From contig SOEU01000007.1 of assembly GCA_021646415.1 (NCBI GenBank), positions 1 to 64,000 on the forward strand: a stretch of 64,000 bases of DNA, in the 5' to 3' direction. This document shows, piece after piece, positions 1 through 64,000 of the stretch (its first letter is position 1; each line of letters starts with the position of its first letter). The notes beneath the pieces were generated by a model. That model was not told the DNA's origin and ran no database searches. It was given only the letters and a program-made list of their open reading frames with translations. This stretch comes from Candidatus Brocadia sp. GTDB lineage: Bacteria > Planctomycetota > Brocadiia > Brocadiales > Brocadiaceae. The translations under genes were made by a program, and so were the position numbers.

Positions 1-651
1 CCTCAGGTTGGAACTCTCCCTGATCACCCTCTTCTCCGTTACCTTCCCCGTCGCAAGATCAATAAAGTTTACACTCCTGTTGATGGAACCACAGGTGTCA
101 TTCACTACGGCAATCGTCTTCCCATCCGGCGATATATCCAATGTCCTTGGACCATAATCGCTCGTGTAGATCGATCTGATCTTCTCCATCCTCCCCGTAT
201 CAATCACATCAATCGTGTTCCACAAGTTCCCTGAACATGCAACGTATGCCGTCTTCCCATCCTTGGAAATCTTGATCCCGCTTGGCCAATCCCCTACCTT
301 GATCTCCTTGATCGCCTGCTTCCTTGCTATATCTATCACCGATACACTGTCACTCTCGGCATTGCATACATACAAAAACGCATTATCAGGCGTGGGCGCT
401 GCCGCCTCAGGCTGCACCTGCACCGCCACCTCACCAACTACCTTCTGTGTCCTCGCATCCACAAACGTCACACTGTGCCCTGACTGATTACATATATACA
501 ACATGCTGCCGTCCGGTGACGTCGTAATAAAAAACGGCGATGGCATATCCGTCTTCACATGCGTTCCCTGGATAAACCCAGCGCTCGCTACTCCTCCTCC
601 TGCCATCACCGCCCCCAACACCATCGCTCCTATCCATCCTCTTCCTTTCAT
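1..651 (-). CDS. Secreted YVTN-type beta-propeller protein, truncated by window edge
   Basis: An open frame of 217 codons runs from an ATG at 651 to base 1 without a stop, so the gene continues beyond the window. GGAGG lies about 12 bases before the ATG. The N-terminus (MKGRGWIGAMVLG... to about residue 24) is a signal peptide ending near VASA. The mature part shows repeated blades with SPDGSMLYICN, SVTFVDARTQKVVGEV, ISKDGKTAYVACSG and ISPDGKTIAVVND, the pattern of YVTN/cytochrome-D1-like propellers. Such proteins are periplasmic or surface-attached scaffolds or enzymes; no catalytic residues can be read here. The coding strand is markedly richer in G than neighbouring genes. Confidence 0.8.
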   Translation of the reverse strand, partial: MKGRGWIGAMVLGAVMAGGGVASAGFIQGTHVKTDMPSPFFITTSPDGSMLYICNQSGHSVTFVDARTQKVVGEVAVQVQPEAAAPTPDNAFLYVCNAESDSVSVIDIARKQAIKEIKVGDWPSGIKISKDGKTAYVACSGNLWNTIDVIDTGRMEKIRSIYTSDYGPRTLDISPDGKTIAVVNDTCGSINRSVNFIDLATGKVTEKRVIRESSNLR

Positions 652-708
652 CGCTCTTCCTTCCCTCCTAAAATCGATTAACAAATAACTTCACTAAATA
701 AAACACAA

Positions 709-1251
709 CTATCTGCTGACATGTGGACAAGTGCCGGATTTTGTACAAATGGTTTCTAAAGGGACACCACATGTCTCACAATCCCCAGCTTTTTCAATTT
801 GCGGTGCATACCGTCCTTTCATAGTTGTGAAACCCTTCCCTGCCTCTGGAGTCTCTTTGCCACACTTTGGACATTTGAATAGTGCCCTAGCCCAAATTTT
901 TTTACTTGTAATGTCATCGCCACATTCGTCACAAGCGCCGGGAGCTGGCAAACACACGCCATATTTCTTACAGTTTGTGTTTACACAACTATAAGCGATC
1001 TTCTGGCATGCCCAACAAGTAGGTAAATCAGTATGTGTTTTGTCACCCGCAGCGCGATGTTTTGCAAAGTCCCAGATATATCCTATCTCAGAACATTCGT
1101 TAAATTCCCGGACCTCCTTGCAAGCATCACACCAATATGCTTCTAAAATCTGTCTTTTATCGCAGGGCTTATCCCAAACAGCAAAAACAGACTGGGTCAA
1201 TGAAATAACAATACTAAAAATACCAGCGGCTAATAAAATGCTCCTCTTCAT
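709..1251 (-). CDS. Cys-rich secreted protein with repeated CxxC pairs
   Basis: The ATG at 1251 is preceded by GGGGGTGAG; a GTG at 1263 is possible but badly placed. Residues 1-24 form a signal peptide ending VFA. The mature protein of about 155 residues has some 16 cysteines, mostly as CxxC knuckles (CDAC, CWAC, CDEC, CPKC, CETC). None is followed by His, so these are not haem c sites; they resemble zinc ribbons or disulphide knuckles. I do not recognise the family. It sits between the beta-propeller gene and a sigma-54 regulator, with about 300 bases of non-coding DNA upstream, and is probably transcribed alone. Confidence 0.7.
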   Translation of the reverse strand: MKRSILLAAGIFSIVISLTQSVFAVWDKPCDKRQILEAYWCDACKEVREFNECSEIGYIWDFAKHRAAGDKTHTDLPTCWACQKIAYSCVNTNCKKYGVCLPAPGACDECGDDITSKKIWARALFKCPKCGKETPEAGKGFTTMKGRYAPQIEKAGDCETCGVPLETICTKSGTCPHVSR

Positions 1252-1440
1252 AATGCTACTCACCCCCTTTCATGATTGTTTTATATTCTTTAATTTTGCA
1301 AAATACCTCACGAAAACCTAACCAGAATTAGCACAAGTTATACCAAATATTACATAAGTAAAACAATTTGTCATAACCACTCCATTTTAAGGTAACTTAC
1401 GAAAACCTAGTATCTCTAATTTGAAATTGAACGTTTGCAA

Positions 1441-1476
1441 AATACGGTTGTAATCAGCCAGCAACCGGGTATTTTT
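1441..1476. terminator. Possible terminator after the sigma-54 regulator
   Basis: AATAC-GGTTG pairs with CAACC-(GG)-GTATT around a short loop. T-runs lie on the plus side and a weaker one on the minus side. It falls in the 308-base gap (1252-1559) between the regulator stop and the Cys-rich gene. Nothing else recognisable is in that gap. Confidence 0.35.
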
Positions 1477-1559
1477 TGTTAAATTTAAGATTATAAACAT
1501 ATCAAATTTTTTTAAATCCGTTTTCAGAGCACTATAACCAATACTGATATCGACCTTCA

Positions 1560-2951
1560 TTAGTTTGCCAAACCATATTTTTGCAATCGATAACGAAATG
1601 TACCCCTCGTCAATCCTAATAATTTGGCGGCCTTCGTCTTATTATTTTTACTTTTTTCTAGGGCTTGAGTAACCAATTGTTTCTCCAAAGCATCAAGAGA
1701 TAAACCATGCGGCGGTATGTCAAATGAAACCGATTTAGCTGAAGTTTGCAACTTATCCTTCTCGACAAAAGATGCGCCTTTAACTATTGATATTGGCAAG
1801 TGTTCTGATGTTATTGCATTACCCTTGCACAATATTACCGCACGTTCTATAACATTTTGCAATTCCCTTATGTTACCTTCCCATTTATGCATCATAAACA
1901 ATCTTTCCACCTCTTTGCTTAATGAAATGGGTGCTTTTCCCATTTTAGTTGAAAAGCGTTTTAAGAAATGTTTGCTTAAAGGAATGATATCTTCTTTTCG
2001 TTCTCTCAGCGGTGTTAATGTAATCGGGAAGACACTTATTCTATAATACAAATCTTCTCTGAATTTCTCAGATTTTACCAAATCTTCTAAATTTTTATTG
2101 GTAGCACAAATAATCCTTACGTCAACCTTCAGAGTTTCAGTTCCTCCCAAACGTTCCAGCTCTCTGGCTTCAATAACACGCAAAACTTTTGCTTGAACTC
2201 CTAAGCTCATTTCTGATATCTCATCCATAAAAAAGGTGCCACCAGCTGCTAACTCAAAACGTCCTTTTTTGGTTTTTTCTGCGCTGGTAAAAGCGCCTTT
2301 CTCATAACCGAACAACTCGCTCTCCAGCAAATTTTCCGGTATTGCCGCACAGTTCAGCACAATCAGCGGACCGCACGCCCTATTGCTATTGTAATGAATG
2401 GCACGTGCGATCAGCTCTTTTCCTGTACCACTTTCTCCTGTTATCAATACGGTTGAGTCAGTTTTTGATACCTCTCCAACTAATCGTAATGCTTCAATTA
2501 CTTGTGGAGAATTACCGATGATATTGCCAAAATTATACTGAGACTCAAGCTCCTGACGCAGATACTTATTTTCAATTGTCAAAGAGCTTATTTTCAGAGC
2601 CCTCTTTACTGCTAATTTAAGAATATCTTTTTCGAAAGGCGTGGTTAGATAATCAAAAACCCCTTCTTTCATAACGTCAATTGCAGACACAACTGACCCA
2701 TATGCGGTAAGAACAATAATCGGGAGATCTGGGGCTTTATTTTTAATTGCTCGCAGGAACTCAAGCCTTCCCATTTCTTGTACTTTTAAATCAGTAATAA
2801 GCAGATGGAAACGCTCTTTGTTTAAATAATCTAAGGTTGTCGAACTGTTGCTTGCTGTAATAACCTTAACATCATTCATTTCTTCAAAAATTATAGCAAG
2901 CACCCTTCGCATACGTTCTTCATCATCTGCAATTAGGACTCTGTAAGCCAT
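1560..2951 (-). CDS. NtrC/AtoC-type sigma-54 response regulator with altered receiver
   Basis: 463 aa in the order receiver, AAA+, Fis-type helix-turn-helix. The receiver has the acidic pair D9/D10 and phospho-acceptor D54 (LLITD). The normally invariant Lys before Pro-Phe is Thr104 (LTTPF). The AAA+ domain has Walker A GESGTGKE near 170, the sigma-54 contact loop as GAFTSA (usual GAFTGA) and FMDEISEM as Walker B. The C-terminus (NNKTKAAKLLGLTRGTFRYRLQKYGL) is the DNA-binding helix-turn-helix. It should activate sigma-54 promoters. No histidine kinase gene is adjacent. It starts 95 bases after the cytochrome b gene on the same strand, so it may be co-transcribed with the cytochrome cluster and regulate it. 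Confidence 0.93.
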   Translation of the reverse strand: MAYRVLIADDEERMRRVLAIIFEEMNDVKVITASNSSTTLDYLNKERFHLLITDLKVQEMGRLEFLRAIKNKAPDLPIIVLTAYGSVVSAIDVMKEGVFDYLTTPFEKDILKLAVKRALKISSLTIENKYLRQELESQYNFGNIIGNSPQVIEALRLVGEVSKTDSTVLITGESGTGKELIARAIHYNSNRACGPLIVLNCAAIPENLLESELFGYEKGAFTSAEKTKKGRFELAAGGTFFMDEISEMSLGVQAKVLRVIEARELERLGGTETLKVDVRIICATNKNLEDLVKSEKFREDLYYRISVFPITLTPLRERKEDIIPLSKHFLKRFSTKMGKAPISLSKEVERLFMMHKWEGNIRELQNVIERAVILCKGNAITSEHLPISIVKGASFVEKDKLQTSAKSVSFDIPPHGLSLDALEKQLVTQALEKSKNNKTKAAKLLGLTRGTFRYRLQKYGLAN

Positions 2952-3045
2952 ATTCGACCTTTACAAAAGCACTATTAGTACTTTCAAAACCCGCAGAGAC
3001 TTAACAGTTATAATTTGCTTACTATAGAATTGTCAACAACCAAAA

Positions 3046-3897
3046 TTAAATGGCCCAAACAATGAGTGCTGAAAACATAAAACCAACCATGATCAGACCT
3101 GTAATCAAAATGGGAACAGCAAAAAGCCTGGTTAGAAAACTTACAAAAAGAGATGGAGGGGCAACTTTAAAATCTTGTAACTGCCTTTGATTTTGCAGTC
3201 TTTTGAATTGATTTAATCGTTCGTGCTTAAATTCCTCTTCTGTTATACTTCCTGTGAAAATTGCCTCATCGACAGGCATTTTTTCAGGAAGCAGATGAGT
3301 ATGAAAAAAATGAATTGTAAAGATAAAACCAGCTGCAAGAATCGCCTCATACCTATGGATAATCAATGCTATGCTGGGAAGATCAATAATGCTGGCTATT
3401 GAAACTGGTATAATTTTCGTAAATTGGACGGGAAACCAAAGGATCAATCCAGTTATAGCCATTACCAAGGTTCCCCACATCAACGATAGATATTCAAACT
3501 TTTCCCAATAAATCCACCGGTCAAAATCAGGACGTTTGCCGATGCCGAGGAACCATTTTAAATCGCCTATAATATCAAATATATCTCTGGGTTGAATAAG
3601 CAGCGAATTCGGTCCCCAGAAAAACCCTTTTTTCTTTTGCACTGATATACTTACGAAGAGAAATACAAAATGAATAAACGCTGCAAAGAAAGTTATCAAT
3701 GCACAAATGCGATGGATAAATCCAGCTGTTGGATATCCACCAAACAACTCATATAACCATCTTGCCCAATCATAACCCCTGAAAGCCAAAGGCATCCCGG
3801 TTAAGACGAGGCCAAAAAAACTGATAATAATCAAAAAGTGACAAAATCTATGAAAAAAACTAAATCTTAAATAGTTAGTGGTGCTCCTCATCAGCAT
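3046..3897 (-). CDS. Membrane cytochrome b (b561/FdhI-like) quinol-side subunit
   Basis: The chosen ATG at 3897 (MLMRSTTNYLRF) follows AAAGGGAC and overlaps the upstream cytochrome gene by 23 bases; an ATG at 3933 would overlap by 59. About 283 aa with four to five hydrophobic segments and His residues suited to two b haems (FFHRFCHF, FIHRICAL, ALIIHRYEA, FTIHFFHTH). This is the pattern of formate dehydrogenase gamma/thiosulfate reductase-type cytochrome b subunits. With the 7-haem protein encoded just upstream it could form a quinol:cytochrome c or reverse electron-transfer module. The partner enzyme is not identified. Confidence 0.8.
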   Translation of the reverse strand: MLMRSTTNYLRFSFFHRFCHFLIIISFFGLVLTGMPLAFRGYDWARWLYELFGGYPTAGFIHRICALITFFAAFIHFVFLFVSISVQKKKGFFWGPNSLLIQPRDIFDIIGDLKWFLGIGKRPDFDRWIYWEKFEYLSLMWGTLVMAITGLILWFPVQFTKIIPVSIASIIDLPSIALIIHRYEAILAAGFIFTIHFFHTHLLPEKMPVDEAIFTGSITEEEFKHERLNQFKRLQNQRQLQDFKVAPPSLFVSFLTRLFAVPILITGLIMVGFMFSALIVWAI

Positions 3898-4927
3898 GTC
3901 CCTTTCTTTTATGCTCGTCTCGTGCTGTCGCAAACCACGTCAACAATGAATGGAGGCCGAAAGACGAGAATGTAAATCCCAGTATTCCGATATACATCAC
4001 AAACACTATACATAATATGGTTTGTGGATTTTTAAGAACCTTCTTAAAGTTTTCCGGATCATTACGCACGTTTTTTAATGCAGTGAGCATAGTCTTGTAG
4101 TATTTAATGTTTTTTATCTGAGGATGCTCAACATGTTTGACAAAACTTGCATTTGCGTTAGCATGACAATTACCGCATGTCTCTATAATCTTTTCATTTC
4201 CAACCTTGGATTCAGGATCTGACGAATTTAAAATTGTATGCATGCCGTGACAATCAAAACATACTGGTACATCTGTCGTTGTATGTCCAAGCGCCGTTAC
4301 TTGACCATGCGCGTTATTTTTGTAGCTATTAAGATAATCTTGATGGCATGATCCACAAGATTGGATTGTTAATTTTCTATGCAGCGAATCTGTACCCCTT
4401 GGCACATACATTGGCGATTTCTCTCCAATTGGGGTGAAATGATATGTTAACCCGAAATGGCAATCTTTACACGTAGGCGCGTCCTTGTTGTTTTCTTTCA
4501 TCAGTTTCACATGGCTGCTTTGCAGGTACTCATCAGCCGGATCATCATGACAAAATGTTATGCAGTCCACCGGCTTCAAATTAGGTTTATGGCCTTCCGA
4601 CAAATCTACGCCGTCAAGTTCTTGATGGCAATCAATGCAGAAAAAATCTTCCCCCCCATGCGCAGTCGTTTTAAAAGTTGTTTCATCAATTAGCAACGAA
4701 ACAACTTTAATTTCCCCTGTGATAGGATCTATTTTTGCCTTTTCTGACTTCTTTAATTTCTCAGGATTTGTATGACACTCGAGACATGGTCCATTATCGC
4801 CTGCAGTTAATACTGCAGGCGATAGGCCAATAATAGCTGTACTTACAACCAGAAATACCGACAATCTAAACTTCATAAAACCTGACAAAATTCCCAATAC
4901 TAAGTTTTTTTCTGACTTATAACCCAT
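3875..4927 (-). CDS. Membrane-anchored heptahaem cytochrome c
   Basis: 350 aa; GGAGGA lies about 10 bases before the ATG at 4927. A signal peptide or anchor covers residues 18-42. Six CxxCH motifs (CLECH, CIDCH, CKDCH, CGSCH, CFDCH, CGNCH) and one CX3CH (CITFCH) give up to seven c haems. A hydrophobic helix near residue 305-330 (ILCIVFVMYIGILGFTF) anchors the C-terminus, followed by a charged tail with RDEHKRKGHADEEHH. Its layout fits a periplasmic electron-transfer protein docking on the cytochrome b encoded next. It is the middle gene of the cluster 5679 to 3046, 41 bases after the c554-like gene. Confidence 0.87.
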   Translation of the reverse strand: MGYKSEKNLVLGILSGFMKFRLSVFLVVSTAIIGLSPAVLTAGDNGPCLECHTNPEKLKKSEKAKIDPITGEIKVVSLLIDETTFKTTAHGGEDFFCIDCHQELDGVDLSEGHKPNLKPVDCITFCHDDPADEYLQSSHVKLMKENNKDAPTCKDCHFGLTYHFTPIGEKSPMYVPRGTDSLHRKLTIQSCGSCHQDYLNSYKNNAHGQVTALGHTTTDVPVCFDCHGMHTILNSSDPESKVGNEKIIETCGNCHANANASFVKHVEHPQIKNIKYYKTMLTALKNVRNDPENFKKVLKNPQTILCIVFVMYIGILGFTFSSFGLHSLLTWFATARDEHKRKGHADEEHH

Positions 4928-4968
4928 CTATGGAATCCTCCCCAGCCATAACTCTTTAAGTTTAAGAG

Positions 4969-5679
4969 TTATTTTTTTTTCGTTGGTTTTAATGGTGTAA
5001 GAAGTATCTCATCCTTAGGCAATATTGCAGCCCATTTCTTTTTATCTTCAGGGGAAAGTTTCTTGATTGCAATATCAATTTCATCCTCGTCGCGATGGTC
5101 GTCTTTCTTAAAATACTCTTTATAATCCATAATTTTGTCTGTTTTTGGACATTTGTTCTTATCGTCATTACTTTCCCAATGGCATTTCAAGCATTGCTCC
5201 TTAACGGTAGCAGGGCCATTAATACCAGCCACAATCAGGCCAGCATCATATTGTACTTTCCTGGCCATAAAAGGATCCTTTTTTAATAAACCTTTGAATG
5301 CATCCTTCCCCTTGCCTTCGTAGTTTTCTTTTACCTTTTTATATTCAGAACCTGCACCATGACAGGCCTCGCATTGTACATTAGGTAAATATTTCTTGCC
5401 AACCTCCGCAATCTTTTCACCATATGCGGTCGCATGACATTTCAGGCAATCCGGGTTTTCAGCATCAGGTGTTCCTTTCAACCTCTTTTCCCAAGTATTG
5501 GAATGTAATCTTTCTTTATATTCTTCTCCTTCAAAACACCCTTTCCCCATATGGCACTTACAACCGCTATTGCTAACGTACTCAGCCCCGATAGATATAG
5601 CAGGTAATGAAACTGTTAGTGAACAAACAGAAACTACAATACCTCCCAAAAAATACACAGCGTTTTTACTACCAAACAT
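4969..5679 (-). CDS. Secreted c554-like multihaem cytochrome with an unusual first motif
   Basis: 236 aa with a signal peptide (residues 1-31, cut near SIGA) and a good Shine-Dalgarno AAGGAG 8 bases before the ATG. Haem motifs are CLKCH, CEACH (VQCEACHGAGSEY, typical of the c554 family) and CLKCH. At the place of the first haem site, after EYVSNSG, the sequence is CKCH, one residue short of CxxCH. The C-terminal 60 residues are Lys/Asp-rich. This family carries electrons in ammonia-oxidising and anaerobic bacteria; here it heads the cytochrome cluster. Its redox partner is inferred to be the downstream 7-haem protein. Confidence 0.82.
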   Translation of the reverse strand: MFGSKNAVYFLGGIVVSVCSLTVSLPAISIGAEYVSNSGCKCHMGKGCFEGEEYKERLHSNTWEKRLKGTPDAENPDCLKCHATAYGEKIAEVGKKYLPNVQCEACHGAGSEYKKVKENYEGKGKDAFKGLLKKDPFMARKVQYDAGLIVAGINGPATVKEQCLKCHWESNDDKNKCPKTDKIMDYKEYFKKDDHRDEDEIDIAIKKLSPEDKKKWAAILPKDEILLTPLKPTKKK

Positions 5680-6046
5680 TTACAATCTCCTTTCCTTGTA
5701 CCGAAGAAAATAAATAACAAAACACTACTGCAAACTCCAACATTTTCACTATCTTATTTTATCAACAACATCCGAGCCATAAATCTTTAAATCATCTCAT
5801 ACATATTGAAGTTGTAAGCATTATTTTTCTTCTCAACAAATGATTATTTGTAATACAAAAACCGCATGACAGAAGCCAAAATAATTGATATTTTCAAAAT
5901 TTTTTTCAAGATCAAAACCGCTCAAATAAACGCTAATCTAACCATTTGATCTCTGAATATATAATATTCATGTAGTGCACATAAAAGGAAGAATAACTTA
6001 GCATGCTTTTTAAATAGTGTCAAGAAAAAATTCATTTACCACGAAA
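5680..6046. other. AT-rich intergenic gap upstream of the cytochrome cluster
   Basis: 367 bases between the cytochrome start (5679) and the accC stop (6047). It must hold the cytochrome promoter and the end of the acc transcript. I see no convincing -10/-35, sigma-54 element, RNA gene or terminator. Confidence 0.5.
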
Positions 6047-7399
6047 CTAATGCTGGCCTTTTGACAAGAGATTTTCTACAAAAAGAGTATTTATATTTCC
6101 ACTTGCAAATTGAGGATGTGAAATGAGCTCTAAATTTAATGGAATAGTCGTTTTAATACCTTCAATTACATATTCACTCAAAGCCCGTTTCATACAGGCA
6201 ATAGCTTCTTCCCTTGTTTTTTGATGAACAATTAATTTTGAGATCAAAGAATCATAGTAGGGAGTAATCTCATAGCCAACGTGCACATGCGAATCAACCC
6301 GCACTCCACGCCCTCCCGGAGGATTATATGTGGTGATCTTTCCCGGTTGAGGCCGAAACCCATTTTGGGGGTCTTCTGCGTTAATACGGCATTCTATAGA
6401 GACACCTCTGGGCCTTACACTTTTTTGTTTTATATTTAAACGTTCACCGTAGGCAACCCTTATTTGCTGCTTGACTAAATCGATACCGGTAACCATTTCT
6501 GTTACAGGATGTTCAACTTGTAACCGAGTATTTACTTCTATAAAATAGAAATTACCCTGTTTATCTACGAGAAATTCAACCGTACCAGCATTTGTGTAAT
6601 GTACAGCCCTCGCAATCTTAATTGCCGCCTTGCATATTTCATCTCGTAGGCGCTCAGAAATATGCGGAGAAGGGGATTCTTCGATAAGTTTTTGGTGTCT
6701 GCGTTGTAATGTACAATCCCTTTCACCTAAATGAATAATATTACCATAATTATCTCCAAATATTTGCACTTCTATGTGGCGCGTGTCTTCTATGTATTTT
6801 TCCATATAGATGGATGGATCTTTAAAAGCTGCCTCGGCTTCCCGTTGTGCAACTGCCAGTGAATTTACAAGACTTATATCATTATGTGCAACACGCATCC
6901 CACGTCCACCACCACCCGATGAAGCTTTAATAATTACAGGATACCCGATCTTATGTGCCACATCCAACGCTTGTTGCTGACTTTTTATACCTGATTCACT
7001 ACCTGGAACTACGGGTACTTTGTTAGCAATGGCAATCTTTCTGGCCTCAGTCTTATTCCCAAGTTTTTTCAATATTTCTGACCGGGGGCCAATAAATACT
7101 ATCTTGGAAGATTCACACACTTCTGCAAAATGCCCAACCTCGGATAAAAAACCATATCCTGGATGGATAGCCTCAATGTCGGTTATCTCGGCTGCACTAA
7201 TGATACTCGGAACGTTTAGATAACTTCCCTCTGCTTCAGGAGGACCAACGCATACGGTTATGTCGGCTTGCTTTAAGTACATTGCATTTTCATCCGACTT
7301 TGAACAGATTACAACTGTTTCTATACCCATTTCGCGGCATGCCCTAATAATTCTTAAAGCAATTTCACCTCGATTTGCAATCATTATCCTGGAAAACAT
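6047..7399 (-). CDS. accC: Biotin carboxylase subunit of acetyl-CoA carboxylase
   Basis: 450 aa, the usual length. N-terminal biotin-carboxylase domain (FSRIMIANRGEIALRIIRAC), ATP-grasp domain with the glycine-rich loop SSGGGGRGMRV near 165-175, ERDCTLQRRHQKLIEE, and the catalytic stretch EVNTRLQVEHPVTE near 288-301. It uses ATP and bicarbonate to carboxylate biotin on AccB, the first half-reaction of malonyl-CoA formation for fatty acid synthesis. It follows accB by 55 bases in the same direction. Confidence 0.97.
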   Translation of the reverse strand: MFSRIMIANRGEIALRIIRACREMGIETVVICSKSDENAMYLKQADITVCVGPPEAEGSYLNVPSIISAAEITDIEAIHPGYGFLSEVGHFAEVCESSKIVFIGPRSEILKKLGNKTEARKIAIANKVPVVPGSESGIKSQQQALDVAHKIGYPVIIKASSGGGGRGMRVAHNDISLVNSLAVAQREAEAAFKDPSIYMEKYIEDTRHIEVQIFGDNYGNIIHLGERDCTLQRRHQKLIEESPSPHISERLRDEICKAAIKIARAVHYTNAGTVEFLVDKQGNFYFIEVNTRLQVEHPVTEMVTGIDLVKQQIRVAYGERLNIKQKSVRPRGVSIECRINAEDPQNGFRPQPGKITTYNPPGGRGVRVDSHVHVGYEITPYYDSLISKLIVHQKTREEAIACMKRALSEYVIEGIKTTIPLNLELISHPQFASGNINTLFVENLLSKGQH

Positions 7400-7454
7400 A
7401 ATACTCGGTGTCCCTTAGTCATTCACTAATTTTTCATATACAATAAATGTATCC

Positions 7455-7925
7455 TTATGTCGCCTTTGCAGAAGGCTTAACACGAAATAACGGCTGACCA
7501 AATTCTACTGCCTCCCCATCATTCACATACACATCTATGATTTCACCCACAGTCTCGGCTTTCACTTCATTCATTATTTTCATTGCTTCAATAATACAAA
7601 CAACTGTTTCTTCGTTTACAAAATCTCCTGCATTCACACAAGGATCCGCCCCAGGTGCACTAGCTCGATAAAATGTGCCCACCATAGGTGAAACAATCTC
7701 TGCAAAATTTTCACTTTCCTTTGGCAATGCCTGCGAAGGATGCTCTTGTTCGAATTTTGGATGAAGTACAGAAGGGACAGTTACGGGTGAAATCGTATGG
7801 GTATATCCAACCTCACTTTTTTTAATCCTTATTTTGGTAACATCTTCTTGGATTTCAATCTCAGATAAATCATTTTCATTCATAATTGAAATTAACTGCT
7901 TTACCTTGTCTATAATGCTCATCAT
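7455..7925 (-). CDS. accB: Biotin carboxyl carrier protein of acetyl-CoA carboxylase
   Basis: 156 aa. The N-terminal helical region (residues 1-35) and a Pro/Ser-rich linker lead to a C-terminal biotinyl domain: VSPMVGTFYRASAPGADP, then EAMKIMNEV with the biotin-accepting Lys near residue 116, then DVYVNDGEAVEFGQPLFRV. Two adjacent ATGs could start it. It carries carboxybiotin between AccC and the carboxyltransferase. The order peptidase-accB-accC is common in bacteria; efp, often found between them, is absent. Confidence 0.96.
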   Translation of the reverse strand: MMSIIDKVKQLISIMNENDLSEIEIQEDVTKIRIKKSEVGYTHTISPVTVPSVLHPKFEQEHPSQALPKESENFAEIVSPMVGTFYRASAPGADPCVNAGDFVNEETVVCIIEAMKIMNEVKAETVGEIIDVYVNDGEAVEFGQPLFRVKPSAKAT

Positions 7926-8125
7926 CTATTCCTTTGTGGAGTTTATTTAATTATTAAACAGGAAAGCTAACAAAATCTTCTGTTACTACGTAAGAGGGAT
8001 ACCCTTGCTATGTATTGTGCGGAGAAATATGAAACGAAAAAGGGATGGAATAAAAAGATGAATTATACTGATATGTTTTTTAATAATTTGTGATTTCAGC
8101 AAAGGTATTCTATAAATTATTTAGT

Positions 8126-9217
8126 TTATACTACTATTTCTGTTAACTTTTTTGGTAGCCGGCTTAAAACCTCGCAGCCGCTAGAAGTTACCAACACCAT
8201 ATCTTCTATACGTACTCCCCCCCATCCAGGGATATAAATTCCAGGCTCTATTGTAAATACCATGTTCTCTTCTAGTATCTCTTTACTTCTACTATTTATT
8301 GTGGGGCCTTCATGAACTTCAAGTCCAATGCCGTGCCCCACACCGTGACCAAAGCATTTTCCCAATCCCTTTTTCTTAATATAATTCCTTGCAGCAAAAT
8401 CAACATCTTTTGCCATTCGCCCTGGCCTTATACTATCAATGGCAAATCGCTGCGCATCTAATACTATCTGGTATATATTCTTGAATTCGGTCGATATTTT
8501 ATCTATGAAACGAATCCTTGTCAAGTCGGAATTATAAAACTGAAAATTTACACCCCAGTCTATTAAAACGACATCCTTCTTTTGTATCATTCGACCCGAT
8601 GCACGTGCATGTGGCTGTGAAGCATGAGGACCTGTAGCACAAATTGTTTCGAAAGAACCTTTTCTACCACCGTAATTTCTTATTTCAAACTCTAAAAGAT
8701 CTGCTATTTTTTTTTCAGACACGCCTGCTTTGATCTTCTTTTGGATGTTATAATACGCCCTTTCAGCTATATCAATGGCCGTCCGTATTTTTTCTAATTC
8801 TTCTTGAGTTTTGCGTTTTCGATATTTTTCAATGATTCCTTTTGTTGGTATAATATGAATTCCTTTTATTGTACTTACAATTTGACTATATTGATCGAGT
8901 GTAAGATATAAAGATTCAACATAGAGTTTTTTGATGTTAAGGCGTTTTAATTTCTCACAAATTGTTTTTATTAAAGAAACTTTTCTTTCTACGACCCTGA
9001 CCCAAGGAATATCCAGCCGGGCTTGCTCAACATATCTAAAATCAGTAAATAAATAATCATGATCCGGGGTAATTAAAAGAATACTCTCAGAACCAGTAAA
9101 ATTCGCCACATAACGAATATTGACTTCATTGGTAACTAAAAACCCACCTATCTTTTTTTCTTGTAATTCTTCTTTTAGTTTGTTTAAACAATGCATATTC
9201 GTGCAAGCTGCATCCAA
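8126..9217 (-). CDS. M24 family Xaa-Pro aminopeptidase-like metallopeptidase
   Basis: 363 aa. The N-terminal creatinase-like domain (residues about 10-130) is followed by the pita-bread catalytic domain. The five metal ligands expected for the family can be read: D220 (LIDWG), D231 (NSDLTR), H295 (GHGVGHGIG), E324 (FTIEPGIY) and E338 (VRIEDM). H202/H203-type substrate histidines occur in ATGPHASQPHA. It removes N-terminal residues before proline. Position upstream of accB matches many genomes. The ATG for MHCLNKL (codon 8) is an alternative start. Confidence 0.92.
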   Translation of the reverse strand: MDAACTNMHCLNKLKEELQEKKIGGFLVTNEVNIRYVANFTGSESILLITPDHDYLFTDFRYVEQARLDIPWVRVVERKVSLIKTICEKLKRLNIKKLYVESLYLTLDQYSQIVSTIKGIHIIPTKGIIEKYRKRKTQEELEKIRTAIDIAERAYYNIQKKIKAGVSEKKIADLLEFEIRNYGGRKGSFETICATGPHASQPHARASGRMIQKKDVVLIDWGVNFQFYNSDLTRIRFIDKISTEFKNIYQIVLDAQRFAIDSIRPGRMAKDVDFAARNYIKKKGLGKCFGHGVGHGIGLEVHEGPTINSRSKEILEENMVFTIEPGIYIPGWGGVRIEDMVLVTSSGCEVLSRLPKKLTEIVV

Positions 9218-9288
9218 CCCAGCACATAAAATTGATTTATTGTCTTTTACTCCGATTATCTTTCTATTCAGGCATTGAATTGCAAAAG

Positions 9289-10632
9289 CTATTTTTTTTC
9301 TTTTTTAATTTTTTCTATCAACGTATCTATAAACAATTTAAATTGTTTATCACTGTCGATTTGTTCTTTCACTTTTTTTATCGCAAACATAACAGTCGTG
9401 TGTTTCTTGCTGGTAAAGTAATTCCCAATTTGCTGATATGACCAATTTAGCAGTGTTTTTATCAAATACATGCATATTTGCCTTGGAAATGAGATAGATT
9501 TCATTTTTTTATTCGAGTGGAGTTCATTGCGCGATATGTTAAAATAATTCAGTATTGTCGCCTCAATCTCATTAATTTTGATAATTTTTCCTTCCGCACA
9601 AAAAAATTCTCCCAAGGCATCACTTGCCAGCTGAAGATCCATTTTTTTCTCATTGAATTTGGCGTGGGCAGAGAGTGTGGTCAACGCACTTTCAACTTCT
9701 CTTACATTACCATCAAATTTTTCTGCAACAAATTCCAAAACTTCTTCCGGGAAGTGTATATCAAATTTTGCAGCTTTTGACCTCAAGATTAAAAGCCTCG
9801 TAGCATATTCGGGCTTATCTATTTTTGTAACCATACCAGACATAAATCGGCTTGCAAGGTTTTCTTTTAACTGTCCAATCATTTTTGGATGCGCATCACT
9901 AGCCAATATAATCCTCTTCGACAATTCGTATAATGCATTAAAAGTATGCAAAAATTCCTCTTGCACACCTTGTTTATTGGAAAGGAAATGGACATCATCA
10001 ATGAGAAATATATCTGCATTTCTAAATTTTTGCCGAAATGCCTCCATCTTCCCTTTTTGTAATGAATAGATAAATTCATTTGTCCATTTCTCAGCTGGCA
10101 TGTATATGGCATTTACATTTTGTTCTTCTTTAACACGATTCCAAATTCCCTGCAAGATATGGGTTTTCCCGACACCAACAGGACCATGAATAAAAAGAGG
10201 GTTGAAAGCGGGATATTTGTCCTTAATCATTTCGAGAGCTGCTGTATAAGCAAACCGGTTATTAGGGCCAACCACAAAATCTTCTAACCTCAGATTTCTA
10301 TTTAATTGTGAATAATTTTTGTTTCCATTTGTTTTTTTCTCAGGGAAAGGAATACTCGAGGTTGAAACATTTTCCCCCTCACCATTTTTTGAGACAGAAA
10401 ATCTTATATTCAAATCTTTATTAACTAGTTTCCCAATACCTTCTCTTAATACATTTGAGAAATTTTCTTGCAACCATACCTGAGTAAAAACATTCGGCAC
10501 CAAGATATTCGCATTATTATCATCGAATGATTCCAATCGAGTATTCTTAAACCATAGATTAAATCGCAAGGGGCCAACCTTTTCCCGGATATTTTGAAGA
10601 ACGTCATCCCAGACCTTTGTGTATAACTCCAT
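9289..10632 (-). CDS. dnaA: Chromosomal replication initiator DnaA
   Basis: 447 aa, normal length. Domain I is residues 1-80, a Ser/Asn-rich linker follows to 110, then AAA+ with Walker A GPVGVGKT (150-157) and Walker B IFLIDDVHFL near 210. Domain IV ends with the box-binding helix-turn-helix. The usual signature Asp before HTTV is Lys here (SKKHTTVMFAIKKV). It binds DnaA boxes and opens oriC. The 965 bases upstream are non-coding and AT-rich and contain one perfect DnaA box. Neighbours on both sides are on the same strand, so there is no strand switch here. Confidence 0.97.
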   Translation of the reverse strand: MELYTKVWDDVLQNIREKVGPLRFNLWFKNTRLESFDDNNANILVPNVFTQVWLQENFSNVLREGIGKLVNKDLNIRFSVSKNGEGENVSTSSIPFPEKKTNGNKNYSQLNRNLRLEDFVVGPNNRFAYTAALEMIKDKYPAFNPLFIHGPVGVGKTHILQGIWNRVKEEQNVNAIYMPAEKWTNEFIYSLQKGKMEAFRQKFRNADIFLIDDVHFLSNKQGVQEEFLHTFNALYELSKRIILASDAHPKMIGQLKENLASRFMSGMVTKIDKPEYATRLLILRSKAAKFDIHFPEEVLEFVAEKFDGNVREVESALTTLSAHAKFNEKKMDLQLASDALGEFFCAEGKIIKINEIEATILNYFNISRNELHSNKKMKSISFPRQICMYLIKTLLNWSYQQIGNYFTSKKHTTVMFAIKKVKEQIDSDKQFKLFIDTLIEKIKKEKK

Positions 10633-11598
10633 TACTATCCCCTATAATTAAAAGAAGGTTATTTTGGAAATGAATTAAGATTTCTTTTTGAAGGAGGGCG
10701 ATATTAGCAGAAGGATTTATATGTGTCAAAACAAAAAGATATTCGCATTAATAAAACATTTTTGGCACACATTCATGTCGTTCGTAACACTTCAATGAAT
10801 AATATAATTAAAAAAATTAAAAACCTTGCTGCAAAATAATAAATAAATTTCTATAAAAAATATTTATAGCCATCAATTTTTATTATGAAAAATATTATGT
10901 CTGTAATTTCATATTAAATTGAAACTTAGAAGCAGATAATTTTCTCCAGCTACAAAATCGCATTAATTTATAATACTTAATTAAAACATCCTCTCCAAAA
11001 ATGTTGTCATGCCAGAAAAAAAATTTGTGGATAATATGTGAATTATTAGTTGATAGAGAGAAATGATTTTATATATAACTCCCGATTATTTAAAAACTTA
11101 TATCATTATTAATTTATCTTCATTTCTTATTCAATAATGTTAATAACAGTCTCTTATCTATTTCATATTCAATACGTGAAGGACCATCCATTCCTTTGTT
11201 TTCAGATAAAGACTTTAATATTTCTAAAAATATAAAGTATTATTGAAAAGCAATCATGCAAGGTATGAATAGTAGTGCCACATGAAGTGAAATATCAAAC
11301 ACTACCAAGCAAATATTTCACGATAAAATTACAGAGCATGTACGAGTTTTGGCATGAAGATTTGTATATCTGTGTGGATCCATTCGAAAGATATTTATAG
11401 AAATGAAATGTTGGTGTTGAGCATTTTAAGGACGGTACATTGGAAATTCATGGATATTTTGTAACCAGTTCCGAGAATCACTATAGTTAAAGTAAGCAAT
11501 ATAAATCCAAAAATCTCCGGAAAATAACCGAAAACTTTTTATATCTGTTAATCGGTTGCAGACTGTCACAAAGTTAATTGTCTTTTAGCAATAATAAT
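10633..11598. other. Long AT-rich gene-free region upstream of dnaA; candidate oriC
   Basis: 966 bases without a convincing gene. It contains a consensus DnaA box at 11026-11034, a one-mismatch relaxed box at 11037-11045, and long A/T stretches (10800-10980, 11060-11160) that could unwind. Only one perfect box and no strand switch argue for caution. A GTG-started 40-codon frame at 11287-11409 looks like a coding relic of unknown origin. Confidence 0.4.
11026..11034 (-). promoter_or_regulatory. Consensus DnaA box
   Basis: TGTGGATAA on the plus strand, i.e. TTATCCACA on the minus strand, a perfect match to the bacterial DnaA box, about 400 bases before the dnaA start. It may serve dnaA autoregulation or an origin. 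Confidence 0.6.
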
Positions 11599-12681
11599 TT
11601 ATTTCACCTGCTTCTTTAACTCTGCGATCTGTGCGGGGAGGTCTCTGTACAGATATCTTTTTTTCCGTGGCTTTCTTTCTGATACCGCATATCCTGCAAG
11701 GATCGGCATGGCTATTGTAGCATCGCTGTAAACAACCACATGATTCTTCACTTCCTCCTTGCGTATCTTCCCCCATGATATAGCTTCCGTTGGTGTTGCC
11801 CCGGAGAGTCCACCCCATTGAGGTGCATCTGTAGTAATCTGGATGAAGTAGTCATGCCCACCTTTATTAATATCGAGTATCTGTGCCAGAGTAGGTTGTG
11901 TCTGCATATAGAAATTTTTTGGAGAACCACCACCAATACTAACTACACCATTTTTTTTGCTGTTGAAAACAATGGCCGTGGTTTGAAGGACATCCAGGTC
12001 GGTATCAATAGTAATACCTTTATCCTGAATTTTGAGATAAGACAAGTTCATTCCAATTGAAGAATCACCTGGGGAAGAGACAAAAACAGGTACACCATAT
12101 CTTGCAGCCTGGGCCACAAAACTCAGGTGAGGTGACGGAGTCTCTTCAAGAACCGCCTTACCTAAAATAAAATGAAAATCTGCAGTGGAAATGGGCTTGG
12201 TTGCAGAAATTCTTTTAGCCACATCTTGAATGAATTTATCGGTTTTAAGCAGCAAATCGTCTGTTATAAAGATATCATAGATACGTTCGATTCCCGCTTC
12301 ATAAAGTTCTGTGTCATCAACCCTGAAATCTCCCTGATGTATTGGGAGATTTAATGCAAAATGTAAGTCATGATAGAGATTAGCCCCCGTGGAAATAATA
12401 AAATCCACAAATCCGTTTTCAATAAGGGAGATAAGTATCCCACCCATACCTGTTGGTGTCATAGCACCGGAGAGGGTAAGACCGATAGTAGCGTTCTCAT
12501 TAAGCATATGACAATATAACTTGCATGCTTCTGCCAATCGCCCTGCATTAAATGCCCCGGAACGGCTGTATTCATCAACGAGACCCTTGACCGTCATACC
12601 CTTCTTTAAGACTTGAGGGGATATTTGTGGTTTACAGAGATACTTATGCTGCAACTGACACTGTTTAGATTTTTTAGACAT
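11599..12681 (-). CDS. Deoxyhypusine synthase-family protein
   Basis: 360 aa, close to the family length. The family NAD-binding fold is seen in SGAMTPTGMGG, DFIISTGANLYHD, VVSIGGGSPKNF and QITTDAPQWGGLSGATPTEAISWGKI. The Lys of SWGKI corresponds to the catalytic enzyme-imine lysine of eukaryotic deoxyhypusine synthase. Bacteria lack eIF5A, so the true substrate is unknown; a homospermidine synthase-like aminobutyl transfer from spermidine is one possibility. It stands alone between dnaA and a glycosyltransferase. Family assignment is firm, function is not. Confidence 0.88.
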   Translation of the reverse strand: MSKKSKQCQLQHKYLCKPQISPQVLKKGMTVKGLVDEYSRSGAFNAGRLAEACKLYCHMLNENATIGLTLSGAMTPTGMGGILISLIENGFVDFIISTGANLYHDLHFALNLPIHQGDFRVDDTELYEAGIERIYDIFITDDLLLKTDKFIQDVAKRISATKPISTADFHFILGKAVLEETPSPHLSFVAQAARYGVPVFVSSPGDSSIGMNLSYLKIQDKGITIDTDLDVLQTTAIVFNSKKNGVVSIGGGSPKNFYMQTQPTLAQILDINKGGHDYFIQITTDAPQWGGLSGATPTEAISWGKIRKEEVKNHVVVYSDATIAMPILAGYAVSERKPRKKRYLYRDLPAQIAELKKQVK

Positions 12682-12824
12682 AGATATTTATTCTTTCCTT
12701 AAATTAATAATTACGCATGAATTCCGATATTTTTAAATCAGGCGAAAAGAAGAGGAAGTATATAAAACTCTTATAACCCAGTCAATTGAAAAAGAATAAT
12801 GTTAGAGGCAATACAAAATTGTCA

Positions 12825-13892
12825 TTATAAAAACCTTGATCTTACCTCATGCATAACATCATCAATTTTTATATTTTCTAAACAAGTTTGTATAGAACAA
12901 TTTCTTCTTATGTCTGCCAAACATGGACTGCAAATTGCTTTTTTATAAAGGATTTTTACCTGCTCTCCCCGAGGCCCCCAAATGTTTGGATCCGTAGGAC
13001 CAAAGATTGCTACCGTGTGGACTCCCATGGCTGCAGCCAAATGTGTAATACCCGAATCGTTTCCTAAAAAAAGATTGCATCGCCTTATTACAGCAGCCAG
13101 TTTTGGTAAAGAAAAATGATCAACCAGGGTAAAATTGTTCTTTACTTTTGTTTTTAATTCTTCAACTATCTCCCCATCAGCAGGACCAGAAACAATAAAG
13201 ATTTGAGCCTCCATTTCACTATTTAACCAGTCCATTAAGGCAGCAAATCTTTCTACAGGCCAACACTTCTGTCTGCTGCCACTTCCGGGATGAATAGCAA
13301 CCAGGATTTTTTTGGAAACAACAATTCTGTCCCTTATAAAATCATCACTAAAACGCATATCCTCGTCGTGCAAAAACACCTTTGGAATCTTGTAAGAAGA
13401 TATACCCAATGTATCCAGAGATTTTAACAAGTGATCAACAATGTGAATACGTTCATCACCAGAAGGAAAAGGGTTATAATGAATAACGCAGCGTGCCCCC
13501 GTAGCTTCAAGATTGCCAGAAAAAATCCGATCCTTGTCAGAAACAAATGAAATAATCAAATCCATACCGCTGAATCTTTTCATGAGAGGCGTAGGAATTT
13601 TCGTATCTTTCATGAATAAATGAGCAATATCCGATTGGTCAAACCGGCTAACTGCATCAGCATAAAACCGTCTTTTTATAATCTCCAGAAGTGGTGGATA
13701 ACCCATAACTTCAATTTTGGCGGAAGGGAAATGATCACGGATGGCACGAAGGGTGGGCAGGGTAACAATTATGTCACCAATAGCCCCCGGACGAATAATC
13801 AGGATGTGTTTTACCGTTTCAAAGCTACGTGGTGATTGTTGAATAGTTAAATTGGGAATTCCGTGTTTGGCGGCTTGTTCTAAATGGAACAA
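12825..13892 (-). CDS. Glycosyltransferase family 9 (heptosyltransferase-like)
   Basis: 355 aa. The family start ILIIRPGAIGDIIVTLPTLRAI begins near residue 30. The C-terminal nucleotide-sugar half has AIHPGSGSRQKCWPVERFAAL, LFLGNDSGITHLAAAMGVHTVAIFGPTDPNIWGP. This is the pattern of ADP-heptose:LPS heptosyltransferases. It acts at the cytoplasmic face on an LPS core or other glycan. The last 60 residues hold four Cys (CSPCLADIRRNCSIQTC), common in the family. It lies 11 bases after the zinc-ribbon gene and is probably co-transcribed with it. Confidence 0.92.
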   Translation of the reverse strand: MFHLEQAAKHGIPNLTIQQSPRSFETVKHILIIRPGAIGDIIVTLPTLRAIRDHFPSAKIEVMGYPPLLEIIKRRFYADAVSRFDQSDIAHLFMKDTKIPTPLMKRFSGMDLIISFVSDKDRIFSGNLEATGARCVIHYNPFPSGDERIHIVDHLLKSLDTLGISSYKIPKVFLHDEDMRFSDDFIRDRIVVSKKILVAIHPGSGSRQKCWPVERFAALMDWLNSEMEAQIFIVSGPADGEIVEELKTKVKNNFTLVDHFSLPKLAAVIRRCNLFLGNDSGITHLAAAMGVHTVAIFGPTDPNIWGPRGEQVKILYKKAICSPCLADIRRNCSIQTCLENIKIDDVMHEVRSRFL

Positions 13893-13903
13893 AAGTTGTG
13901 ATA

Positions 13904-14224
13904 TTACAGCCCTTCTCTCTTCTTTTTAATCAGTTCGGTAACATTTTCAAAGAATTTCGGATTTCCATCTGTTGCAGCCCGCTTTTTTGCCTCTGCCTGA
14001 ATCTTTTTAACATCCAGTATGTCTCCCATGCACTCTTCCGCTGACTTGCACCACTCGACACACGTTGGTACTTTGTCCTTGAAAATCGTCGTGCCACATT
14101 TATGGCATTCTGCCTTTTCTTCATCGCTCCACATCTCAACAAGAACACCGCAATTATGACATTTGCGTTCTATTGGTGTGGGAGTCGCATTCCGTATACT
14201 GCCAGGGCATTTTACCTTACCCAT
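13904..14224 (-). CDS. Small zinc-ribbon protein of unknown function
   Basis: 106 aa, start preceded by AAGGAGATTATAAA. Two CxxC knuckles (KCHNCG near 22-26, ECHKCG near 40-44) form a probable zinc ribbon. A second Cys group CVEWCKSAEEC (about 55-65) and a Lys-rich helical C-terminus follow. I do not know its role. It is encoded between citramalate synthase (92 bases upstream) and the glycosyltransferase. Confidence 0.75.
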   Translation of the reverse strand: MGKVKCPGSIRNATPTPIERKCHNCGVLVEMWSDEEKAECHKCGTTIFKDKVPTCVEWCKSAEECMGDILDVKKIQAEAKKRAATDGNPKFFENVTELIKKKREGL

Positions 14225-14315
14225 TTTATAATCTCCTTAAATTACCGCGTGATATCTATTTTCAATGAATATAACAGAATTTTAAGTCAAATTGTTTCTC
14301 TGGTCAAGAATTTTC

Positions 14316-15887
14316 TCAGTAACTTTCGACTTCCTGTTCCTTTAACAATTTATACTCAATACTATCTACAAGGGCGTGCCAGCTTGCATCAATGAGGTTT
14401 TCTGATACCCCAACAGTATTCCAGAGATCTTCCTTATCCTGGGACTCAATAATCACCCGCACCTTAGCCGCAGTTCCTGAACGTGGATTAATAACCCGCA
14501 CTTTATAATCCACGAGTTTCATATCTTTTAATGATGGGTAGAATCGATCCAGCGCCTTGCGCAATGCGGCGTCAAGGGCATTTACGGGACCTGCCCCTTC
14601 ACTTGCAGAAAGTTCCTGAATATTATTTACCTTAATCTTAACCGTCGCTTCTGTTACGGGTAATCCGCTTTCTCTTTTTTCAACAATCACGCGAAAACCC
14701 TCCAGGTCGAAAAAGGTTTTGTACCGGCCGATCTTCTTTCTTACGAGCAACTCAAAGGACGCCTCGGCAGATTCGAATTGATACCCTTCGTTCTCCAGGT
14801 TTTGTACCTCTTCAAGAATCGTTCTCATAAGTTTATTATCATGTGTCAGATTGAATTTTTCTACCTTGGCAAGGATCGTAGAACTGCCGGAAAGTTCGGA
14901 AATCAATATCTTTCTTTCATTCCCAACCGATTCTGGCGGAATATGTTCATACGTGCCTTTATCTTTCTGAATGGCATTTACGTGTAATCCACCCTTATGG
15001 GCAAAGGCACTGACCCCTACAAAGGGCTGATTAGAGCGTAAAAGTAAATTGGCAGTCTCGTAAATATACCTGGACACTTCAGTCAGTTTTCTCAGCCCCC
15101 CATCTTCCAAGCAATGATACCCCATCTTCAAGACAAGATTGGGAATAATAGAACACAGGTCTGCATTCCCGCAACGCTCACCAATCCCGTTGATCGTGCC
15201 CTGTACTTGCCTTACTCCACGCTCCACTGCTGCAAGAGTATTAGCTACAGCAAGGTCACCGTCGTTGTGAACATGGATACTGAGCATACCCTGAATATTT
15301 TCCCTGACATCTCCGACAATCTCAGCAATTTCCGCAGGTAAACTGCCCCCATTTGTATCACATAATACAATGGCATTTGCACCTGATAACTGAGCCTCTT
15401 GTAATACCCTTAAGGCGTATTCCCGATTTTTCTTATATCCATCAAAAAAATGCTCAGCATCGAAAAAAACTTCTCTGCCTTCGCCTCTAAGAAATGCAAT
15501 AGTATCTGAAACCATTTTCAGGTTTTCGTCAAGTGAGACCTTTAATACGTTTTTTACCTGAAAATCCCAACTTTTCCCGACAATGGTCACCACAGGCGTA
15601 TCTGCCATAAGTAGTGCTCTTACATTTTTATCCTCCTCAACACGTGTATTCGCTCTCCGCGTACTTCCAAAAGAGGCAATTTTGGCATGCCGAAGTCTCA
15701 GGGATTTTATTTCATTGAAGTACGATTCGTCTTTGGGATTCGCTATCGGATAACCACCTTCTATATAGTCTACTCCCAGATCATCCAACTTTATGGTAAT
15801 GGCCAATTTGTCTTGCAATGAAAAAGATATTCCCTCCCCCTGGCTACCGTCACGTAATGTAGTATCGTAGATGAATATTTTGTCCAT
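14316..15887 (-). CDS. cimA: (R)-citramalate synthase
   Basis: 523 aa from the ATG at 15887 ([19 protein letters not shown]); the frame stays open 30 codons further but that part is not family-like. It has a DRE-TIM aldolase barrel with the [12 protein letters not shown] metal/catalytic motif, [27 protein letters not shown] and [12 protein letters not shown]. The C-terminal LeuA dimer/regulatory domain runs from about 390. The length and the GEGISFS variant point to citramalate synthase (CimA-type) rather than 2-isopropylmalate synthase. It condenses pyruvate and acetyl-CoA, the threonine-independent route to isoleucine. Confidence 0.92.
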
Positions 15888-16156
15888 ATTTCGAAACCAA
15901 AATCTAATAATAGCTCTGAAAAAGATTTTCCAAATGGTATCAATGGTACAATAGGTTGTCAAGTTTAAAAGAAGCACCGCTTATATCATACTGAAAAGGA
16001 ATTGGCAGTCCGCATTTTCTCTCATTTTTCTTGATTTATTCGTTGACCAAAGAATGAATTTTTCTTTATAATTGGGTGAAAATGTTTTTTCCATTTATAT
16101 TTCTTTATATGTAGTTCATTAAAGCCATTTTCAATTTAAAACAATCGGAGGACAAC

Positions 16157-17374
16157 ATGCCGCATCCACATCATCCGCACGGTCAACGCCCAGGTGGTCA
16201 CCCTACGTCTCACGGACATGGTGAGCATCCTGAAACGATTAGAGAAACGTATACACGTATCAAAGAAGACACGTCCGGAAAATCTGCTGCTGAATATATG
16301 AAGAACATGAAAAACCAATTACGTCTGGTTTTTTGGGAGACGACCGCCGGATGCAATCTGGAGTGTATCCATTGCCGCAGACTCGATGTGAGTATGACCC
16401 TTGCCAGGGACGACATGACCACTCAGGAGGCTTTTGCATTTGTAGACGCTATTACCGAGGCGGGCAGGCCGATCCTTGTACTCAGCGGGGGCGAACCACT
16501 CTTCAGACCCGATATTTTTGAGATTGCAAAGTACGCCGTAAGTAAAGGATTGAGCGTTGCACTGGCAACGAACGGAACATTAGTTGATGACAAGATAGCA
16601 AAAAAAATTGTTGATGCTGGTATAGCCAGGGTCTCAATCAGTTTTGACGGCGCTGATGCAAAGACCCATGATGAATTCAGAAAGATACCAGGATCATTTG
16701 AACGGTCTATCGCTGGTTTTAAAAGACTCAGAGATCTGGGCATGAGTATGCAAATCAACTGCACTATCGCAAAACACAACGTTCATCAGATCGACGACCT
16801 TTATAACATGGCTTTAAAACTGGGTGCGGAGGCGCTCCATATCTTTATGCTGGTGCCTGTGGGATGCGGTGTTCAGATTGCCGATGACCAGATGCTTCAT
16901 CCCAAGAAATATGAAGAGGTACTCAATCATTTCTACGACCTTTCCAAAGAGGCCAAGATTCAAACAAAGGCTACCTGTGCCCCCCATTATTTCCGTATCA
17001 TGAGGGAACGCGCAAAGGAAGAAGGGATTACCATTTCACCGAAAACCCACGGTATGGCCGCCATGACGAAGGGCTGCCTGGCAGGAACAGGTGTATGCTT
17101 TGTTTCCCACAAGGGAGAAGTCTTCCCTTGCGGTTATTTACCGGTCGAAGCAGGTCATGTGAAAAAACAAAAATTTGCAGACATCTGGAATGATTCTCCC
17201 GTCTTTCAGAAGTTGCGTGACCCTGATTTATTGGAAGGTAAGTGCGGTGCGTGTGAGTATAAAAAGGTCTGTGAGGGCTGCAGGGCACGGGCTTTTTACG
17301 ACACGGGTAACTACCTGGCCGAAGAACCTTATTGTATCTATCAGCCGAAACTTGTTCGTGCAGGCAAAGAATAG
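16157..17374 (+). CDS. ahbD: Radical SAM haem-synthase-like protein (AhbD/NirJ family)
   Basis: 405 aa; GGAGG 6 bases before the ATG. It starts with a His/Pro/Gly-rich tail (about residues 1-25). The radical SAM cluster is CNLECIHC (residues about 73-80) with SGGEPLFRPD downstream. A SPASM-like C-terminus holds CLAGTGVC, FPCGYL and CGACEYKKVCEGC, enough for a second 4Fe-4S cluster. This fits AhbD, the Fe-coproporphyrin III decarboxylase of the sirohaem-dependent haem pathway, which an organism rich in cytochromes would need. NirJ or another tetrapyrrole radical SAM enzyme cannot be excluded. It is the only plus-strand gene in the first 22 kb and is convergent with the subtilase. Confidence 0.72.
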   Translation: MPHPHHPHGQRPGGHPTSHGHGEHPETIRETYTRIKEDTSGKSAAEYMKNMKNQLRLVFWETTAGCNLECIHCRRLDVSMTLARDDMTTQEAFAFVDAITEAGRPILVLSGGEPLFRPDIFEIAKYAVSKGLSVALATNGTLVDDKIAKKIVDAGIARVSISFDGADAKTHDEFRKIPGSFERSIAGFKRLRDLGMSMQINCTIAKHNVHQIDDLYNMALKLGAEALHIFMLVPVGCGVQIADDQMLHPKKYEEVLNHFYDLSKEAKIQTKATCAPHYFRIMRERAKEEGITISPKTHGMAAMTKGCLAGTGVCFVSHKGEVFPCGYLPVEAGHVKKQKFADIWNDSPVFQKLRDPDLLEGKCGACEYKKVCEGCRARAFYDTGNYLAEEPYCIYQPKLVRAGKE

Positions 17375-17417
17375 CAGACCAATTTTTCTTACGAAAAAAA
17401 CATTAAAATCTGCTATT
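17370..17417. terminator. Shared bidirectional terminator containing both stop codons
   Basis: AATAGCAGA (17370-17378) pairs with TCTGCTATT (17409-17417). Inside is a second hairpin, TTTTTC-TTAC-GAAAAA. The stop codon of the radical SAM gene (17372-17374) and that of the convergent subtilase gene (17413-17415) both lie in the outer stem. Confidence 0.6.
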
Positions 17418-19335
17418 TGTTCATAATGATAGGCTCAAGAGCATGAGACATGCTCACCAGGTAGTTCAATGCAGATAATATGTTCATTTTACCATATCCG
17501 TCTGTACTAGACTGTTCTCCTTCATTGCTTGCAGTCTGAAATAAGGCATTTCGGATACTACCCGGATTACCTTTTAATGATGGTTGAGCCTGCAACAACA
17601 ATGCAGATGCCCCTGCCGCGATGGGAGCAGCCATGCTTGTACCCTGGAGTAACAGATAATCAGCAGGACCGTTACCGGTATTCATTCCATCATTGTCAAT
17701 TATAAGAGCATCATAAACTCCCGGCCAGGTAACAATCTTATCCCTTGCAGAAATGATTCCCTGTCCTGGTGTTGAAATATCAGGTTTTATAATCCCATCA
17801 ATTCTTGGCCCTCGACTGCTAAATGAGGAAATTTCATCAATAGTCGTATCTTTACCATAACCATAAGTTTTCCCTTCATAATTAGTCCAGATTGGCCGGG
17901 TCACATACGATGCAACAGCTACTGCATTGTCTGCAGTTGCTGGTGTTGTAATGGTATAGTTCGGATCTGCCTTTTTAAAGGTCGTATTATAATCAAAAGA
18001 ATAGATATGAAAAACCTGATCACTATCTGAATTATTCTTTACTTTCAAATAATATTTAGCAGGACCGGAGACATAAAAATTATAGAAAACTAATTCTGCC
18101 TCGGTACCTCTTGAACTTTCTCCTTCCCGGTACTTCGTAATCTTCTTTGCAGGTATTTTTCTCTTGTTCGCATTATATAAAATCAAATCCAGATCATTGT
18201 TTACCCCCTTACCATCAAACCAATTGAGGTAAAAATAGAGTATTGCCAACCCCCGGCGCACCTTAACCTGAATAAACTTCGTCTTTTTGCGGGCAGCAAT
18301 CGTTCCTGAATAATGCGTTTTTGCATCCGCTTCATTTCCTCCTGCCATGAACACCAATGCACCTTTACTAAAGGCATAATCGACTGCCTGGCATGTTTCT
18401 TCCGAACCATCATTATAAACATCAAAGCCACCATAACTCATGGTTACAATGTCAGCATTATAGGTGTCCACAGCATCTTTTATGGCTGCCGTAACGGCGT
18501 CTTCTGAGGCGCCACCAGTAATATCATCCCCAACCTTTAAAAAAATTAAATCAGCACTGTAGGCCATACCCCTGTATTTCCCATTGGACTGCGTACCACG
18601 ACCCACGACACTTCCCGTTACATGAGTACCGTGTTCCGTCACCAAATTTTCAATGGTATCATCCAGATTAGGATAATTGGAGTAATCCTTGCTTGCAAGG
18701 GGAATGGGAATGTCCATATGCGTTGTATCTAAACCGGAATCCAATACAGCGATTCTGACACCACTGCCATCATATCCGTAATCATTCCAGACATCATCTG
18801 TATTGATACTCTTTGCTGCCGCATCATTTTTAGGCAAGAACACTTGCTCAGCCGTCTCAAGCTTGACAACGTAAGTTTTTGCTGCTAAATCATGCAATCG
18901 ACTCATAGGTACATTCGCTATAACATAACCCGTGGGATGATTTTCGAGTGGTGGTATCCATGAATCCTCGTACACAACCACCCCTATTTTCCTCAGAGAC
19001 GCAACCTTCGAGGCACTTAATTTTCTTTTTACATGAATGTAGATCAATTGCTTGTCTATTTCTGCCGTTGAAATCCTCATACCCGTCTTTTGCATGGCAC
19101 TCAATCTCTCAGGGTCAGGCTGTTTACTATAGCTGTTTCTCAATTGCATTTGTAACCGCAACAGACCGCTCATCTTTTTTTCTGCTCTGCGGCTCTTTTC
19201 GGTTTCATTTTGTATCTTTGTTAAATCTCCCGGCAGGATTATGGGATCATCTACCCCAGGAAAGGCTATATCAAGAGATACAAACGGTATTATTAAAAAC
19301 AAAACAATCTTTTGTACTAAATGCCACTTTCTCAT
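17413..19335 (-). CDS. Secreted subtilisin-like serine protease (S8)
   Basis: 640 aa. Signal peptide at 1-25 and an N-terminal inhibitor/propeptide-like region to about 170. The catalytic triad is D199 (AVLDSGLD), H235 (HGTHVTGSV) and Ser in GTSMAAPIAAG near 567. An inserted beta domain (about 350-430, KFIQVKVRRGLAILYFYLNWF... YLKVKNNSD) resembles the PPC-like insert of extracellular subtilases. Probably an exported degradative protease. It is convergent with the radical SAM gene and ends in the same hairpin. Confidence 0.93.
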   Translation of the reverse strand: MRKWHLVQKIVLFLIIPFVSLDIAFPGVDDPIILPGDLTKIQNETEKSRRAEKKMSGLLRLQMQLRNSYSKQPDPERLSAMQKTGMRISTAEIDKQLIYIHVKRKLSASKVASLRKIGVVVYEDSWIPPLENHPTGYVIANVPMSRLHDLAAKTYVVKLETAEQVFLPKNDAAAKSINTDDVWNDYGYDGSGVRIAVLDSGLDTTHMDIPIPLASKDYSNYPNLDDTIENLVTEHGTHVTGSVVGRGTQSNGKYRGMAYSADLIFLKVGDDITGGASEDAVTAAIKDAVDTYNADIVTMSYGGFDVYNDGSEETCQAVDYAFSKGALVFMAGGNEADAKTHYSGTIAARKKTKFIQVKVRRGLAILYFYLNWFDGKGVNNDLDLILYNANKRKIPAKKITKYREGESSRGTEAELVFYNFYVSGPAKYYLKVKNNSDSDQVFHIYSFDYNTTFKKADPNYTITTPATADNAVAVASYVTRPIWTNYEGKTYGYGKDTTIDEISSFSSRGPRIDGIIKPDISTPGQGIISARDKIVTWPGVYDALIIDNDGMNTGNGPADYLLLQGTSMAAPIAAGASALLLQAQPSLKGNPGSIRNALFQTASNEGEQSSTDGYGKMNILSALNYLVSMSHALEPIIMNK

Positions 19336-19487
19336 ACTTATCTTTCTTATTTTAATTAAGAAATGAGACTGCTTTCGGCAGCGGCTTTTGTTCTGTGGTG
19401 GAACGACATCTAGTTGCTCATGCAGGATAAATCCCGCACTGCATTCTTAGTTTGAAATCATTGTAGCAATAAATTTCCCAGCACTGA

Positions 19488-20888
19488 TTATGGGAAGCCC
19501 GGAGGATTTGGCCGTGATACTTCAACTGGTTTGATCGTCTTATTTATTATCTCTTTCGAGTGAATGACGTTTAATTTTTTAAAAAGAAATTCAAACTTCA
19601 CTTCAAGTTCTTCGCCAATCTTGTTTCTCACGTCCGAAGGAAGGTTCCAAAACCTTTCTTTGAAGGGGCCGAAACCGTTTTTCCTGACTTTATAGAAAAA
19701 TTGCTCCTCAGTATCACTTTCTTTCCATTCTTTCCTGATATCGGGATGATTCTTAAGAAAATCATATATCTCTTTTTTGAAATCTTGTGGAAATACACTG
19801 CTCTCATAAATCATGTTCTGGAATTCAGTGGCAAGATGCACCTCGGCTGTGCCAGTTTCAGGAAATTTATCAAATGCGTCAGGCGGGAGCGTAGATGCGC
19901 CATGTTGTACCGCCCCGCTAAGGCCGTATTCATCTCTGGCAGCCCTTGACAAATTCTTTAGTGTTTCAAAATCCAGCTTTACCTTGGCAACCGTTCCATC
20001 CGGCAACGGCACTCCTCCATGTGTTGTTCCTGTCTGTACGCTGATCTTACTGATCCCTTTTAATCCCTTCCCTTTCGCAGCCAGCGTATTATTATACCCA
20101 TCCATAAATGCCTTTAACTCTTCAACAGTACTATTCTTTTTACCCACTTCCCCAATTTCACCACCGACAGATACCGTTATTCCCTTTGGTTCTAATGACC
20201 TAATGTAAGCGGTAAATTCGGCTGCAAATTCAAAATTAAGACGTTGTTGTTCGGTAAGGTTTGGTTTGTTTAAGTCAACAAGGGTTGATGTATCAATATC
20301 GATATTATAAAAACCAGCATCAATGGCTTCTGCCATGAGTTTTTTTACGGTATTTATTTCTCCGTCTTTATCTTTTTCGTACTTCTTCGCATTAATCTGG
20401 AAATGATCTCCCTGGATAAATACAGGGCCTTCAAATCCTTCCTTAATGGCAGCCGCAAGAATTGCCGCCGTATACTCAGCCGGTCTCTGGTCTGTATAAC
20501 CTATCTCTGACCGGGCAATCTCGAAGATAAAGGCTCCGACATGATTCTTTTTAGCGGCCCGAAAAATGGAACGTGACACATCGTACGTTAAACCTCGTAT
20601 ATTAATAGCAGGTACGGTAAATCCCATGTATTCTTTTTTCCCCATGGCTTCATAAAGCGACTGAATGGATGAAGAAACAATGCCAAGATTATTTCCGAGA
20701 TCACGGATCAGCCACCGGGATATGTCTTTGATGGCGCTTTCTTTGTTGAAAACTGCATTGTAAACAATAGTGTCAATTTTTTTATTTCTCAACGCATCCA
20801 TATCGATTATCTTTACCGTCCCATTTTTTTGAATATCAAGAATACCCTTCAGATCGTTTAACAAGTCTTCTTTCGTATGATAAAGCAT
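19488..20888 (-). CDS. Class II fructose-bisphosphate aldolase-family protein, long form
   Basis: 466 aa, well above the usual 280-360. Class II aldolase elements are present: GPVFIQGDHFQINAKKY, GFYNIDIDTSTL, GGEIGEVGKKNSTVEE, SVQTGTTHGGVPLP and GLSGAVQHGASTLPPDAF, giving the metal-binding His and Glu and the phosphate-binding Gly/Ser loops. The extra length is at both ends. It would split fructose-1,6-bisphosphate; tagatose-type substrates are possible. It is 19 bases downstream of fructose-1,6-bisphosphatase on the same strand, which supports a gluconeogenic pair. Confidence 0.83.
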   Translation of the reverse strand: MLYHTKEDLLNDLKGILDIQKNGTVKIIDMDALRNKKIDTIVYNAVFNKESAIKDISRWLIRDLGNNLGIVSSSIQSLYEAMGKKEYMGFTVPAINIRGLTYDVSRSIFRAAKKNHVGAFIFEIARSEIGYTDQRPAEYTAAILAAAIKEGFEGPVFIQGDHFQINAKKYEKDKDGEINTVKKLMAEAIDAGFYNIDIDTSTLVDLNKPNLTEQQRLNFEFAAEFTAYIRSLEPKGITVSVGGEIGEVGKKNSTVEELKAFMDGYNNTLAAKGKGLKGISKISVQTGTTHGGVPLPDGTVAKVKLDFETLKNLSRAARDEYGLSGAVQHGASTLPPDAFDKFPETGTAEVHLATEFQNMIYESSVFPQDFKKEIYDFLKNHPDIRKEWKESDTEEQFFYKVRKNGFGPFKERFWNLPSDVRNKIGEELEVKFEFLFKKLNVIHSKEIINKTIKPVEVSRPNPPGFP

Positions 20889-20907
20889 GAGTTGTTAACT
20901 CCTTATT

Positions 20908-21921
20908 TTACTTTTGTTTAAAAAACTTCTCATAAGTCAACACGTCCTCTTTGCTCCCGATGATAAGCGGCACCTTTTGATGAAGTTCAGCGGCCTGTAT
21001 ATCCAAAATACGTTCCTTTCCTGTGGATGCCATACCACCAGCCTGTTCAACAATAAAAGCAAGGGGATTTGCTTCGTAAAGCAACCTTAGTTTTGGTTTC
21101 GGTTTTTTTGGGTCTTTATAATCAGCAGGGTACAAAAAGATACCCCCGTACAGCAGGTTTCTATGAAAATCAGCCACCAATGACCCAATATACCTCAGGG
21201 AGTAAGGCCTGCCTGTCGGCGGATCATTTTCCTTGAGATAACTGATATATCCCCTCGTCCCTTCATCCCACGTGAGTGCATTTCCCTCATTAGTACTATA
21301 TATCTTCCCTTTCGAGGGAATTTTTATATTTTCATGTGAAAGTAAAAACTCCCCAATACTGGGGTCTAAGGTAAAACCATGTACACCCTGTCCTGTTGTA
21401 TAGACCATCATCGTGCTGGAGCCGTAGACAATATATCCTGCCGCAACCTGTTCCGTTCCTTTTCTCAGACAATCCTCAACCGTAGCTTCTTTCCCGGTTG
21501 TCTTCCTTCGATAAATAGAAAAGATGGTTCCAACACTTACATTTGCATCAATGTTAGACGAACCGTCTAATGGGTCAAACATGAGTACATACTTACCCCT
21601 GGGAAATTCGTCAGGTATGGGAATAACATCTTCATTTTCTTCGGATGCCATTATACAGAGATGACCACCGTGATCCATGGATTTACAAATTCTCTCATTG
21701 GCATAGACATCCAGCTTTTTTACTGCTTCGCCGTGGATGTTCACTTCTCCCGTAAGACCCAAAATTTCTGCAAGACCTGCCTTGTTTACTTCGCGAGAAA
21801 TGGTCTTTGCAGCAAGTGTTAAGTCCCATAGAAGCCCGGTAAAATCTCCCGTGGCCTTCGGGAATAATCTCTCCTGTTCAACAATATGCCGTTGTATCGT
21901 AACAGCCTTGCTTTTTTGCAT
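20908..21921 (-). CDS. fbp: Class I fructose-1,6-bisphosphatase
   Basis: 337 aa from the ATG at 21921, chosen because GGGAGG stands 9 bases upstream; a start at 21963 would add 14 atypical residues. Motifs: metal-binding [17 protein letters not shown] upstream (Glu ligands), and the substrate-binding region [18 protein letters not shown] and [20 protein letters not shown]. It hydrolyses fructose-1,6-bisphosphate in gluconeogenesis and hexose supply to glycan synthesis. It forms a likely operon with the following aldolase gene. Confidence 0.95.
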
Positions 21922-22248
21922 ATCGTCAATTCCTCCCATGTTCTCTAGAATGAGATAAGACACTACATTTTACAATCTTACTTAGTAAAGTCAACGATTA
22001 TCCATTTGCGCAGTTGCGCACACTCTTCATGCAGGAAAAACGTTCGCAATTCACCAGAAAATTCAAAAGGTTTTTGTTTTTTGTTCCATCAGAACATAAA
22101 AATATTCAATGCGCCCCTGCCAGCAATATCCAACCCACAAAAATGTTTTTCCATTGATTTTCTCTGTCTTCTCCGTCTTAATATTTTTTACGGTTGCACC
22201 CCTTTCTGAGACTGAAACTTTTCTAAGATTAAAAAATCTGCAGGTATC

Positions 22249-23001
22249 ATGATAAAAGGATTTTCCAATTTGACCCCCGAAGAGATATCGACCGCAACAG
22301 GTATCGATATCTCTTCGGCAAGACTAGCAAAAAAACGCTTTTATTCCGAACCTGTAATTATAGAAGGTGACAGAGAAACAATATTAAAGATTTTTAAAAA
22401 TATAATTTCCATTGTGTTTATCTGCATATTGCTTATTACTATTAATCCTGCATCAGCAGAAACAATACCAGGAAACAAAGTGCAATACATCATTGATAAC
22501 AGTACCATTACAAGGATTCAAAAACCCCTCGTAATCCGTACCGATAGAGAAACCCTGGAATACTTCATGGAGCATGTAGAAGAACTCACAAAGCATGGAA
22601 AGGATTTCAGGAAAAGAGAGTTGTTACTTGAAGTAAAAGGAAATGGACGGTATGGCATACAGATGCCTGCAAAACACATCACCGGAGAGTTTGTGTTAGC
22701 AGAACGAAAACCACAGAAAGTAATCTATCTGGGACATGGCAATGCTGCAATTTTCTTCAATTTTTCAGGCTTTATTGTTCTGGAGATTGATTACACCACA
22801 CAAGACGACCAGGAAGGGTTTTATGAAGACGTAAAAACTGCCGTCCACTTGAAGTTTGACAATACCTTTTTTGCCTTCCTTGCAAAGGCGGCAAGTCCCA
22901 TCCTGGTTCCCAAATTGGATAAACTTATTACCAAATTTGCAAAGAAGACAAAAAGTGTGGTAGAAACAGCCTATGCAAATAAAAAGGCACAAAATAGGTA
23001 G
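22249..23001 (+). CDS. Chimeric hypothetical protein: phosphatase-like fragment joined to a secreted domain
   Basis: 250 aa. Residues 1-41 (GFSNLTPEEISTATG... LAKKRFYSEP) match, from memory, the cap-region signature of HAD-type mannosyl-3-phosphoglycerate phosphatases. They are followed by a hydrophobic segment (residues about 52-73, IISIVFICILLITINPASA) that looks like a signal peptide ending in ASA. The remaining 180 residues are an unrecognised secreted domain (NSTITRIQKPLVIRTDRETLEYF... FVLAERKPQKVIYLGHG). The ATG at 22249 lacks a clear ribosome site. An internal GTG near 22429 would make only a short signal peptide. The gene probably arose by fusion with a phosphatase remnant. Confidence 0.55.
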   Translation: MIKGFSNLTPEEISTATGIDISSARLAKKRFYSEPVIIEGDRETILKIFKNIISIVFICILLITINPASAETIPGNKVQYIIDNSTITRIQKPLVIRTDRETLEYFMEHVEELTKHGKDFRKRELLLEVKGNGRYGIQMPAKHITGEFVLAERKPQKVIYLGHGNAAIFFNFSGFIVLEIDYTTQDDQEGFYEDVKTAVHLKFDNTFFAFLAKAASPILVPKLDKLITKFAKKTKSVVETAYANKKAQNR

Positions 23002-23028
23002 GTGTATTGTGGTAAACTATTCCATCTT

Positions 23029-23637
23029 TTAAATATACCCCAGCCGGGACAATCTTTCCTTGATCTTATCTTCTTCTTCAGATGAATAAACGTGTGTAAC
23101 CGACCCTTTCGGGTTTAGATAGCCTAATTCTATCAATTTATTTATGATTTTATTCGTGGATTCTTCCGCGGTTTCCTTATCGGTCTCAACAACAAGATCA
23201 GGCTTGAGCGGTTCTTCATAGGGGTCTGAAGCTCCTGGAAAATCCTGAATTTCTCCCTTGAGTGCCTTCTGATGCATCCCTTCCACATCTCGTTGGGCAC
23301 AGACCTCTGTGGGACACTTTGTATAAACTTCAACAAAATTACCAATTTCCTTGCGTGCATTTTCCCTGCTCTCCTGGTACGGAGATATGGCAACGGAAAT
23401 AACGGCCACACCATTTCTCGTCAGCAATTTACACACAAACGCAATCCTTTGAGCATAAATATCCTGATCTTGTTTACGAAAGTCAAGTCCCTGACAGAGG
23501 TTTGTCCTCACTACATCACCATCAAGTATCTCGACGTTTCTGCCCCATTCCTTCAGTTTTTTTCCCAAAAGTTGGGAAATAGCGGACTTCCCGGATCCTG
23601 ATGATCCAGTAAACCAAACCGTAAAACCTTTATTCAT
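23029..23637 (-). CDS. cysC: Adenylylsulfate kinase
   Basis: 202 aa. P-loop GSSGSGKSAIS (residues 11-21), LDGDVVRTNLCQGLDFRKQDQD, then ISPYQESRENARK and VYTKCPTEVCAQRDVEGMHQKALKGEI. It phosphorylates adenosine-5'-phosphosulfate to PAPS, the sulfate donor for sulfation or assimilation. The C-terminal 25 residues (NPKGSVTHVYSSEEEDKIKERLSRLGYI) extend the core slightly. No ATP sulfurylase gene is next to it. It is convergent with the chimeric protein gene. Confidence 0.94.
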   Translation of the reverse strand: MNKGFTVWFTGSSGSGKSAISQLLGKKLKEWGRNVEILDGDVVRTNLCQGLDFRKQDQDIYAQRIAFVCKLLTRNGVAVISVAISPYQESRENARKEIGNFVEVYTKCPTEVCAQRDVEGMHQKALKGEIQDFPGASDPYEEPLKPDLVVETDKETAEESTNKIINKLIELGYLNPKGSVTHVYSSEEEDKIKERLSRLGYI

Positions 23638-23905
23638 CCTTTATGTCCTCATTAAACCTTCCCTATACAATCCCTATTTATAGTATTACTTTGTGAAAAC
23701 TTCTTTTTTGTGTAAGTTTTTTACCTCCCTTTTATCCCCTCCTTGCGAAGGAGTAGAAAGAGGAGCGGTTATTTTGGTTGCGGCTTCGCTGCGTTATGTT
23801 ATATTGGTTATTAAATATAATTGCAGATAAGCCGTTTGAACAGTTAAGATGGTAACCTGTAGTTTCACCTTTTTTTCATCGGTTACAAGCACGCCTCACT
23901 TGCCA

Positions 23906-25294
23906 TTACGCTATAACCTTTCCTTCCATATTTTCAGGAATTTTCACCCTCATATAATCCAAAATGGTTGGGGCGATATCATACAAGGTTACCCCGTGGA
24001 GTCGTACCCCTTCCTTGTCGCTCCCATTTTGCATAATAAAAATACCATATTGGGAATGATTTGCATCGTCAGGGCCCGTGTCATTTTCATCAGCCCATAT
24101 GGTACCATTTCCAACACTACCAATAGAACGCCAGAAGAGATCTCCGTAATACACGATTAGATCCGGTGGTATACCGTTACACTCCGAATAAATATCTTCG
24201 GGTTTAAAAACCTTTGTATGAATGGTATTACCGTTTTCATCCCTCAAATCTTCCAGTTTTTTTATCAGTTCATTTCTTACGTGCTCATAATGCTGCGGCG
24301 CAATAACACCCTTGGGCTCCCTCCCTTTCACATTCATAAATAATCGCCCATAATAGCCACCCTCACCCCAGGCCATCGTGTTTTCCCAGTCGACTATGAG
24401 TTTATTGAATGGAGTAACCTCTGCTGGATAGTGTACCAATTTCAGGTAACCGTTCTGGAGAAGCCATTCATTAATGCAAATACCTCCGACCATCTTCTTT
24501 GCTCCATGGTCTGAAACAATAAGAACCATGGTATCATCATTGAAGAGCTTAAAGGTCTCACCAATTTCCTCATCAAGATACTTATAGTAATTCAGAATGG
24601 CGTCTTGATATTTTGATCCTGGTACATGTTTCGGATGATCTTGATCAAAATATTTCCAGAAGGCATGGTGTATCCTGTCTGGCCCCATCTCCACCATCAT
24701 AAAGAAATCCCATTCTTTAGAACGGATAAAATGTCTGGTTAACCTGAACCGCTTGTGCGTCATAGCGTAGATCTCTTTTAAGGTGGATTCTTTGTTATCG
24801 CTTCTGAACTCATCCACATCCAACATATAGCCGTTGGAAACGGCCTCAACCTCATCTTTTAACTCAGGAGGATACGTGTATTCACCCTTCGTATCTGGTG
24901 TCATAAAGCAGGTAACCATACACCCATTGACGGGCTGGGGTGGATATGTCATAGGCACACCGATAACCACAACTTTCTTTCCCATCTTTGACAGGATACC
25001 CCATACGGTGTCCACATTGACGGCCTTCGAATTAGCAAAGGACAGCCCATCATAATCATAACTCGATCGGTTTCTAAACCCATAAATTCCCAATCTGCCA
25101 GGATCGGCGCTTGTCATCATGGACATCCACGCCGGGCAGGTAATAGCCGGAATTGTACTTTTCATCTCACCGTATCTGCTCTGAGAAATCAGTCGTTTTA
25201 TATTCGGCAACTGATTCAACCAGCGATCGAACAAGAGTTCAGGGGGAACCGAGTCCAGACCTAATACAAATACTTTTTTCTTATTAATTACCAT
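23906..25294 (-). CDS. Alkaline phosphatase-superfamily phosphodiesterase
   Basis: 462 aa, no signal peptide. Superfamily metal-site elements are visible: LGLDSVPPELL (first Asp), nucleophile Thr in STIPAITCPAWMSM, GPDRIHHAFWKYFD, and VSDHGAKK, with a further His in HSQYGIFIMQ. This is the nucleotide pyrophosphatase/type I phosphodiesterase branch, also found in proteins annotated as AP-type hydrolases of unknown substrate. It may act on nucleotides, sugar-phosphate or lipid head groups. It is the last gene before the tRNA-Thr island. Confidence 0.85.
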   Translation of the reverse strand: MVINKKKVFVLGLDSVPPELLFDRWLNQLPNIKRLISQSRYGEMKSTIPAITCPAWMSMMTSADPGRLGIYGFRNRSSYDYDGLSFANSKAVNVDTVWGILSKMGKKVVVIGVPMTYPPQPVNGCMVTCFMTPDTKGEYTYPPELKDEVEAVSNGYMLDVDEFRSDNKESTLKEIYAMTHKRFRLTRHFIRSKEWDFFMMVEMGPDRIHHAFWKYFDQDHPKHVPGSKYQDAILNYYKYLDEEIGETFKLFNDDTMVLIVSDHGAKKMVGGICINEWLLQNGYLKLVHYPAEVTPFNKLIVDWENTMAWGEGGYYGRLFMNVKGREPKGVIAPQHYEHVRNELIKKLEDLRDENGNTIHTKVFKPEDIYSECNGIPPDLIVYYGDLFWRSIGSVGNGTIWADENDTGPDDANHSQYGIFIMQNGSDKEGVRLHGVTLYDIAPTILDYMRVKIPENMEGKVIA

Positions 25295-25434
25295 AAAAAT
25301 TCCACTTTTAAACCTTTCCCGGGTATTTTTGCATGAGGAGAAATATTTTGATAAACTGCCTTTATTTTTCTTTGTGGCATGTCAGGCAACTGTCAGGAGG
25401 GGTCCACCTTTATCTCTATTGAAAACAATAAAAG

Positions 25435-25480
25435 AGCCCGCGATCGGAGTCGAACCGACAACCTCATCATTACGAATGAC
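25435..25480 (-). repeat. attL: partial copy of tRNA-Thr 3' half
   Basis: 46 bases identical to 30987-31032, covering acceptor 3' strand, T-arm, variable loop and the anticodon arm down to the anticodon. The 5' half of the tRNA is missing, so it is not a functional tRNA. Confidence 0.85.
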
Positions 25481-26699
25481 ATTTTAGTGTTTTTTACCAT
25501 TTTTTACAAGTGACCGGAAACGTGTTCTTTACGGCTATAATACCTTGTTTTGAGATAACTTGCAACACAAATTTATTTCCTGCCTATTCCTGCTGATTCC
25601 TGACCATTTCGATGGAGTTGACTACGTTTTGACTACAGTAAAATGTATTGGAAATACCACTAAATTTTAGCATTTACAAACCAAAAATGGGCCTAAATCT
25701 ATAAAAAACTCATTGGAATGTATACTATTTTTAAGGAGCTTAGACGCCTCACTAAGATTCTTGCATATTAGTTGGCGGAAAGGAAGATGTGAAAGGTACA
25801 GCACTGTATCAGTTAGAGCAAAGAATGAGGACTTTTGCCCTGGGTGATTCTATGTACTGAGGAAATATCACTAACGTTGGCAGAATCGTTATCTAGATGG
25901 TAATCCCGAAGGATAAAGAAGTGTCGAAGCGCAATAGACAAAGGTGTAATTACCCACGATATAAAAGTGGGGAAGAAAAAGTGATATGTGGTGTAAGTAT
26001 CCAATTTGCATGGTAAAAAAAGATAAGAAAATAGGTTATTTCAATAAGAAATTTATTAGGTTGTGTTGTTTAAAAGTGGGGAAAGTCTCAGATGCTTTGA
26101 TTTTAGCGGGATTCAAGGCGTACGTCCGATAATATCACTTATGTTGTGTTATGTCACAACTCCTTACTATGTAAATTGTTATTGCAATTATCTAGTATAA
26201 GACATAATCCATGTTGCCAGAAAACAGAGTATCTTTCCCCACTGCCACATAGAGCGCGGGTCATAAAATCATTAATGGAGTTAATACTACAAAGCAACAC
26301 AATATCATTCTTCGTACAAAGAGATAGGTGGTTAAAATAATTTCCACCAACGGCCAGGAGATAACTTTGGAAATCTTTTAGGACTGTTAGGGACAATCTA
26401 ACTAACCTTAAATCATATGTTATCCCTTACATTTTCGGTGTTAGGATTTGTTAGAAAAGTATTAGGAATAGTAGATAGAATTACCCCCACCCCCTACAAG
26501 TCACTCCTTGCTTCGATATTGAATCAAGTGTCTCTATAGGTGCGCATAGGAATTTTGAAATCATACCATTTATAAAAAGGTCTTGATAAACCAAAAATTT
26601 TGAGTATAGTGTCAAAATAAAAACCAATGTTATGTCTATTATGCTATAATATTTGCATACTTAGCAGACAGTTTTTAACATAAAAATGAGGGGTAGGAA
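25481..26699. other. Gene-poor left part of the island
   Basis: About 1.2 kb without a convincing gene. Frames of 60-80 codons exist but have no ribosome sites or familiar motifs. At 25617-25640 there is a 24-base near-copy (21 matches) of bases 30916-30939, which lie in the recombinase C-terminus (VDYxLT). This suggests the tail of a second, lost recombinase. Around 25980-26130 a zinc-knuckle-like reading (WCKYPICMVKKDK) may be a transposase relic. Confidence 0.4.
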
Positions 26700-26906
26700 A
26701 TGCGTACAACAATTGACATAGATGATGAACTTTTAAAAGAGGTCATGGAAAAATCAGGTGCAAAATCAAAAAAGAACGCTATAGTTACAGCAATGAAAGA
26801 CTATCTAAGGCTAAAGAGACGCGAGGAACTTAAAAATCTTATAGGTAATTTCGACGAATTTAATCTTGACCTTAAAGACCTGAGAAAGATGCGCAATGAA
26901 AGATAG
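26700..26906 (+). CDS. vapB: VapB-type antitoxin
   Basis: 68 aa; GAGGGGTAGGAA stands before the ATG. The N-terminal ribbon-helix-helix (MRTTIDIDDELLKEVMEKSG AKSKKNAIVTAMKDYL) is the VapB/COG5450 pattern, and the C-terminus (NFDEFNLDLKDLRKMR) is the toxin-wrapping tail. It should bind its own promoter and neutralise the PIN toxin encoded next, whose gene overlaps it by 11 bases. Confidence 0.88.
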   Translation: MRTTIDIDDELLKEVMEKSGAKSKKNAIVTAMKDYLRLKRREELKNLIGNFDEFNLDLKDLRKMRNER

Positions 26907-27315
26907 AATCCTCATTGATACATCTGCATGGATAGAGAGTTTTAAGAAAACCGGGAATAAAGACCTACAGCAATTAATGATCAAATCCCTTGATTCCTCT
27001 CAGGTTGCTACGACAAACATCATTATTCTTGAACTGTTGCAGGGATGTCGTGACAAAAAAGAGTATGCCGAAATGAAGTTGCGGTTAGAGTCGCTGGAAT
27101 TATTACCCGCAAATGGAAAAGTCTGGGACATGGCGTACAATGCTGGCTATAACCTTAAGAAAAATGGCATTACTATTCCCACGATTGATTTAATCGTTGC
27201 CTCGATTGCTAAGGCTTACGGCTATACGCTCATTCATCATGATAGACATTTTAGATTAGTGACAAAATACCTTGACATATCCACCGTAGATTGCATTGAT
27301 GAATTTAAGATATGA
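26896..27315 (+). CDS. vapC: VapC-type PIN-domain toxin ribonuclease
   Basis: 139 aa. PIN acidic residues: D8 (LIDTSAWIESF), E in IILELLQGCRDKKEY, D in IPTIDLIVASIAKAYG and the last acidic in HHDRHF. These coordinate Mg for RNA cleavage, usually of tRNA or rRNA in VapC proteins. It overlaps vapB by 11 bases, so the two are translationally coupled. It is island cargo and probably a stabilisation module. Confidence 0.9.
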   Translation: MKDRILIDTSAWIESFKKTGNKDLQQLMIKSLDSSQVATTNIIILELLQGCRDKKEYAEMKLRLESLELLPANGKVWDMAYNAGYNLKKNGITIPTIDLIVASIAKAYGYTLIHHDRHFRLVTKYLDISTVDCIDEFKI

Positions 27316-27384
27316 CAAGAAGTAGTTGCTTTGGCAAAATTGTTTATGGTATGATTATTTCATACCAGAATAGGAGGTGTATTT

Positions 27385-27624
27385 ATGACAGCTTCAACAG
27401 TCAAAAAGACTATTTCCCTTCCAGAGAACCTGGCAAGAGAGGCAGAAATGATAGCCGAAGAAGAGGGGAAGACACTGAGCGCAGTGATTCAAGACGCTTT
27501 AAGGACTACAAGGAAAGAAAGGCTGAAAAAGGAATTCTATCAAATCCAGGGCTATTGGAGTCGCAAGGCGAAGGAAAAGGGTATTCTCACCGAGAAAGAC
27601 TTTGAGAAGTATCTAAAAAAGTGA
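27385..27624 (+). CDS. Ribbon-helix-helix antitoxin
   Basis: 79 aa with a strong ribosome site (AGGAGG 8 bases upstream). KKTISLPENLAREAEMIAEE EGKTLSAVIQDALR is a CopG/RHH DNA-binding fold. The Lys/Glu-rich C-terminus (QIQGYWSRKAKEKGILTEKDFEKYLKK) would bind the toxin. It overlaps the following PIN gene by four bases (GTGA). Confidence 0.85.
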   Translation: MTASTVKKTISLPENLAREAEMIAEEEGKTLSAVIQDALRTTRKERLKKEFYQIQGYWSRKAKEKGILTEKDFEKYLKK

Positions 27625-28010
27625 ACCTCGTATTTGACTCAAATATCTTCATTTCTGCCTTTGTTATTCCTGGCAGTAAAGCAGAGAAGGCACTCCTAAG
27701 AATAATAGAGGGGGATGATACGCTATTAATTTCCGGGGAAATCATCAAAGAGGTCTTAGAAGTGCTATCCACAAAATTCCACCGTGACAGAGAGGCAATC
27801 AGTCATGTAGCAGTTTACCTTTCGGATATTGCTCAGGTAATAAATCCAACGAAGAGAATTCGCGTCTTTAAAGACGATCCTGATAACAGAATCCTTGAGT
27901 GTGCTTTAGGTGGTAAAGCCGATGCCATAGTAACGGGTGATAAAGAAATGTTAAAACTGAAAGAATACAAAGGGATAAAAATCATAAGCTTAAAGGAATA
28001 TTTGAGTTAG
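27621..28010 (+). CDS. PIN-domain toxin of a second module
   Basis: 129 aa, GTG start inside the antitoxin stop (GTGA). PIN fold of the COG1569 type: LVFDSNIFISAFV (Asp), SGEIIKEVLEVL (Glu), DDPDNRILECALGGKADAIVTGDKEML (three acidic residues), then YKGIKIISLKEYL. It differs clearly from the VapC just upstream, so the two modules are not a duplication. Predicted endoribonuclease toxin. Confidence 0.88.
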   Translation: MNLVFDSNIFISAFVIPGSKAEKALLRIIEGDDTLLISGEIIKEVLEVLSTKFHRDREAISHVAVYLSDIAQVINPTKRIRVFKDDPDNRILECALGGKADAIVTGDKEMLKLKEYKGIKIISLKEYLS

Positions 28011-28079
28011 GGAATCACTGATCAGTAATGGCATCAGGTAAACAATACGTTTGCTTATAAAACATGCACAAAATTTAGT

Positions 28080-29525
28080 TTATTTAGGTGTGGGTGATGG
28101 TGTTGGTGTTCCTTCTTTTGTCTGTATCATTACCCCGACCTCTTTTGTCTCGCCTTCCTCAAGTATTACTTTATACTTCGCGTCTTTATAGCCTTTCTTT
28201 TTTGATTTAATCGTATAAGAATTAGCGTTCAAACCCTTAAATTCAAAATATCCGTTAACATCTGAATATGTTGTTTCTGATGTTTTTACCTTCTCTCCTT
28301 TAAGTCTCAATTTTACCGCGTCAACGTACTGACCATTGCTATCTATTGTATACCCATATATCTTACTGGTAGTCTGGGCTAAATTAAAATCTTCAACCCG
28401 GACAGGGGTATTTCTTCGGTCGTGTGTTCCGTCTCCCAGTTGCCCATTAAAGTTATTTCCCCATGTCCACACTGTCCCGTCTGATCCTACGGCGATAGTG
28501 TGCCACAAACCACCTGCAATAGCCGTGACGATCCCACTAATGCTACTCACCAGCACGGGTTTGTTGCTATCTGTATTCTCTCCATTTCCTAATTGTCCGT
28601 CATAATTACTACCACATACCCATACCGATCCATCTGTTCTTAAACATAGAGTGTGTCCCCCTCCACAGGCAATTGCAACAACGTCTCCAGCCCCAACCAT
28701 TTGTACTGGCACATTACTATCATCGTTAGTTTCGTCCCCCAATTGCCCATAATAGTTATCTCCCCATGTCCACACCGTTCCGTCTGATTTTAAGGCTACT
28801 GTATGGTAATATCCACCCGAAACGGCAATGATGTTAGATAGTCCTATTACCTGTACCGGTGTATTTCGCTCTGTATTGGTTCCGTCTCCTAATTGACCGT
28901 GAATATTATCCCCCCACGTCCAGACTGTACCATCTGATTTTAAAGCTATGGTATGCCAGTATCCACCCGCAACAGCAATTACATTATTAAGCCCATTCAC
29001 CTTAACAGGGGTACTGCTATTGGTCTTGGTGCCGTCTCCCAACTGACCGTAAGTATTATCTCCCCATGTCCATGCAGTTCCATCCGATTTAAGGGCTATC
29101 GTATGATAATATCCTCCCGCAACAGATGTGACATCGTTTATACCGTTTACTTTTATCGGCGTGGTTCTATCCGTAGCGGAATTATCTGCTAACTGTCCAT
29201 AAGTATTGTTCCCCCATGTCCAGACTGTACCGTCAGACCCCAAGGCTACAGAATGCAAGTAACCTCCCGCAATACCAATAATATTATTAAGTCCATCTAC
29301 ATGTACCGGTGTGTTTTGAGTAATCGCAGAACCATCCCCCAATTGGCCATTCCAGTTATCTCCCCATGTCCAAACAGTTCCTATGGATTTCAGGGTTATA
29401 GTGTGATGTCCTCCCGCTGCTATTTGGGGCATAGGCAGGATTGACGCAAATAGCCTGCTTGGTGTAATAACGGACAATGAAAATAAGAGCGCCGAGACAA
29501 TTACTAAAGCTTTTCTGTTGCCCAT
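28080..29525 (-). CDS. Secreted RCC1-repeat protein with carboxypeptidase-regulatory-like domain
   Basis: 481 aa from the ATG at 29525, chosen for GGAGG 7 bases upstream. Signal peptide at 1-26 (to RLFA). About seven RCC1-type blades follow, each with WTWGDNxxGQLGDG, NTPVxVxGLxN and GGxxHTxALKSDGT, closing a beta-propeller. Residues about 360-440 form a CarboxypepD-regulatory-like beta-sandwich (YGYTIDSNGQYVDAVKLRLKG... GYFEFKGLNANSYTIKSKKKGYKDA). The tail is TPTPSPTPK. Possibly extracellular binding or adhesion; no catalytic site seen. It is the largest island cargo gene. Confidence 0.9.
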   Translation of the reverse strand: MGNRKALVIVSALLFSLSVITPSRLFASILPMPQIAAGGHHTITLKSIGTVWTWGDNWNGQLGDGSAITQNTPVHVDGLNNIIGIAGGYLHSVALGSDGTVWTWGNNTYGQLADNSATDRTTPIKVNGINDVTSVAGGYYHTIALKSDGTAWTWGDNTYGQLGDGTKTNSSTPVKVNGLNNVIAVAGGYWHTIALKSDGTVWTWGDNIHGQLGDGTNTERNTPVQVIGLSNIIAVSGGYYHTVALKSDGTVWTWGDNYYGQLGDETNDDSNVPVQMVGAGDVVAIACGGGHTLCLRTDGSVWVCGSNYDGQLGNGENTDSNKPVLVSSISGIVTAIAGGLWHTIAVGSDGTVWTWGNNFNGQLGDGTHDRRNTPVRVEDFNLAQTTSKIYGYTIDSNGQYVDAVKLRLKGEKVKTSETTYSDVNGYFEFKGLNANSYTIKSKKKGYKDAKYKVILEEGETKEVGVMIQTKEGTPTPSPTPK

Positions 29526-29875
29526 ACAATCCTCCATGAAGATAGACAATTAGAAGGAGTTTATCAGCATATTGATCTTATCCCATATATCGTATTATCG
29601 GCATTTCTCACGATGATTTTAGTTTGTTTTGCCCTGCAAAGAAAAATCTGTAATTACATGAAAAAAAGCTCTTTGTGTGTGCATAGATTTTTTGGGATTG
29701 CCCTACAAACTAAAAGACCAAGTTTGAGAATTAATTTACTGAAACAAAAAAAGATTTGTCGATAATTAGAGATAGGTTTATTAATACCGCAGATTCAGAA
29801 CATGAAGTTTGCAACAAAAGGTAAGACCATTATGCTTTGGGTTTTCTTCCGTATGAAAAAAAGGGGGCGGTCAGG

Positions 29876-30202
29876 TTGGTTATTGGCAAGCTTATTAAAT
29901 TCGTTGGCAAGTTTATTACATTCGTCGGTTGGAGTGCGTTAGTTGTTTTTGGCCTTTGGGGTTACTTTCTCTGTCTTGCAATTACCATCGAGGCCGCTGG
30001 TTTCTAAGGGCATTGCAGCATCTATCTTTTTTGCTCCTGCCACCTTCGTTGTTGCGTCTGTATGCTGGTTTAGTATGTCATAATTGGTTTTCCGTTAATT
30101 CTTAACTTCGGTGGAGGCTGTGTCGCTGTTGCGCTTATCGGCGCCGGAAGTCTTCTTGATAAAGATGTGAGCACACTCGTAGGGTCTTGTCCCTTAGATT
30201 AG
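29876..30202 (+). pseudogene. Frameshifted small multi-pass membrane protein
   Basis: Hydrophobic coding stretches continue across broken frames. From 29876: LVIGKLIKFVGKFITFVGWS ALVVFGLWGYFLCLAITIEAAGF then stop (30005-30007). In another frame: GIAASIFFAPATFVVASVCW. Then NFGGGCVAVALIGAGSLLDKD to a stop at 30200. Read together they look like one membrane protein of about 100 residues. No intact start with a ribosome site is visible. It lies in the decayed right part of the island. Confidence 0.5.
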
Positions 30203-30315
30203 GGCGCAAGAAAGCGTAAAAGCCCAAATGTCTGGTGTAAAAAGATGAAATTTTTAATAGTATCACTATTTAAAAGCAAAAAGGCCGGAATTATTTTTAT
30301 CCTTAAGCATTCAGT

Positions 30316-30969
30316 TTGGCAGTAAAACAATGGGAATGGATTAAGGAAAATCCTTGTTTAAAGATACCCAAAGAAAGGGAAAACAATCAAAGAGACCGCT
30401 GGTTATCAGGAGATGAGGAAAAGAGACTGCTTGAAAATTCTCCGCAATGGCTAAGAGACGTAATTGCCTTTGATTTGCATACCGGTTTACGGCAAGATGA
30501 ATTACTTTCGCTTACATGGGATAGGGTTGACCTTTTTCGTAAAACAATAATTATCCAGGAAACCAAAAACGGTAAACCGAGAACCATTCCCTTAAACCAG
30601 ATTGCCCTAAATATTTTAATGGAGAAAGCAAAGGTCAGGAGTCTAAAAAGCGATTTTGTTTTTTCAAGTAGCGCAATGACCAAGATTGACCGTAGAAACC
30701 TTATCAGGGCGTTTGACATTGTCAGGGAAAAGGCAGGCATACAAAACTTTCATTTCCATGACTTAAGGCATACTTTCGCCACCCGGCTTGCGCAAAGAGG
30801 GGTTGACCTTTATAAAATATCAAAGTTGTTGGGGCATAGCGATATTCACATGACACAGCGTTATGCGCATCATTGTCCGGAGTCTTTAAGGGAAGGAATT
30901 GAGGTTTTGGAAAAAGTTGACTACAATTTGACTGCAGTGGGGGTAAACAGAAATGTATCAACGGCCTGA
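30316..30969 (+). pseudogene. Tyrosine recombinase (integrase), catalytic half only
   Basis: 217 residues, against about 350-400 for phage-type integrases. A stop at 30304-30306 precedes the frame, and the core-binding domain is missing except for its last helix (AVKQWEWIKENPCLKI). All catalytic residues remain: Arg in HTGLRQDELLSL, Lys in TKNGKPRTIPL, HDLRHTFATR, LGHSDIHMTQRYAH with the nucleophile Tyr. It ends 18 bases before the tRNA-Thr copy and points toward it, as in islands integrated at tRNA genes. Probably inactive for integration. Confidence 0.85.
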
Positions 30970-30986
30970 AACCCTTGTAAAATAAA

Positions 30987-31032
30987 AGCCCGCGATCGGA
31001 GTCGAACCGACAACCTCATCATTACGAATGAC
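30987..31032 (-). repeat. attR: attachment core inside tRNA-Thr
   Basis: Exact direct repeat of 25435-25480. Integration here kept the tRNA intact on the chromosomal side. Confidence 0.85.
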
Positions 31033-31059
31033 GTGCTCCGCCAGTTGAGCTACGCGGGC
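30987..31059 (-). tRNA. tRNA-Thr (anticodon CGT)
   Basis: Folds as a complete cloverleaf of 73 bases: acceptor GCCCGCG/CGCGGGC with discriminator T, D-stem GCTC/GAGC, anticodon stem CGTCA/TGATG with loop TTCGTAA (anticodon CGT, reading ACG), and T-arm GTCGG-TTCGACT-CCGAT. The 3' CCA is not encoded. The 3' flank is U-rich, which may terminate transcription. Its 3' 46 bases are the island attachment core. Confidence 0.93.
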
Positions 31060-31137
31060 TGAATACGATACAAGTCATTACACAAAAAACATATTATACG
31101 AAAAATTTTTTTATTTACAATAAATATTCGGAACTGT

Positions 31138-31956
31138 TCATCCAACTATCCTGTGGATCTCTAATACCTGTTCAATCAAAAAGGGCAGATCTTTAAGAGA
31201 CAGCATGGTCGCAGCGTCTGAAAGTGCCGTTTCCGGGGTTTCGTGTACCTCCAAGAAAAGGCCGTCACAGCCTGCTGCAACAGCGGCTCTGGCAAGCGGC
31301 GCGATCATCTTTCTTTCACCCCCGGAGACGTTTCCCTGACCGCCTGGCAACTGGACACTGTGTGTAGCATCGTAGACCACCGGATAACCCAGTTCCCGCA
31401 TGATAACCAACGAACGCATATCGCTGACCAGATTATTATAACCAAAGCTAGCCCCTCGTTCCGTCAATACAATCTGTTCGTTCCCCGTACTTCGTATTTT
31501 TTCGACAACGGACTTCATATCCCATGGAGCCAAAAACTGCCCCTTTTTCACATTGACCGGTTTGCCTGTCCTTGCAGCAGCAAGAATGAGATCTGTTTGA
31601 CGGCAAAGGAAGGCCGGAATTTGTATAACATCAAGCGTTTCTGCTACGAATGGGACCTCTTCCACAGCATGTACGTCAGAAAGTATCGGCAGATCAAGCC
31701 GGTTCTTAATGTCAGCTAAAATCTTTATGCCTTCTTTCATGCCAGGCCCCCGGTATGAATTCACCGATGTTCGGTTTGCCTTATCATACGAGGCCTTAAA
31801 GATAAAGGGTATCTTCCTTGTCTGAAAAATATTTTTTAATTTTTCTGCCAATTTCAGGCAGCTTTCATGGCCCTCTATGACACACGGGCCTGCAATGAAG
31901 ACCAAGGGCTGCCCCCGTCCTATTGAATAATTTCTGACATTTATCATCTTAGTCAT
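31138..31956 (-). CDS. kdsA: 3-deoxy-8-phosphooctulonate (KDO-8-P) synthase
   Basis: About 272 aa from MTKMINVRNYSIG; an ATG at 31947 is also possible, and the frame is open further upstream with atypical residues. Motifs: FIAGPCVIEG, KASYDKANRTSVNSYRGPG, QIPAFLCRQTDL, NVKKGQFLAPWDM, LTERGASFGYNNLV, DATHSVQLPGG and CDGLFLEVHETPE. The Cys in AGPCVIEG is the metal ligand of the metal-dependent class. It makes KDO-8-phosphate from arabinose-5-phosphate and PEP for LPS, so this planctomycete makes a KDO-type lipid A core. It is the first chromosomal gene right of the island. Confidence 0.95.
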   Translation of the reverse strand: MTKMINVRNYSIGRGQPLVFIAGPCVIEGHESCLKLAEKLKNIFQTRKIPFIFKASYDKANRTSVNSYRGPGMKEGIKILADIKNRLDLPILSDVHAVEEVPFVAETLDVIQIPAFLCRQTDLILAAARTGKPVNVKKGQFLAPWDMKSVVEKIRSTGNEQIVLTERGASFGYNNLVSDMRSLVIMRELGYPVVYDATHSVQLPGGQGNVSGGERKMIAPLARAAVAAGCDGLFLEVHETPETALSDAATMLSLKDLPFLIEQVLEIHRIVG

Positions 31957-32155
31957 TTCACCATAGAAAAAATACCACGAAATGCGATTTAAGATAACTA
32001 TAAATAACAATTTTACAGGTGTCAACAGAATATAAACAGAACGATAATCAAAAAGGGGTTGCTACCTCTTTATTCTGCGTGTAAAATAGTTTTTTTAGAT
32101 TTTCAGACATTCGTTTTTTCGTATTTAATTCCTATTAAAAATAAGAGGGTGGCAA

Positions 32156-32521
32156 ATGAAAAGCAAGATCTTTGTATGTGTGTTTGCATTATGCTGTATA
32201 TCTTTTACCGCATTTGGACAATTTTTTGATTACGAAGCTCCTTTAATAAGGCTAAAAACCGGATTACCTACCGTCTTTGCCGTAGAAGGTGTTCGGGAAA
32301 TATCCGGCGGGGAGGAGGAATCCGTATTAAATGTCAGCATAAGCGTGAAGAAGGGAAGAATTGAGTCCGTAAGCAGAGACGCAGGGTGCTGGATTGTTAC
32401 GGTAAGGACCAGTAGTAAAGAGGCCTCAACATATTTAATAAAAGATAGCGTATTCAAGATCGTGGGAGAAGAATCAAAAAAGATTATTGTTAATGCCATT
32501 CATTGGAAAGATGGGAACTAA
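32156..32521 (+). CDS. Small secreted protein, unknown function
   Basis: 121 aa; GAGGGTGGCAA before the ATG. Signal peptide to about residue 22 (SFTAFGQFF). The mature part is a beta-rich domain (PTVFAVEGVREISGGEEESV LNVSISVKKGRIESVSRDAG CWIVTVRTSS). No family recognised. It is six bases upstream of cobM and probably co-transcribed with it, although a functional link is not evident. Confidence 0.7.
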   Translation: MKSKIFVCVFALCCISFTAFGQFFDYEAPLIRLKTGLPTVFAVEGVREISGGEEESVLNVSISVKKGRIESVSRDAGCWIVTVRTSSKEASTYLIKDSVFKIVGEESKKIIVNAIHWKDGN

Positions 32522-32527
32522 AAACGT

Positions 32528-33259
32528 ATGAAGGTATATTTTATCGGCGCAGGGCCGGGCGACCCTGAATTAATAACGATCAAGGGATTGAAGGCCATAC
32601 AACGTTCAGGATACTGTATTTATGCAGGCTCTCTCGTAAATACCGATTTACTGAAATCTCTTCCGCCCCATGCAAAGGTATACGATTCTTCCAATCTGAG
32701 TCTGGAAGAAATGACGGTTATCTACAAGGAAGCAATGGGAAAAAATATGGATGTTGCAAGGATACACTCAGGGGACCCTTCCATTTATGGTGCGATACAG
32801 GAACAGATGCATGTCCTTGATGAGCTTGGAATTGCCTATGAAATTATTCCCGGTGTCAGCTCCTTTGCTGCCGCAGCAGCGGTTTTGAGACAGGAACTAA
32901 CGCTTCCGGGAGTTACACAAACAATTGTAATTACCCGCATGGAGGGGAAAACCCCCATGCCCGCAAAGGAACACCTGAGTGTCCTCGCTGCAGCAACCCC
33001 TACCCTGTGTATTTTCCTGAGTATTGACAAGATAGAAGAAATCGTAAAGATACTCGTGCCCCACTATGGCAATGACTGCCCGGTAGCAGTTGTCTATAAA
33101 GCAACGTGGCCTGACCAGAAAGTCGTTTGTACAACACTATCGGACATCACCGAAAAGGTCAGGCAGGAAGCGATCAGGAAGTCGGCACTTGTTATTGTAG
33201 GATGGATGTTACGGAAAGAATTTGAAAGGTCTGTATTATATAGTCAAGAAAGAAAATAA
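32528..33259 (+). CDS. cobM: Precorrin-4/cobalt-precorrin-4 C11-methyltransferase
   Basis: 243 aa. SAM-dependent tetrapyrrole methylase: N-terminal YFIGAGPGDPELITIKGLKA, YAGSLVN, IHSGDPSIYGAIQEQM, IIPGVSSFAAAAAVL and TRMEGKTPMP. The YAGSLVN and RMEGKTPMP motifs place it with CobM/CbiF rather than CobA or CobJ. It methylates C-11 of the corrin precursor in cobalamin synthesis. No other cob/cbi genes or cobalamin riboswitch are seen nearby. Confidence 0.94.
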   Translation: MKVYFIGAGPGDPELITIKGLKAIQRSGYCIYAGSLVNTDLLKSLPPHAKVYDSSNLSLEEMTVIYKEAMGKNMDVARIHSGDPSIYGAIQEQMHVLDELGIAYEIIPGVSSFAAAAAVLRQELTLPGVTQTIVITRMEGKTPMPAKEHLSVLAAATPTLCIFLSIDKIEEIVKILVPHYGNDCPVAVVYKATWPDQKVVCTTLSDITEKVRQEAIRKSALVIVGWMLRKEFERSVLYSQERK

Positions 33260-33358
33260 TATACAGTACTTTTTGCCGGGAGATATAGCTAAACATGGGC
33301 GTTCACTCGCACCAAAAACAAAAGGAATATGGAAACTGGTAGTTAGTGGTTGGAAGCT

Positions 33359-33387
33359 GTTTATATCCCACACGGTCCAGATAAAAC
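33359..33387 (-). repeat. Solitary CRISPR-like repeat S1
   Basis: 29 bases matching the array repeat with three substitutions plus a changed terminal base. No second repeat follows at one spacer distance, so it is an isolated unit, 4.5 kb from the array. Confidence 0.75.
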
Positions 33388-33393
33388 TTCTGG

Positions 33394-33431
33394 GGTGAAT
33401 CCTCCCCCTATTCCCCTCCAGAGGGGGACAA
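33394..33431. repeat. Palindromic G/C-tract repeat
   Basis: CCCCTC-CA-GAGGGG hairpin (33413-33426) followed by GGACAAAGGGGGAGGG. The same extended sequence, in inverse orientation, lies inside the P1B-ATPase gene at about 58443-58490. Confidence 0.6.
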
Positions 33432-33531
33432 AGGGGGAGGGAAATACAAAATTGGTCGGCGAGTATTGCAAGGGAAAAAGGCGCTGTTGAATGCAGGAAA
33501 TATTGGAGAGAATCTTTAGGACGGGTATGTG

Positions 33532-33684
33532 CTACATGCCCGAATTAGTCTCATCTAAAACAATTGTATTTTTATCGTTGTTCTTATTTTTATCAATACC
33601 TTTTATCGGCTCAAAATAAGAACAGAAGCGATAGTGGTAAAAAATCGCAAGCACAAAAGAAATGATAAATACGAGAATTTCCAT
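33532..33684 (-). CDS. Small single-pass membrane protein (50 aa)
   Basis: The frame MEILVFIISFVLAIFYHYRF C... to TNSGM has one N-terminal transmembrane helix and a polar tail with IKGIDKNKNNDK. It resembles the start of the 78-residue protein at 35363 (MEAILAFIIFLGTLYSYLKC). Both are divergent from a member of the QRVxLIISCINDTRKA family, so this is one of two copies of a two-gene module. No clear ribosome site is visible. Confidence 0.45.
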   Translation of the reverse strand: MEILVFIISFVLAIFYHYRFCSYFEPIKGIDKNKNNDKNTIVLDETNSGM

Positions 33685-33709
33685 AAAAATATTATATGAT
33701 AAAATCAAT

Positions 33710-33888
33710 ATGAGTCAACGAGTAGATTTAATAATTAGTTGTATCAATGATACCCGCAAGGCTCTTCAAGAAGTAACTGGCTTTTCAAAGTCTCTCAACG
33801 AAATTTGCGGTATGGAACTATTCCATACAAAGCGGGTTTTAATCATGTAAAAAGGCGTTTGATGAATTTGCCAATGCAGCAGAACGAC
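33710..33888 (+). pseudogene. Frameshifted copy of the ISCINDTRKA family
   Basis: MSQRVDLIISCINDTRKALQ matches the intact paralogue at 35336-35064 (GQRVELIISCINDTRKA). After residue 35 the first frame gives an unrelated tail and stops at 33850. Other frames restore similarity (KFAVWNYSI, then NHVKKAFDEFANAAER), so at least two frameshifts have occurred. The coding similarity runs directly into the CRISPR-like repeat S2. Confidence 0.6.
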
Positions 33889-33917
33889 CTTTATATCCCA
33901 CATGGTTCAGACAAAAC
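33889..33917 (-). repeat. Solitary CRISPR-like repeat S2
   Basis: 29 bases with one substitution against the array consensus. It abuts the broken ISCINDTRKA gene on the left. On the minus strand it supplies the stop codon (TGA inside the repeat) of the frame 34113-33907. Confidence 0.85.
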
Positions 33918-34113
33918 CGCCCGTGGCAATTGTCCCCGCACATGCGGGAGAGATGTGAATTTGCTCTTCTGTGTTAATGGCTATGACGTTGTATTCTGCA
34001 TATTCATCCTTCCTTTTGAAAGTACTGCCGACCTTTGCAATTGTTAGTAATGATGCACCTGGTATGTTTACCGTATCTTGCCCGTTACATTTGCCGTACC
34101 TGTAGTGTCTCAA
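33907..34113 (-). CDS. Hypothetical protein fragment ending inside a CRISPR-like repeat
   Basis: 68 codons; the central part (GASLLTIAKVGSTFKRKDEY AEYNVIAINTEEQIHIS) reads like a real beta-rich domain. The N-terminal 15 residues (MRHYRYGKCNG) look unnatural and there is no ribosome site. The stop TGA lies in repeat S2. Likely a fragment of a larger gene cut by the repeat; function unknown. Confidence 0.35.
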   Translation of the reverse strand: MRHYRYGKCNGQDTVNIPGASLLTIAKVGSTFKRKDEYAEYNVIAINTEEQIHISPACAGTIATGGFV

Positions 34114-34147
34114 CAGCTGATTAGCTGGCGCTGCCTGCCTTACCGGG

Positions 34148-34570
34148 TTATTTGTATTTTAGATATCTACATTTCAATTTGAGATTCCAGGCATAAGACT
34201 CTCTATCGATAATATCATTGTTTATTATTGTCCTTGTAAATACCACTCTCCCGCCACTCCTGACCGCTGCAAAACTTATCCCCCAATGTTCTATAATTTT
34301 ATCCGTTGTGGTTTCGTCCAGGCTGACATAACTATCTCTTGGCAACGATGCTATCCAATCTCCTGTTTGCACCGTCGCAGCGATTTCATCAGGTATTTTA
34401 TTACCCAATGAATCAATATCGAAATACTCCACAAAGGAACTGCCAGCTTTTACTGGTTTGCTTTCCAATTCCAAGTCATAAGACTTCTTTTGGAGAACCT
34501 TAACATCTCCAGCATGACACACTGAAACCAAAAACATCAATAAAAATAAATATCCTATTGCCTTCTTCAT
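34148..34570 (-). CDS. Small secreted protein, paralogue family member 1
   Basis: 140 aa; AGAGGGGGCGTT before the ATG. Signal peptide MKKAIGYLFLLMFLVSVCHA. The C-terminus RVVFTRTIINNDIIDRESYA WNLKLKCRYLK resembles the ends of the proteins at 34602 (RTIINNSDSDYECLDWSGLK VEWYLLK) and 35974 (RRRLENRSDDIWN... VKVEWFLVK). Hence a local family of exported proteins with unknown role. Confidence 0.65.
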   Translation of the reverse strand: MKKAIGYLFLLMFLVSVCHAGDVKVLQKKSYDLELESKPVKAGSSFVEYFDIDSLGNKIPDEIAATVQTGDWIASLPRDSYVSLDETTTDKIIEHWGISFAAVRSGGRVVFTRTIINNDIIDRESYAWNLKLKCRYLKYK

Positions 34571-34601
34571 AACGCCCCCTCTTTCTTTTTCTGTTTCAGC
34601 A

Positions 34602-35023
34602 CTATTTCAATAAATACCATTCAACTTTTAACCCTGACCAATCAAGACACTCATAATCTGAATCGGAATTATTAATTATTGTTCTTGTAATTAATATTCG
34701 TGATTCTTTGTCCATGTAGGGTAAATGCCATAAAGTTATTGTACAGTAAACTAATCCATCAGAATCTAATCTTAAAACTTCACTATAATTTAAAGGTGTC
34801 GCTCCATCTCCTTTCAGATAGAGATAACCTTGTATGGTTTTTCTTTTACTTACCCTTGTTGAATCATATTGATTCTGTTCAACTTTACTGTGCGCTTCAA
34901 CTATACCTTGAGTAAATTCACTCAAATTAACTTCGCCTCATCAACAATCTTTAATGACTCCCTTGCTTCGCAATAAGAAGCAAACGCAAGAAATGCGAAC
35001 AAATAACACATTGCCCTTTTCAT
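34602..35023 (-). pseudogene. Small secreted protein, paralogue member 2, frameshifted
   Basis: A signal peptide frame starts at 35023 (MKRAMCYLFAFLAFASYCEA) after GGGGGAATACCGT and stops at 34922. The mature domain continues in another frame from about 34925 to 34602 (107 codons: SEFTQGIVEAHSKVEQ... VEWYLLK). A one-base shift joins them into a protein the size of its paralogues. Either a pseudogene or a sequencing error. Confidence 0.6.
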
Positions 35024-35061
35024 ACGGTATTCCCCCTTTTATGAAATTATTTTTCAGTTAA

Positions 35062-35088
35062 CTTTACATCCCACATGGTTCATAAAAA
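35062..35088 (-). repeat. Solitary CRISPR-like repeat S3 (degenerate)
   Basis: Matches the array repeat with a T-to-C change and two bases missing. It forms the 3' end of the gene at 35336-35064, encoding its last residues FYEPCGM and the stop. Confidence 0.7.
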
Positions 35089-35336
35089 CTAAACCAATAA
35101 AGCTCTTCCACACCGATGCCAATCTTCTGGCTCATTTTGTAGAGGTCATCACCGACACGAGCAGCTTTGAGCACTGCGACATCAAGAACGTGTTGAACAC
35201 GCTGAAATGCGTAAGTTATCGAATGATTCCATGCAGCAAATTTGATCACAACGCTTTGGAAAGACGATGTGACTTCCTGAATTGCCTTGCGTGTGTCATT
35301 GATACAACTAATAATTAATTCTACTCGTTGACCCAT
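35064..35336 (-). CDS. ISCINDTRKA-family hypothetical protein, intact copy
   Basis: 90 aa from the second of two adjacent ATGs. A helical N-terminal half (GQRVELIISCINDTRKAIQE VTSSFQSVVIKFAAWNHSI) and an amphipathic rest (VLDVAVLKAARVGDDLYKMS QKIGIGVEELYW). The C-terminal SFYEPCGM is encoded by a CRISPR-like repeat, so the native C-terminus was probably different. It is divergent from a small membrane-protein gene 27 bases away. A second, broken copy is at 33710. Function unknown. Confidence 0.55.
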   Translation of the reverse strand: MGQRVELIISCINDTRKAIQEVTSSFQSVVIKFAAWNHSITYAFQRVQHVLDVAVLKAARVGDDLYKMSQKIGIGVEELYWFSFYEPCGM

Positions 35337-35362
35337 CAATATTTTTTTGTTATTGTTTTGAC

Positions 35363-35599
35363 ATGGAAGCCATTTTAGCTTTTATTATTTTTCTTGGTAC
35401 CCTGTATTCATATCTGAAATGCAAACGGGCATTTGGCCGGTGCTGTTTGATAGAGCAAGCTGCCCCATCTGCCTCAGAAAAACCACCGCATAAACCTATT
35501 AAGGACTATTCCTTCTGGCGCGCATACAAAGAACCACCTATAATAGCGCTTATAATCGTTGTAATATTCATGTTCTTTGTGCATTTCTTTCTCGAATAA
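35363..35599 (+). CDS. Small two-helix membrane protein
   Basis: 78 aa: transmembrane helix at 2-18 (EAILAFIIFLGTLYSYL), a basic Cys-containing segment (KCKRAFGRCC), a Pro-rich stretch and a second helix near 59-76 (IIALIIVVIFMFFVHFF). Paralogous at its start to the 50-aa protein at 33684-33532. There is no obvious ribosome site. Paired divergently with the ISCINDTRKA gene, which suggests a functional unit. Confidence 0.5.
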   Translation: MEAILAFIIFLGTLYSYLKCKRAFGRCCLIEQAAPSASEKPPHKPIKDYSFWRAYKEPPIIALIIVVIFMFFVHFFLE

Positions 35600-35607
35600 A
35601 AAGTTGC

Positions 35608-35640
35608 AACTCTGACAGGGTTTCAAACCCTGTCAGAGTT
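35608..35640. terminator. Strong hairpin after the membrane-protein gene
   Basis: AACTCTGACAGGG pairs perfectly with CCCTGTCAGAGTT around TTTCAAA (13 bp stem), 9 bases after the stop at 35599. No long T-run follows, so it may be a repeat or a 3' stabilising structure rather than a classical terminator. Confidence 0.5.
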
Positions 35641-35834
35641 AATTCGGACACGTAGCACAGATCATTGCTAAAACCTGCTCTCCCCAATATCCTCTGCATT
35701 CCCTAACATCTTTCCCTGCACAATACTCACCAATCGATTTCGGTTCCCTAACCGTAAAAATAGACCCTCCTTGGGGGGAGTGCAGGGGTGGGTCATCCTT
35801 TACCCCCAAAACACCAGCACTGCCTCGTGGAACG

Positions 35835-35960
35835 TTACGTCACGTATGCAATACCGCATTTATATCCCACATGGTTCAGATAAAACCAAAATGTAACAGG
35901 CAAAAATAATATCACTACCAATGGCATATGGTCAAATATCATTCCCAACAATGTATCCAT
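35835..35960 (-). CDS. 41-aa membrane peptide read through a CRISPR-like repeat
   Basis: ATG at 35960 with AAAGGGGG 6 bases upstream. MDTLLGMIFDHMPLVVILFL PVTFW is a transmembrane helix; the rest (FYLNHVGYKCGIAYVT) is encoded by repeat S4 and flank. The stop is at 35835-35837. The ribosome site supports translation of the start; the natural 3' end was probably replaced. Confidence 0.4.
   Translation of the reverse strand: MDTLLGMIFDHMPLVVILFLPVTFWFYLNHVGYKCGIAYVT
35858..35886 (-). repeat. Solitary CRISPR-like repeat S4
   Basis: 29 bases identical to the terminal repeat of the array (same changed end base). It lies about 2 kb from the array today, and about 0.65 kb before the ISL3 insertion. 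Confidence 0.85.
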
Positions 35961-35973
35961 ACATTTCCCCCTT

Positions 35974-36390
35974 TTATTTAACCAAAAACCATTCAACCTT
36001 AACAATTTCACCACTTGCATTCCATATGTCATCGCTTCTATTCTCCAGCCTTCGCCGCACGATGACTATATTCTGACTTGGAGAATAAGAAATTGAATAA
36101 GTAAATAAACGGCTGGGATTGACATAGGTTTCATAGGGTAAAGTTTCCTTTGAATCGTTTGGCTCTGTTCCAACAAATATGAAAGCAATTACACCAGCAT
36201 ATTTTTTATGCTTAATATCCCTTACCACTTCTAGCTGTTCAACAATACTGCCAGGATTAATCTCTACTTCTTCAAATTCGATTTCATCAATGCCTTTATC
36301 CTTGATGACAAAAGCATCCATAGCAAAACACTGATAAGAAATACTTACAATCGCAATAACTAAAAAAAATAAAACACTATACCTTTTCAT
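35974..36390 (-). CDS. Small secreted protein, paralogue family member 3
   Basis: 138 aa. Signal peptide MKRYSVLFFLVIAIVSISYQ CFA. Acidic mature domain (GIDEIEFEEVEINPGSIVEQ) with C-terminus ending WNASGEIVKVEWFLVK like its two paralogues. Its ATG overlaps the stop of an upstream ribbon-helix-helix gene (ATGA), so the two formed an operon before the ISL3 element broke the first gene. GGGGGAAATATT precedes the ATG. Confidence 0.65.
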   Translation of the reverse strand: MKRYSVLFFLVIAIVSISYQCFAMDAFVIKDKGIDEIEFEEVEINPGSIVEQLEVVRDIKHKKYAGVIAFIFVGTEPNDSKETLPYETYVNPSRLFTYSISYSPSQNIVIVRRRLENRSDDIWNASGEIVKVEWFLVK

Positions 36391-36493
36391 AATATTTCCC
36401 CCTTTCGTTTCTGCTTTCTAAGATATTCGTTAATTGCACGCCTGATATGTTCCGCAACCTGTATACCCGTATTATCGGATAATTGTTTCAGTT

Positions 36494-36501
36494 TCTTAAT
36501 T
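36494..36501. repeat. Left 8 bp target-site duplication
   Basis: TCTTAATT directly before the left inverted repeat; the same eight bases follow the right end at 37871-37878. Eight bases is the usual ISL3 length. Confidence 0.9.
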
Positions 36502-37870
36502 GGGTCATCGTGGAAACGAGTGGGTAAAATTTAGGGGAAAAAGGTTGCGATGAGGCATAAAGTAAGGTGAAAAAGGGGTTGAAGGGGATTAAAAAAGATG
36601 GCATGATACAACGATGGGAAAAAAGAAGCGGCTCCTGGACGAATATCATATCCCCTGGTTTCGTCCGAAGGCCGAGATACAGGGGATATTTGGCGATGCA
36701 AAGGCGCGTGTTATCCGACTTGTTCGGACTCAAAAAAAACGGTGTGCGGTTGTTGTGGTGAGGTGCACCGGAGCTATTATGACAAGAAGGTCCGATGGGT
36801 ACGAGACTTATCCTGCGGAGAGATGCGGATTTACCTGGAGGTGGAGATTCGGCGCGTGCAGTGTCGGAGATGCGGGAAGGTGAAACGGGAAGAGGTAGAG
36901 TGGCTTTCGAGAAATCCTTTCTACACAAAGAGGTTTGCCTTTTTTGTAGGGAGGCGATGCCGGTCGATGACGATACAGGATGTGGCCAAAGAGTTGAAAT
37001 TGGATTGGCATACGGTTAAAGAATTGGACAAACAATACATGGAGAAGCAGCTACAGAGAACGGGAGTACCTGCTCCCGGAGCTATAGGGATAGACGAGAT
37101 ATCGTTAAGGAAGGGGCATACGTATCGGATCGTGGTAAGCGATTTGGAGAGGAAGCGACCGATATGGTTTGGAGGCAAGGACAGGTCGGAAGAGAGTATG
37201 GATATGTTTTATGAGTGGCTTGGACAAAAGAAGATAAAAAAGGTACGGTTGGCGGTTATGGATATGTGGAAGGCATTTGAGAAATCCACGCGGAAGAATG
37301 CGCCAGGGGCGTCTATTCTGTATGATAAATTTCATGTGATGAGACATTTGGGTGAGGCGTTGGATAAAATTCGCAAACAGGAGTATGCCCGGTTGAAGGA
37401 GAAGGATCGTTCGTTTATCAAAGGGCACAAGTATACCTTGTTGTCAAATTGGGAAAATCTCACGATAGACGGGAGAAAGGCGCTCAAAAAGCTGTTGGAG
37501 GCCAATAAGCGAATCAACATTGCGTATATACTGAGAGAGTCTTTTGGGCAGCTATGGAATTATAAGTCGGAGGGATGGGCAAGACGTTTTTTCGAAAACC
37601 GGAAAAAGTCTTTAAAGTGGCAGAGGCTTAAACCCTATGAGAAATTTGCTGAGATGATAGAAAGGCACTGGGATGGAATTGCTGCATACAGTAAACCGGA
37701 GAATAAAGTTTCTTTGGGTTTTGTCGAGGGACTGAATAACAAAATCCGGATTATCCAGCGACGGGCCTACGGTCTAAGAGATGAAGAATATCTTCGCTTA
37801 AAAATCCTGACCTGTATGCTTCCGGAGATATAAAGATGCAAATTTCACCCACTCGTTTCCACGATGACCC
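36502..37870 (+). mobile_element. Complete ISL3-family insertion sequence (1369 bp)
   Basis: Terminal inverted repeats of 31 bases (36502-36532 and 37840-37870, one mismatch, starting GGGTCATCGTGGAAACGAGT) flank a single transposase reading. The 8 bp target duplication is perfect. All this points to a recent insertion, between the small-gene region and the trailer end of the CRISPR array. Confidence 0.93.
36614..37833 (+). CDS. ISL3-family transposase, two frames joined by a -1 slip site
   Basis: Frame A starts at ATG 36614 (MGKKKRLLDEYHIPWFRPKA, then EIQGIFGDAKARVIRLVRTQKK). At 36732-36739 eight A's give the heptamer A-AAA-AAA in register; a -1 slip enters the frame read from 36739 to 37833 (TVCGCCGEV...). 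The product is about 406 aa, the normal family size. It has a zinc-binding N-terminus (CGCCGEVHRSYYDKKVRWVR, RRVQCRRCGK), a helix-turn-helix (TIQDVAKELKLDWHTVKELD) and DDE residues in GIDEISLRKG, AVMDMWKAFE and FVEGLNNKIR. Without the slip, frame A ends at 36883 and a GTG at 36742 could start frame B. Confidence 0.88.
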
Positions 37871-37878
37871 TCTTAATT
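37871..37878. repeat. Right 8 bp target-site duplication
   Basis: TCTTAATT, identical to 36494-36501. Confidence 0.9.
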
Positions 37879-37893
37879 TGTAAATCTGCTAAA

Positions 37894-38443
37894 ATTTATA
37901 TCCCACATGGTTCAGATAAAACTAAAAGTTGGGGAAAGCGGTGCTGGTGACTTTATACTCTTTATATCCCACATGGTTCAGATAAAACATACAGAAAGTG
38001 TTCTTGCGCTTGCGGCAATTGTGCCTTTATATCCCACATGGTTCAGATAAAACTCTTTTAGATGTACAATCGCGAGGAACGCTGAACTTCTTTATATCCC
38101 ACATGGTTCAGATAAAACCTTCCTGGATAGATTCCTCCTGGGGACGCAGAAACACCTTTATATCCCACATGGTTCAGATAAAACATAGAGTTTATTGATT
38201 ATCTCAAAGATTATGTAATCTTTATATCCCACATGGTTCAGATAAAACGGAATCACATCCAACACCAACGCCAACATCAACGGGCTTTATATCCCACATG
38301 GTTCAGATAAAACGGCACGACAAGACATTTCAATCCACTTCACCATCGGCTTTATATCCCACATGGTTCAGATAAAACGGGGGGCACGGGTGAACAGGGA
38401 TCGCATTTTCAAGCCTTTATATCCCACATGGTTCAGATAAAAC
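37894..38443 (-). CRISPR. Type I-B CRISPR array: nine repeats, eight spacers
   Basis: 29-base repeats at 37894, 37960, 38025, 38090, 38156, 38220, 38285, 38350 and 38415. On the minus strand each begins GTTTTATCTGAACC and ends GTGGGATATAAAG. Spacers are 35-37 bases and all different. Eight repeats are identical; the leftmost has its terminal base changed, as expected at the trailer end. The leader is therefore on the cas2 side (38444-38651) and the newest spacer is 38379-38414. I found no spacer matching elsewhere in the window by eye. Confidence 0.97.
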
Positions 38444-38651
38444 CCCGCCATTTAAAAACAATAAAAATGGCTTTAAATTCGCTTCTTAAATTATCTTAAG
38501 CTTTGCTGGCCGTTGATTACAAACCATCGAAAATCAATATTTTTGCATCAAACCCCGAATCATGTTCTTGAATTTTTTCATAATTTATCTATAACTCTCT
38601 GTCGTAAATACACTTCATGAGTACACGCCAAAAACACCGGTTCGATGCAAA
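38444..38651 (-). promoter_or_regulatory. CRISPR leader
   Basis: 208 AT-rich bases between the first repeat and the cas2 stop, without a gene. GCCATTT and AAATGGC form an inverted repeat beginning four bases from the repeat. The leader should contain the array promoter and the integration signal for Cas1-Cas2. Confidence 0.65.
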
Positions 38652-38918
38652 TTACAAAATATTCCCCGTCATTTCCTTTTCTATGCCAAGAACAACCTTC
38701 CGGTAATTTAGCCTGTTTTCAAGGCTGTAAAAATAGATAGAATCCCCTTCATCATCGATAACGCCGCGCAGTTCAGTCTTGCATTGCTCAAGTTTTCCCA
38801 GGCTGATGTCGCCTTCAAACACGGAATTCTGCACCCACATAAAATATTTCTTTAAAACCTTCCTTACCTTATTCACCCGCTCCTCTCCAATATCGTAAGT
38901 AACAATTAAATATGGCAC
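38652..38918 (-). CDS. cas2: Cas2 endonuclease of spacer acquisition
   Basis: 88 aa from a GTG at 38918 (VPYLIVTYDIGEERVNKVRK), chosen because GGAGATAGGGAC precedes it and it matches the family start; the longer frame upstream crosses a palindromic repeat. Ferredoxin-like fold with the conserved Asp in TYDIGE and SVFEGDISLGKLEQCK, YFYSLEN later. It forms the integrase complex with Cas1. It is the last cas gene before the leader, 90 bases after cas1. Confidence 0.93.
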   Translation of the reverse strand: MPYLIVTYDIGEERVNKVRKVLKKYFMWVQNSVFEGDISLGKLEQCKTELRGVIDDEGDSIYFYSLENRLNYRKVVLGIEKEMTGNIL

Positions 38919-38956
38919 GTCCCTATCTCCAACAAAATTCAGATGACACACCCCTG

Positions 38957-38974
38957 CCCCTCTTGATAGAGGGG
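38957..38974. repeat. CCCCTCT-loop-AGAGGGG palindrome between cas1 and cas2
   Basis: CCCCTCT TGAT AGAGGGG, a perfect 7 bp stem, same type as at 57502 and 58466. Confidence 0.7.
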
Positions 38975-39008
38975 ATTCAGACATTTATCTTTTCCCTTCA
39001 GTCTGTAT

Positions 39009-39989
39009 TCACCACCATGCCTTGAACGGCGCATAAACTTCATCGCCTAAAAAATGCTTTATGAGCTTGTAGCATTCGAGCCTGATAAGCGTCCTGTACG
39101 ATACGTTCCTCTTCAACTTCCTGTGTTTAATCGTGGTGGTTAACTTTTGATCGAGCTCTTTGAGAAACTTCTTCCGTCCATCCTCGTTCATATAACAGTA
39201 ATTTACATCTTCTTCAAAATCCTCGAGTTTCACCATATTGTTGTTTACCAGCCTGAAGATAATAGGGTCAATGATAAGTGGTTTGAAGATCTCGGCGATA
39301 TCAAGGCTCAGCGAGTACCGCCTTTCCCTCGGTTCATGCAGATAACTTATGGTTGGGTTGAGCTGGGTGTGGTATATTTCTGAAAGCACGACCGAATACA
39401 TCATGGAATTACCAAAGGATATCAGGGCGTTGATGGGATTGGTGGGAGGCCGTTTTTCACGTTTTTCCATTGCAAAGTCGTCTTTTAAGATCGCGTTAAA
39501 CGCCTGATAATAGATATCCCGCACCCGCCCCTCGCATCCCATGAGTTCACTAATGGTCTTCGTTTTAGCGGCATTGGCTTGTTCTGTCTCTATCTGTTTC
39601 TGAAAATCCCCGGTATTGGAATATTCACGCAGATTCCTTAGTATGTGGAACATGGCGCCTTCCACGAAGGAAAGGGCAACAAAGAAGCGTCTCTCTGCGT
39701 TGAGGTAATATTCCACCTGCCTGACGGTTAACTCGCCGGAGACATTCCTCTCCCTCGGCATAAAACTTCCGGCATAGAAACCATAGTAGTTATAGATGTG
39801 GACGGTTTTATTCTGCTGCGACAGGAAATTGAGCAGCTTTGTATTGAGGTCCACCTCTCCAAAGAGGTGTATCGTGTTAACATCCTCCACCGGAATGGCC
39901 TTTTTCTTTCCTTTCTCATTTTCGATGTAAAGGGTGTTTTCCTGCCGTTTCATACGGCCGTTAGAAAATATGTAGTATGATCTGGACAT
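39009..39989 (-). CDS. cas1: Cas1 integrase of spacer acquisition
   Basis: 326 aa from the ATG at 39989 (MSRSYYIFSNGRMKRQENTL); the 60 upstream codons are repeat-derived. Active-site residues: E153 (MGCEGRVRD), H218 (YLHEPRERR), D230 and E233 (SLDIAEIFKP). This is the Cas1 branch found with type I-B systems. With Cas2 it integrates new spacers at the leader. The gap to cas4 (40 to 40.4 kb) is filled with palindromic repeats, so cas1-cas2 may be transcribed separately. Confidence 0.96.
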   Translation of the reverse strand: MSRSYYIFSNGRMKRQENTLYIENEKGKKKAIPVEDVNTIHLFGEVDLNTKLLNFLSQQNKTVHIYNYYGFYAGSFMPRERNVSGELTVRQVEYYLNAERRFFVALSFVEGAMFHILRNLREYSNTGDFQKQIETEQANAAKTKTISELMGCEGRVRDIYYQAFNAILKDDFAMEKREKRPPTNPINALISFGNSMMYSVVLSEIYHTQLNPTISYLHEPRERRYSLSLDIAEIFKPLIIDPIIFRLVNNNMVKLEDFEEDVNYCYMNEDGRKKFLKELDQKLTTTIKHRKLKRNVSYRTLIRLECYKLIKHFLGDEVYAPFKAWW

Positions 39990-40068
39990 GTTATTCTCAG
40001 AAATATGTATTTGGACGCAGATGAACACAGTGTGGCAGAGCCACAACCGAAAAAAACCACCCCTCTTT

Positions 40069-40089
40069 CCCCTCCTTCGCAAGGAGGGG
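40069..40089. repeat. CCCCTCCTT-CGC-AAGGAGGGG palindrome
   Basis: Perfect 9 bp stem in the cas4-cas1 gap. A related shorter unit follows at about 40130, and a TTCGACAAGCC/GTCGAACG-type inverted sequence at 40160-40215. Dispersed intergenic repeats. Confidence 0.65.
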
Positions 40090-40297
40090 ATGAAGGGGAG
40101 GTAAAGTATCAAAAAACCCTTCCGATTTCTCCTTCGCAAGGAGGAGACTTCGTCGTGATGGTTCGACAAGCCTTCGGCGTGAGCTCAGTCGAACGCTCAC
40201 CATGCACGACGTTACACCCTTAGCCTGTCGAACGATGAAGGGGAGGTAACACAAGTTATACAAAACTGTCTCAAATATTTCTTATTAAGCTACGCCG

Positions 40298-40331
40298 CGA
40301 TGTTTCGGTGTGGGGACACACCGAAACATCG
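40298..40331. repeat. 15 bp perfect hairpin between cas4 and cas1
   Basis: CGATGTTTCGGTGTG pairs without mismatch with CACACCGAAACATCG around GGGA. No T-run follows on either side. It could block transcription into cas1 or be a mobile repeat. Confidence 0.75.
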
Positions 40332-40407
40332 AAAATATTTTCATGGTTTCAAAGTGCCACATGAGCGGCATGATGACTGTAAGAAAAGAAATTGCCGATA
40401 CTATTTC

Positions 40408-40926
40408 TTACCCCCAACAAAACTCGTAATAAGCGCATTTTGTACAATAGGGTTTTCGCTGCAATGCCGGCGGTTTCTCCATTTCCAAAATCTCTTTCAC
40501 ACGAATCAATGCTGTTTCGACCTCTTTTTCAGTTTCAGGGGTTAATACAACCTCTTCCCGTTTTCTCATCTTCGGATAATTAATGACACCCCTCTTTTCG
40601 ATGCCCAAACGTTTGAGATAATACAGATAATAGAGCAACTGGATTCTGTCTGCATGCGCAAGCCTGTTGCTGTATTTAATCTCGCGAATCTCATCGTCGC
40701 CCACGATATCGATGTTAATAAGATTGTCGATGAGCAACTCCCGCTTTTCCTCCCGTGGATAACAGGTTTCACCCAGCAGCTTTCCCATCAAGACCTTATC
40801 CGATTGTGATTCCATGGCAATGCCCCTGTCAAAGAGCCAGAGCTTCCGCTCGCAGACGTAGAGGTAATTGACCTTTATTCCATTAGTTTTAAGAGTTTGG
40901 AAATCGACGGAAGCATCAGTTTCCAT
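40408..40926 (-). CDS. cas4: Cas4 exonuclease
   Basis: 172 aa. Fe-S cysteines C25 (YLYVCERKLWLF) and C161, C164, C170 (PYCTKCAYYEFCWG). The PD-(D/E)xK nuclease core is in NIDIVGDDEIREIKYSNR, followed by QLLYYLYYLKR. It trims prespacers and helps select PAMs with Cas1-Cas2. It is 18 bases downstream of the HEPN gene. Confidence 0.94.
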   Translation of the reverse strand: METDASVDFQTLKTNGIKVNYLYVCERKLWLFDRGIAMESQSDKVLMGKLLGETCYPREEKRELLIDNLINIDIVGDDEIREIKYSNRLAHADRIQLLYYLYYLKRLGIEKRGVINYPKMRKREEVVLTPETEKEVETALIRVKEILEMEKPPALQRKPYCTKCAYYEFCWG

Positions 40927-40944
40927 GTGTTTATTTTTATTAAG

Positions 40945-41337
40945 TTATTTGACAAATTCTTTAATAGTCCGTATAAATTCTCTCGCCAACTTAACATGTT
41001 CAACAGCTTTTTCAAATGGTATCTCAACAAGTTCCTTGTAATCTCCCTCTTGCCTGTCGTCAAAAGCATTATGAAGAATTTTGGAGTATCTTTTGTCAAT
41101 CTTCTCTTTCTTAATAAACTCCTTATCAAACACTGAGATTATACCGCTGTGCTTTGAAGTCTGAATATAAACTTCTGTCTTAAGGAAAAGGGCCAATACG
41201 GCATAAAACATTGCATAGTAAGCCCGGTTTATAATAGACCTTGAAGTAAAGTTTTCTTCAACCATCTTTTTGGCTTCCGCAAGCGTTTCTTCTGCTTGTT
41301 TTAAGCGGTATAAAAACAAAGTATCCTTATCTGTCAT
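40945..41337 (-). CDS. HEPN-domain protein of a MNT-HEPN toxin-antitoxin pair
   Basis: 130 aa, all-helical. HEPN/COG1895 features: RLKQAEETLAEAKKMVEENF, SIINRAYYAMFYAVLALFLK and AFDDRQEGDYKELVEIPFEK AVEHVKLAREFI. A clear RX4-6H ribonuclease motif is not visible; R95 followed by DY100 occupies the corresponding place. It overlaps the MNT gene by four bases (ATGA), typical of type VII pairs, and is inserted between cas3 and cas4. Confidence 0.88.
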   Translation of the reverse strand: MTDKDTLFLYRLKQAEETLAEAKKMVEENFTSRSIINRAYYAMFYAVLALFLKTEVYIQTSKHSGIISVFDKEFIKKEKIDKRYSKILHNAFDDRQEGDYKELVEIPFEKAVEHVKLAREFIRTIKEFVK

Positions 41338-41651
41338 ACCATTACGCCTTCACGGTTGATGTTTTCAACAATAGGAGACGCCTTCAATGGAGAATCCTCT
41401 ATCTCATATCGCGTAAATATAAGCGAGGATATGTATATGGAATTTTCAAAGCCTACCTCCCATACGATATCGCGAATCTTTCTTTTCAACTCATCATTCA
41501 GGCTTTCTACCTCTATAAATACATCCATATCCGAATACTCGTCAGCCTCGCCCCGCGCCCTGGAGCCAAAGACACGGAAATCGACAAGCTGGACAATTTC
41601 AGATAGCCTTTTCTTTAACTCCCTTGCAATCTTCAAATCGTTCTCTTTCAT
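41334..41651 (-). CDS. Minimal nucleotidyltransferase (MNT) antitoxin
   Basis: About 105 aa from MKENDLKIARELKKR; an ATG four codons earlier is possible. Nucleotidyltransferase motif GSRARGEADEYSDMDVFIEV with G29, S30 and metal-binding D41 and D43. Such proteins modify (AMPylate) the partner HEPN toxin. The frame is open further upstream (HYHDKELAGITILHAKED), suggesting it lies against the remains of another gene. Confidence 0.88.
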   Translation of the reverse strand: MKENDLKIARELKKRLSEIVQLVDFRVFGSRARGEADEYSDMDVFIEVESLNDELKRKIRDIVWEVGFENSIYISSLIFTRYEIEDSPLKASPIVENINREGVMV

Positions 41652-41663
41652 AAAATACCTCAT

Positions 41664-42025
41664 GAAATTTTTAACAGATATTTTCTTCTCATATATCCCG
41701 GCTATTGAATCTTCTCTTTTGCATGCAGAATCGTAATTCCGGCAAGTTCCTTATCATGGTAATGATAAATAAAATCATTTTTTAATATGCCGAACAACCC
41801 TTTAAATAAACAACCACTGCTTGTTCCCAAACCATGTACTGAACCTGTTGAAGCATCAGTTTGGGAACACAATTGCAGAGAAACTGAGTTTCTCGTCCAT
41901 TACACTCCCAAACAGGAGTTTGGGAGCGAGCAGTTGAACGATTCCCCCCCTGCTTCATGATAAGGCAGTATGGGAATTTAGGGTTGTTGATGGATTCAAG
42001 GATGTAAAGGGTAGTCATGACATAT
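41664..42025. repeat. Repeat-filled gap between cas3 and the MNT gene
   Basis: About 360 bases with no convincing gene. GTTCCCAAAC (41823-41832) and GTTTGGGAAC (41859-41868) form a 10 bp inverted repeat. CTCCCAAAC-AGGA-GTTTGGGAG (41905-41926) is a perfect 9 bp hairpin. At 41700-41780 a minus-strand reading FIYHYHDKELAGITILHAKE may be the tail of a lost gene. Confidence 0.55.
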
Positions 42026-44284
42026 TTAAAAACTCCTTTCGTCAAAATCATCAATTTCTTCTATTTTCTTCGTCAACCCTAAATCTTCATCATAAGTGAA
42101 TGCTTTGTCCAAAAATGCAATTTCATATTGTTTGTCTATCACGTGATATGGTCTGGAAATATTATGCTTTTTTGCATAATGAGTTACATAGTAAAGCGGA
42201 GTAGGAACTTTGTGTTTCTGAATATCTTTTAAGATATTTGCCCTCTGTTTTTTCCTCTCATCGCCTTTTAATTGAGAATTTATGCTTTTAAGTTTTTCAT
42301 ATTTTTTTTCTATTTCTTCTTTATACTTCCAAGGAATCAATTCTATTGTGAGTACATCTCTGAACGCCTTCTGTGATTCGGCACTTATCAGAAATTCCCA
42401 TCCGCCATTGAGAATATCATCTATCTTTTTCCATTCTTCCAGATACCTTGATTTTAAAGAACATAAACTTTCTTCGCAATAAAGTGTCTTTACCATTTTC
42501 CTTTTCTGTTCTGATATCAAAAATTCTGTATTTTCCAATGCCTCATTTAAAAGTTCTGTTGTCTTCTCTCTCAGACTTTTCTCATAAACAAAATTAACAC
42601 TTTTTTCGTCTACACTACAGGCAATAACTATATTATGTTCTCCCTCATAGTCAATTTTTCTGTGTCTCCATATTCTGCCCATCCTTTGAACTAACGAATC
42701 TATCGTGGCTATTTCAGTAAAGAGATAATCAAAATCAATATCTAAAGAAGCTTCTACAAGCTGTGTAGAAATCCAGATAAAGCCCCTTCCATCAACATAA
42801 TGTCCGTTCCCATCTTGCTTGCAATGTTTTTTTATAGACGCTTCTTTTTCCCACCGCTTATTCCTGATAAATCTGCTGTGTAAAATGTTTAGCCGCTCCA
42901 ATTCAGCTCCCGCGAGCGATCTTCTCAGTGTTTCATATAGATTCTGCGCAGCGCCAACAGTATTTGTTATTACCAGCACCTTTTTATTCAAACGGAATTT
43001 ATCAATGATATCCTGTGACAAGTCTGATAGGTTTTTGTCTTGCTCAATTCTTACTTTGTGCCTTTTAATAGTATCAATTGTATCTTCATCGTCTATAACG
43101 ACTTTTACCCCAATTTTGTTCAGTTCCAGAGCAACCTTTTCAGGCAGAGTAGCTGTGATTATTAAATATCTCGTGCCCAATTCTTTTGTGTCCTTTATCT
43201 GATGCAAAATAGGCACAATCTGTTGCGGAGAGAAACCCTGAATCTCATCAATCACAACATCCGAATATGCAAGAGTAGCATAAATCTTTTCATAAGTAGG
43301 ATATTTAAAAGCGGCTGTAAATAACTGGTCAGCAGTGCAAATAGTTACAGGTTTTGATAATATCCTCGTTTTCTCGTAGTCTTTGACAACTGAAAAATCC
43401 TCATCTTCTCCGCTTTGATCGCTATCCAGCATATAAAAAAGCGATGTGGAGTGAAGCAGCCCCACTCTTTGCTTTCCATATATGTCTTTCAATGTTTCAT
43501 ACATAGCATTCGTGGACGACCTATTTGGAAGCACATAAAACTTCTTTCTTTTACTCCACAAAACTGAAAGCCCTGTCTTACCAAGCCCCGTATCAGCCAC
43601 AATACAGGCATTATCCAGATTCTTAAATTTCTCCTGAAACGGTCGCAATGGCTTATCGTTAATATAGTTCTTAAACAAAACCGTTCTATCATCTCTTATA
43701 GGTTCTTCTTCTACTTCCAGTCCGGCAGAAGAGGCGTGATCAAGGCGGATTAAAAGACCTGTTATAAGTATTCCTTTCTTTAAGTTCTCAGGCGTGCTGA
43801 ATATCCTGCTTTGCAATCCCAATATATCTATATATTCATCTACTATAGGCTCATAATTATTAAACCCCTTCAACAAGGTATCCTTTATTTTAATAAGGCT
43901 ATTCTTTAAGGTAGAGTTGTTAAACTGCCATGCTGACTTTACAAGTTCATATTGCCTGTTATGATGACTGACTATTGCATTGACAATAAAGAATTTTGCA
44001 ATCCTTTTTAATGCTTGTACACTATCAAGGAAAAACAGCGGCGATATTAAATGGTGTAATAAAACTTCTTCATTGCGATTACCTAATATTTTTGTATAAA
44101 AACTCTTATTAGCTTTGCCGTAATCATGATATTCAATTGCCATATTAAGCAACTTCCAAAAATCTTCCTGCACATTTAAATATCCGCTTTGACGCAATAA
44201 GTCGCTGTTTTTCAGCAATTCATCGTTATGCTGTCTTATCGTGGTTTTGTCAGATTTTGCAGGGTAAGAGTCAGGACTATTCAT
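42026..44284 (-). CDS. cas3: Cas3 HD nuclease-helicase
   Basis: 752 aa. The N-terminal HD domain has H19 and H53-D54 (EYHDYGKANK) and NAIVSHHNRQYE. The SF2 helicase has Walker A VADTGLGKTGLS near 226, the DEVQ-type box VVIDEIQGFSP, ITATLPEKVA, STQLVEASLDIDFD and the arginine motif QRMGRIWRHR. It is recruited by Cascade to unwind and degrade target DNA. It overlaps the cas5 3' end by eight bases. Confidence 0.96.
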   Translation of the reverse strand: MNSPDSYPAKSDKTTIRQHNDELLKNSDLLRQSGYLNVQEDFWKLLNMAIEYHDYGKANKSFYTKILGNRNEEVLLHHLISPLFFLDSVQALKRIAKFFIVNAIVSHHNRQYELVKSAWQFNNSTLKNSLIKIKDTLLKGFNNYEPIVDEYIDILGLQSRIFSTPENLKKGILITGLLIRLDHASSAGLEVEEEPIRDDRTVLFKNYINDKPLRPFQEKFKNLDNACIVADTGLGKTGLSVLWSKRKKFYVLPNRSSTNAMYETLKDIYGKQRVGLLHSTSLFYMLDSDQSGEDEDFSVVKDYEKTRILSKPVTICTADQLFTAAFKYPTYEKIYATLAYSDVVIDEIQGFSPQQIVPILHQIKDTKELGTRYLIITATLPEKVALELNKIGVKVVIDDEDTIDTIKRHKVRIEQDKNLSDLSQDIIDKFRLNKKVLVITNTVGAAQNLYETLRRSLAGAELERLNILHSRFIRNKRWEKEASIKKHCKQDGNGHYVDGRGFIWISTQLVEASLDIDFDYLFTEIATIDSLVQRMGRIWRHRKIDYEGEHNIVIACSVDEKSVNFVYEKSLREKTTELLNEALENTEFLISEQKRKMVKTLYCEESLCSLKSRYLEEWKKIDDILNGGWEFLISAESQKAFRDVLTIELIPWKYKEEIEKKYEKLKSINSQLKGDERKKQRANILKDIQKHKVPTPLYYVTHYAKKHNISRPYHVIDKQYEIAFLDKAFTYDEDLGLTKKIEEIDDFDERSF

Positions 44285-44954
44285 TTAACCAACACAACAC
44301 ATGAGTATTGCCTTCCTTATCTTTGCTGACAACAATCTCATTGCTCACACTATAATATTTGGGAACATCCATAAATAGCAGTCTTTTATAATACATTTTT
44401 AGGTATCCATCATCTAAGAGCGCCTTATCACTATCTATAGGAACCTTAAAAATTCCAATTCCATGAATCTGATGATTAAATGGAACATATAGGTTTGCGT
44501 CATTGTTTATAATTTTTGTCAAGCTAATATCAATTACATCTTTTTTCGCTATTTCAACCTCGCAACAGGATACATGGATTATTACATCTTCCCTCCGTCC
44601 CATTCTTTGAACATTATGGATGGAACTAACTATTTCTTTCTCATATGGACTATCCACATGTATAAAATGGCTGATGTTATATAACTCCTCAATAGGCACC
44701 TTGTTAGACTTATATTTACCTTTATCGCCTTGTGTAGTTTGATGATTAATAACTATATGCCTTGCTTTGCCTTCATATTTGCCCGAAATAGCAAGCCGTG
44801 TATTGTCCTTATTTATAGAAAGATAGCCTGTAATATACCGTAAAAGCCCATACACGGTTGCAGGCGGCACAATAGGAAATGACAACATAGGATTTCCTAT
44901 TTCTGGAATCCTATAACAGGCTATCGGTTGTAAAATATCAAGCCTGATCATCAT
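44277..44954 (-). CDS. cas5: Cas5 (type I-B) Cascade subunit
   Basis: 225 aa. The family start is clear: RLDILQPIACYRIPEIGNPM LSFPIVPPATVYGLLRYITG. RAMP-type fold. It caps the 5' handle of the crRNA in Cascade. It starts at the last base of the cas7 stop (TAATG), and overlaps cas3, so cas7-cas5-cas3 are translationally linked. Confidence 0.92.
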   Translation of the reverse strand: MMIRLDILQPIACYRIPEIGNPMLSFPIVPPATVYGLLRYITGYLSINKDNTRLAISGKYEGKARHIVINHQTTQGDKGKYKSNKVPIEELYNISHFIHVDSPYEKEIVSSIHNVQRMGRREDVIIHVSCCEVEIAKKDVIDISLTKIINNDANLYVPFNHQIHGIGIFKVPIDSDKALLDDGYLKMYYKRLLFMDVPKYYSVSNEIVVSKDKEGNTHVLCWLNE

Positions 44955-46393
44955 TAAATCCCATAATAGCTTTTAACTGAAGCAAAAAGGCCTTCTTTAA
45001 AAGTTGATGCTTCACGCCCATAAAATATTGTTTTACCATTTGCCACATTTGATAATTTGGTTTTATCAACCTTCAGCGGGCTATAGGAGCTAATCATGTC
45101 GTCTATATGATTATGGAATACTGGATTGGGTAGTTCTGCACTCCAAATTGAAAATACAGGACATAAGTTCTCAACTCGACCTTCTATGGTTCTATAAAGG
45201 TTACATATAGTATCAAAAAGAATTCCTAGCCGTCTGAATTTTTCTTCTGATTTTAAACTTATTTTAACCTTATAGTTATTGCCTTCCTTGTCAATACTTA
45301 TTGAAGCAATTCTTTCATTTCCAAGTTTTACAAACTCATCTTCAGGAACTTGAAATTTGAGATAATTTTTATAAATTTTGTGAAGCCATTTCACTTTCTC
45401 CTCATTTGAACCATTTGAATGAGGCTCATCAATTTTTTCTTTCTGTTGTTTACCGCTATTTTTATTTAATGTTAAAGTCAAAACATTACCAGTTATATCA
45501 ACTTTTGATATAAACTTTTCTATCCTATCAGATACTTTATTTCTGTCCTCATCTACTATATTAGCGTCATTAACTAAAAAATCTAAAAGGAATTTTGCGA
45601 GAGTTTTCTTTTTTGTAGCAGTATCTCCCTTAAGTTCAGGTAACACCATATTCTTTTCTCCTAATGTTGTCTGGCCAACAGCCAATTTAATTTCATAGCC
45701 TTTTTGATTTTTGGTCAAATTAATATCCGGCCCCTCTTGAATAAGTAAAGATAATGAAGAAATAAAGTCGCTCATGGTCATAGGCATACTCTCATTGTCA
45801 ACATACGCCAAAGCGCCATAAAACGCAGCTAAGAATTCATCAACGCTCATTCCCGCGTTCAATTCAAGCTCATCATCAGAAATCTTAGTTGGAATTAGAA
45901 TTTCCTGCTCTCCAAGTCTATCAAGGTTTATAAGACCACTGACCTTATAAAGGCCTTGAAAATGCTCTCGATTATAAATACTGGTCTTATCTGTCCCAAG
46001 CTCCTTTGCAAGAGCCATATTAGTTAGAAACTCCATACAGCTTACATAATTATTGATTGAAAGACCATAAGTAGTAACAAGAACGCTTTCCCTATTATGA
46101 GGAATAGGCTTAGCTATCATTGTCCCTGCAAAATCAAACTCCTCGCTATCAATAATGGTTGATATTCTCTGCGTTACCCCACCTGCTGATGACACAGCCG
46201 ATTTTCTCCAGTTCTCCTGCCCTCTTTCAACAGCCCTGTTCCAGATAGCTCTTTTATAAGCCTTATCCGAGAAAAAAACCTTTACCCCTTTTTGAGTAGA
46301 GACTTTTTTTACTGATGATATATTGCCTATACTGTCGTTTCTGTTAACAACGCCAGCTTCAATAAGATTTGTAAAAGTTAAAACTTTACCCAT
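44954..46393 (-). CDS. cas7: Cas7/Cst2 backbone subunit, long form
   Basis: 479 aa, about 130-150 more than I expect for Cst2/DevR proteins. The N-terminal region LTFTNLIEAGVVNRNDSIGN, SAVSSAGGVTQRIS and YGLSINNYVSCMEFLTN with RDH-like loops fits Cas7 of the Tneap type. The C-terminus FSIWSAELPNPVFHNHIDDM... is family-like. The extra sequence is in the middle (about 245-345), Lys-rich. It forms the helical backbone along the crRNA. It is 15 bases after cas8. Confidence 0.88.
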   Translation of the reverse strand: MGKVLTFTNLIEAGVVNRNDSIGNISSVKKVSTQKGVKVFFSDKAYKRAIWNRAVERGQENWRKSAVSSAGGVTQRISTIIDSEEFDFAGTMIAKPIPHNRESVLVTTYGLSINNYVSCMEFLTNMALAKELGTDKTSIYNREHFQGLYKVSGLINLDRLGEQEILIPTKISDDELELNAGMSVDEFLAAFYGALAYVDNESMPMTMSDFISSLSLLIQEGPDINLTKNQKGYEIKLAVGQTTLGEKNMVLPELKGDTATKKKTLAKFLLDFLVNDANIVDEDRNKVSDRIEKFISKVDITGNVLTLTLNKNSGKQQKEKIDEPHSNGSNEEKVKWLHKIYKNYLKFQVPEDEFVKLGNERIASISIDKEGNNYKVKISLKSEEKFRRLGILFDTICNLYRTIEGRVENLCPVFSIWSAELPNPVFHNHIDDMISSYSPLKVDKTKLSNVANGKTIFYGREASTFKEGLFASVKSYYGI

Positions 46394-46408
46394 TTTAAAT
46401 CTCCTGTC

Positions 46409-47893
46409 TTATTGTTTAATTTTTTCACTTGTACACATCAATGCCAGTGCAACAGCAAGACCTGCTTCCTTGTAATTAAAATCTGCCGAAGATAGCTTTG
46501 ATACCATAGAACAAGGCATCGGAACTTCTGAATAAATGGACAACTGTAAAAGGGTTTCCATCAGTTTCACCTTGCTTTCGTTTACAGCATCACGCAGAGA
46601 AGCAGAAAAAGACACAGTCTTATTTTTTGCTGCATTTCTGCTCTTGCCTGCATAAATCTTTGCCCTAACATTATCACCGAACTGTTTAAAGTCTTCTAAA
46701 GGATTCATATCCATTACCCCCTTTGATTTTAAAGAAATATTTAGCATAACCATTGCAGCATTGATAGCCTTTAAATCAAAACCCTGAATATTTTTATTGC
46801 CGCTTGCCTGTTTTATTACACAATTGACAATAAGATCAATTATTGTGGTTAAATCTTCTCCGTTAATCAGGCATACTATTGTGTCCCGAAAGGCGCGTAT
46901 TATAGGAGTCTTTGACTTACCTACAAAATCATCCTCGCTTAGCTTTTCAAACAATTTGTAATTTTCATAAAAAAATTGAAGAACGCGTGAGGTAAGAGGT
47001 AAAAAATCAATATCGGGCTCTTGCCCGCTGAATCTCATTTCAATAAAAAACTTATCCATTATTTCAGTCTGAACTCTTGCCGTATGCTTTATATATTCTA
47101 GTATATATTCCTCAAAAGACCTTTCAGCTATAGCATTATCTTTTTCCATGATAGATAGATTTGAGGAATAAACAAGATACTTTTCATTTGTCTTTGTTGT
47201 AAAAGTTCCATAGCTCGCAAAAAGATTTAATGCCGAGCAATATGGACAAATATAAATTGATGGCTCCTCAAACCAATATAAATTCAAGGCAGCAGGCGCA
47301 AATAAAAAATTCTTTCTATTTAATGACTCCCCTTCGTATTTCTGGCAGAAATCGCAGGATTGCCTTGATAGCCCTTCATTTGGTTTTGTTTTTTTAATAA
47401 ATTTCTCGACAAGTTCTTGATAAAATATATCACTTTTAAAACTGTCTTTTTGAGCCCCTTTCATCTTATGAGGATTTAATGTATTGTGATGGGATATATT
47501 CATCACATTTAATGCCGTATATGCTGCCCCGGCAACTTTTATGCTATTGATGACTTCCTTATTTTCATCTTTGAAAAAATCAGTTAATAAAGCTATGAAC
47601 TCCTCAAATGTTTTATTACCACTATCTTTAATAAGTCTTTCAAAATCGCTATCTCTCCCTGAATATTTTTTTGCCTTAATTTTTTTTGCAAATGCCTCAA
47701 GACCTTTAAAAGAGTAACCGTATAAATATGCATAATGCCCTACCTCAGGCCATGTATCTTTATTGACTGTCAAGGAGAATTCATCACTTTTATATTGAAC
47801 ACCAAAAAAATCCAATACCCTTTTTAAACCCAAAAGCCCAATATCGTATTGAAAATTTCCAGTAAGCTCAAATCTTATCTTGTCTTTCTCCAT
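46409..47893 (-). CDS. cas8b: Cas8b/Cst1 large Cascade subunit with CxxC-CxxC finger
   Basis: 494 aa; GGGGGAGAAT before the ATG. A zinc finger of two CxxC pairs (SCDFCQKYEG near 180 and YICPYCSALNLFAS near 215) defines the Cst1 CXXC-CXXC family. The remainder is mostly helical. It recognises the PAM and starts R-loop formation. It marks the system as type I-B, Tneap-like. Confidence 0.9.
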   Translation of the reverse strand: MEKDKIRFELTGNFQYDIGLLGLKRVLDFFGVQYKSDEFSLTVNKDTWPEVGHYAYLYGYSFKGLEAFAKKIKAKKYSGRDSDFERLIKDSGNKTFEEFIALLTDFFKDENKEVINSIKVAGAAYTALNVMNISHHNTLNPHKMKGAQKDSFKSDIFYQELVEKFIKKTKPNEGLSRQSCDFCQKYEGESLNRKNFLFAPAALNLYWFEEPSIYICPYCSALNLFASYGTFTTKTNEKYLVYSSNLSIMEKDNAIAERSFEEYILEYIKHTARVQTEIMDKFFIEMRFSGQEPDIDFLPLTSRVLQFFYENYKLFEKLSEDDFVGKSKTPIIRAFRDTIVCLINGEDLTTIIDLIVNCVIKQASGNKNIQGFDLKAINAAMVMLNISLKSKGVMDMNPLEDFKQFGDNVRAKIYAGKSRNAAKNKTVSFSASLRDAVNESKVKLMETLLQLSIYSEVPMPCSMVSKLSSADFNYKEAGLAVALALMCTSEKIKQ

Positions 47894-47902
47894 ATTCTCC
47901 CC

Positions 47903-48126
47903 CTACTTTCCCTCTTTCCCGAATTCTATCTTTCGTTTTTTAGACTCCTTTACATCCCATAACTGGAGAGACTCTTCGGGAAGGTAACAAAGTCACCAGC
48001 CTTGATTTCTATCTTTTCACCATCCTTTGTTTCCACAACAACCTCACCCTCAAGGATATAGCACTCCGGCGGATTCAATTTTGCAAATTGAACCCATCAT
48101 TCGGATTCTTTGTTAGCCATACTCAT
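47903..48126 (-). pseudogene. Decayed small cupin protein gene
   Basis: From ATG 48126: MSMANKESE, then TGA, then WVQFAKLNPPECYILEGEVV VETKDGEKIEIKAGDFVTFP KSLS, a DUF861-type cupin core. The first frame ends at 47950, but another frame continues WDVKESKKRKIEFGKEGK to a TAG at 47903, matching the family ending (WDVKKP..). So one nonsense and one frameshift mutation. It lies between cas8 and the small ORF in the cas operon. Confidence 0.65.
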
Positions 48127-48148
48127 ATAAATTCTCTTGTTTAAATCA

Positions 48149-48203
48149 GGCACGGACAAACGAGTTTGTCATTTGACTGAGCGCTCACGACGAAGTCCGT
48201 GCC
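48149..48203. repeat. GACAAAC-GA-GTTTGTC palindrome in a larger inverted repeat
   Basis: GGCACGGAC (48149) pairs with GTCCGTGCC (48195-48203); inside, GACAAAC-GA-GTTTGTC (48155-48170) is a perfect hairpin. The same inner palindrome recurs at 60711-60726. Confidence 0.7.
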
Positions 48204-48275
48204 ACCCTAAAACCAGCTTAAAAAATCTGCTTAAATATTTCCAGAAATCCTTCTCCGGGAAACGATATGTCAAAT

Positions 48276-48482
48276 TCAATTCTTTAAACATGCATTCAGA
48301 ACCTTTGCTATCTTTATGTCAACCTCTATGCCTTCCATGAGATCTTTTGGGGGTAAGACGCCAAGAATGACTCCTTCTTCCCACATGGCTTCAACAATGT
48401 CCAATGCCTGCTCATAAGACATCTTTTTCTTTGCAGTAAATTCCTCTTTAAATTTCATGAGATATTCAGCATCTTTGATCAT
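48276..48482 (-). CDS. Small helical protein between cas6 and cas8
   Basis: 68 aa from the ATG at 48482, with GGAGGTAA 4-5 bases upstream; an earlier ATG at 48512 is less likely. MIKDAEYLMKFKEEFTAKKK MSYEQALDIVEAMWEEGVIL GVLPPKDLMEGIEVDIKIAK is helical and charged. I do not recognise it. Its position inside the cas operon makes an accessory role possible, but it may be unrelated. Confidence 0.65.
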   Translation of the reverse strand: MIKDAEYLMKFKEEFTAKKKMSYEQALDIVEAMWEEGVILGVLPPKDLMEGIEVDIKIAKVLNACLKN

Positions 48483-48530
48483 CTGATTACCTCCACAACC
48501 ACAAGTTTTCATGGCCGCGGCAACGTGTCT

Positions 48531-49382
48531 CTACATTATATTTTCCACCTCCACCATCCCAAACCCCTGACCTGTCCTGAGTCCAATACCCACCTGGTAA
48601 AGGGTCTGCAAGTCTCCCGAGTTACCTTTCAAGGTAAAACAACCCTGAAACGTGGTAAGGGTCATGTATGGCTTGCCGGTCTTTTCCCTGAAATCCCTCA
48701 AGGTATGTTTTACTACCTGTTTCTTGAGATTAAGAGGAATCAATTCCATTTTTCTCTGTAACCCTTGCCCCTTCTTTCCGTTCACTCCCCTTAAATCACT
48801 CAAGATTCTGTCATGAATTTCATTGAAATGGTCATTAAAAGACCGAAGGCTGAGGGCTGAAAACTGAGGGCTGACGTCTGATGAAATTTGAAAAGGCAGG
48901 ATAGGTTTACCGTCTCTATCTTCAATTAACACGGGAGAATTGGTCTTGAATATTACTTCATCTCCCCTGATCTCCCGTTCATTGAGCAGAAATATCTTCC
49001 CTAATTTGAGGATTATCTTACTGCCAAAGTCGAATTCTTTTATCTTCAGAAGTCCATTATAAAGATTTATCATGAACTGATAATCAGATGAGCTTACGTA
49101 AAAGGAAAGGAAACTATCGGGAGAAAAATAAAATACTGTATCTTCGACTTCGAATTCGCTATCTATTGTGATCTTTTCTTTTTTTGCAGTTCTATCGGAA
49201 GGGATTACCACATTGAAAGCAAATGGCTTTGCTTGCTTGGATTTGCAGGAGTCCCTGGCGGGATAGAGATACTGTTTATAACCGGCATCTGATTCGCCCA
49301 GTGCTTCCTTTATAAGGGCCATAAACCGATGCCGGTAGAGGATGGGTAATTTGTGGGTTTTTAAGGCTATCTTTATCCTCAC
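48531..49382 (-). CDS. cas6: Cas6 crRNA-processing endoribonuclease
   Basis: 283 aa. RAMP fold starting MRIKIALKTHKLPILYRHRF MALIKEAL and ending with the Gly-rich loop GIGLRTGQGFGMVEV. His residues in the first 20 (H10, H18) may be catalytic. It cuts the repeat to release crRNAs. Around residues 168-177 the coding DNA contains a direct repeat (CTGAGGGCTGA twice) that seems inserted in frame. Confidence 0.9.
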   Translation of the reverse strand: MRIKIALKTHKLPILYRHRFMALIKEALGESDAGYKQYLYPARDSCKSKQAKPFAFNVVIPSDRTAKKEKITIDSEFEVEDTVFYFSPDSFLSFYVSSSDYQFMINLYNGLLKIKEFDFGSKIILKLGKIFLLNEREIRGDEVIFKTNSPVLIEDRDGKPILPFQISSDVSPQFSALSLRSFNDHFNEIHDRILSDLRGVNGKKGQGLQRKMELIPLNLKKQVVKHTLRDFREKTGKPYMTLTTFQGCFTLKGNSGDLQTLYQVGIGLRTGQGFGMVEVENIM

Positions 49383-49613
49383 ATCCTATTTCCTCCTCTG
49401 AGCAAGTTAATGAGTAGTCCAACGTTGATAATTGTAAGTCTTTGGATAAGATTTTCAATATAAATTCCTTGAAAGACACACGGGAATTTTATCGTGGAGA
49501 TATTATTTTCAAAAAAAATCCAGAAAATACTTGATTCAGAAGTCCGTTTAATGTATTCTAACCCCGAATTTAACACCCTTTATTAAACCATTTTATCGAA
49601 AGGAGGTTGTTGG

Positions 49614-49889
49614 ATGAATAAACAGGAATTAGTTGAAATTGTAGCAAAAGAGTGTGAGATGTCAAAGGCTTGCGGGGAAATGGCTGTAAATGCCGTGTTA
49701 AATGGCATAAAGAATGGTGTTAAGAAGACCAAGGAGGTTCGCTTAATTGGCTTCGGTACCTTTTCTGTAAGGACCAGAAAGGCACGGAAAGGGCGCAATC
49801 CGCAGACGGGCGCTGTGATTAACATCAAGGCCAGCAAAACGGTAAAATTTACTGCGGGACAGGACTTCAAGAACGTCGTCAATAAATAA
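49614..49889 (+). CDS. hup: HU-family DNA-binding protein
   Basis: 91 aa; AAGGAGG 8 bases before the ATG. MNKQELVEIVAKECEMSKAC GEMAVNAVLNGI, then LIGFGTFSVRTRKARKGRNP QTG and INIKASKTVKFTAGQDFKNV V, the complete HU fold with the DNA-intercalating Pro arm. It compacts and bends DNA. The gene has its own promoter region (49383-49613) and is convergent with typA. Confidence 0.96.
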   Translation: MNKQELVEIVAKECEMSKACGEMAVNAVLNGIKNGVKKTKEVRLIGFGTFSVRTRKARKGRNPQTGAVINIKASKTVKFTAGQDFKNVVNK

Positions 49890-49914
49890 ATCATTCCCCT
49901 CTTGGATATACAAC

Positions 49915-49944
49915 AAAAAAGCAGGCTCCAGAGCCTGCTTTTTT
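49915..49944. terminator. Bidirectional rho-independent terminator
   Basis: A6-GCAGGCTC-CA-GAGCCTGC-T6. The 8 bp G/C stem flanked by A- and T-runs serves both hup (plus) and typA (minus). Confidence 0.93.
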
Positions 49945-50020
49945 GTTTCTTCCCGGATAGTTACAAAATTCGCTTTACACAAGGAATTTTAACCTTACAA
50001 GAAATTTATAAAATACCACC

Positions 50021-51883
50021 CTATGGCTTTTCTGTGGATGTCTCAACAGATTCAAGGGTTTGTTGTCTGCGGGTAATTCTCCGTTCGTTCTCGGTAAGGA
50101 GTTTCTTTCTCAATCGGAATGTTTTTGGAGTAATCTCCACTAATTCATCGTCTTCGATATACTCAAGGGCCATCTCCAGCGAGAATTCTCTGGGAGGAGG
50201 GAGTTTGATCCCTTTGTCAGCCGTCGCACTACGAATATTCGTGGCCTTTTTTGCCCTGATGACATTCACCGTAATATCATTCTGCTCACAGTGTTCACCC
50301 ACGATCATCCCCTCATACACACGATCACCAGGTTTTACAAACATTATACCCCTGTCCTGTAATCCATCCAGGGCATAAGCAGTTGCCTCACCTGCGGCCA
50401 TGGAAATGAGCACGCCCTGTATGCGATGGGCAATGTCACCTTTGTAAGGTTCGTAGTCATAAAAATTATGGTACATCACTGCTTCTCCGCGGGTAGAGCT
50501 TAAGAGACGGTTCCTCAGGCCGATCAGACCCCGGGAAGGCACTTTAAACTCAAAGTGGGTGATGTCCTTATCGGTATCCATACTGAGCATTTCCCCCTTT
50601 CGTGCCCCCATCATAGAGATCACCTGGCCTTCATATTCTTTTGGTACATCGATTACGACATATTCCACTGGTTCCGCTTTTTCCCCCTCCAGCTGCTTAA
50701 AAATCACCTTAGGTTTAGAGACCTGCAACTCATATCCTTCACGACGCATGTTTTCAATTAACACAGAGAGATGCAAGAGCCCACGCCCCGAAATACGAAA
50801 GGCATCCGGCGTTTCTGTATCTTCCACTTTGAGGGCTACATTTGACCGAAGTTCCCGATAAAGCCTTTCCCTCAGATTCCGGCTGGTAACGTATTTGCCG
50901 TCCTGACCGCTGAAGGGTGAATTGTTCACTGAAAATATCATAGATAGTGTCGGTTCGTCGATGCTAATTTTCTGCATAGCTTGCGGATTCTCGACGGAGG
51001 CAATCGTATCGCTGATGTCGACATCCTCAATCCCGGTTAAAGCAATAATATCACCAGCCTGTGCCGATTTTACCGACTGCCTTCCCAATCCCGTAAAGGC
51101 AAATAATTCCGTCACCCTGTGTACCGTATGCCGGTTGTTCTTGTCAATCCGCGTAACCTGCTGGCTTGCATGAATTGTACCATTAAACACCCTACCGATC
51201 CCAATTCGGCCTACGTAATCATTATAATCCAGTGACGTTATCTGCATTTGCAATGGTGCATTTGGATCACCGCTGGGTTTTGGAACGTAGTGCAAAATCG
51301 TGTCGAGCAGCGGGGTAATGTCTTTATTATCGCCCTCCAGGGACAACTTTGCATAGCCTTCCCGTCCGCTGGCATAAATCACCGTAAAATCCAACTGTTC
51401 ATCGGTTGCATCGAGTTCAACAAAGAGGTCAAAGACCTCATTCAATACCTCCGAGCAACGGGCATCGGGTCTATCAATCTTATTGATAACCACAAGGGGC
51501 CTGAGATTGTAACTCAAGGCCTTACGGAGTACGAACCGTGTCTGGGGCATCGTCCCTTCAGCTGCATCCACCAGCAATAAGACACCGTCGGCCATCTTGA
51601 GGACACGTTCCACTTCTCCACCAAAATCGGCATGCCCCGGCGTGTCAATAATATTGATCTTCACGCCTTTATAATTGATAGCGGTATTTTTGGCGAGGAT
51701 GGTAATACCCCGCTCACGTTCCAGGTCGTTAGAGTCCATAATCCTTTCTACATTTTGAATCTGCTGATTAGACCGAAATGTACCGCTTTGTTTGAGCAAT
51801 TGGTCCACAAGGGTGGTCTTGCCGTGATCTACATGGGCAATAATTGCCACATTCCGTATATCGTCTCGCACTAACTGTGTCAT
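50021..51883 (-). CDS. typA: Ribosome-binding GTPase TypA/BipA
   Basis: 620 aa. G domain: G1 [16 protein letters not shown]3 [17 protein letters not shown]4 NKIDRPDAR. Then EF-G-like domain II, domains III/V ([26 protein letters not shown]) and the TypA-specific C-terminus ([44 protein letters not shown]). It acts in 50S subunit assembly and stress adaptation. Confidence 0.97.
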
Positions 51884-51948
51884 ATCGCTCCTTAAATATA
51901 CTGCAAAATATTATACAACCAATACCTACGATTGCTTTAAAATAAAAA

Positions 51949-51974
51949 AGCCGCAACGAATAATCGTAGCGGCT
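51949..51974 (-). terminator. Terminator of the metal-efflux RND gene
   Basis: AGCCGCAACGA and TCGTAGCGGCT form a stem with one mismatch around ATAA; on the minus strand a T-run follows. It lies in the 317-base gap between the RND gene stop (52201) and the typA start. The rest of the gap holds no gene. Confidence 0.75.
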
Positions 51975-52200
51975 ACTAAAATATAAATTGAGTCACTAAG
52001 CCTCAAAACTACGTTTCATACAATTCTTTATATTATTACAAACGGACTTGTTATTGTCAATAAAAATGAAGTTTTGAGATATGAGGGTGAAATCGTACCT
52101 CATACATCATAAATCATACTTCTTACATCCTCCGAAGGTTTTGAATTCTTTGTGATTTTGTGGTTAAATTTGCTTTGGTTGCAGCTACGCCGCACTAGGC

Positions 52201-55407
<3,207 letters not shown>

Positions 55408-55479
55408 TCACCTTCTTTTCTTAAAAGTTCAGATCATCACAAAGTACTCAGCGTAAATCCGAAACGAAACAAGATATTT

Positions 55480-55845
55480 TTATTTACTTTTTTGGATTAT
55501 TGCTCCAAAGATATTCATCAATTCCGTAGCTTCTTGAACTAACTGTTCACGTTCTTTTCCAAGTTCATCATTATTAGCGACAAAAACTAATCTTAGCCAA
55601 TATCTGCTTTCTTTTGCTTCTTTTCTACAAATTTTAATTCTAAAAATAAAATCTTTTTTACTAAACGATTCATTTGCTTCAATGTAGTTTGCTCCTACAG
55701 AACCTGACGCATTTATTAGTTGCTTCCCATCCTCGATATTAGCAATAGTTTTAGGAAGTTTCCTTACGAAACTCCTAACATTTTTAGCAAACAGAAAGGT
55801 ACGTTCCTCTAAATCATAATGTCGGTTATTTTCGTCATCGTTCAT
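55480..55845 (-). CDS. Four-helix-bundle protein (23S rRNA intervening-sequence family)
   Basis: 121 aa from MNDDENNRHYDLEERTFLFA; an upstream ATG adds residues from an AAATCCGAAAT tandem repeat. The pattern LEERTFLFAKNVRSFVRKLP, LINASGSVGANYIEANESFS KKDFIFRIKICRKEAKESRY WL is the four-helix family found free-standing and in rRNA intervening sequences. Function unknown. It sits between the CzcB-like and CzcA-like genes, an odd place. Confidence 0.88.
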   Translation of the reverse strand: MNDDENNRHYDLEERTFLFAKNVRSFVRKLPKTIANIEDGKQLINASGSVGANYIEANESFSKKDFIFRIKICRKEAKESRYWLRLVFVANNDELGKEREQLVQEATELMNIFGAIIQKSK

Positions 55846-55907
55846 TGCAGTTAATTTCGGATTTCGGATTTTATATTTCATGTTTCGAGTTTCGGATTTA
55901 CCATTAG

Positions 55908-57446
55908 TTAATGCTCATGGGTTGCCCCTGATTTACCTAATTCGGCCTTGAGGATAAAGCTGTTGCGTGAAGCGTATTTCTCACCCGGAGAAAGACCATG
56001 CAGAACCTCCACCCATCGTCCATCGTTTCGCCCTAACTCCAATAGACGGACTTCAAAAAGGTCGCCGTATTGTACAAAAACGACAGACCAATCACGAAAT
56101 GTTTGTATTGCATTGACTGATACTGCTACTGGAACTGATATCTCTTCCTGAACAACTTCGACAGTTACAAAGAGGCCGGGACGCCACTGCCCTTCAGGAT
56201 TTTGCACAACAACTCTTCCCCTTGCAGTACGTGTTTGCTCACCGACAAGTGGGCCGAGATACGTCAGCGTGCCATTCGCTTCCAGACCTAATATCTTTGA
56301 CCTTACCGTAACGTTTTGTCCCACCTTGACCACATTCAAGTCCTTGGCGTACACCGTGACTCCTACCCAAACCGTACATAAATCAGCGATGGCAAAGATA
56401 TCGGCATCCTCCTTAATAGCTTCACCCACGGCAACCTCCTTTTTAATAACGATACCGTCAAACTGGGCTTTTAACTCATAACGTGTAAGCCCCCTACCCG
56501 TCATTTCCGGAATCCTATCCAAATCAGTTTGGGAAAACCCCAATGCGAGTAATTTTTGAGTAGCCGTTTGCAGGTTTATCTCTTCTTCTGCCAATGCCTG
56601 CCGGCTGGCGAGATAGTCTTTTTCTGAAGAGATCTTCTGTTTCCAAAGACGTACTTTCCTTTCAAATGTTGCTCGCGCCAGTTCTACTCGTTTCACAGAG
56701 GCCATGTATTCACTCTTCAGTTCCGCCACTTCTCGACTGTCGAGAACGGTAATAACCTCACCATGCTTGACCGTATCGCCAAGATTTTTGTATACCTCAG
56801 TTACCACACCTGAGACTCTCGGTACGACATGCACTACCTTATCTGCATTGAGTTCGATCTCGCCTGGAAGCTCAAGGACGGTTTTTATCTGAGCAGGACC
56901 GGCAGTCTCAATACCGATCCCAGCGTTTTGTACTGCATCGGGGCTGAGCTCGATTCTGCCTTCCACCTGCGAATATTCCCATCGATAGGTCTTACCTTTC
57001 CAATCTGCTAACACCTTGACATCAAAAGAGTGCGGTTCTTCAACAACCTTATCACCACAAAGATACCCGCCTTCTGTTCGAAAGTTAATTACATCCACCC
57101 TGCCACCGAGTCTATGTAATTCTATAATTAGTTTCACCTCATCAGGGTTAACTGCTTCTCCTCTATCAAATACATAAACTCTAAATTGGGGAGGAACACC
57201 ACGTTCGTAAATGGTGATCTCAACCTGAAAATCACCCTCAGACAACAATCTGCCGCCATGAGACCCTTTTACCTGATTTTCTTCCTCATGCTCATGTTCC
57301 AAGGCAGCATGCTCATGAGGCTCTTCAACTGTTGTTTTCTTCATACGGAAAATAATTACTGCCAGCACAATTCCTACCACGACGGCAATACCAATTGGCA
57401 ACATCTTCTTAAAATAAGCTGTATGATATATCTTCTTGTCCCCCAT
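55908..57446 (-). CDS. czcB: Periplasmic adaptor (membrane fusion) of the metal RND pump, CzcB-like
   Basis: 512 aa. Membrane anchor near 15-32, then a His/Glu-rich metal-binding stretch (EEPHEHAALEHEHEEE) and an N-terminal extra beta domain (to about 160). The adaptor core has VVPRVSGVVTEVYKNLGDTV KHGEVI (lipoyl half), an alpha-hairpin (SEYMASVKRVELARATFERK) and FDGIVIKKEVAVGEAI, followed by a beta-barrel. It ends in HEH. It links the RND pump to the outer-membrane channel and may hand over metal. Confidence 0.92.
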   Translation of the reverse strand: MGDKKIYHTAYFKKMLPIGIAVVVGIVLAVIIFRMKKTTVEEPHEHAALEHEHEEENQVKGSHGGRLLSEGDFQVEITIYERGVPPQFRVYVFDRGEAVNPDEVKLIIELHRLGGRVDVINFRTEGGYLCGDKVVEEPHSFDVKVLADWKGKTYRWEYSQVEGRIELSPDAVQNAGIGIETAGPAQIKTVLELPGEIELNADKVVHVVPRVSGVVTEVYKNLGDTVKHGEVITVLDSREVAELKSEYMASVKRVELARATFERKVRLWKQKISSEKDYLASRQALAEEEINLQTATQKLLALGFSQTDLDRIPEMTGRGLTRYELKAQFDGIVIKKEVAVGEAIKEDADIFAIADLCTVWVGVTVYAKDLNVVKVGQNVTVRSKILGLEANGTLTYLGPLVGEQTRTARGRVVVQNPEGQWRPGLFVTVEVVQEEISVPVAVSVNAIQTFRDWSVVFVQYGDLFEVRLLELGRNDGRWVEVLHGLSPGEKYASRNSFILKAELGKSGATHEH

Positions 57447-57789
57447 GATTGATCCCCCTGTTCATTTTAGGTAAGCTGCCAAAGGCAGCGGCTTTTCATG
57501 TCCCCTCTAAAAAGAGGGGTCGGGGGTGTGTTCCAGCAAACTTTCACACCCTTGTATCGTTCGACTGAGCTCACGACGAAGACTCACAACGAAGCCTGCG
57601 CAAACCCATCCCCGAACCTATCGGGGAATGGCGCAACCTTTTTAGGTTGCAGCTACCCTATATCTTGAAAACTGCGTAAATAAAATAAATATTCCTATAC
57701 ATTTAAATTAGGCATTCGGCTGCTTTTCAATGGAGAGCGAAGAGTCTCTTCGCTCTACAACCGCACTTTTGAAATTCCTTAACGTTTTA
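57447..57789. other. Repeat-containing gap before the CzcB-like gene
   Basis: 343 bases without a gene. It contains a CCCCTCT-AAAA-AGAGGGG hairpin (57502-57519), a TTCGACTGAGCTCACGACGAAG repeat-type segment (57560-57600) and a TTTTTAGGTTGCAGCTACC segment also hinted near 52180. The czcB promoter, if separate, is not recognisable. Confidence 0.5.
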
Positions 57790-59994
57790 TTACCTCAAAA
57801 GTCTCAGTCCGTTCGCTATAACAATTAATCCGCCTATCTCGTTAATCAGGAGCCCGGGTACAAGACCAATCCAACCACAAAGGGCTACTGGTACCAGAAA
57901 GGCAATGATAAGGAGAGAAATAACGATATTTTGTCGGATAATCTTCACAGCCCTTCGACTCAGTTTGATTATATAAGGAACCTTTGCCAGATCATCTGAC
58001 ATAAGGACAAAATCACTGGTCTCGATGGCTATATCAGTGCCAGCGGCCCCCATAGCAATCCCTGCATCTGATTCTGCCATGGCGGGGGCATCGTTGACAC
58101 CGTCTCCCACCATAGCAATGCAATGATATTTTTCCTTTAGTTTCTTCACGGTTTCCACCTTATCTTCCGGAAGCAATTTAGCATAAAATTCATCGATTTC
58201 AGTTTCTCTGGCAATTTCAGCGGCTGTTCCCTCGTTATCGCCCGTCAGCATGATAACCCTTTCGATTCCCTCATGCTTTAAGGTCTGAACGACATTTTTG
58301 GCCTCCACCCTGACCCTATCAGCTACCGCAATAATTCCCAGGAGTTCCTTTTCAGAGCCCAATAATATAACTGTTTTCCCTTGATTCTCTAACTCAGAGA
58401 TTTGAGCAAGGATTTTGTCTGTTTTTTGCGGGTTTTTTACTACCCCTGTTTCCCCTCCCCCTTTGTCCCCCTCATAGAGGGGGATAGAGGAGGAGGTGAA
58501 TTCGTTGTAGCCTGCTGCGTTAGGAGTTAAAAATTGCAAGAAGAGGCGTTTGCTACCAATAAAATATTCACAGTTACCTATTTTTGCCTTTGCACCCATC
58601 CCTAGCAAGGACTCAAATGCATCTACCATCTGAAGATGTAATCCCCTTTCCTTTGCATGACTTACAATAGTCTCTCCAAGGGGATGCTCGGAACGGCTTT
58701 CGATACTGGCAGCCAGTTGTAGTATTTTTTCTTTTGTCTGATTATTCAAAGGTATGATATCAATAACAGAAGGTTTACCAATGGTAACAGTTCCGGTTTT
58801 ATCAAAGGCGATGGCCTTCAGTTTTGCTGCAATCTCGAGAAATACTCCACCCTTTACCAATATGCCATGCCGAGCCGCATTCCCAATAGCTGCAACTATT
58901 GTAACCGGAACCGAGAGGGCAATACCACAAGAACACGACACAACCAAAACCACGAGTCCCCTATAGAACCAGTAAGAAAATCCTACCCACAGCAAGGGAG
59001 GAACTACCGCCACAACGAAGGCCAGGGCAAACATTACAGGGGTATAATATTTTCCAAACTTTTCGCCAAAGCGCTGATAGCTGGATTTTCTTGCCTGGGC
59101 CTCTTCTACTGAATGAATAATCTTCGCAAGGGTGGTATCCTTCGATAATTTCGTTACCATCACTTCCAGGACACCCCTTTGATTTAGTGTACCTGCAAAG
59201 ACATCATCTCCCTCCTTCTTTTCTACAGGGATCGATTCACCGGTAATGGGAGATTGATCGATGCCGGAGTAGCCTTTTATTATCTTTCCATCCAGGGGTA
59301 TTTTTTCAGCTGGCCGTATGATGATACTGTCAGAGATTTCTACCTCTTCTACGGGCAAAATCATTTCCTTCCCATCTCTCCTGACCAGCGCTTCTTTTGG
59401 TGTCAGTTCCATGAGCATCCGTATAGCACCCCTTGATTTGCTTACGGTATAGATTTCTAAGACGTCGCCCAACAGGTATATAAAGACCAGCATGGAAGCC
59501 TCCTCCCATAATCCGAGCGCTACAGCCCCAATAGCCCCAGTAACCATTAAGGTTCGGATATTGAGGGTCAGTGTCTTTAAGGCGTTGAATGCCATCTTTG
59601 CAGGATAATAACCACCAATAACAATGGCCAAACTGTGAAGGATAATAGTTATCATCCCCTTCCATTCAAGTTTTTCCAATACAAAGGCTACTAAGGTAAA
59701 AAGGCCGCACGCTGAAAGGGCTATAATCCTCTTCTCCTTCCACCAGGTGATTTTTGCCATGGCTTCCCTAACAACCGATGCCTTCATCCCCGTTTCAGCA
59801 ACACTCTTGATGATTTGCTGTATCGAAATTAATGAAGGGTCATAAATGACTTTTACGCCCTGAGTGGCAAGATAAATCTGGAAGTCTTTTATGCCAGCAA
59901 GGGATCTTAACTTCTTTTCGATGATATTTACCTCATCCTGACAATCCATTCCCTCAACAATCAGTTTATAGGTTTCAACTATATCTTCTGTCAT
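57790..59994 (-). CDS. P1B-type heavy-metal ATPase with CSC in place of CPC
   Basis: 734 aa from the ATG at 59994, whose ATGA overlaps the stop of the upstream lipoprotein gene. N-terminal HMA domain with GMDCQDE (one Cys only). P1B core: SPITGESIPVEK, phosphorylation DKTGTVTIGK, SEHPLGE (His-Pro), MLTGDN, and VGDGVNDAPAMA. The membrane metal motif is CSC (residues 354-356, VVSCSCGIALSVP) where CPC is normal. Residues about 498-518 (FTSSSIPLYEGDKGGGETGV) come from an in-frame palindromic repeat. Most likely a Zn/Cd/Pb exporter, but the altered motif makes specificity and even activity uncertain. Confidence 0.88.
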   Translation of the reverse strand: MTEDIVETYKLIVEGMDCQDEVNIIEKKLRSLAGIKDFQIYLATQGVKVIYDPSLISIQQIIKSVAETGMKASVVREAMAKITWWKEKRIIALSACGLFTLVAFVLEKLEWKGMITIILHSLAIVIGGYYPAKMAFNALKTLTLNIRTLMVTGAIGAVALGLWEEASMLVFIYLLGDVLEIYTVSKSRGAIRMLMELTPKEALVRRDGKEMILPVEEVEISDSIIIRPAEKIPLDGKIIKGYSGIDQSPITGESIPVEKKEGDDVFAGTLNQRGVLEVMVTKLSKDTTLAKIIHSVEEAQARKSSYQRFGEKFGKYYTPVMFALAFVVAVVPPLLWVGFSYWFYRGLVVLVVSCSCGIALSVPVTIVAAIGNAARHGILVKGGVFLEIAAKLKAIAFDKTGTVTIGKPSVIDIIPLNNQTKEKILQLAASIESRSEHPLGETIVSHAKERGLHLQMVDAFESLLGMGAKAKIGNCEYFIGSKRLFLQFLTPNAAGYNEFTSSSIPLYEGDKGGGETGVVKNPQKTDKILAQISELENQGKTVILLGSEKELLGIIAVADRVRVEAKNVVQTLKHEGIERVIMLTGDNEGTAAEIARETEIDEFYAKLLPEDKVETVKKLKEKYHCIAMVGDGVNDAPAMAESDAGIAMGAAGTDIAIETSDFVLMSDDLAKVPYIIKLSRRAVKIIRQNIVISLLIIAFLVPVALCGWIGLVPGLLINEIGGLIVIANGLRLLR
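58466..58484. repeat. Palindromic repeat lying in frame inside the P1B-ATPase gene
   Basis: CCCCCTC-ATA-GAGGGGG hairpin within an approximately 48-base repeat (58443-58490) that recurs, inverted, at 33394-33431 between genes. It adds about 16-20 residues to the ATP-binding domain without breaking the frame. Confidence 0.7.
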
Positions 59995-60599
59995 TGTTCT
60001 ACACTCCAAATGGGGTAGTCACGCTTAAGTATCTTGGCCACGGCCAGACATTTTCTCAATTCCTTTGCAATTCTTTCAGAGGTGATAGGTGCATTTCTGA
60101 TCGATCTGATTTTAGTTGGGGTTGTGAATACATCTTCAGAACCTTTTATGACCTCGAAAGAAGATGTTACGTCCTTTCCAATAAATTGTTCAATGAAATC
60201 GTTATCGATAACAGGATTTCCATCGCGGTCTGCAGGATTTTTAACAATGTGAATTTCTTGGATTGCAATAGTGCGTTCAATATCGACAATAAGTTCAAAG
60301 GGCCCATGCTCTCCCTCACCTCTAACCGGGAACGCCTTTTCTACCTCACTCCGACCGCGTCTTGTAGTCATGGAATAATAGACAACGGTCCTTTCACCTT
60401 CACCAATTTCAATGCCCTGCCGGGTTAATTCATTCATTTGCTGCTCTGATAAATAAACGTGGTGCTTTTCAACCCACAAATAAGGATGTTGCTTTTTTAT
60501 CTCATAAAGCGTCATTTCCTGGCCATGTCCGGCATGTGGAGCTTCTGCACAACCACATGGCAAAGAAACAAACAGTATGCACGCAAACCACTTTTTCAT
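59991..60599 (-). CDS. FMN-binding-domain-like lipoprotein
   Basis: 202 aa. N-terminus MKKWFACILFVSLPCGCAEA PHAGHGQ is a signal with a possible lipobox Cys. Residues about 85-190 follow the FMN_bind (RnfG/NosR-like) order: GEGEHGPFELIVDIERTIAI QEIHIVKN, then DFIEQFIGKDVTSSFEVIKG. The usual flavinylation motif (GATxS/T) is replaced by NAPITSERIAKEL, so covalent FMN is unlikely. It is translationally coupled (ATGA) to the metal ATPase, which suggests a partner role in the periplasm. Confidence 0.6.
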   Translation of the reverse strand: MKKWFACILFVSLPCGCAEAPHAGHGQEMTLYEIKKQHPYLWVEKHHVYLSEQQMNELTRQGIEIGEGERTVVYYSMTTRRGRSEVEKAFPVRGEGEHGPFELIVDIERTIAIQEIHIVKNPADRDGNPVIDNDFIEQFIGKDVTSSFEVIKGSEDVFTTPTKIRSIRNAPITSERIAKELRKCLAVAKILKRDYPIWSVEQ

Positions 60600-60707
60600 A
60601 ACGTGCCCTTTCGTTTGATAGATTTTTCGTTTAGGGTAATTTGTAATACGCTAGTTGAACACCCTTGCTTATTCTTACCCGCCATGTTTCGCATAGGGAA
60701 AACAAGC

Positions 60708-60729
60708 ACAGACAAACGAGTTTGTCTGT
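60708..60729. repeat. ACAGACAAAC-GA-GTTTGTCTGT palindrome
   Basis: Perfect 10 bp stem between the YnfA-like and lipoprotein genes; shares its core with 48155-48170. Confidence 0.75.
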
Positions 60730-60750
60730 AACATTCCCTGCCTATCAAAA

Positions 60751-61095
60751 TTATCCCCTTGGCCAGTACATGATGATAATTACACCAATGAGGGCAATAA
60801 GACCGCCAATCAGATCAAATTTGTCCGGGGCAGTCTTGTCAACCTGCCAACCCCACAGAATAGAGAGAACAATGAAGATGCCACCATAGGCAGCATAGAC
60901 ACGGCCAAAATTTGCAGGCTGGAATGTTGGTATAATTCCATAGATAATCAACACGATCGCACCGGATAAACCGAACCAAATACTCTTACCCTCTCTTAGC
61001 CAGAGCCATACCAGGTATCCTCCGCCAATTTCGCAGAATCCGGCAAGAATAAAGAAGAAAATTGACCTGGCAATTTCAATCTTTTCCATTTTCAA
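60751..61095 (-). CDS. YnfA-like (UPF0060) four-helix membrane protein
   Basis: 114 aa with four transmembrane helices. Family sequence: [59 protein letters not shown] and [20 protein letters not shown]. Related to small multidrug resistance proteins; it may export toxic cations. It lies inside the metal-efflux cluster. Confidence 0.93.
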
Positions 61096-61335
61096 CTCCT
61101 ATTCCATTGGAGACCTTTTCTGTCACGAGGTACGATAATTATTCTTCAAGGGGGAAGGTACAGATGCACCTTACCCCCGCAATAGCGTTTCCCTACTATT
61201 GCGTTCCAAAATGACCCCCAGTTCCATGAGGACATGGTTTTAGAACAAGTTGGAAGTTTATTTTCTTCTTTCAGATATTCCTCTGCGTTTTTTGCGTCTT
61301 TACGGTAAACCATTACGACAAATCTTTTGCCACCA

Positions 61336-62670
61336 TCATTGTCCCCCTATTTTCGTCACCGCCAGCCTTTCAATATCTGCAATGAACTGGTTTAAACTTT
61401 TTAGGGATTCAATATAGGAAATCCTTGTTTCTGCCCATGTCCTCTGGGCATCAAGCAAGTCTATATAATTAAACTCACCTTCTTTGTATCCCCTTGTAAT
61501 TAACTTAAGGGATTCTTCTGCCTTTGGCAGAATCTTATCCCTAAATTCAATGACACGCTTCCGTTCCACATTGTATGAATTGAAATTTCTTCTTAACTGA
61601 AATAACAGATCATTGTAAACCGACAGGTTCTCACTCTTCGCCTTTCTTGCAAGGGCCTTACCCTTCTGTATGTTGCCCTGGTTTCGATTAAAAAAGGGAG
61701 CCGGTATTTCAACAGACATCTTCACAGTGTCTATGTTCTCCGCTGTGAGCCTTTGATAGCCCGCCGATACATTGATATCAGGTATAACCTGTCTTTTTTC
61801 TAACATTAACTGTGTGTCTGCCATTTCAATATTCTTCTTTGATGCCTTAAGGAATGGTTGATTATTCTCCATCTTTAGTTCAAGATCATGAAGTGACAAC
61901 TCCACAGGTCTTGTTAGAAGTTTTCCTGTTACACCATTAATTGTTTCTTCCGGAACTCCCATCACCGTTTGTAACTCCTTTATCGAATTTTGCAGATTGC
62001 CTTCTGCATTGGATACAGAATTTCTTGCCTTTGACGATTCTACTTCTGCCCTAATGACATTCGTAATAGCCACTTCACCCGCCTCAAATCTGAGTTTCTC
62101 ACTCTTATAAATACTGCTCGCAATTTTTTCTGTTTCCCTGGCTATAGCTAACCCTTCCTGATCTCCTATAACCTTACAAAACGCCTTCTTTGTGTCGGCG
62201 ATGACATTCAATAAAACGGCATCGCGTTCGAACTCGTTTTTTTCTTTTGATTTTTCACTGATCTTGATTCCCAGTCCCCTCTTACCACCCGTGATGATGG
62301 GCTGAGTTACGGCAACCAGGTTTTGGCTTTGATTCAGCCCAATCTCAGTAGTAGGCATTTGGTCTGCCAAAAGTTCTAAGACAGGATTCGGGTACAATTT
62401 TGACTGCCTTAATGCCCCAGCGGCTACATCTACCTGATCCCTTGTCGATTGCAATTGTGGATTTCTTTCAACAGCGCCATGAATAGCTTCTGCAAGCGAA
62501 ATCATTTTATTCACCGATTGAGTATTTTTATCCTCAGCTTTAATCGGGAATTCGCTTCCAATGGCTATTCTCCAAAAATATGGTAAATCAATCAGTAGGC
62601 AAGCTATAACAATTAAAGAAATAAATCCGTATCTTTGAAGACGGTGATTAAAAGTAACATGCGTATACAT
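61336..62670 (-). CDS. czcC: Outer-membrane efflux channel, TolC/CzcC family
   Basis: 444 aa. Hydrophobic N-terminal signal (residues about 13-35, YGFISLIVIACLLIDLPYFW). Two repeated helical-hairpin/beta units typical of TolC proteins: ISLAEAIHGAVERNPQLQST RDQVDVAAGAL and LFQLRRNFNSYNVERKRVIE. The turn YKEGEFNYIDLLDAQRTWAE is the CzcC/TolC signature. It forms the exit duct for the CzcA-CzcB pump, from which it is separated by the ATPase block. Confidence 0.92.
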   Translation of the reverse strand: MYTHVTFNHRLQRYGFISLIVIACLLIDLPYFWRIAIGSEFPIKAEDKNTQSVNKMISLAEAIHGAVERNPQLQSTRDQVDVAAGALRQSKLYPNPVLELLADQMPTTEIGLNQSQNLVAVTQPIITGGKRGLGIKISEKSKEKNEFERDAVLLNVIADTKKAFCKVIGDQEGLAIARETEKIASSIYKSEKLRFEAGEVAITNVIRAEVESSKARNSVSNAEGNLQNSIKELQTVMGVPEETINGVTGKLLTRPVELSLHDLELKMENNQPFLKASKKNIEMADTQLMLEKRQVIPDINVSAGYQRLTAENIDTVKMSVEIPAPFFNRNQGNIQKGKALARKAKSENLSVYNDLLFQLRRNFNSYNVERKRVIEFRDKILPKAEESLKLITRGYKEGEFNYIDLLDAQRTWAETRISYIESLKSLNQFIADIERLAVTKIGGQ

Positions 62671-62954
62671 ATCATAACCTTTCTCGATAAACCAAGTATT
62701 GTGTAATGTTCACCACGGATTTGCACGGGATTGCACCGAGAGCAGAGTTTGCTCTGAAGCGAGTAGAAGGCTGCCCCCATTACACAGGCTTTGTCGTGAG
62801 TCTTCGGCGTAGGCGTTCGGACAAGTTCACGCCGGAGTCTCAGACGAATGACGAAAGCCGTAGCTACCCAATTGCATCTATTTCAGGGGTATTCCCTATC
62901 TTTTCTGTAGTGAACTACTACGGTATTGTGAGATGTTGATACTTACAGAATGGA
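62671..62954. other. Repeat-bearing gap upstream of the channel gene
   Basis: 284 bases without a gene. GTTCACCACGGATTTGCACGG and a TCTTCGGCGTAGGCG / TTCACGCCGGAGTCTC segment resemble the dispersed intergenic repeats seen near 40.2 and 57.6 kb. Confidence 0.4.
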
Positions 62955-63314
62955 TTACGCGACTAAACGCGGTGGATGATAAATGATAGTATGGAAAATG
63001 CTTTTGAAATGATTAAAATGAAGGGATTGAAACCAACTGGATGGACTATTGAGAAATAACGAGGTGTTTTGTAATAATCCCATGGCTAAATTGTGGGTAC
63101 ACAGGAGACAACAATGCGGACAATGGTGATCATCCATTGAAAAGGGAGATTGAGCATCATTATGGGATAAAATAACTGATTCCTTTTCTGCACAATGCAA
63201 CAAATCGTTTTCTCCACACCCCAGTAAGAAACAATCGCCTGGTAATATACATATGAGAAACCATATCACCAAAATACTTTGAAGGCTTTTTTTAAAGAAG
63301 ATAGTTTTACGCAT
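62955..63314 (-). CDS. Small exported Cys/His-rich protein (DUF2946-like)
   Basis: 119 aa. Hydrophobic N-terminal segment (residues 9-33), then CGENDLLHCAEKES, DDHHCPHCCLLCTHNLAMGL L and a C-terminal IIYHPPRLVA. A CPHC-rich centre plus a PPR..A end is typical of small proteins found just upstream of czc-type efflux operons. Its metal-sensing or metal-binding role is inferred from context. It is the first gene of the leftward metal cluster. Confidence 0.6.
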   Translation of the reverse strand: MRKTIFFKKSLQSILVIWFLICILPGDCFLLGCGENDLLHCAEKESVILSHNDAQSPFSMDDHHCPHCCLLCTHNLAMGLLQNTSLFLNSPSSWFQSLHFNHFKSIFHTIIYHPPRLVA

Positions 63315-63476
63315 GCTTAGTGAATGAAGCGACTGTTATTTATAATGAAGTTTCTTTTCATCATAATAATTATCAATTTACTATAAAAGCAAGCAGAAAA
63401 TTATTTTTGATTTACTCTCCATAAGTCAGCAGGTATACTGGGTGCGTAAATTCTGTTTCATTAAGGAGAAAAAAAA

Positions 63477-64000
63477 ATGTACACCTCGATTAAAAGTCGG
63501 CTCATTTTTTTACTCATTGCATTTACATTGCTGCCGTTCGTTTTGTTGCGAATTATTGCATATCCAAGGGTACAGACCGATCTTCAGGAAGTGCTTATAC
63601 GAAACCTTGATGGTATTGGACATAAACAGGCTGAATTAGTGACGAATTGGATGGATGAGAGAATAAAGAATGTTGGCGTAATTGCAGAGAATCCGTTTAT
63701 GATCAAATGCGCAGAGATTACCAAAGAAGACACAGATTATCCCGATATCGTTCATTACTTGGAGGTCGTGAGGAAAAAGCATGGTTACAAGGGTATTTTG
63801 ATAAGTAATAAGAAAGGATTGGTAACAGTTGCAACAGCAGAAGAAGGTGTGGGAAACGATATTTCACAAATGGACTTCTTCAAACGGGCGGTTCAAGGAT
63901 ATACATTTGTATCGGGTATTATTCCATCTGAAGTCCCGTTAACAAATGAATTTGGGGAAAAAGAAGCGGGCATGCCGACCATGTTTGTTTCAACGCCATT
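63477..64000 (+). CDS. Membrane sensor with extracytoplasmic Cache-like domain, truncated by window edge
   Basis: ATG at 63477 with AAGGAG 9 bases upstream; 174 codons to the window end and no stop. First transmembrane helix near residues 8-28 (RLIFLLIAFTLLPFVLLRII). Then a helical linker (VLIRNLDGIGHKQAELVTNW MDERIKNVGVIAENP) and a PAS-like Cache fold (YKGILISNKKGLVTVATAEE GVGNDISQMDFFKRAVQG). The output domain, kinase, diguanylate cyclase or chemoreceptor, lies outside. Divergent from the metal cluster. Confidence 0.8.
   Translation, partial: MYTSIKSRLIFLLIAFTLLPFVLLRIIAYPRVQTDLQEVLIRNLDGIGHKQAELVTNWMDERIKNVGVIAENPFMIKCAEITKEDTDYPDIVHYLEVVRKKHGYKGILISNKKGLVTVATAEEGVGNDISQMDFFKRAVQGYTFVSGIIPSEVPLTNEFGEKEAGMPTMFVSTP

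Follow-up and report, generated by a model that had tools for sequence, protein, structure and literature searches.

The arrangement reported here has its nearest described counterpart in the RAYT-REP system, in which a small DNA-processing gene lies between two inverted palindromes, many solo copies of the palindromes exist, and the palindrome type tracks the protein clade, according to the accessible part of the source (cf. PMC2817692). Our loci share these traits, but the partner gene encodes a nuclease of the PF04480 (DUF559) family, not a Y1 (HUH) transposase, and some palindrome copies also lie in frame in genes. The GT(A/G)G head directly before the palindrome, which belongs to the REP definition in the accessible part of PMC2817692, was not seen by eye in our palindromes; the outer tags that follow the hairpin on the gene side read, by eye, AGGGGTGGT, AGGGGGTTGT, AGGGGTGTG and AGGGGTGGGTA.

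With regard to repeats within genes, the Rickettsia palindromic elements (RPEs) are repeats of 105-146 or about 150 nt, which occur between genes and also in frame in unrelated conserved genes, and for which the accessible parts of PMC10969869 and PMC2229807 name no partner gene. In-frame fusions of intragenic MITE ORFs are called "not unusual" in the accessible part of PMC10969869, which describes RPEs as occurring at unusually high frequency. How such small bacterial repeats move was left open by a 2007 review, as far as its accessible text goes (PMC2229807). Another small repeat, BoxC, is listed with 50-56 nt and 22-32 copies in a table in the accessible part of PMC2267715.

DUF559 proteins have appeared in other settings. 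One DUF559 gene was placed in the EDxHD family (PMC9403480, accessible part), a phage-derived homing endonuclease family in which the target of I-Bth0305I extends over nearly 60 bp (PMC3943268, accessible part). VsrA, a Caulobacter DUF559 protein, is required for the SOS response in cells without cytosine methylase (PMC12907096, accessible part), and recombination hotspots of Legionella include repeated segments that combine a transposase with a DUF559 gene (PMC12308824, accessible part). A link of DUF559 to palindromic repeats, or cutting at palindromes, was not found in our literature search, which most subscription papers lay outside.

Results

An in-frame palindromic insert in a P-type ATPase

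The window, meaning the whole stretch of 64,000 nucleotides analysed here, comes from Candidatus Brocadia sp. (contig SOEU01000007.1, positions 1 to 64,000), and its features are collected in Table 1. The ATPase ORF matches E1-E2_ATPase, Hydrolase and HMA of Pfam and TIGR01525 of NCBIfam, and the nearest named relatives found for its protein are from anammox-type MAGs, Ca. Brocadia sp. AMX1 (83%) and RIFCSPLOWO2_12_38_17 (81%). The protein includes SSSIPLYEGDKGGGETG, which is encoded by an imperfect palindrome. A preliminary description of this DNA had put the insert at 16-20 residues, but comparison with homologues lengthens it to about 33 residues, or 99 nt in the window, spanning the palindrome plus flanks beyond it. 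By eye, neither target duplication nor TIRs were seen in the junction sequences.

Table 1. Positions of the ATPase, its insert and other repeats and ORFs in the window.
Feature	Position	Strand	Basis or remark
Heavy-metal P-type ATPase ORF, insert carrier	57790-60009	-	739 aa; ORF list, Pfam, NCBIfam
In-frame insert, ~33 residues (497-529)	~58423-58521	-	tblastn breaks near residues 496 and 530; alignments
Imperfect palindrome within ATPase insert	58443-58490		hairpin TCCCCCTCATAGAGGGGGA at 58466-58484
Twin palindrome, opposite orientation	33394-33441		directly after CRISPR-like repeat at 33360
Subtype A palindrome	40050-40105		very similar to the element that G031 (L062) carries at the ATPase insert site
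Solo subtype F palindrome CCCCTCTAAAAAGAGGGG	57502-57519		between ATPase and neighbour gene
CRISPR-like array	37895-38463		repeat ~TTTATATCCCACATGGTTCAGATAAAAC, 64-66 nt spacing
Scattered single CRISPR-like repeats	33360, 33890, 35062, 35859
Inverted repeat, 77 nt	33701-33777 and 35269-35345		83% complementary, 1.5 kb apart
Tandem repeats	28399-29407		150-nt period
ORF of 133 aa	55480-55881		between two efflux genes; presumably a four-helix-bundle protein of rRNA intervening-sequence type
Repeat with inner palindrome GACAAACGAGTTTGTC	48143-48170 and 60699-60726		the TIR element (see text) has a similar stretch, GTTTGTCYGTG, close to its left end

The domain borders of P-type ATPases place the insert in the nucleotide-binding domain. 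In the AlphaFold2 model (mean pLDDT 72.9), residues 496-528 appear as a loop with pLDDT <50 between two helices, and residues 391 to 490 fall in blocks mostly above 80. The insert is thus modelled as a disordered loop with no larger fold; the idea that it enlarges the nucleotide-binding domain holds for its position, on generally known borders, but what is added there seems to be disordered.

Among 21 distinct homologues covering the region, the insert was present in only three, all from Brocadiaceae (those of the window, of Brocadia AMX1 (L052) and of G031 (L062)), and no insert of any kind was present in the other 18, which were seven other Brocadiaceae proteins and 11 from other families. 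In this count, L057, L058, L059 and L064 repeat other records and were counted once, L052 being treated as the same record as L057, and L055 stops short of the region. The comparison of orthologues, which the preliminary description had proposed, therefore gave no sign of conservation in distant proteins (insert missing in 11/11 from outside the family). The extra DNA at the site measures 99 nt in the window, 120 nt in AMX1 and 87 nt in G031, and its palindrome type differs: subtype A (CCTTCGCAAGG core) in G031 and a CCCCCTC/GAGGGGG core in the window and AMX1. The left-flank piece CCTRRCGCAGC has a single further occurrence within 400 kb of contig C1 of the window's genome, again next to a palindrome (C1:174597). 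In the ATPase tree, from which the insert columns were excluded, the three carriers share one side of a branch that has 79/92 support and is not starred; this topology allows a single origin of the insert, though it does not prove one.

Copies of the palindrome in the window and the genome

The 20-mer CCTCCCCCTTTGTCCCCCTC at 58454-58473 (+) has a mismatch-free copy at 33421-33440 (-), and complementarity between the 24-nt arms at 33421-33444 and 58450-58473 is 96%. This bears out the earlier observation that the palindromic repeat in frame in the ATPase is also present between genes; the test used found no ORF of at least 90 aa across the copy at 33394. The first 19 letters of CCTCCCCCTTTGTCCCCCTC have three matches in the window at up to three mismatches, one being the palindrome's own second arm, against none in 100 dinucleotide-preserving shuffles of the window. 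Throughout the genome the 20-mer matches 20 places at up to three mismatches, a count partly due to low complexity since the reversed control pattern also matches 10; relaxing the pattern to TCCCC-N6..24-GGGGA gives 273 matches per strand versus 104 for its control.

In the first 400 kb of C1 we counted 52 strong palindromes, compared with 4-11 in five Markov copies. ORFs picked greedily cover 84% of this stretch but hold 21 of the 52; coding sequence is therefore under-used by the palindromes, yet it is used. Those outside ORFs have 3.68 of six frames open versus 2.45 for the intergenic background (coding background, 3.28), a high count that stems partly from G+C content alone. The palindromes form a superfamily with C-runs and G-runs, consisting of an inner hairpin and an outer tag and falling into several subtypes. 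A long intergenic element resolves into a C hairpin adjoining an E hairpin, and the core of CCCCTCTAAAAAGAGGGG also flanks a DUF559 gene at C1:122k.

A larger mobile element with inverted ends CATGCGTGTTAAGTTAAG / CTTAACTTAACACGTATG was also observed, at C1:174782, 252951 and 169707 and at locus L135. It contains a pair of E palindromes, its direct repeats are of about 10 nt (e.g. GGATAAAGGG), and the copy at 174782 is located in a palindrome arm.

Other in-frame copies

By reading, the 21 palindromes located in ORFs were sorted into 13 family-like copies in five host ORFs, three in DUF559 ORFs and five stretches of ordinary coding sequence. The hosts are the type III methylase Mod (four copies), a PDZ-domain protein (three), the restriction subunit Res (two), TruD (two) and a 453-aa ORF without Pfam hit (two). 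These five further ORFs, together with the MITE review in its accessible part (PMC10969869), make the earlier statement that in-frame colonisation is rare elsewhere too strong. Mod and Res belong to a type III Mod - DUF559 - Res region (C1:30851-36365), and the palindromes in frame in both are G-like.

Homologues were compared for the ATPase, for TruD alone among the five hosts, and for a PglX-like gene. Of 13 aligned TruD sequences, 4 lack the region at about residues 316-370, and in several others its filler no longer looks palindromic; this case is weaker than that of the ATPase because the TruD loops are partly degraded. In Pseudanabaena galeata, a whole palindrome-DUF559-palindrome unit lies in frame within a PglX-like methylase gene (the host is annotated as a DUF559 protein, and the PglX-like name rests on weak matches to annotated PglX). 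Two stretches, residues 1-218 and 420-582, align with the homologue of Aulosira laxa at 62-63% identity; in place of the 201 residues that separate them in P. galeata, this homologue has 11, and it carries neither the DUF559 gene nor the palindromes. This is the one pair with and without the whole unit, known from sequence only.

In-frame presence with absence in homologues, as described for RPEs, was thus found in the ATPase, in TruD and in the PglX-like gene. The comparison with Rickettsia made in the preliminary description is borne out as to in-frame insertion, while the likeness itself is an analogy drawn from descriptions of RPEs. Judged by these descriptions, the DUF559-linked C-run/G-run palindromes are unlike RPEs in occurring in several phyla and in having a candidate partner gene.

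DUF559 genes between inverted palindromes

Clusters of palindromes held DUF559 genes, and therefore the genome was searched with PF04480, which matched seven places. All six near-full domains have palindromes on both sides (the same subtype twice at five of them, C and E at L115), and the seventh, a partial domain, has one on one side. Matches were found in 32 of 33 Brocadiaceae genomes, at 118 places by our count, of which 76 were examined (the best 73 by E-value and three others, namely G010:C120 and two of the window's genome). They include 66 stand-alone DUF559 genes, 59 of them with both 260-bp flanks present.

Palindromes flank 49 of these 59 genes on both sides and ten on one side; no gene is without them. 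Under a stricter test (loops of at most 14 nt) the numbers are 48, ten and one, and those for flanks shifted outward by 300, 500, 800 and 1000 bp are 0/56, 2/55, 0/55 and 0/51 both-sided and 4, 13, 5 and 5 one-sided. Palindrome density reaches 8.31 per kb in the 100 bp nearest the domain, drops to 0.16 at 300-400 bp and 0.08 at 400-500 bp, and rises again to 0.62 at 500-700 bp and 0.95 at 700-900 bp. In 55/60 upstream and 52/57 downstream palindromes the outer tag is turned towards the gene, so that the two palindromes normally point inward, and the DUF559 loci share with RAYT-REP the gene between two inverted palindromes. On the other hand, nine DUF559 domains with more than 150 aa of extra ORF were both-sided once, one-sided once and without palindromes seven times.

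None of 12 Y1_Tnp loci in the window's genome has such a palindrome within 260 bp, and RAYT was rejected as the partner of the palindromes on this ground. At ATPase loci, 0/24 were both-sided, one having a palindrome upstream only and one downstream only; this control is weak, since many of the ATPase matches stop within the gene.

Palindrome subtype follows DUF559 clade

Six subtypes (A, D, E, F, G and H), assigned by regular expression and eye on one flank or both (one of 66 rows, L165, unlabelled), require five changes on the DUF559 tree, the minimum possible, whereas shuffled labels require 39.6 on average and in none of 200 shuffles as few as five. Subtypes E, G, A, F and H are each set apart by a starred branch; D does not form a single clade and needs three changes. 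Seven genes of the E clade have a 5' palindrome of C type.

Hairpin copy number shows only a weak excess in genomes that have an examined cognate gene over those that have none (one-sided p 0.058 for F, 0.027 for G and 0.188 for E); for G, p is 0.009 after adding two genomes whose unexamined DUF559 places adjoin G hairpins. As 76 of the 118 family places were typed, a genome scored as without a type could still possess it. The one-contig genome G020 has 72 E matches, both strands summed, and one marginal DUF559 match only; G030 has 151 G matches, and its three DUF559 loci are typed D, A and D; AMX1 (G001), which carries the ATPase insert, has as its only DUF559 match a weak one (2.9e-5) in a 531-aa frame.

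The DUF559 protein resembles a homing endonuclease

The DUF559 model (pLDDT 89) matches, by profile and fold, the Neisseria endonuclease-like protein 3hrl, and also 3r3p, the catalytic domain of the homing endonuclease I-Bth0305I (profile E 1.2e-5; Foldseek E 1.1e-4, TM 0.76 by target). DUF559 is thus predicted to be a small nuclease with the EDxHD/Vsr-like fold of I-Bth0305I. It shares the catalytic fold with the EDxHD homing endonucleases, but I-Bth0305I is intron-encoded (3r3p is titled 'mobile intron protein'), and the DUF559 genes are flanked by palindromes instead; Pfam recognised no intron or intein in the hosts examined. The fold and the literature on DUF559 proteins make DNA cutting by them plausible.

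Occurrence outside Brocadiaceae

PF04480 matches occur in 67 of 199 genomes of the phylum. In other planctomycete families, 23 of 24 new loci were tested (L212, with a 1180-aa frame, was left out), and of the 22 with flanks 13 were both-sided, four one-sided and five without palindromes, versus 1/20 and 0/20 both-sided further out. Thirteen loci hand-picked from 38 records of a plasmid collection were both-sided in eight cases (Cyanobacteria 4, Alphaproteobacteria 3, Deinococcota 1), one-sided in four and without palindromes in one, and two controls were both-sided in 0/13 each; the two Gammaproteobacteria in this sample were not both-sided. One DUF559 gene of Sphingomonas lies between sufB and sufC.

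The E. coli gene ycjD also belongs to DUF559, and its 3' end carries an imperfect C-run/G-run palindrome that is probably BoxC; the palindrome test does not fire at this locus. A 91-nt query from the 3' end of ycjD has matches in 5347 of 5426 genomes, at a median of 14 places per genome. If this palindrome is BoxC, the enterobacterial BoxC repeats would resemble ours.

Discussion

Palindromes on both sides of DUF559 genes in several bacterial groups make DUF559 a candidate for spreading them, and we infer that it acts as such, by a mode of cutting and copying set out here conditionally. A copy of a dispersed palindromic element would have entered the ATPase in frame in an ancestor within Brocadiaceae and would have been retained because that frame has no stop and the position is in a loop. 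Each palindrome subtype brackets its own clade of stand-alone DUF559 genes, whose product may recognise its cognate palindromes and cut at them, as duplex, cruciform or single-strand hairpin. Repair of the break could then copy a solo palindrome, or the entire palindrome-DUF559-palindrome unit, to new places including genes, within which only in-frame copies would persist. This account as a whole, a dispersed palindromic element in the ATPase and DUF559 as the agent that spreads cognate palindromes, has in our judgement a little better than an even chance of being right. Its observed parts are the insertion, the palindromes on both sides, the pairing with subtypes, the fold, and one whole unit in frame whose homologue has an empty site. 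Against it count the weak tie between hairpin copy number and cognate gene, the many E copies of G020 and G copies of G030, the ATPase insert in AMX1 despite its weak DUF559 match, the larger element around the E pair at L135, the scatter of subtype D, and the lack, by eye, of a target duplication around the ATPase insert.

DUF559 could be a settler and not the mover because pairs of E palindromes also exist with filler in place of the gene. The palindromes would then be moved by another transposase, or by replication slippage and gene conversion, and DUF559 would be a homing-type parasite that settles in an existing inverted pair, its target. Inverted pairs without a gene recur among the matches listed, by eye (E +/- about 200 nt apart, F +/- about 56 nt apart, G -/+ about 28 nt apart), and solo palindromes are numerous in genomes without an examined cognate DUF559 gene. 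Between its E palindromes, the TIR-bounded element has a DUF559 gene at L135 and 150-176 nt of filler in the three C1 copies. The inverted ends of this larger element at L135 are of about 18 nt, and three of the four copies have direct repeats of about 10 nt by eye; another enzyme could be the mover there. The Legionella hotspot segments, with their transposase beside a DUF559 gene (PMC12308824, accessible part), fit as well. Against this stand the close pairing of palindrome subtype with DUF559 clade, the normally inward-pointing pair, and the whole unit in frame in P. galeata whose A. laxa homologue has neither gene nor palindromes; moreover, the Y1 transposase, the sole other enzyme tested, has none of these palindromes beside any of its 12 loci. 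We consider settling by DUF559 possible but rather unlikely.

Ordinary growth of a low-complexity GC-rich loop, with no mobile repeat involved, is a very improbable source of the ATPase insert: C-run/G-run sequence is indeed of low complexity, and the reversed control pattern has its 10 places, but such growth would not be expected to yield the exact 20-nt twin at 33421-33440, a palindromic structure maintained though its type differs between homologues, the CCTRRCGCAGC flank recurring in 400 kb of C1 just once and beside another palindrome, or the clean absence from relatives. Hairpins near gene ends are often terminators, but terminators or regulatory hairpins of the DUF559 genes themselves, an even fainter prospect, would hardly flank the genes mostly from both sides in inward orientation, recur elsewhere as numerous solo copies, in-frame ones included, and be absent around Y1_Tnp genes.

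If DUF559 does spread its cognate palindromes, the stand-alone DUF559 proteins might form a second, RAYT-independent class of enzymes that spread palindromes in many phyla, possibly including BoxC via YcjD, with in-frame host peptides as a by-product; we see the chances of this wider proposal as evenly balanced. The link between DUF559 and palindromes lies outside the window and is a larger result than the ATPase insert itself. A common nuclease family of little-known role and subtype-matched palindromes in several phyla provide a direct and testable candidate for the spread of such repeats. If true, this would give a function to a widespread DUF and account for odd low-complexity inserts in conserved enzymes.
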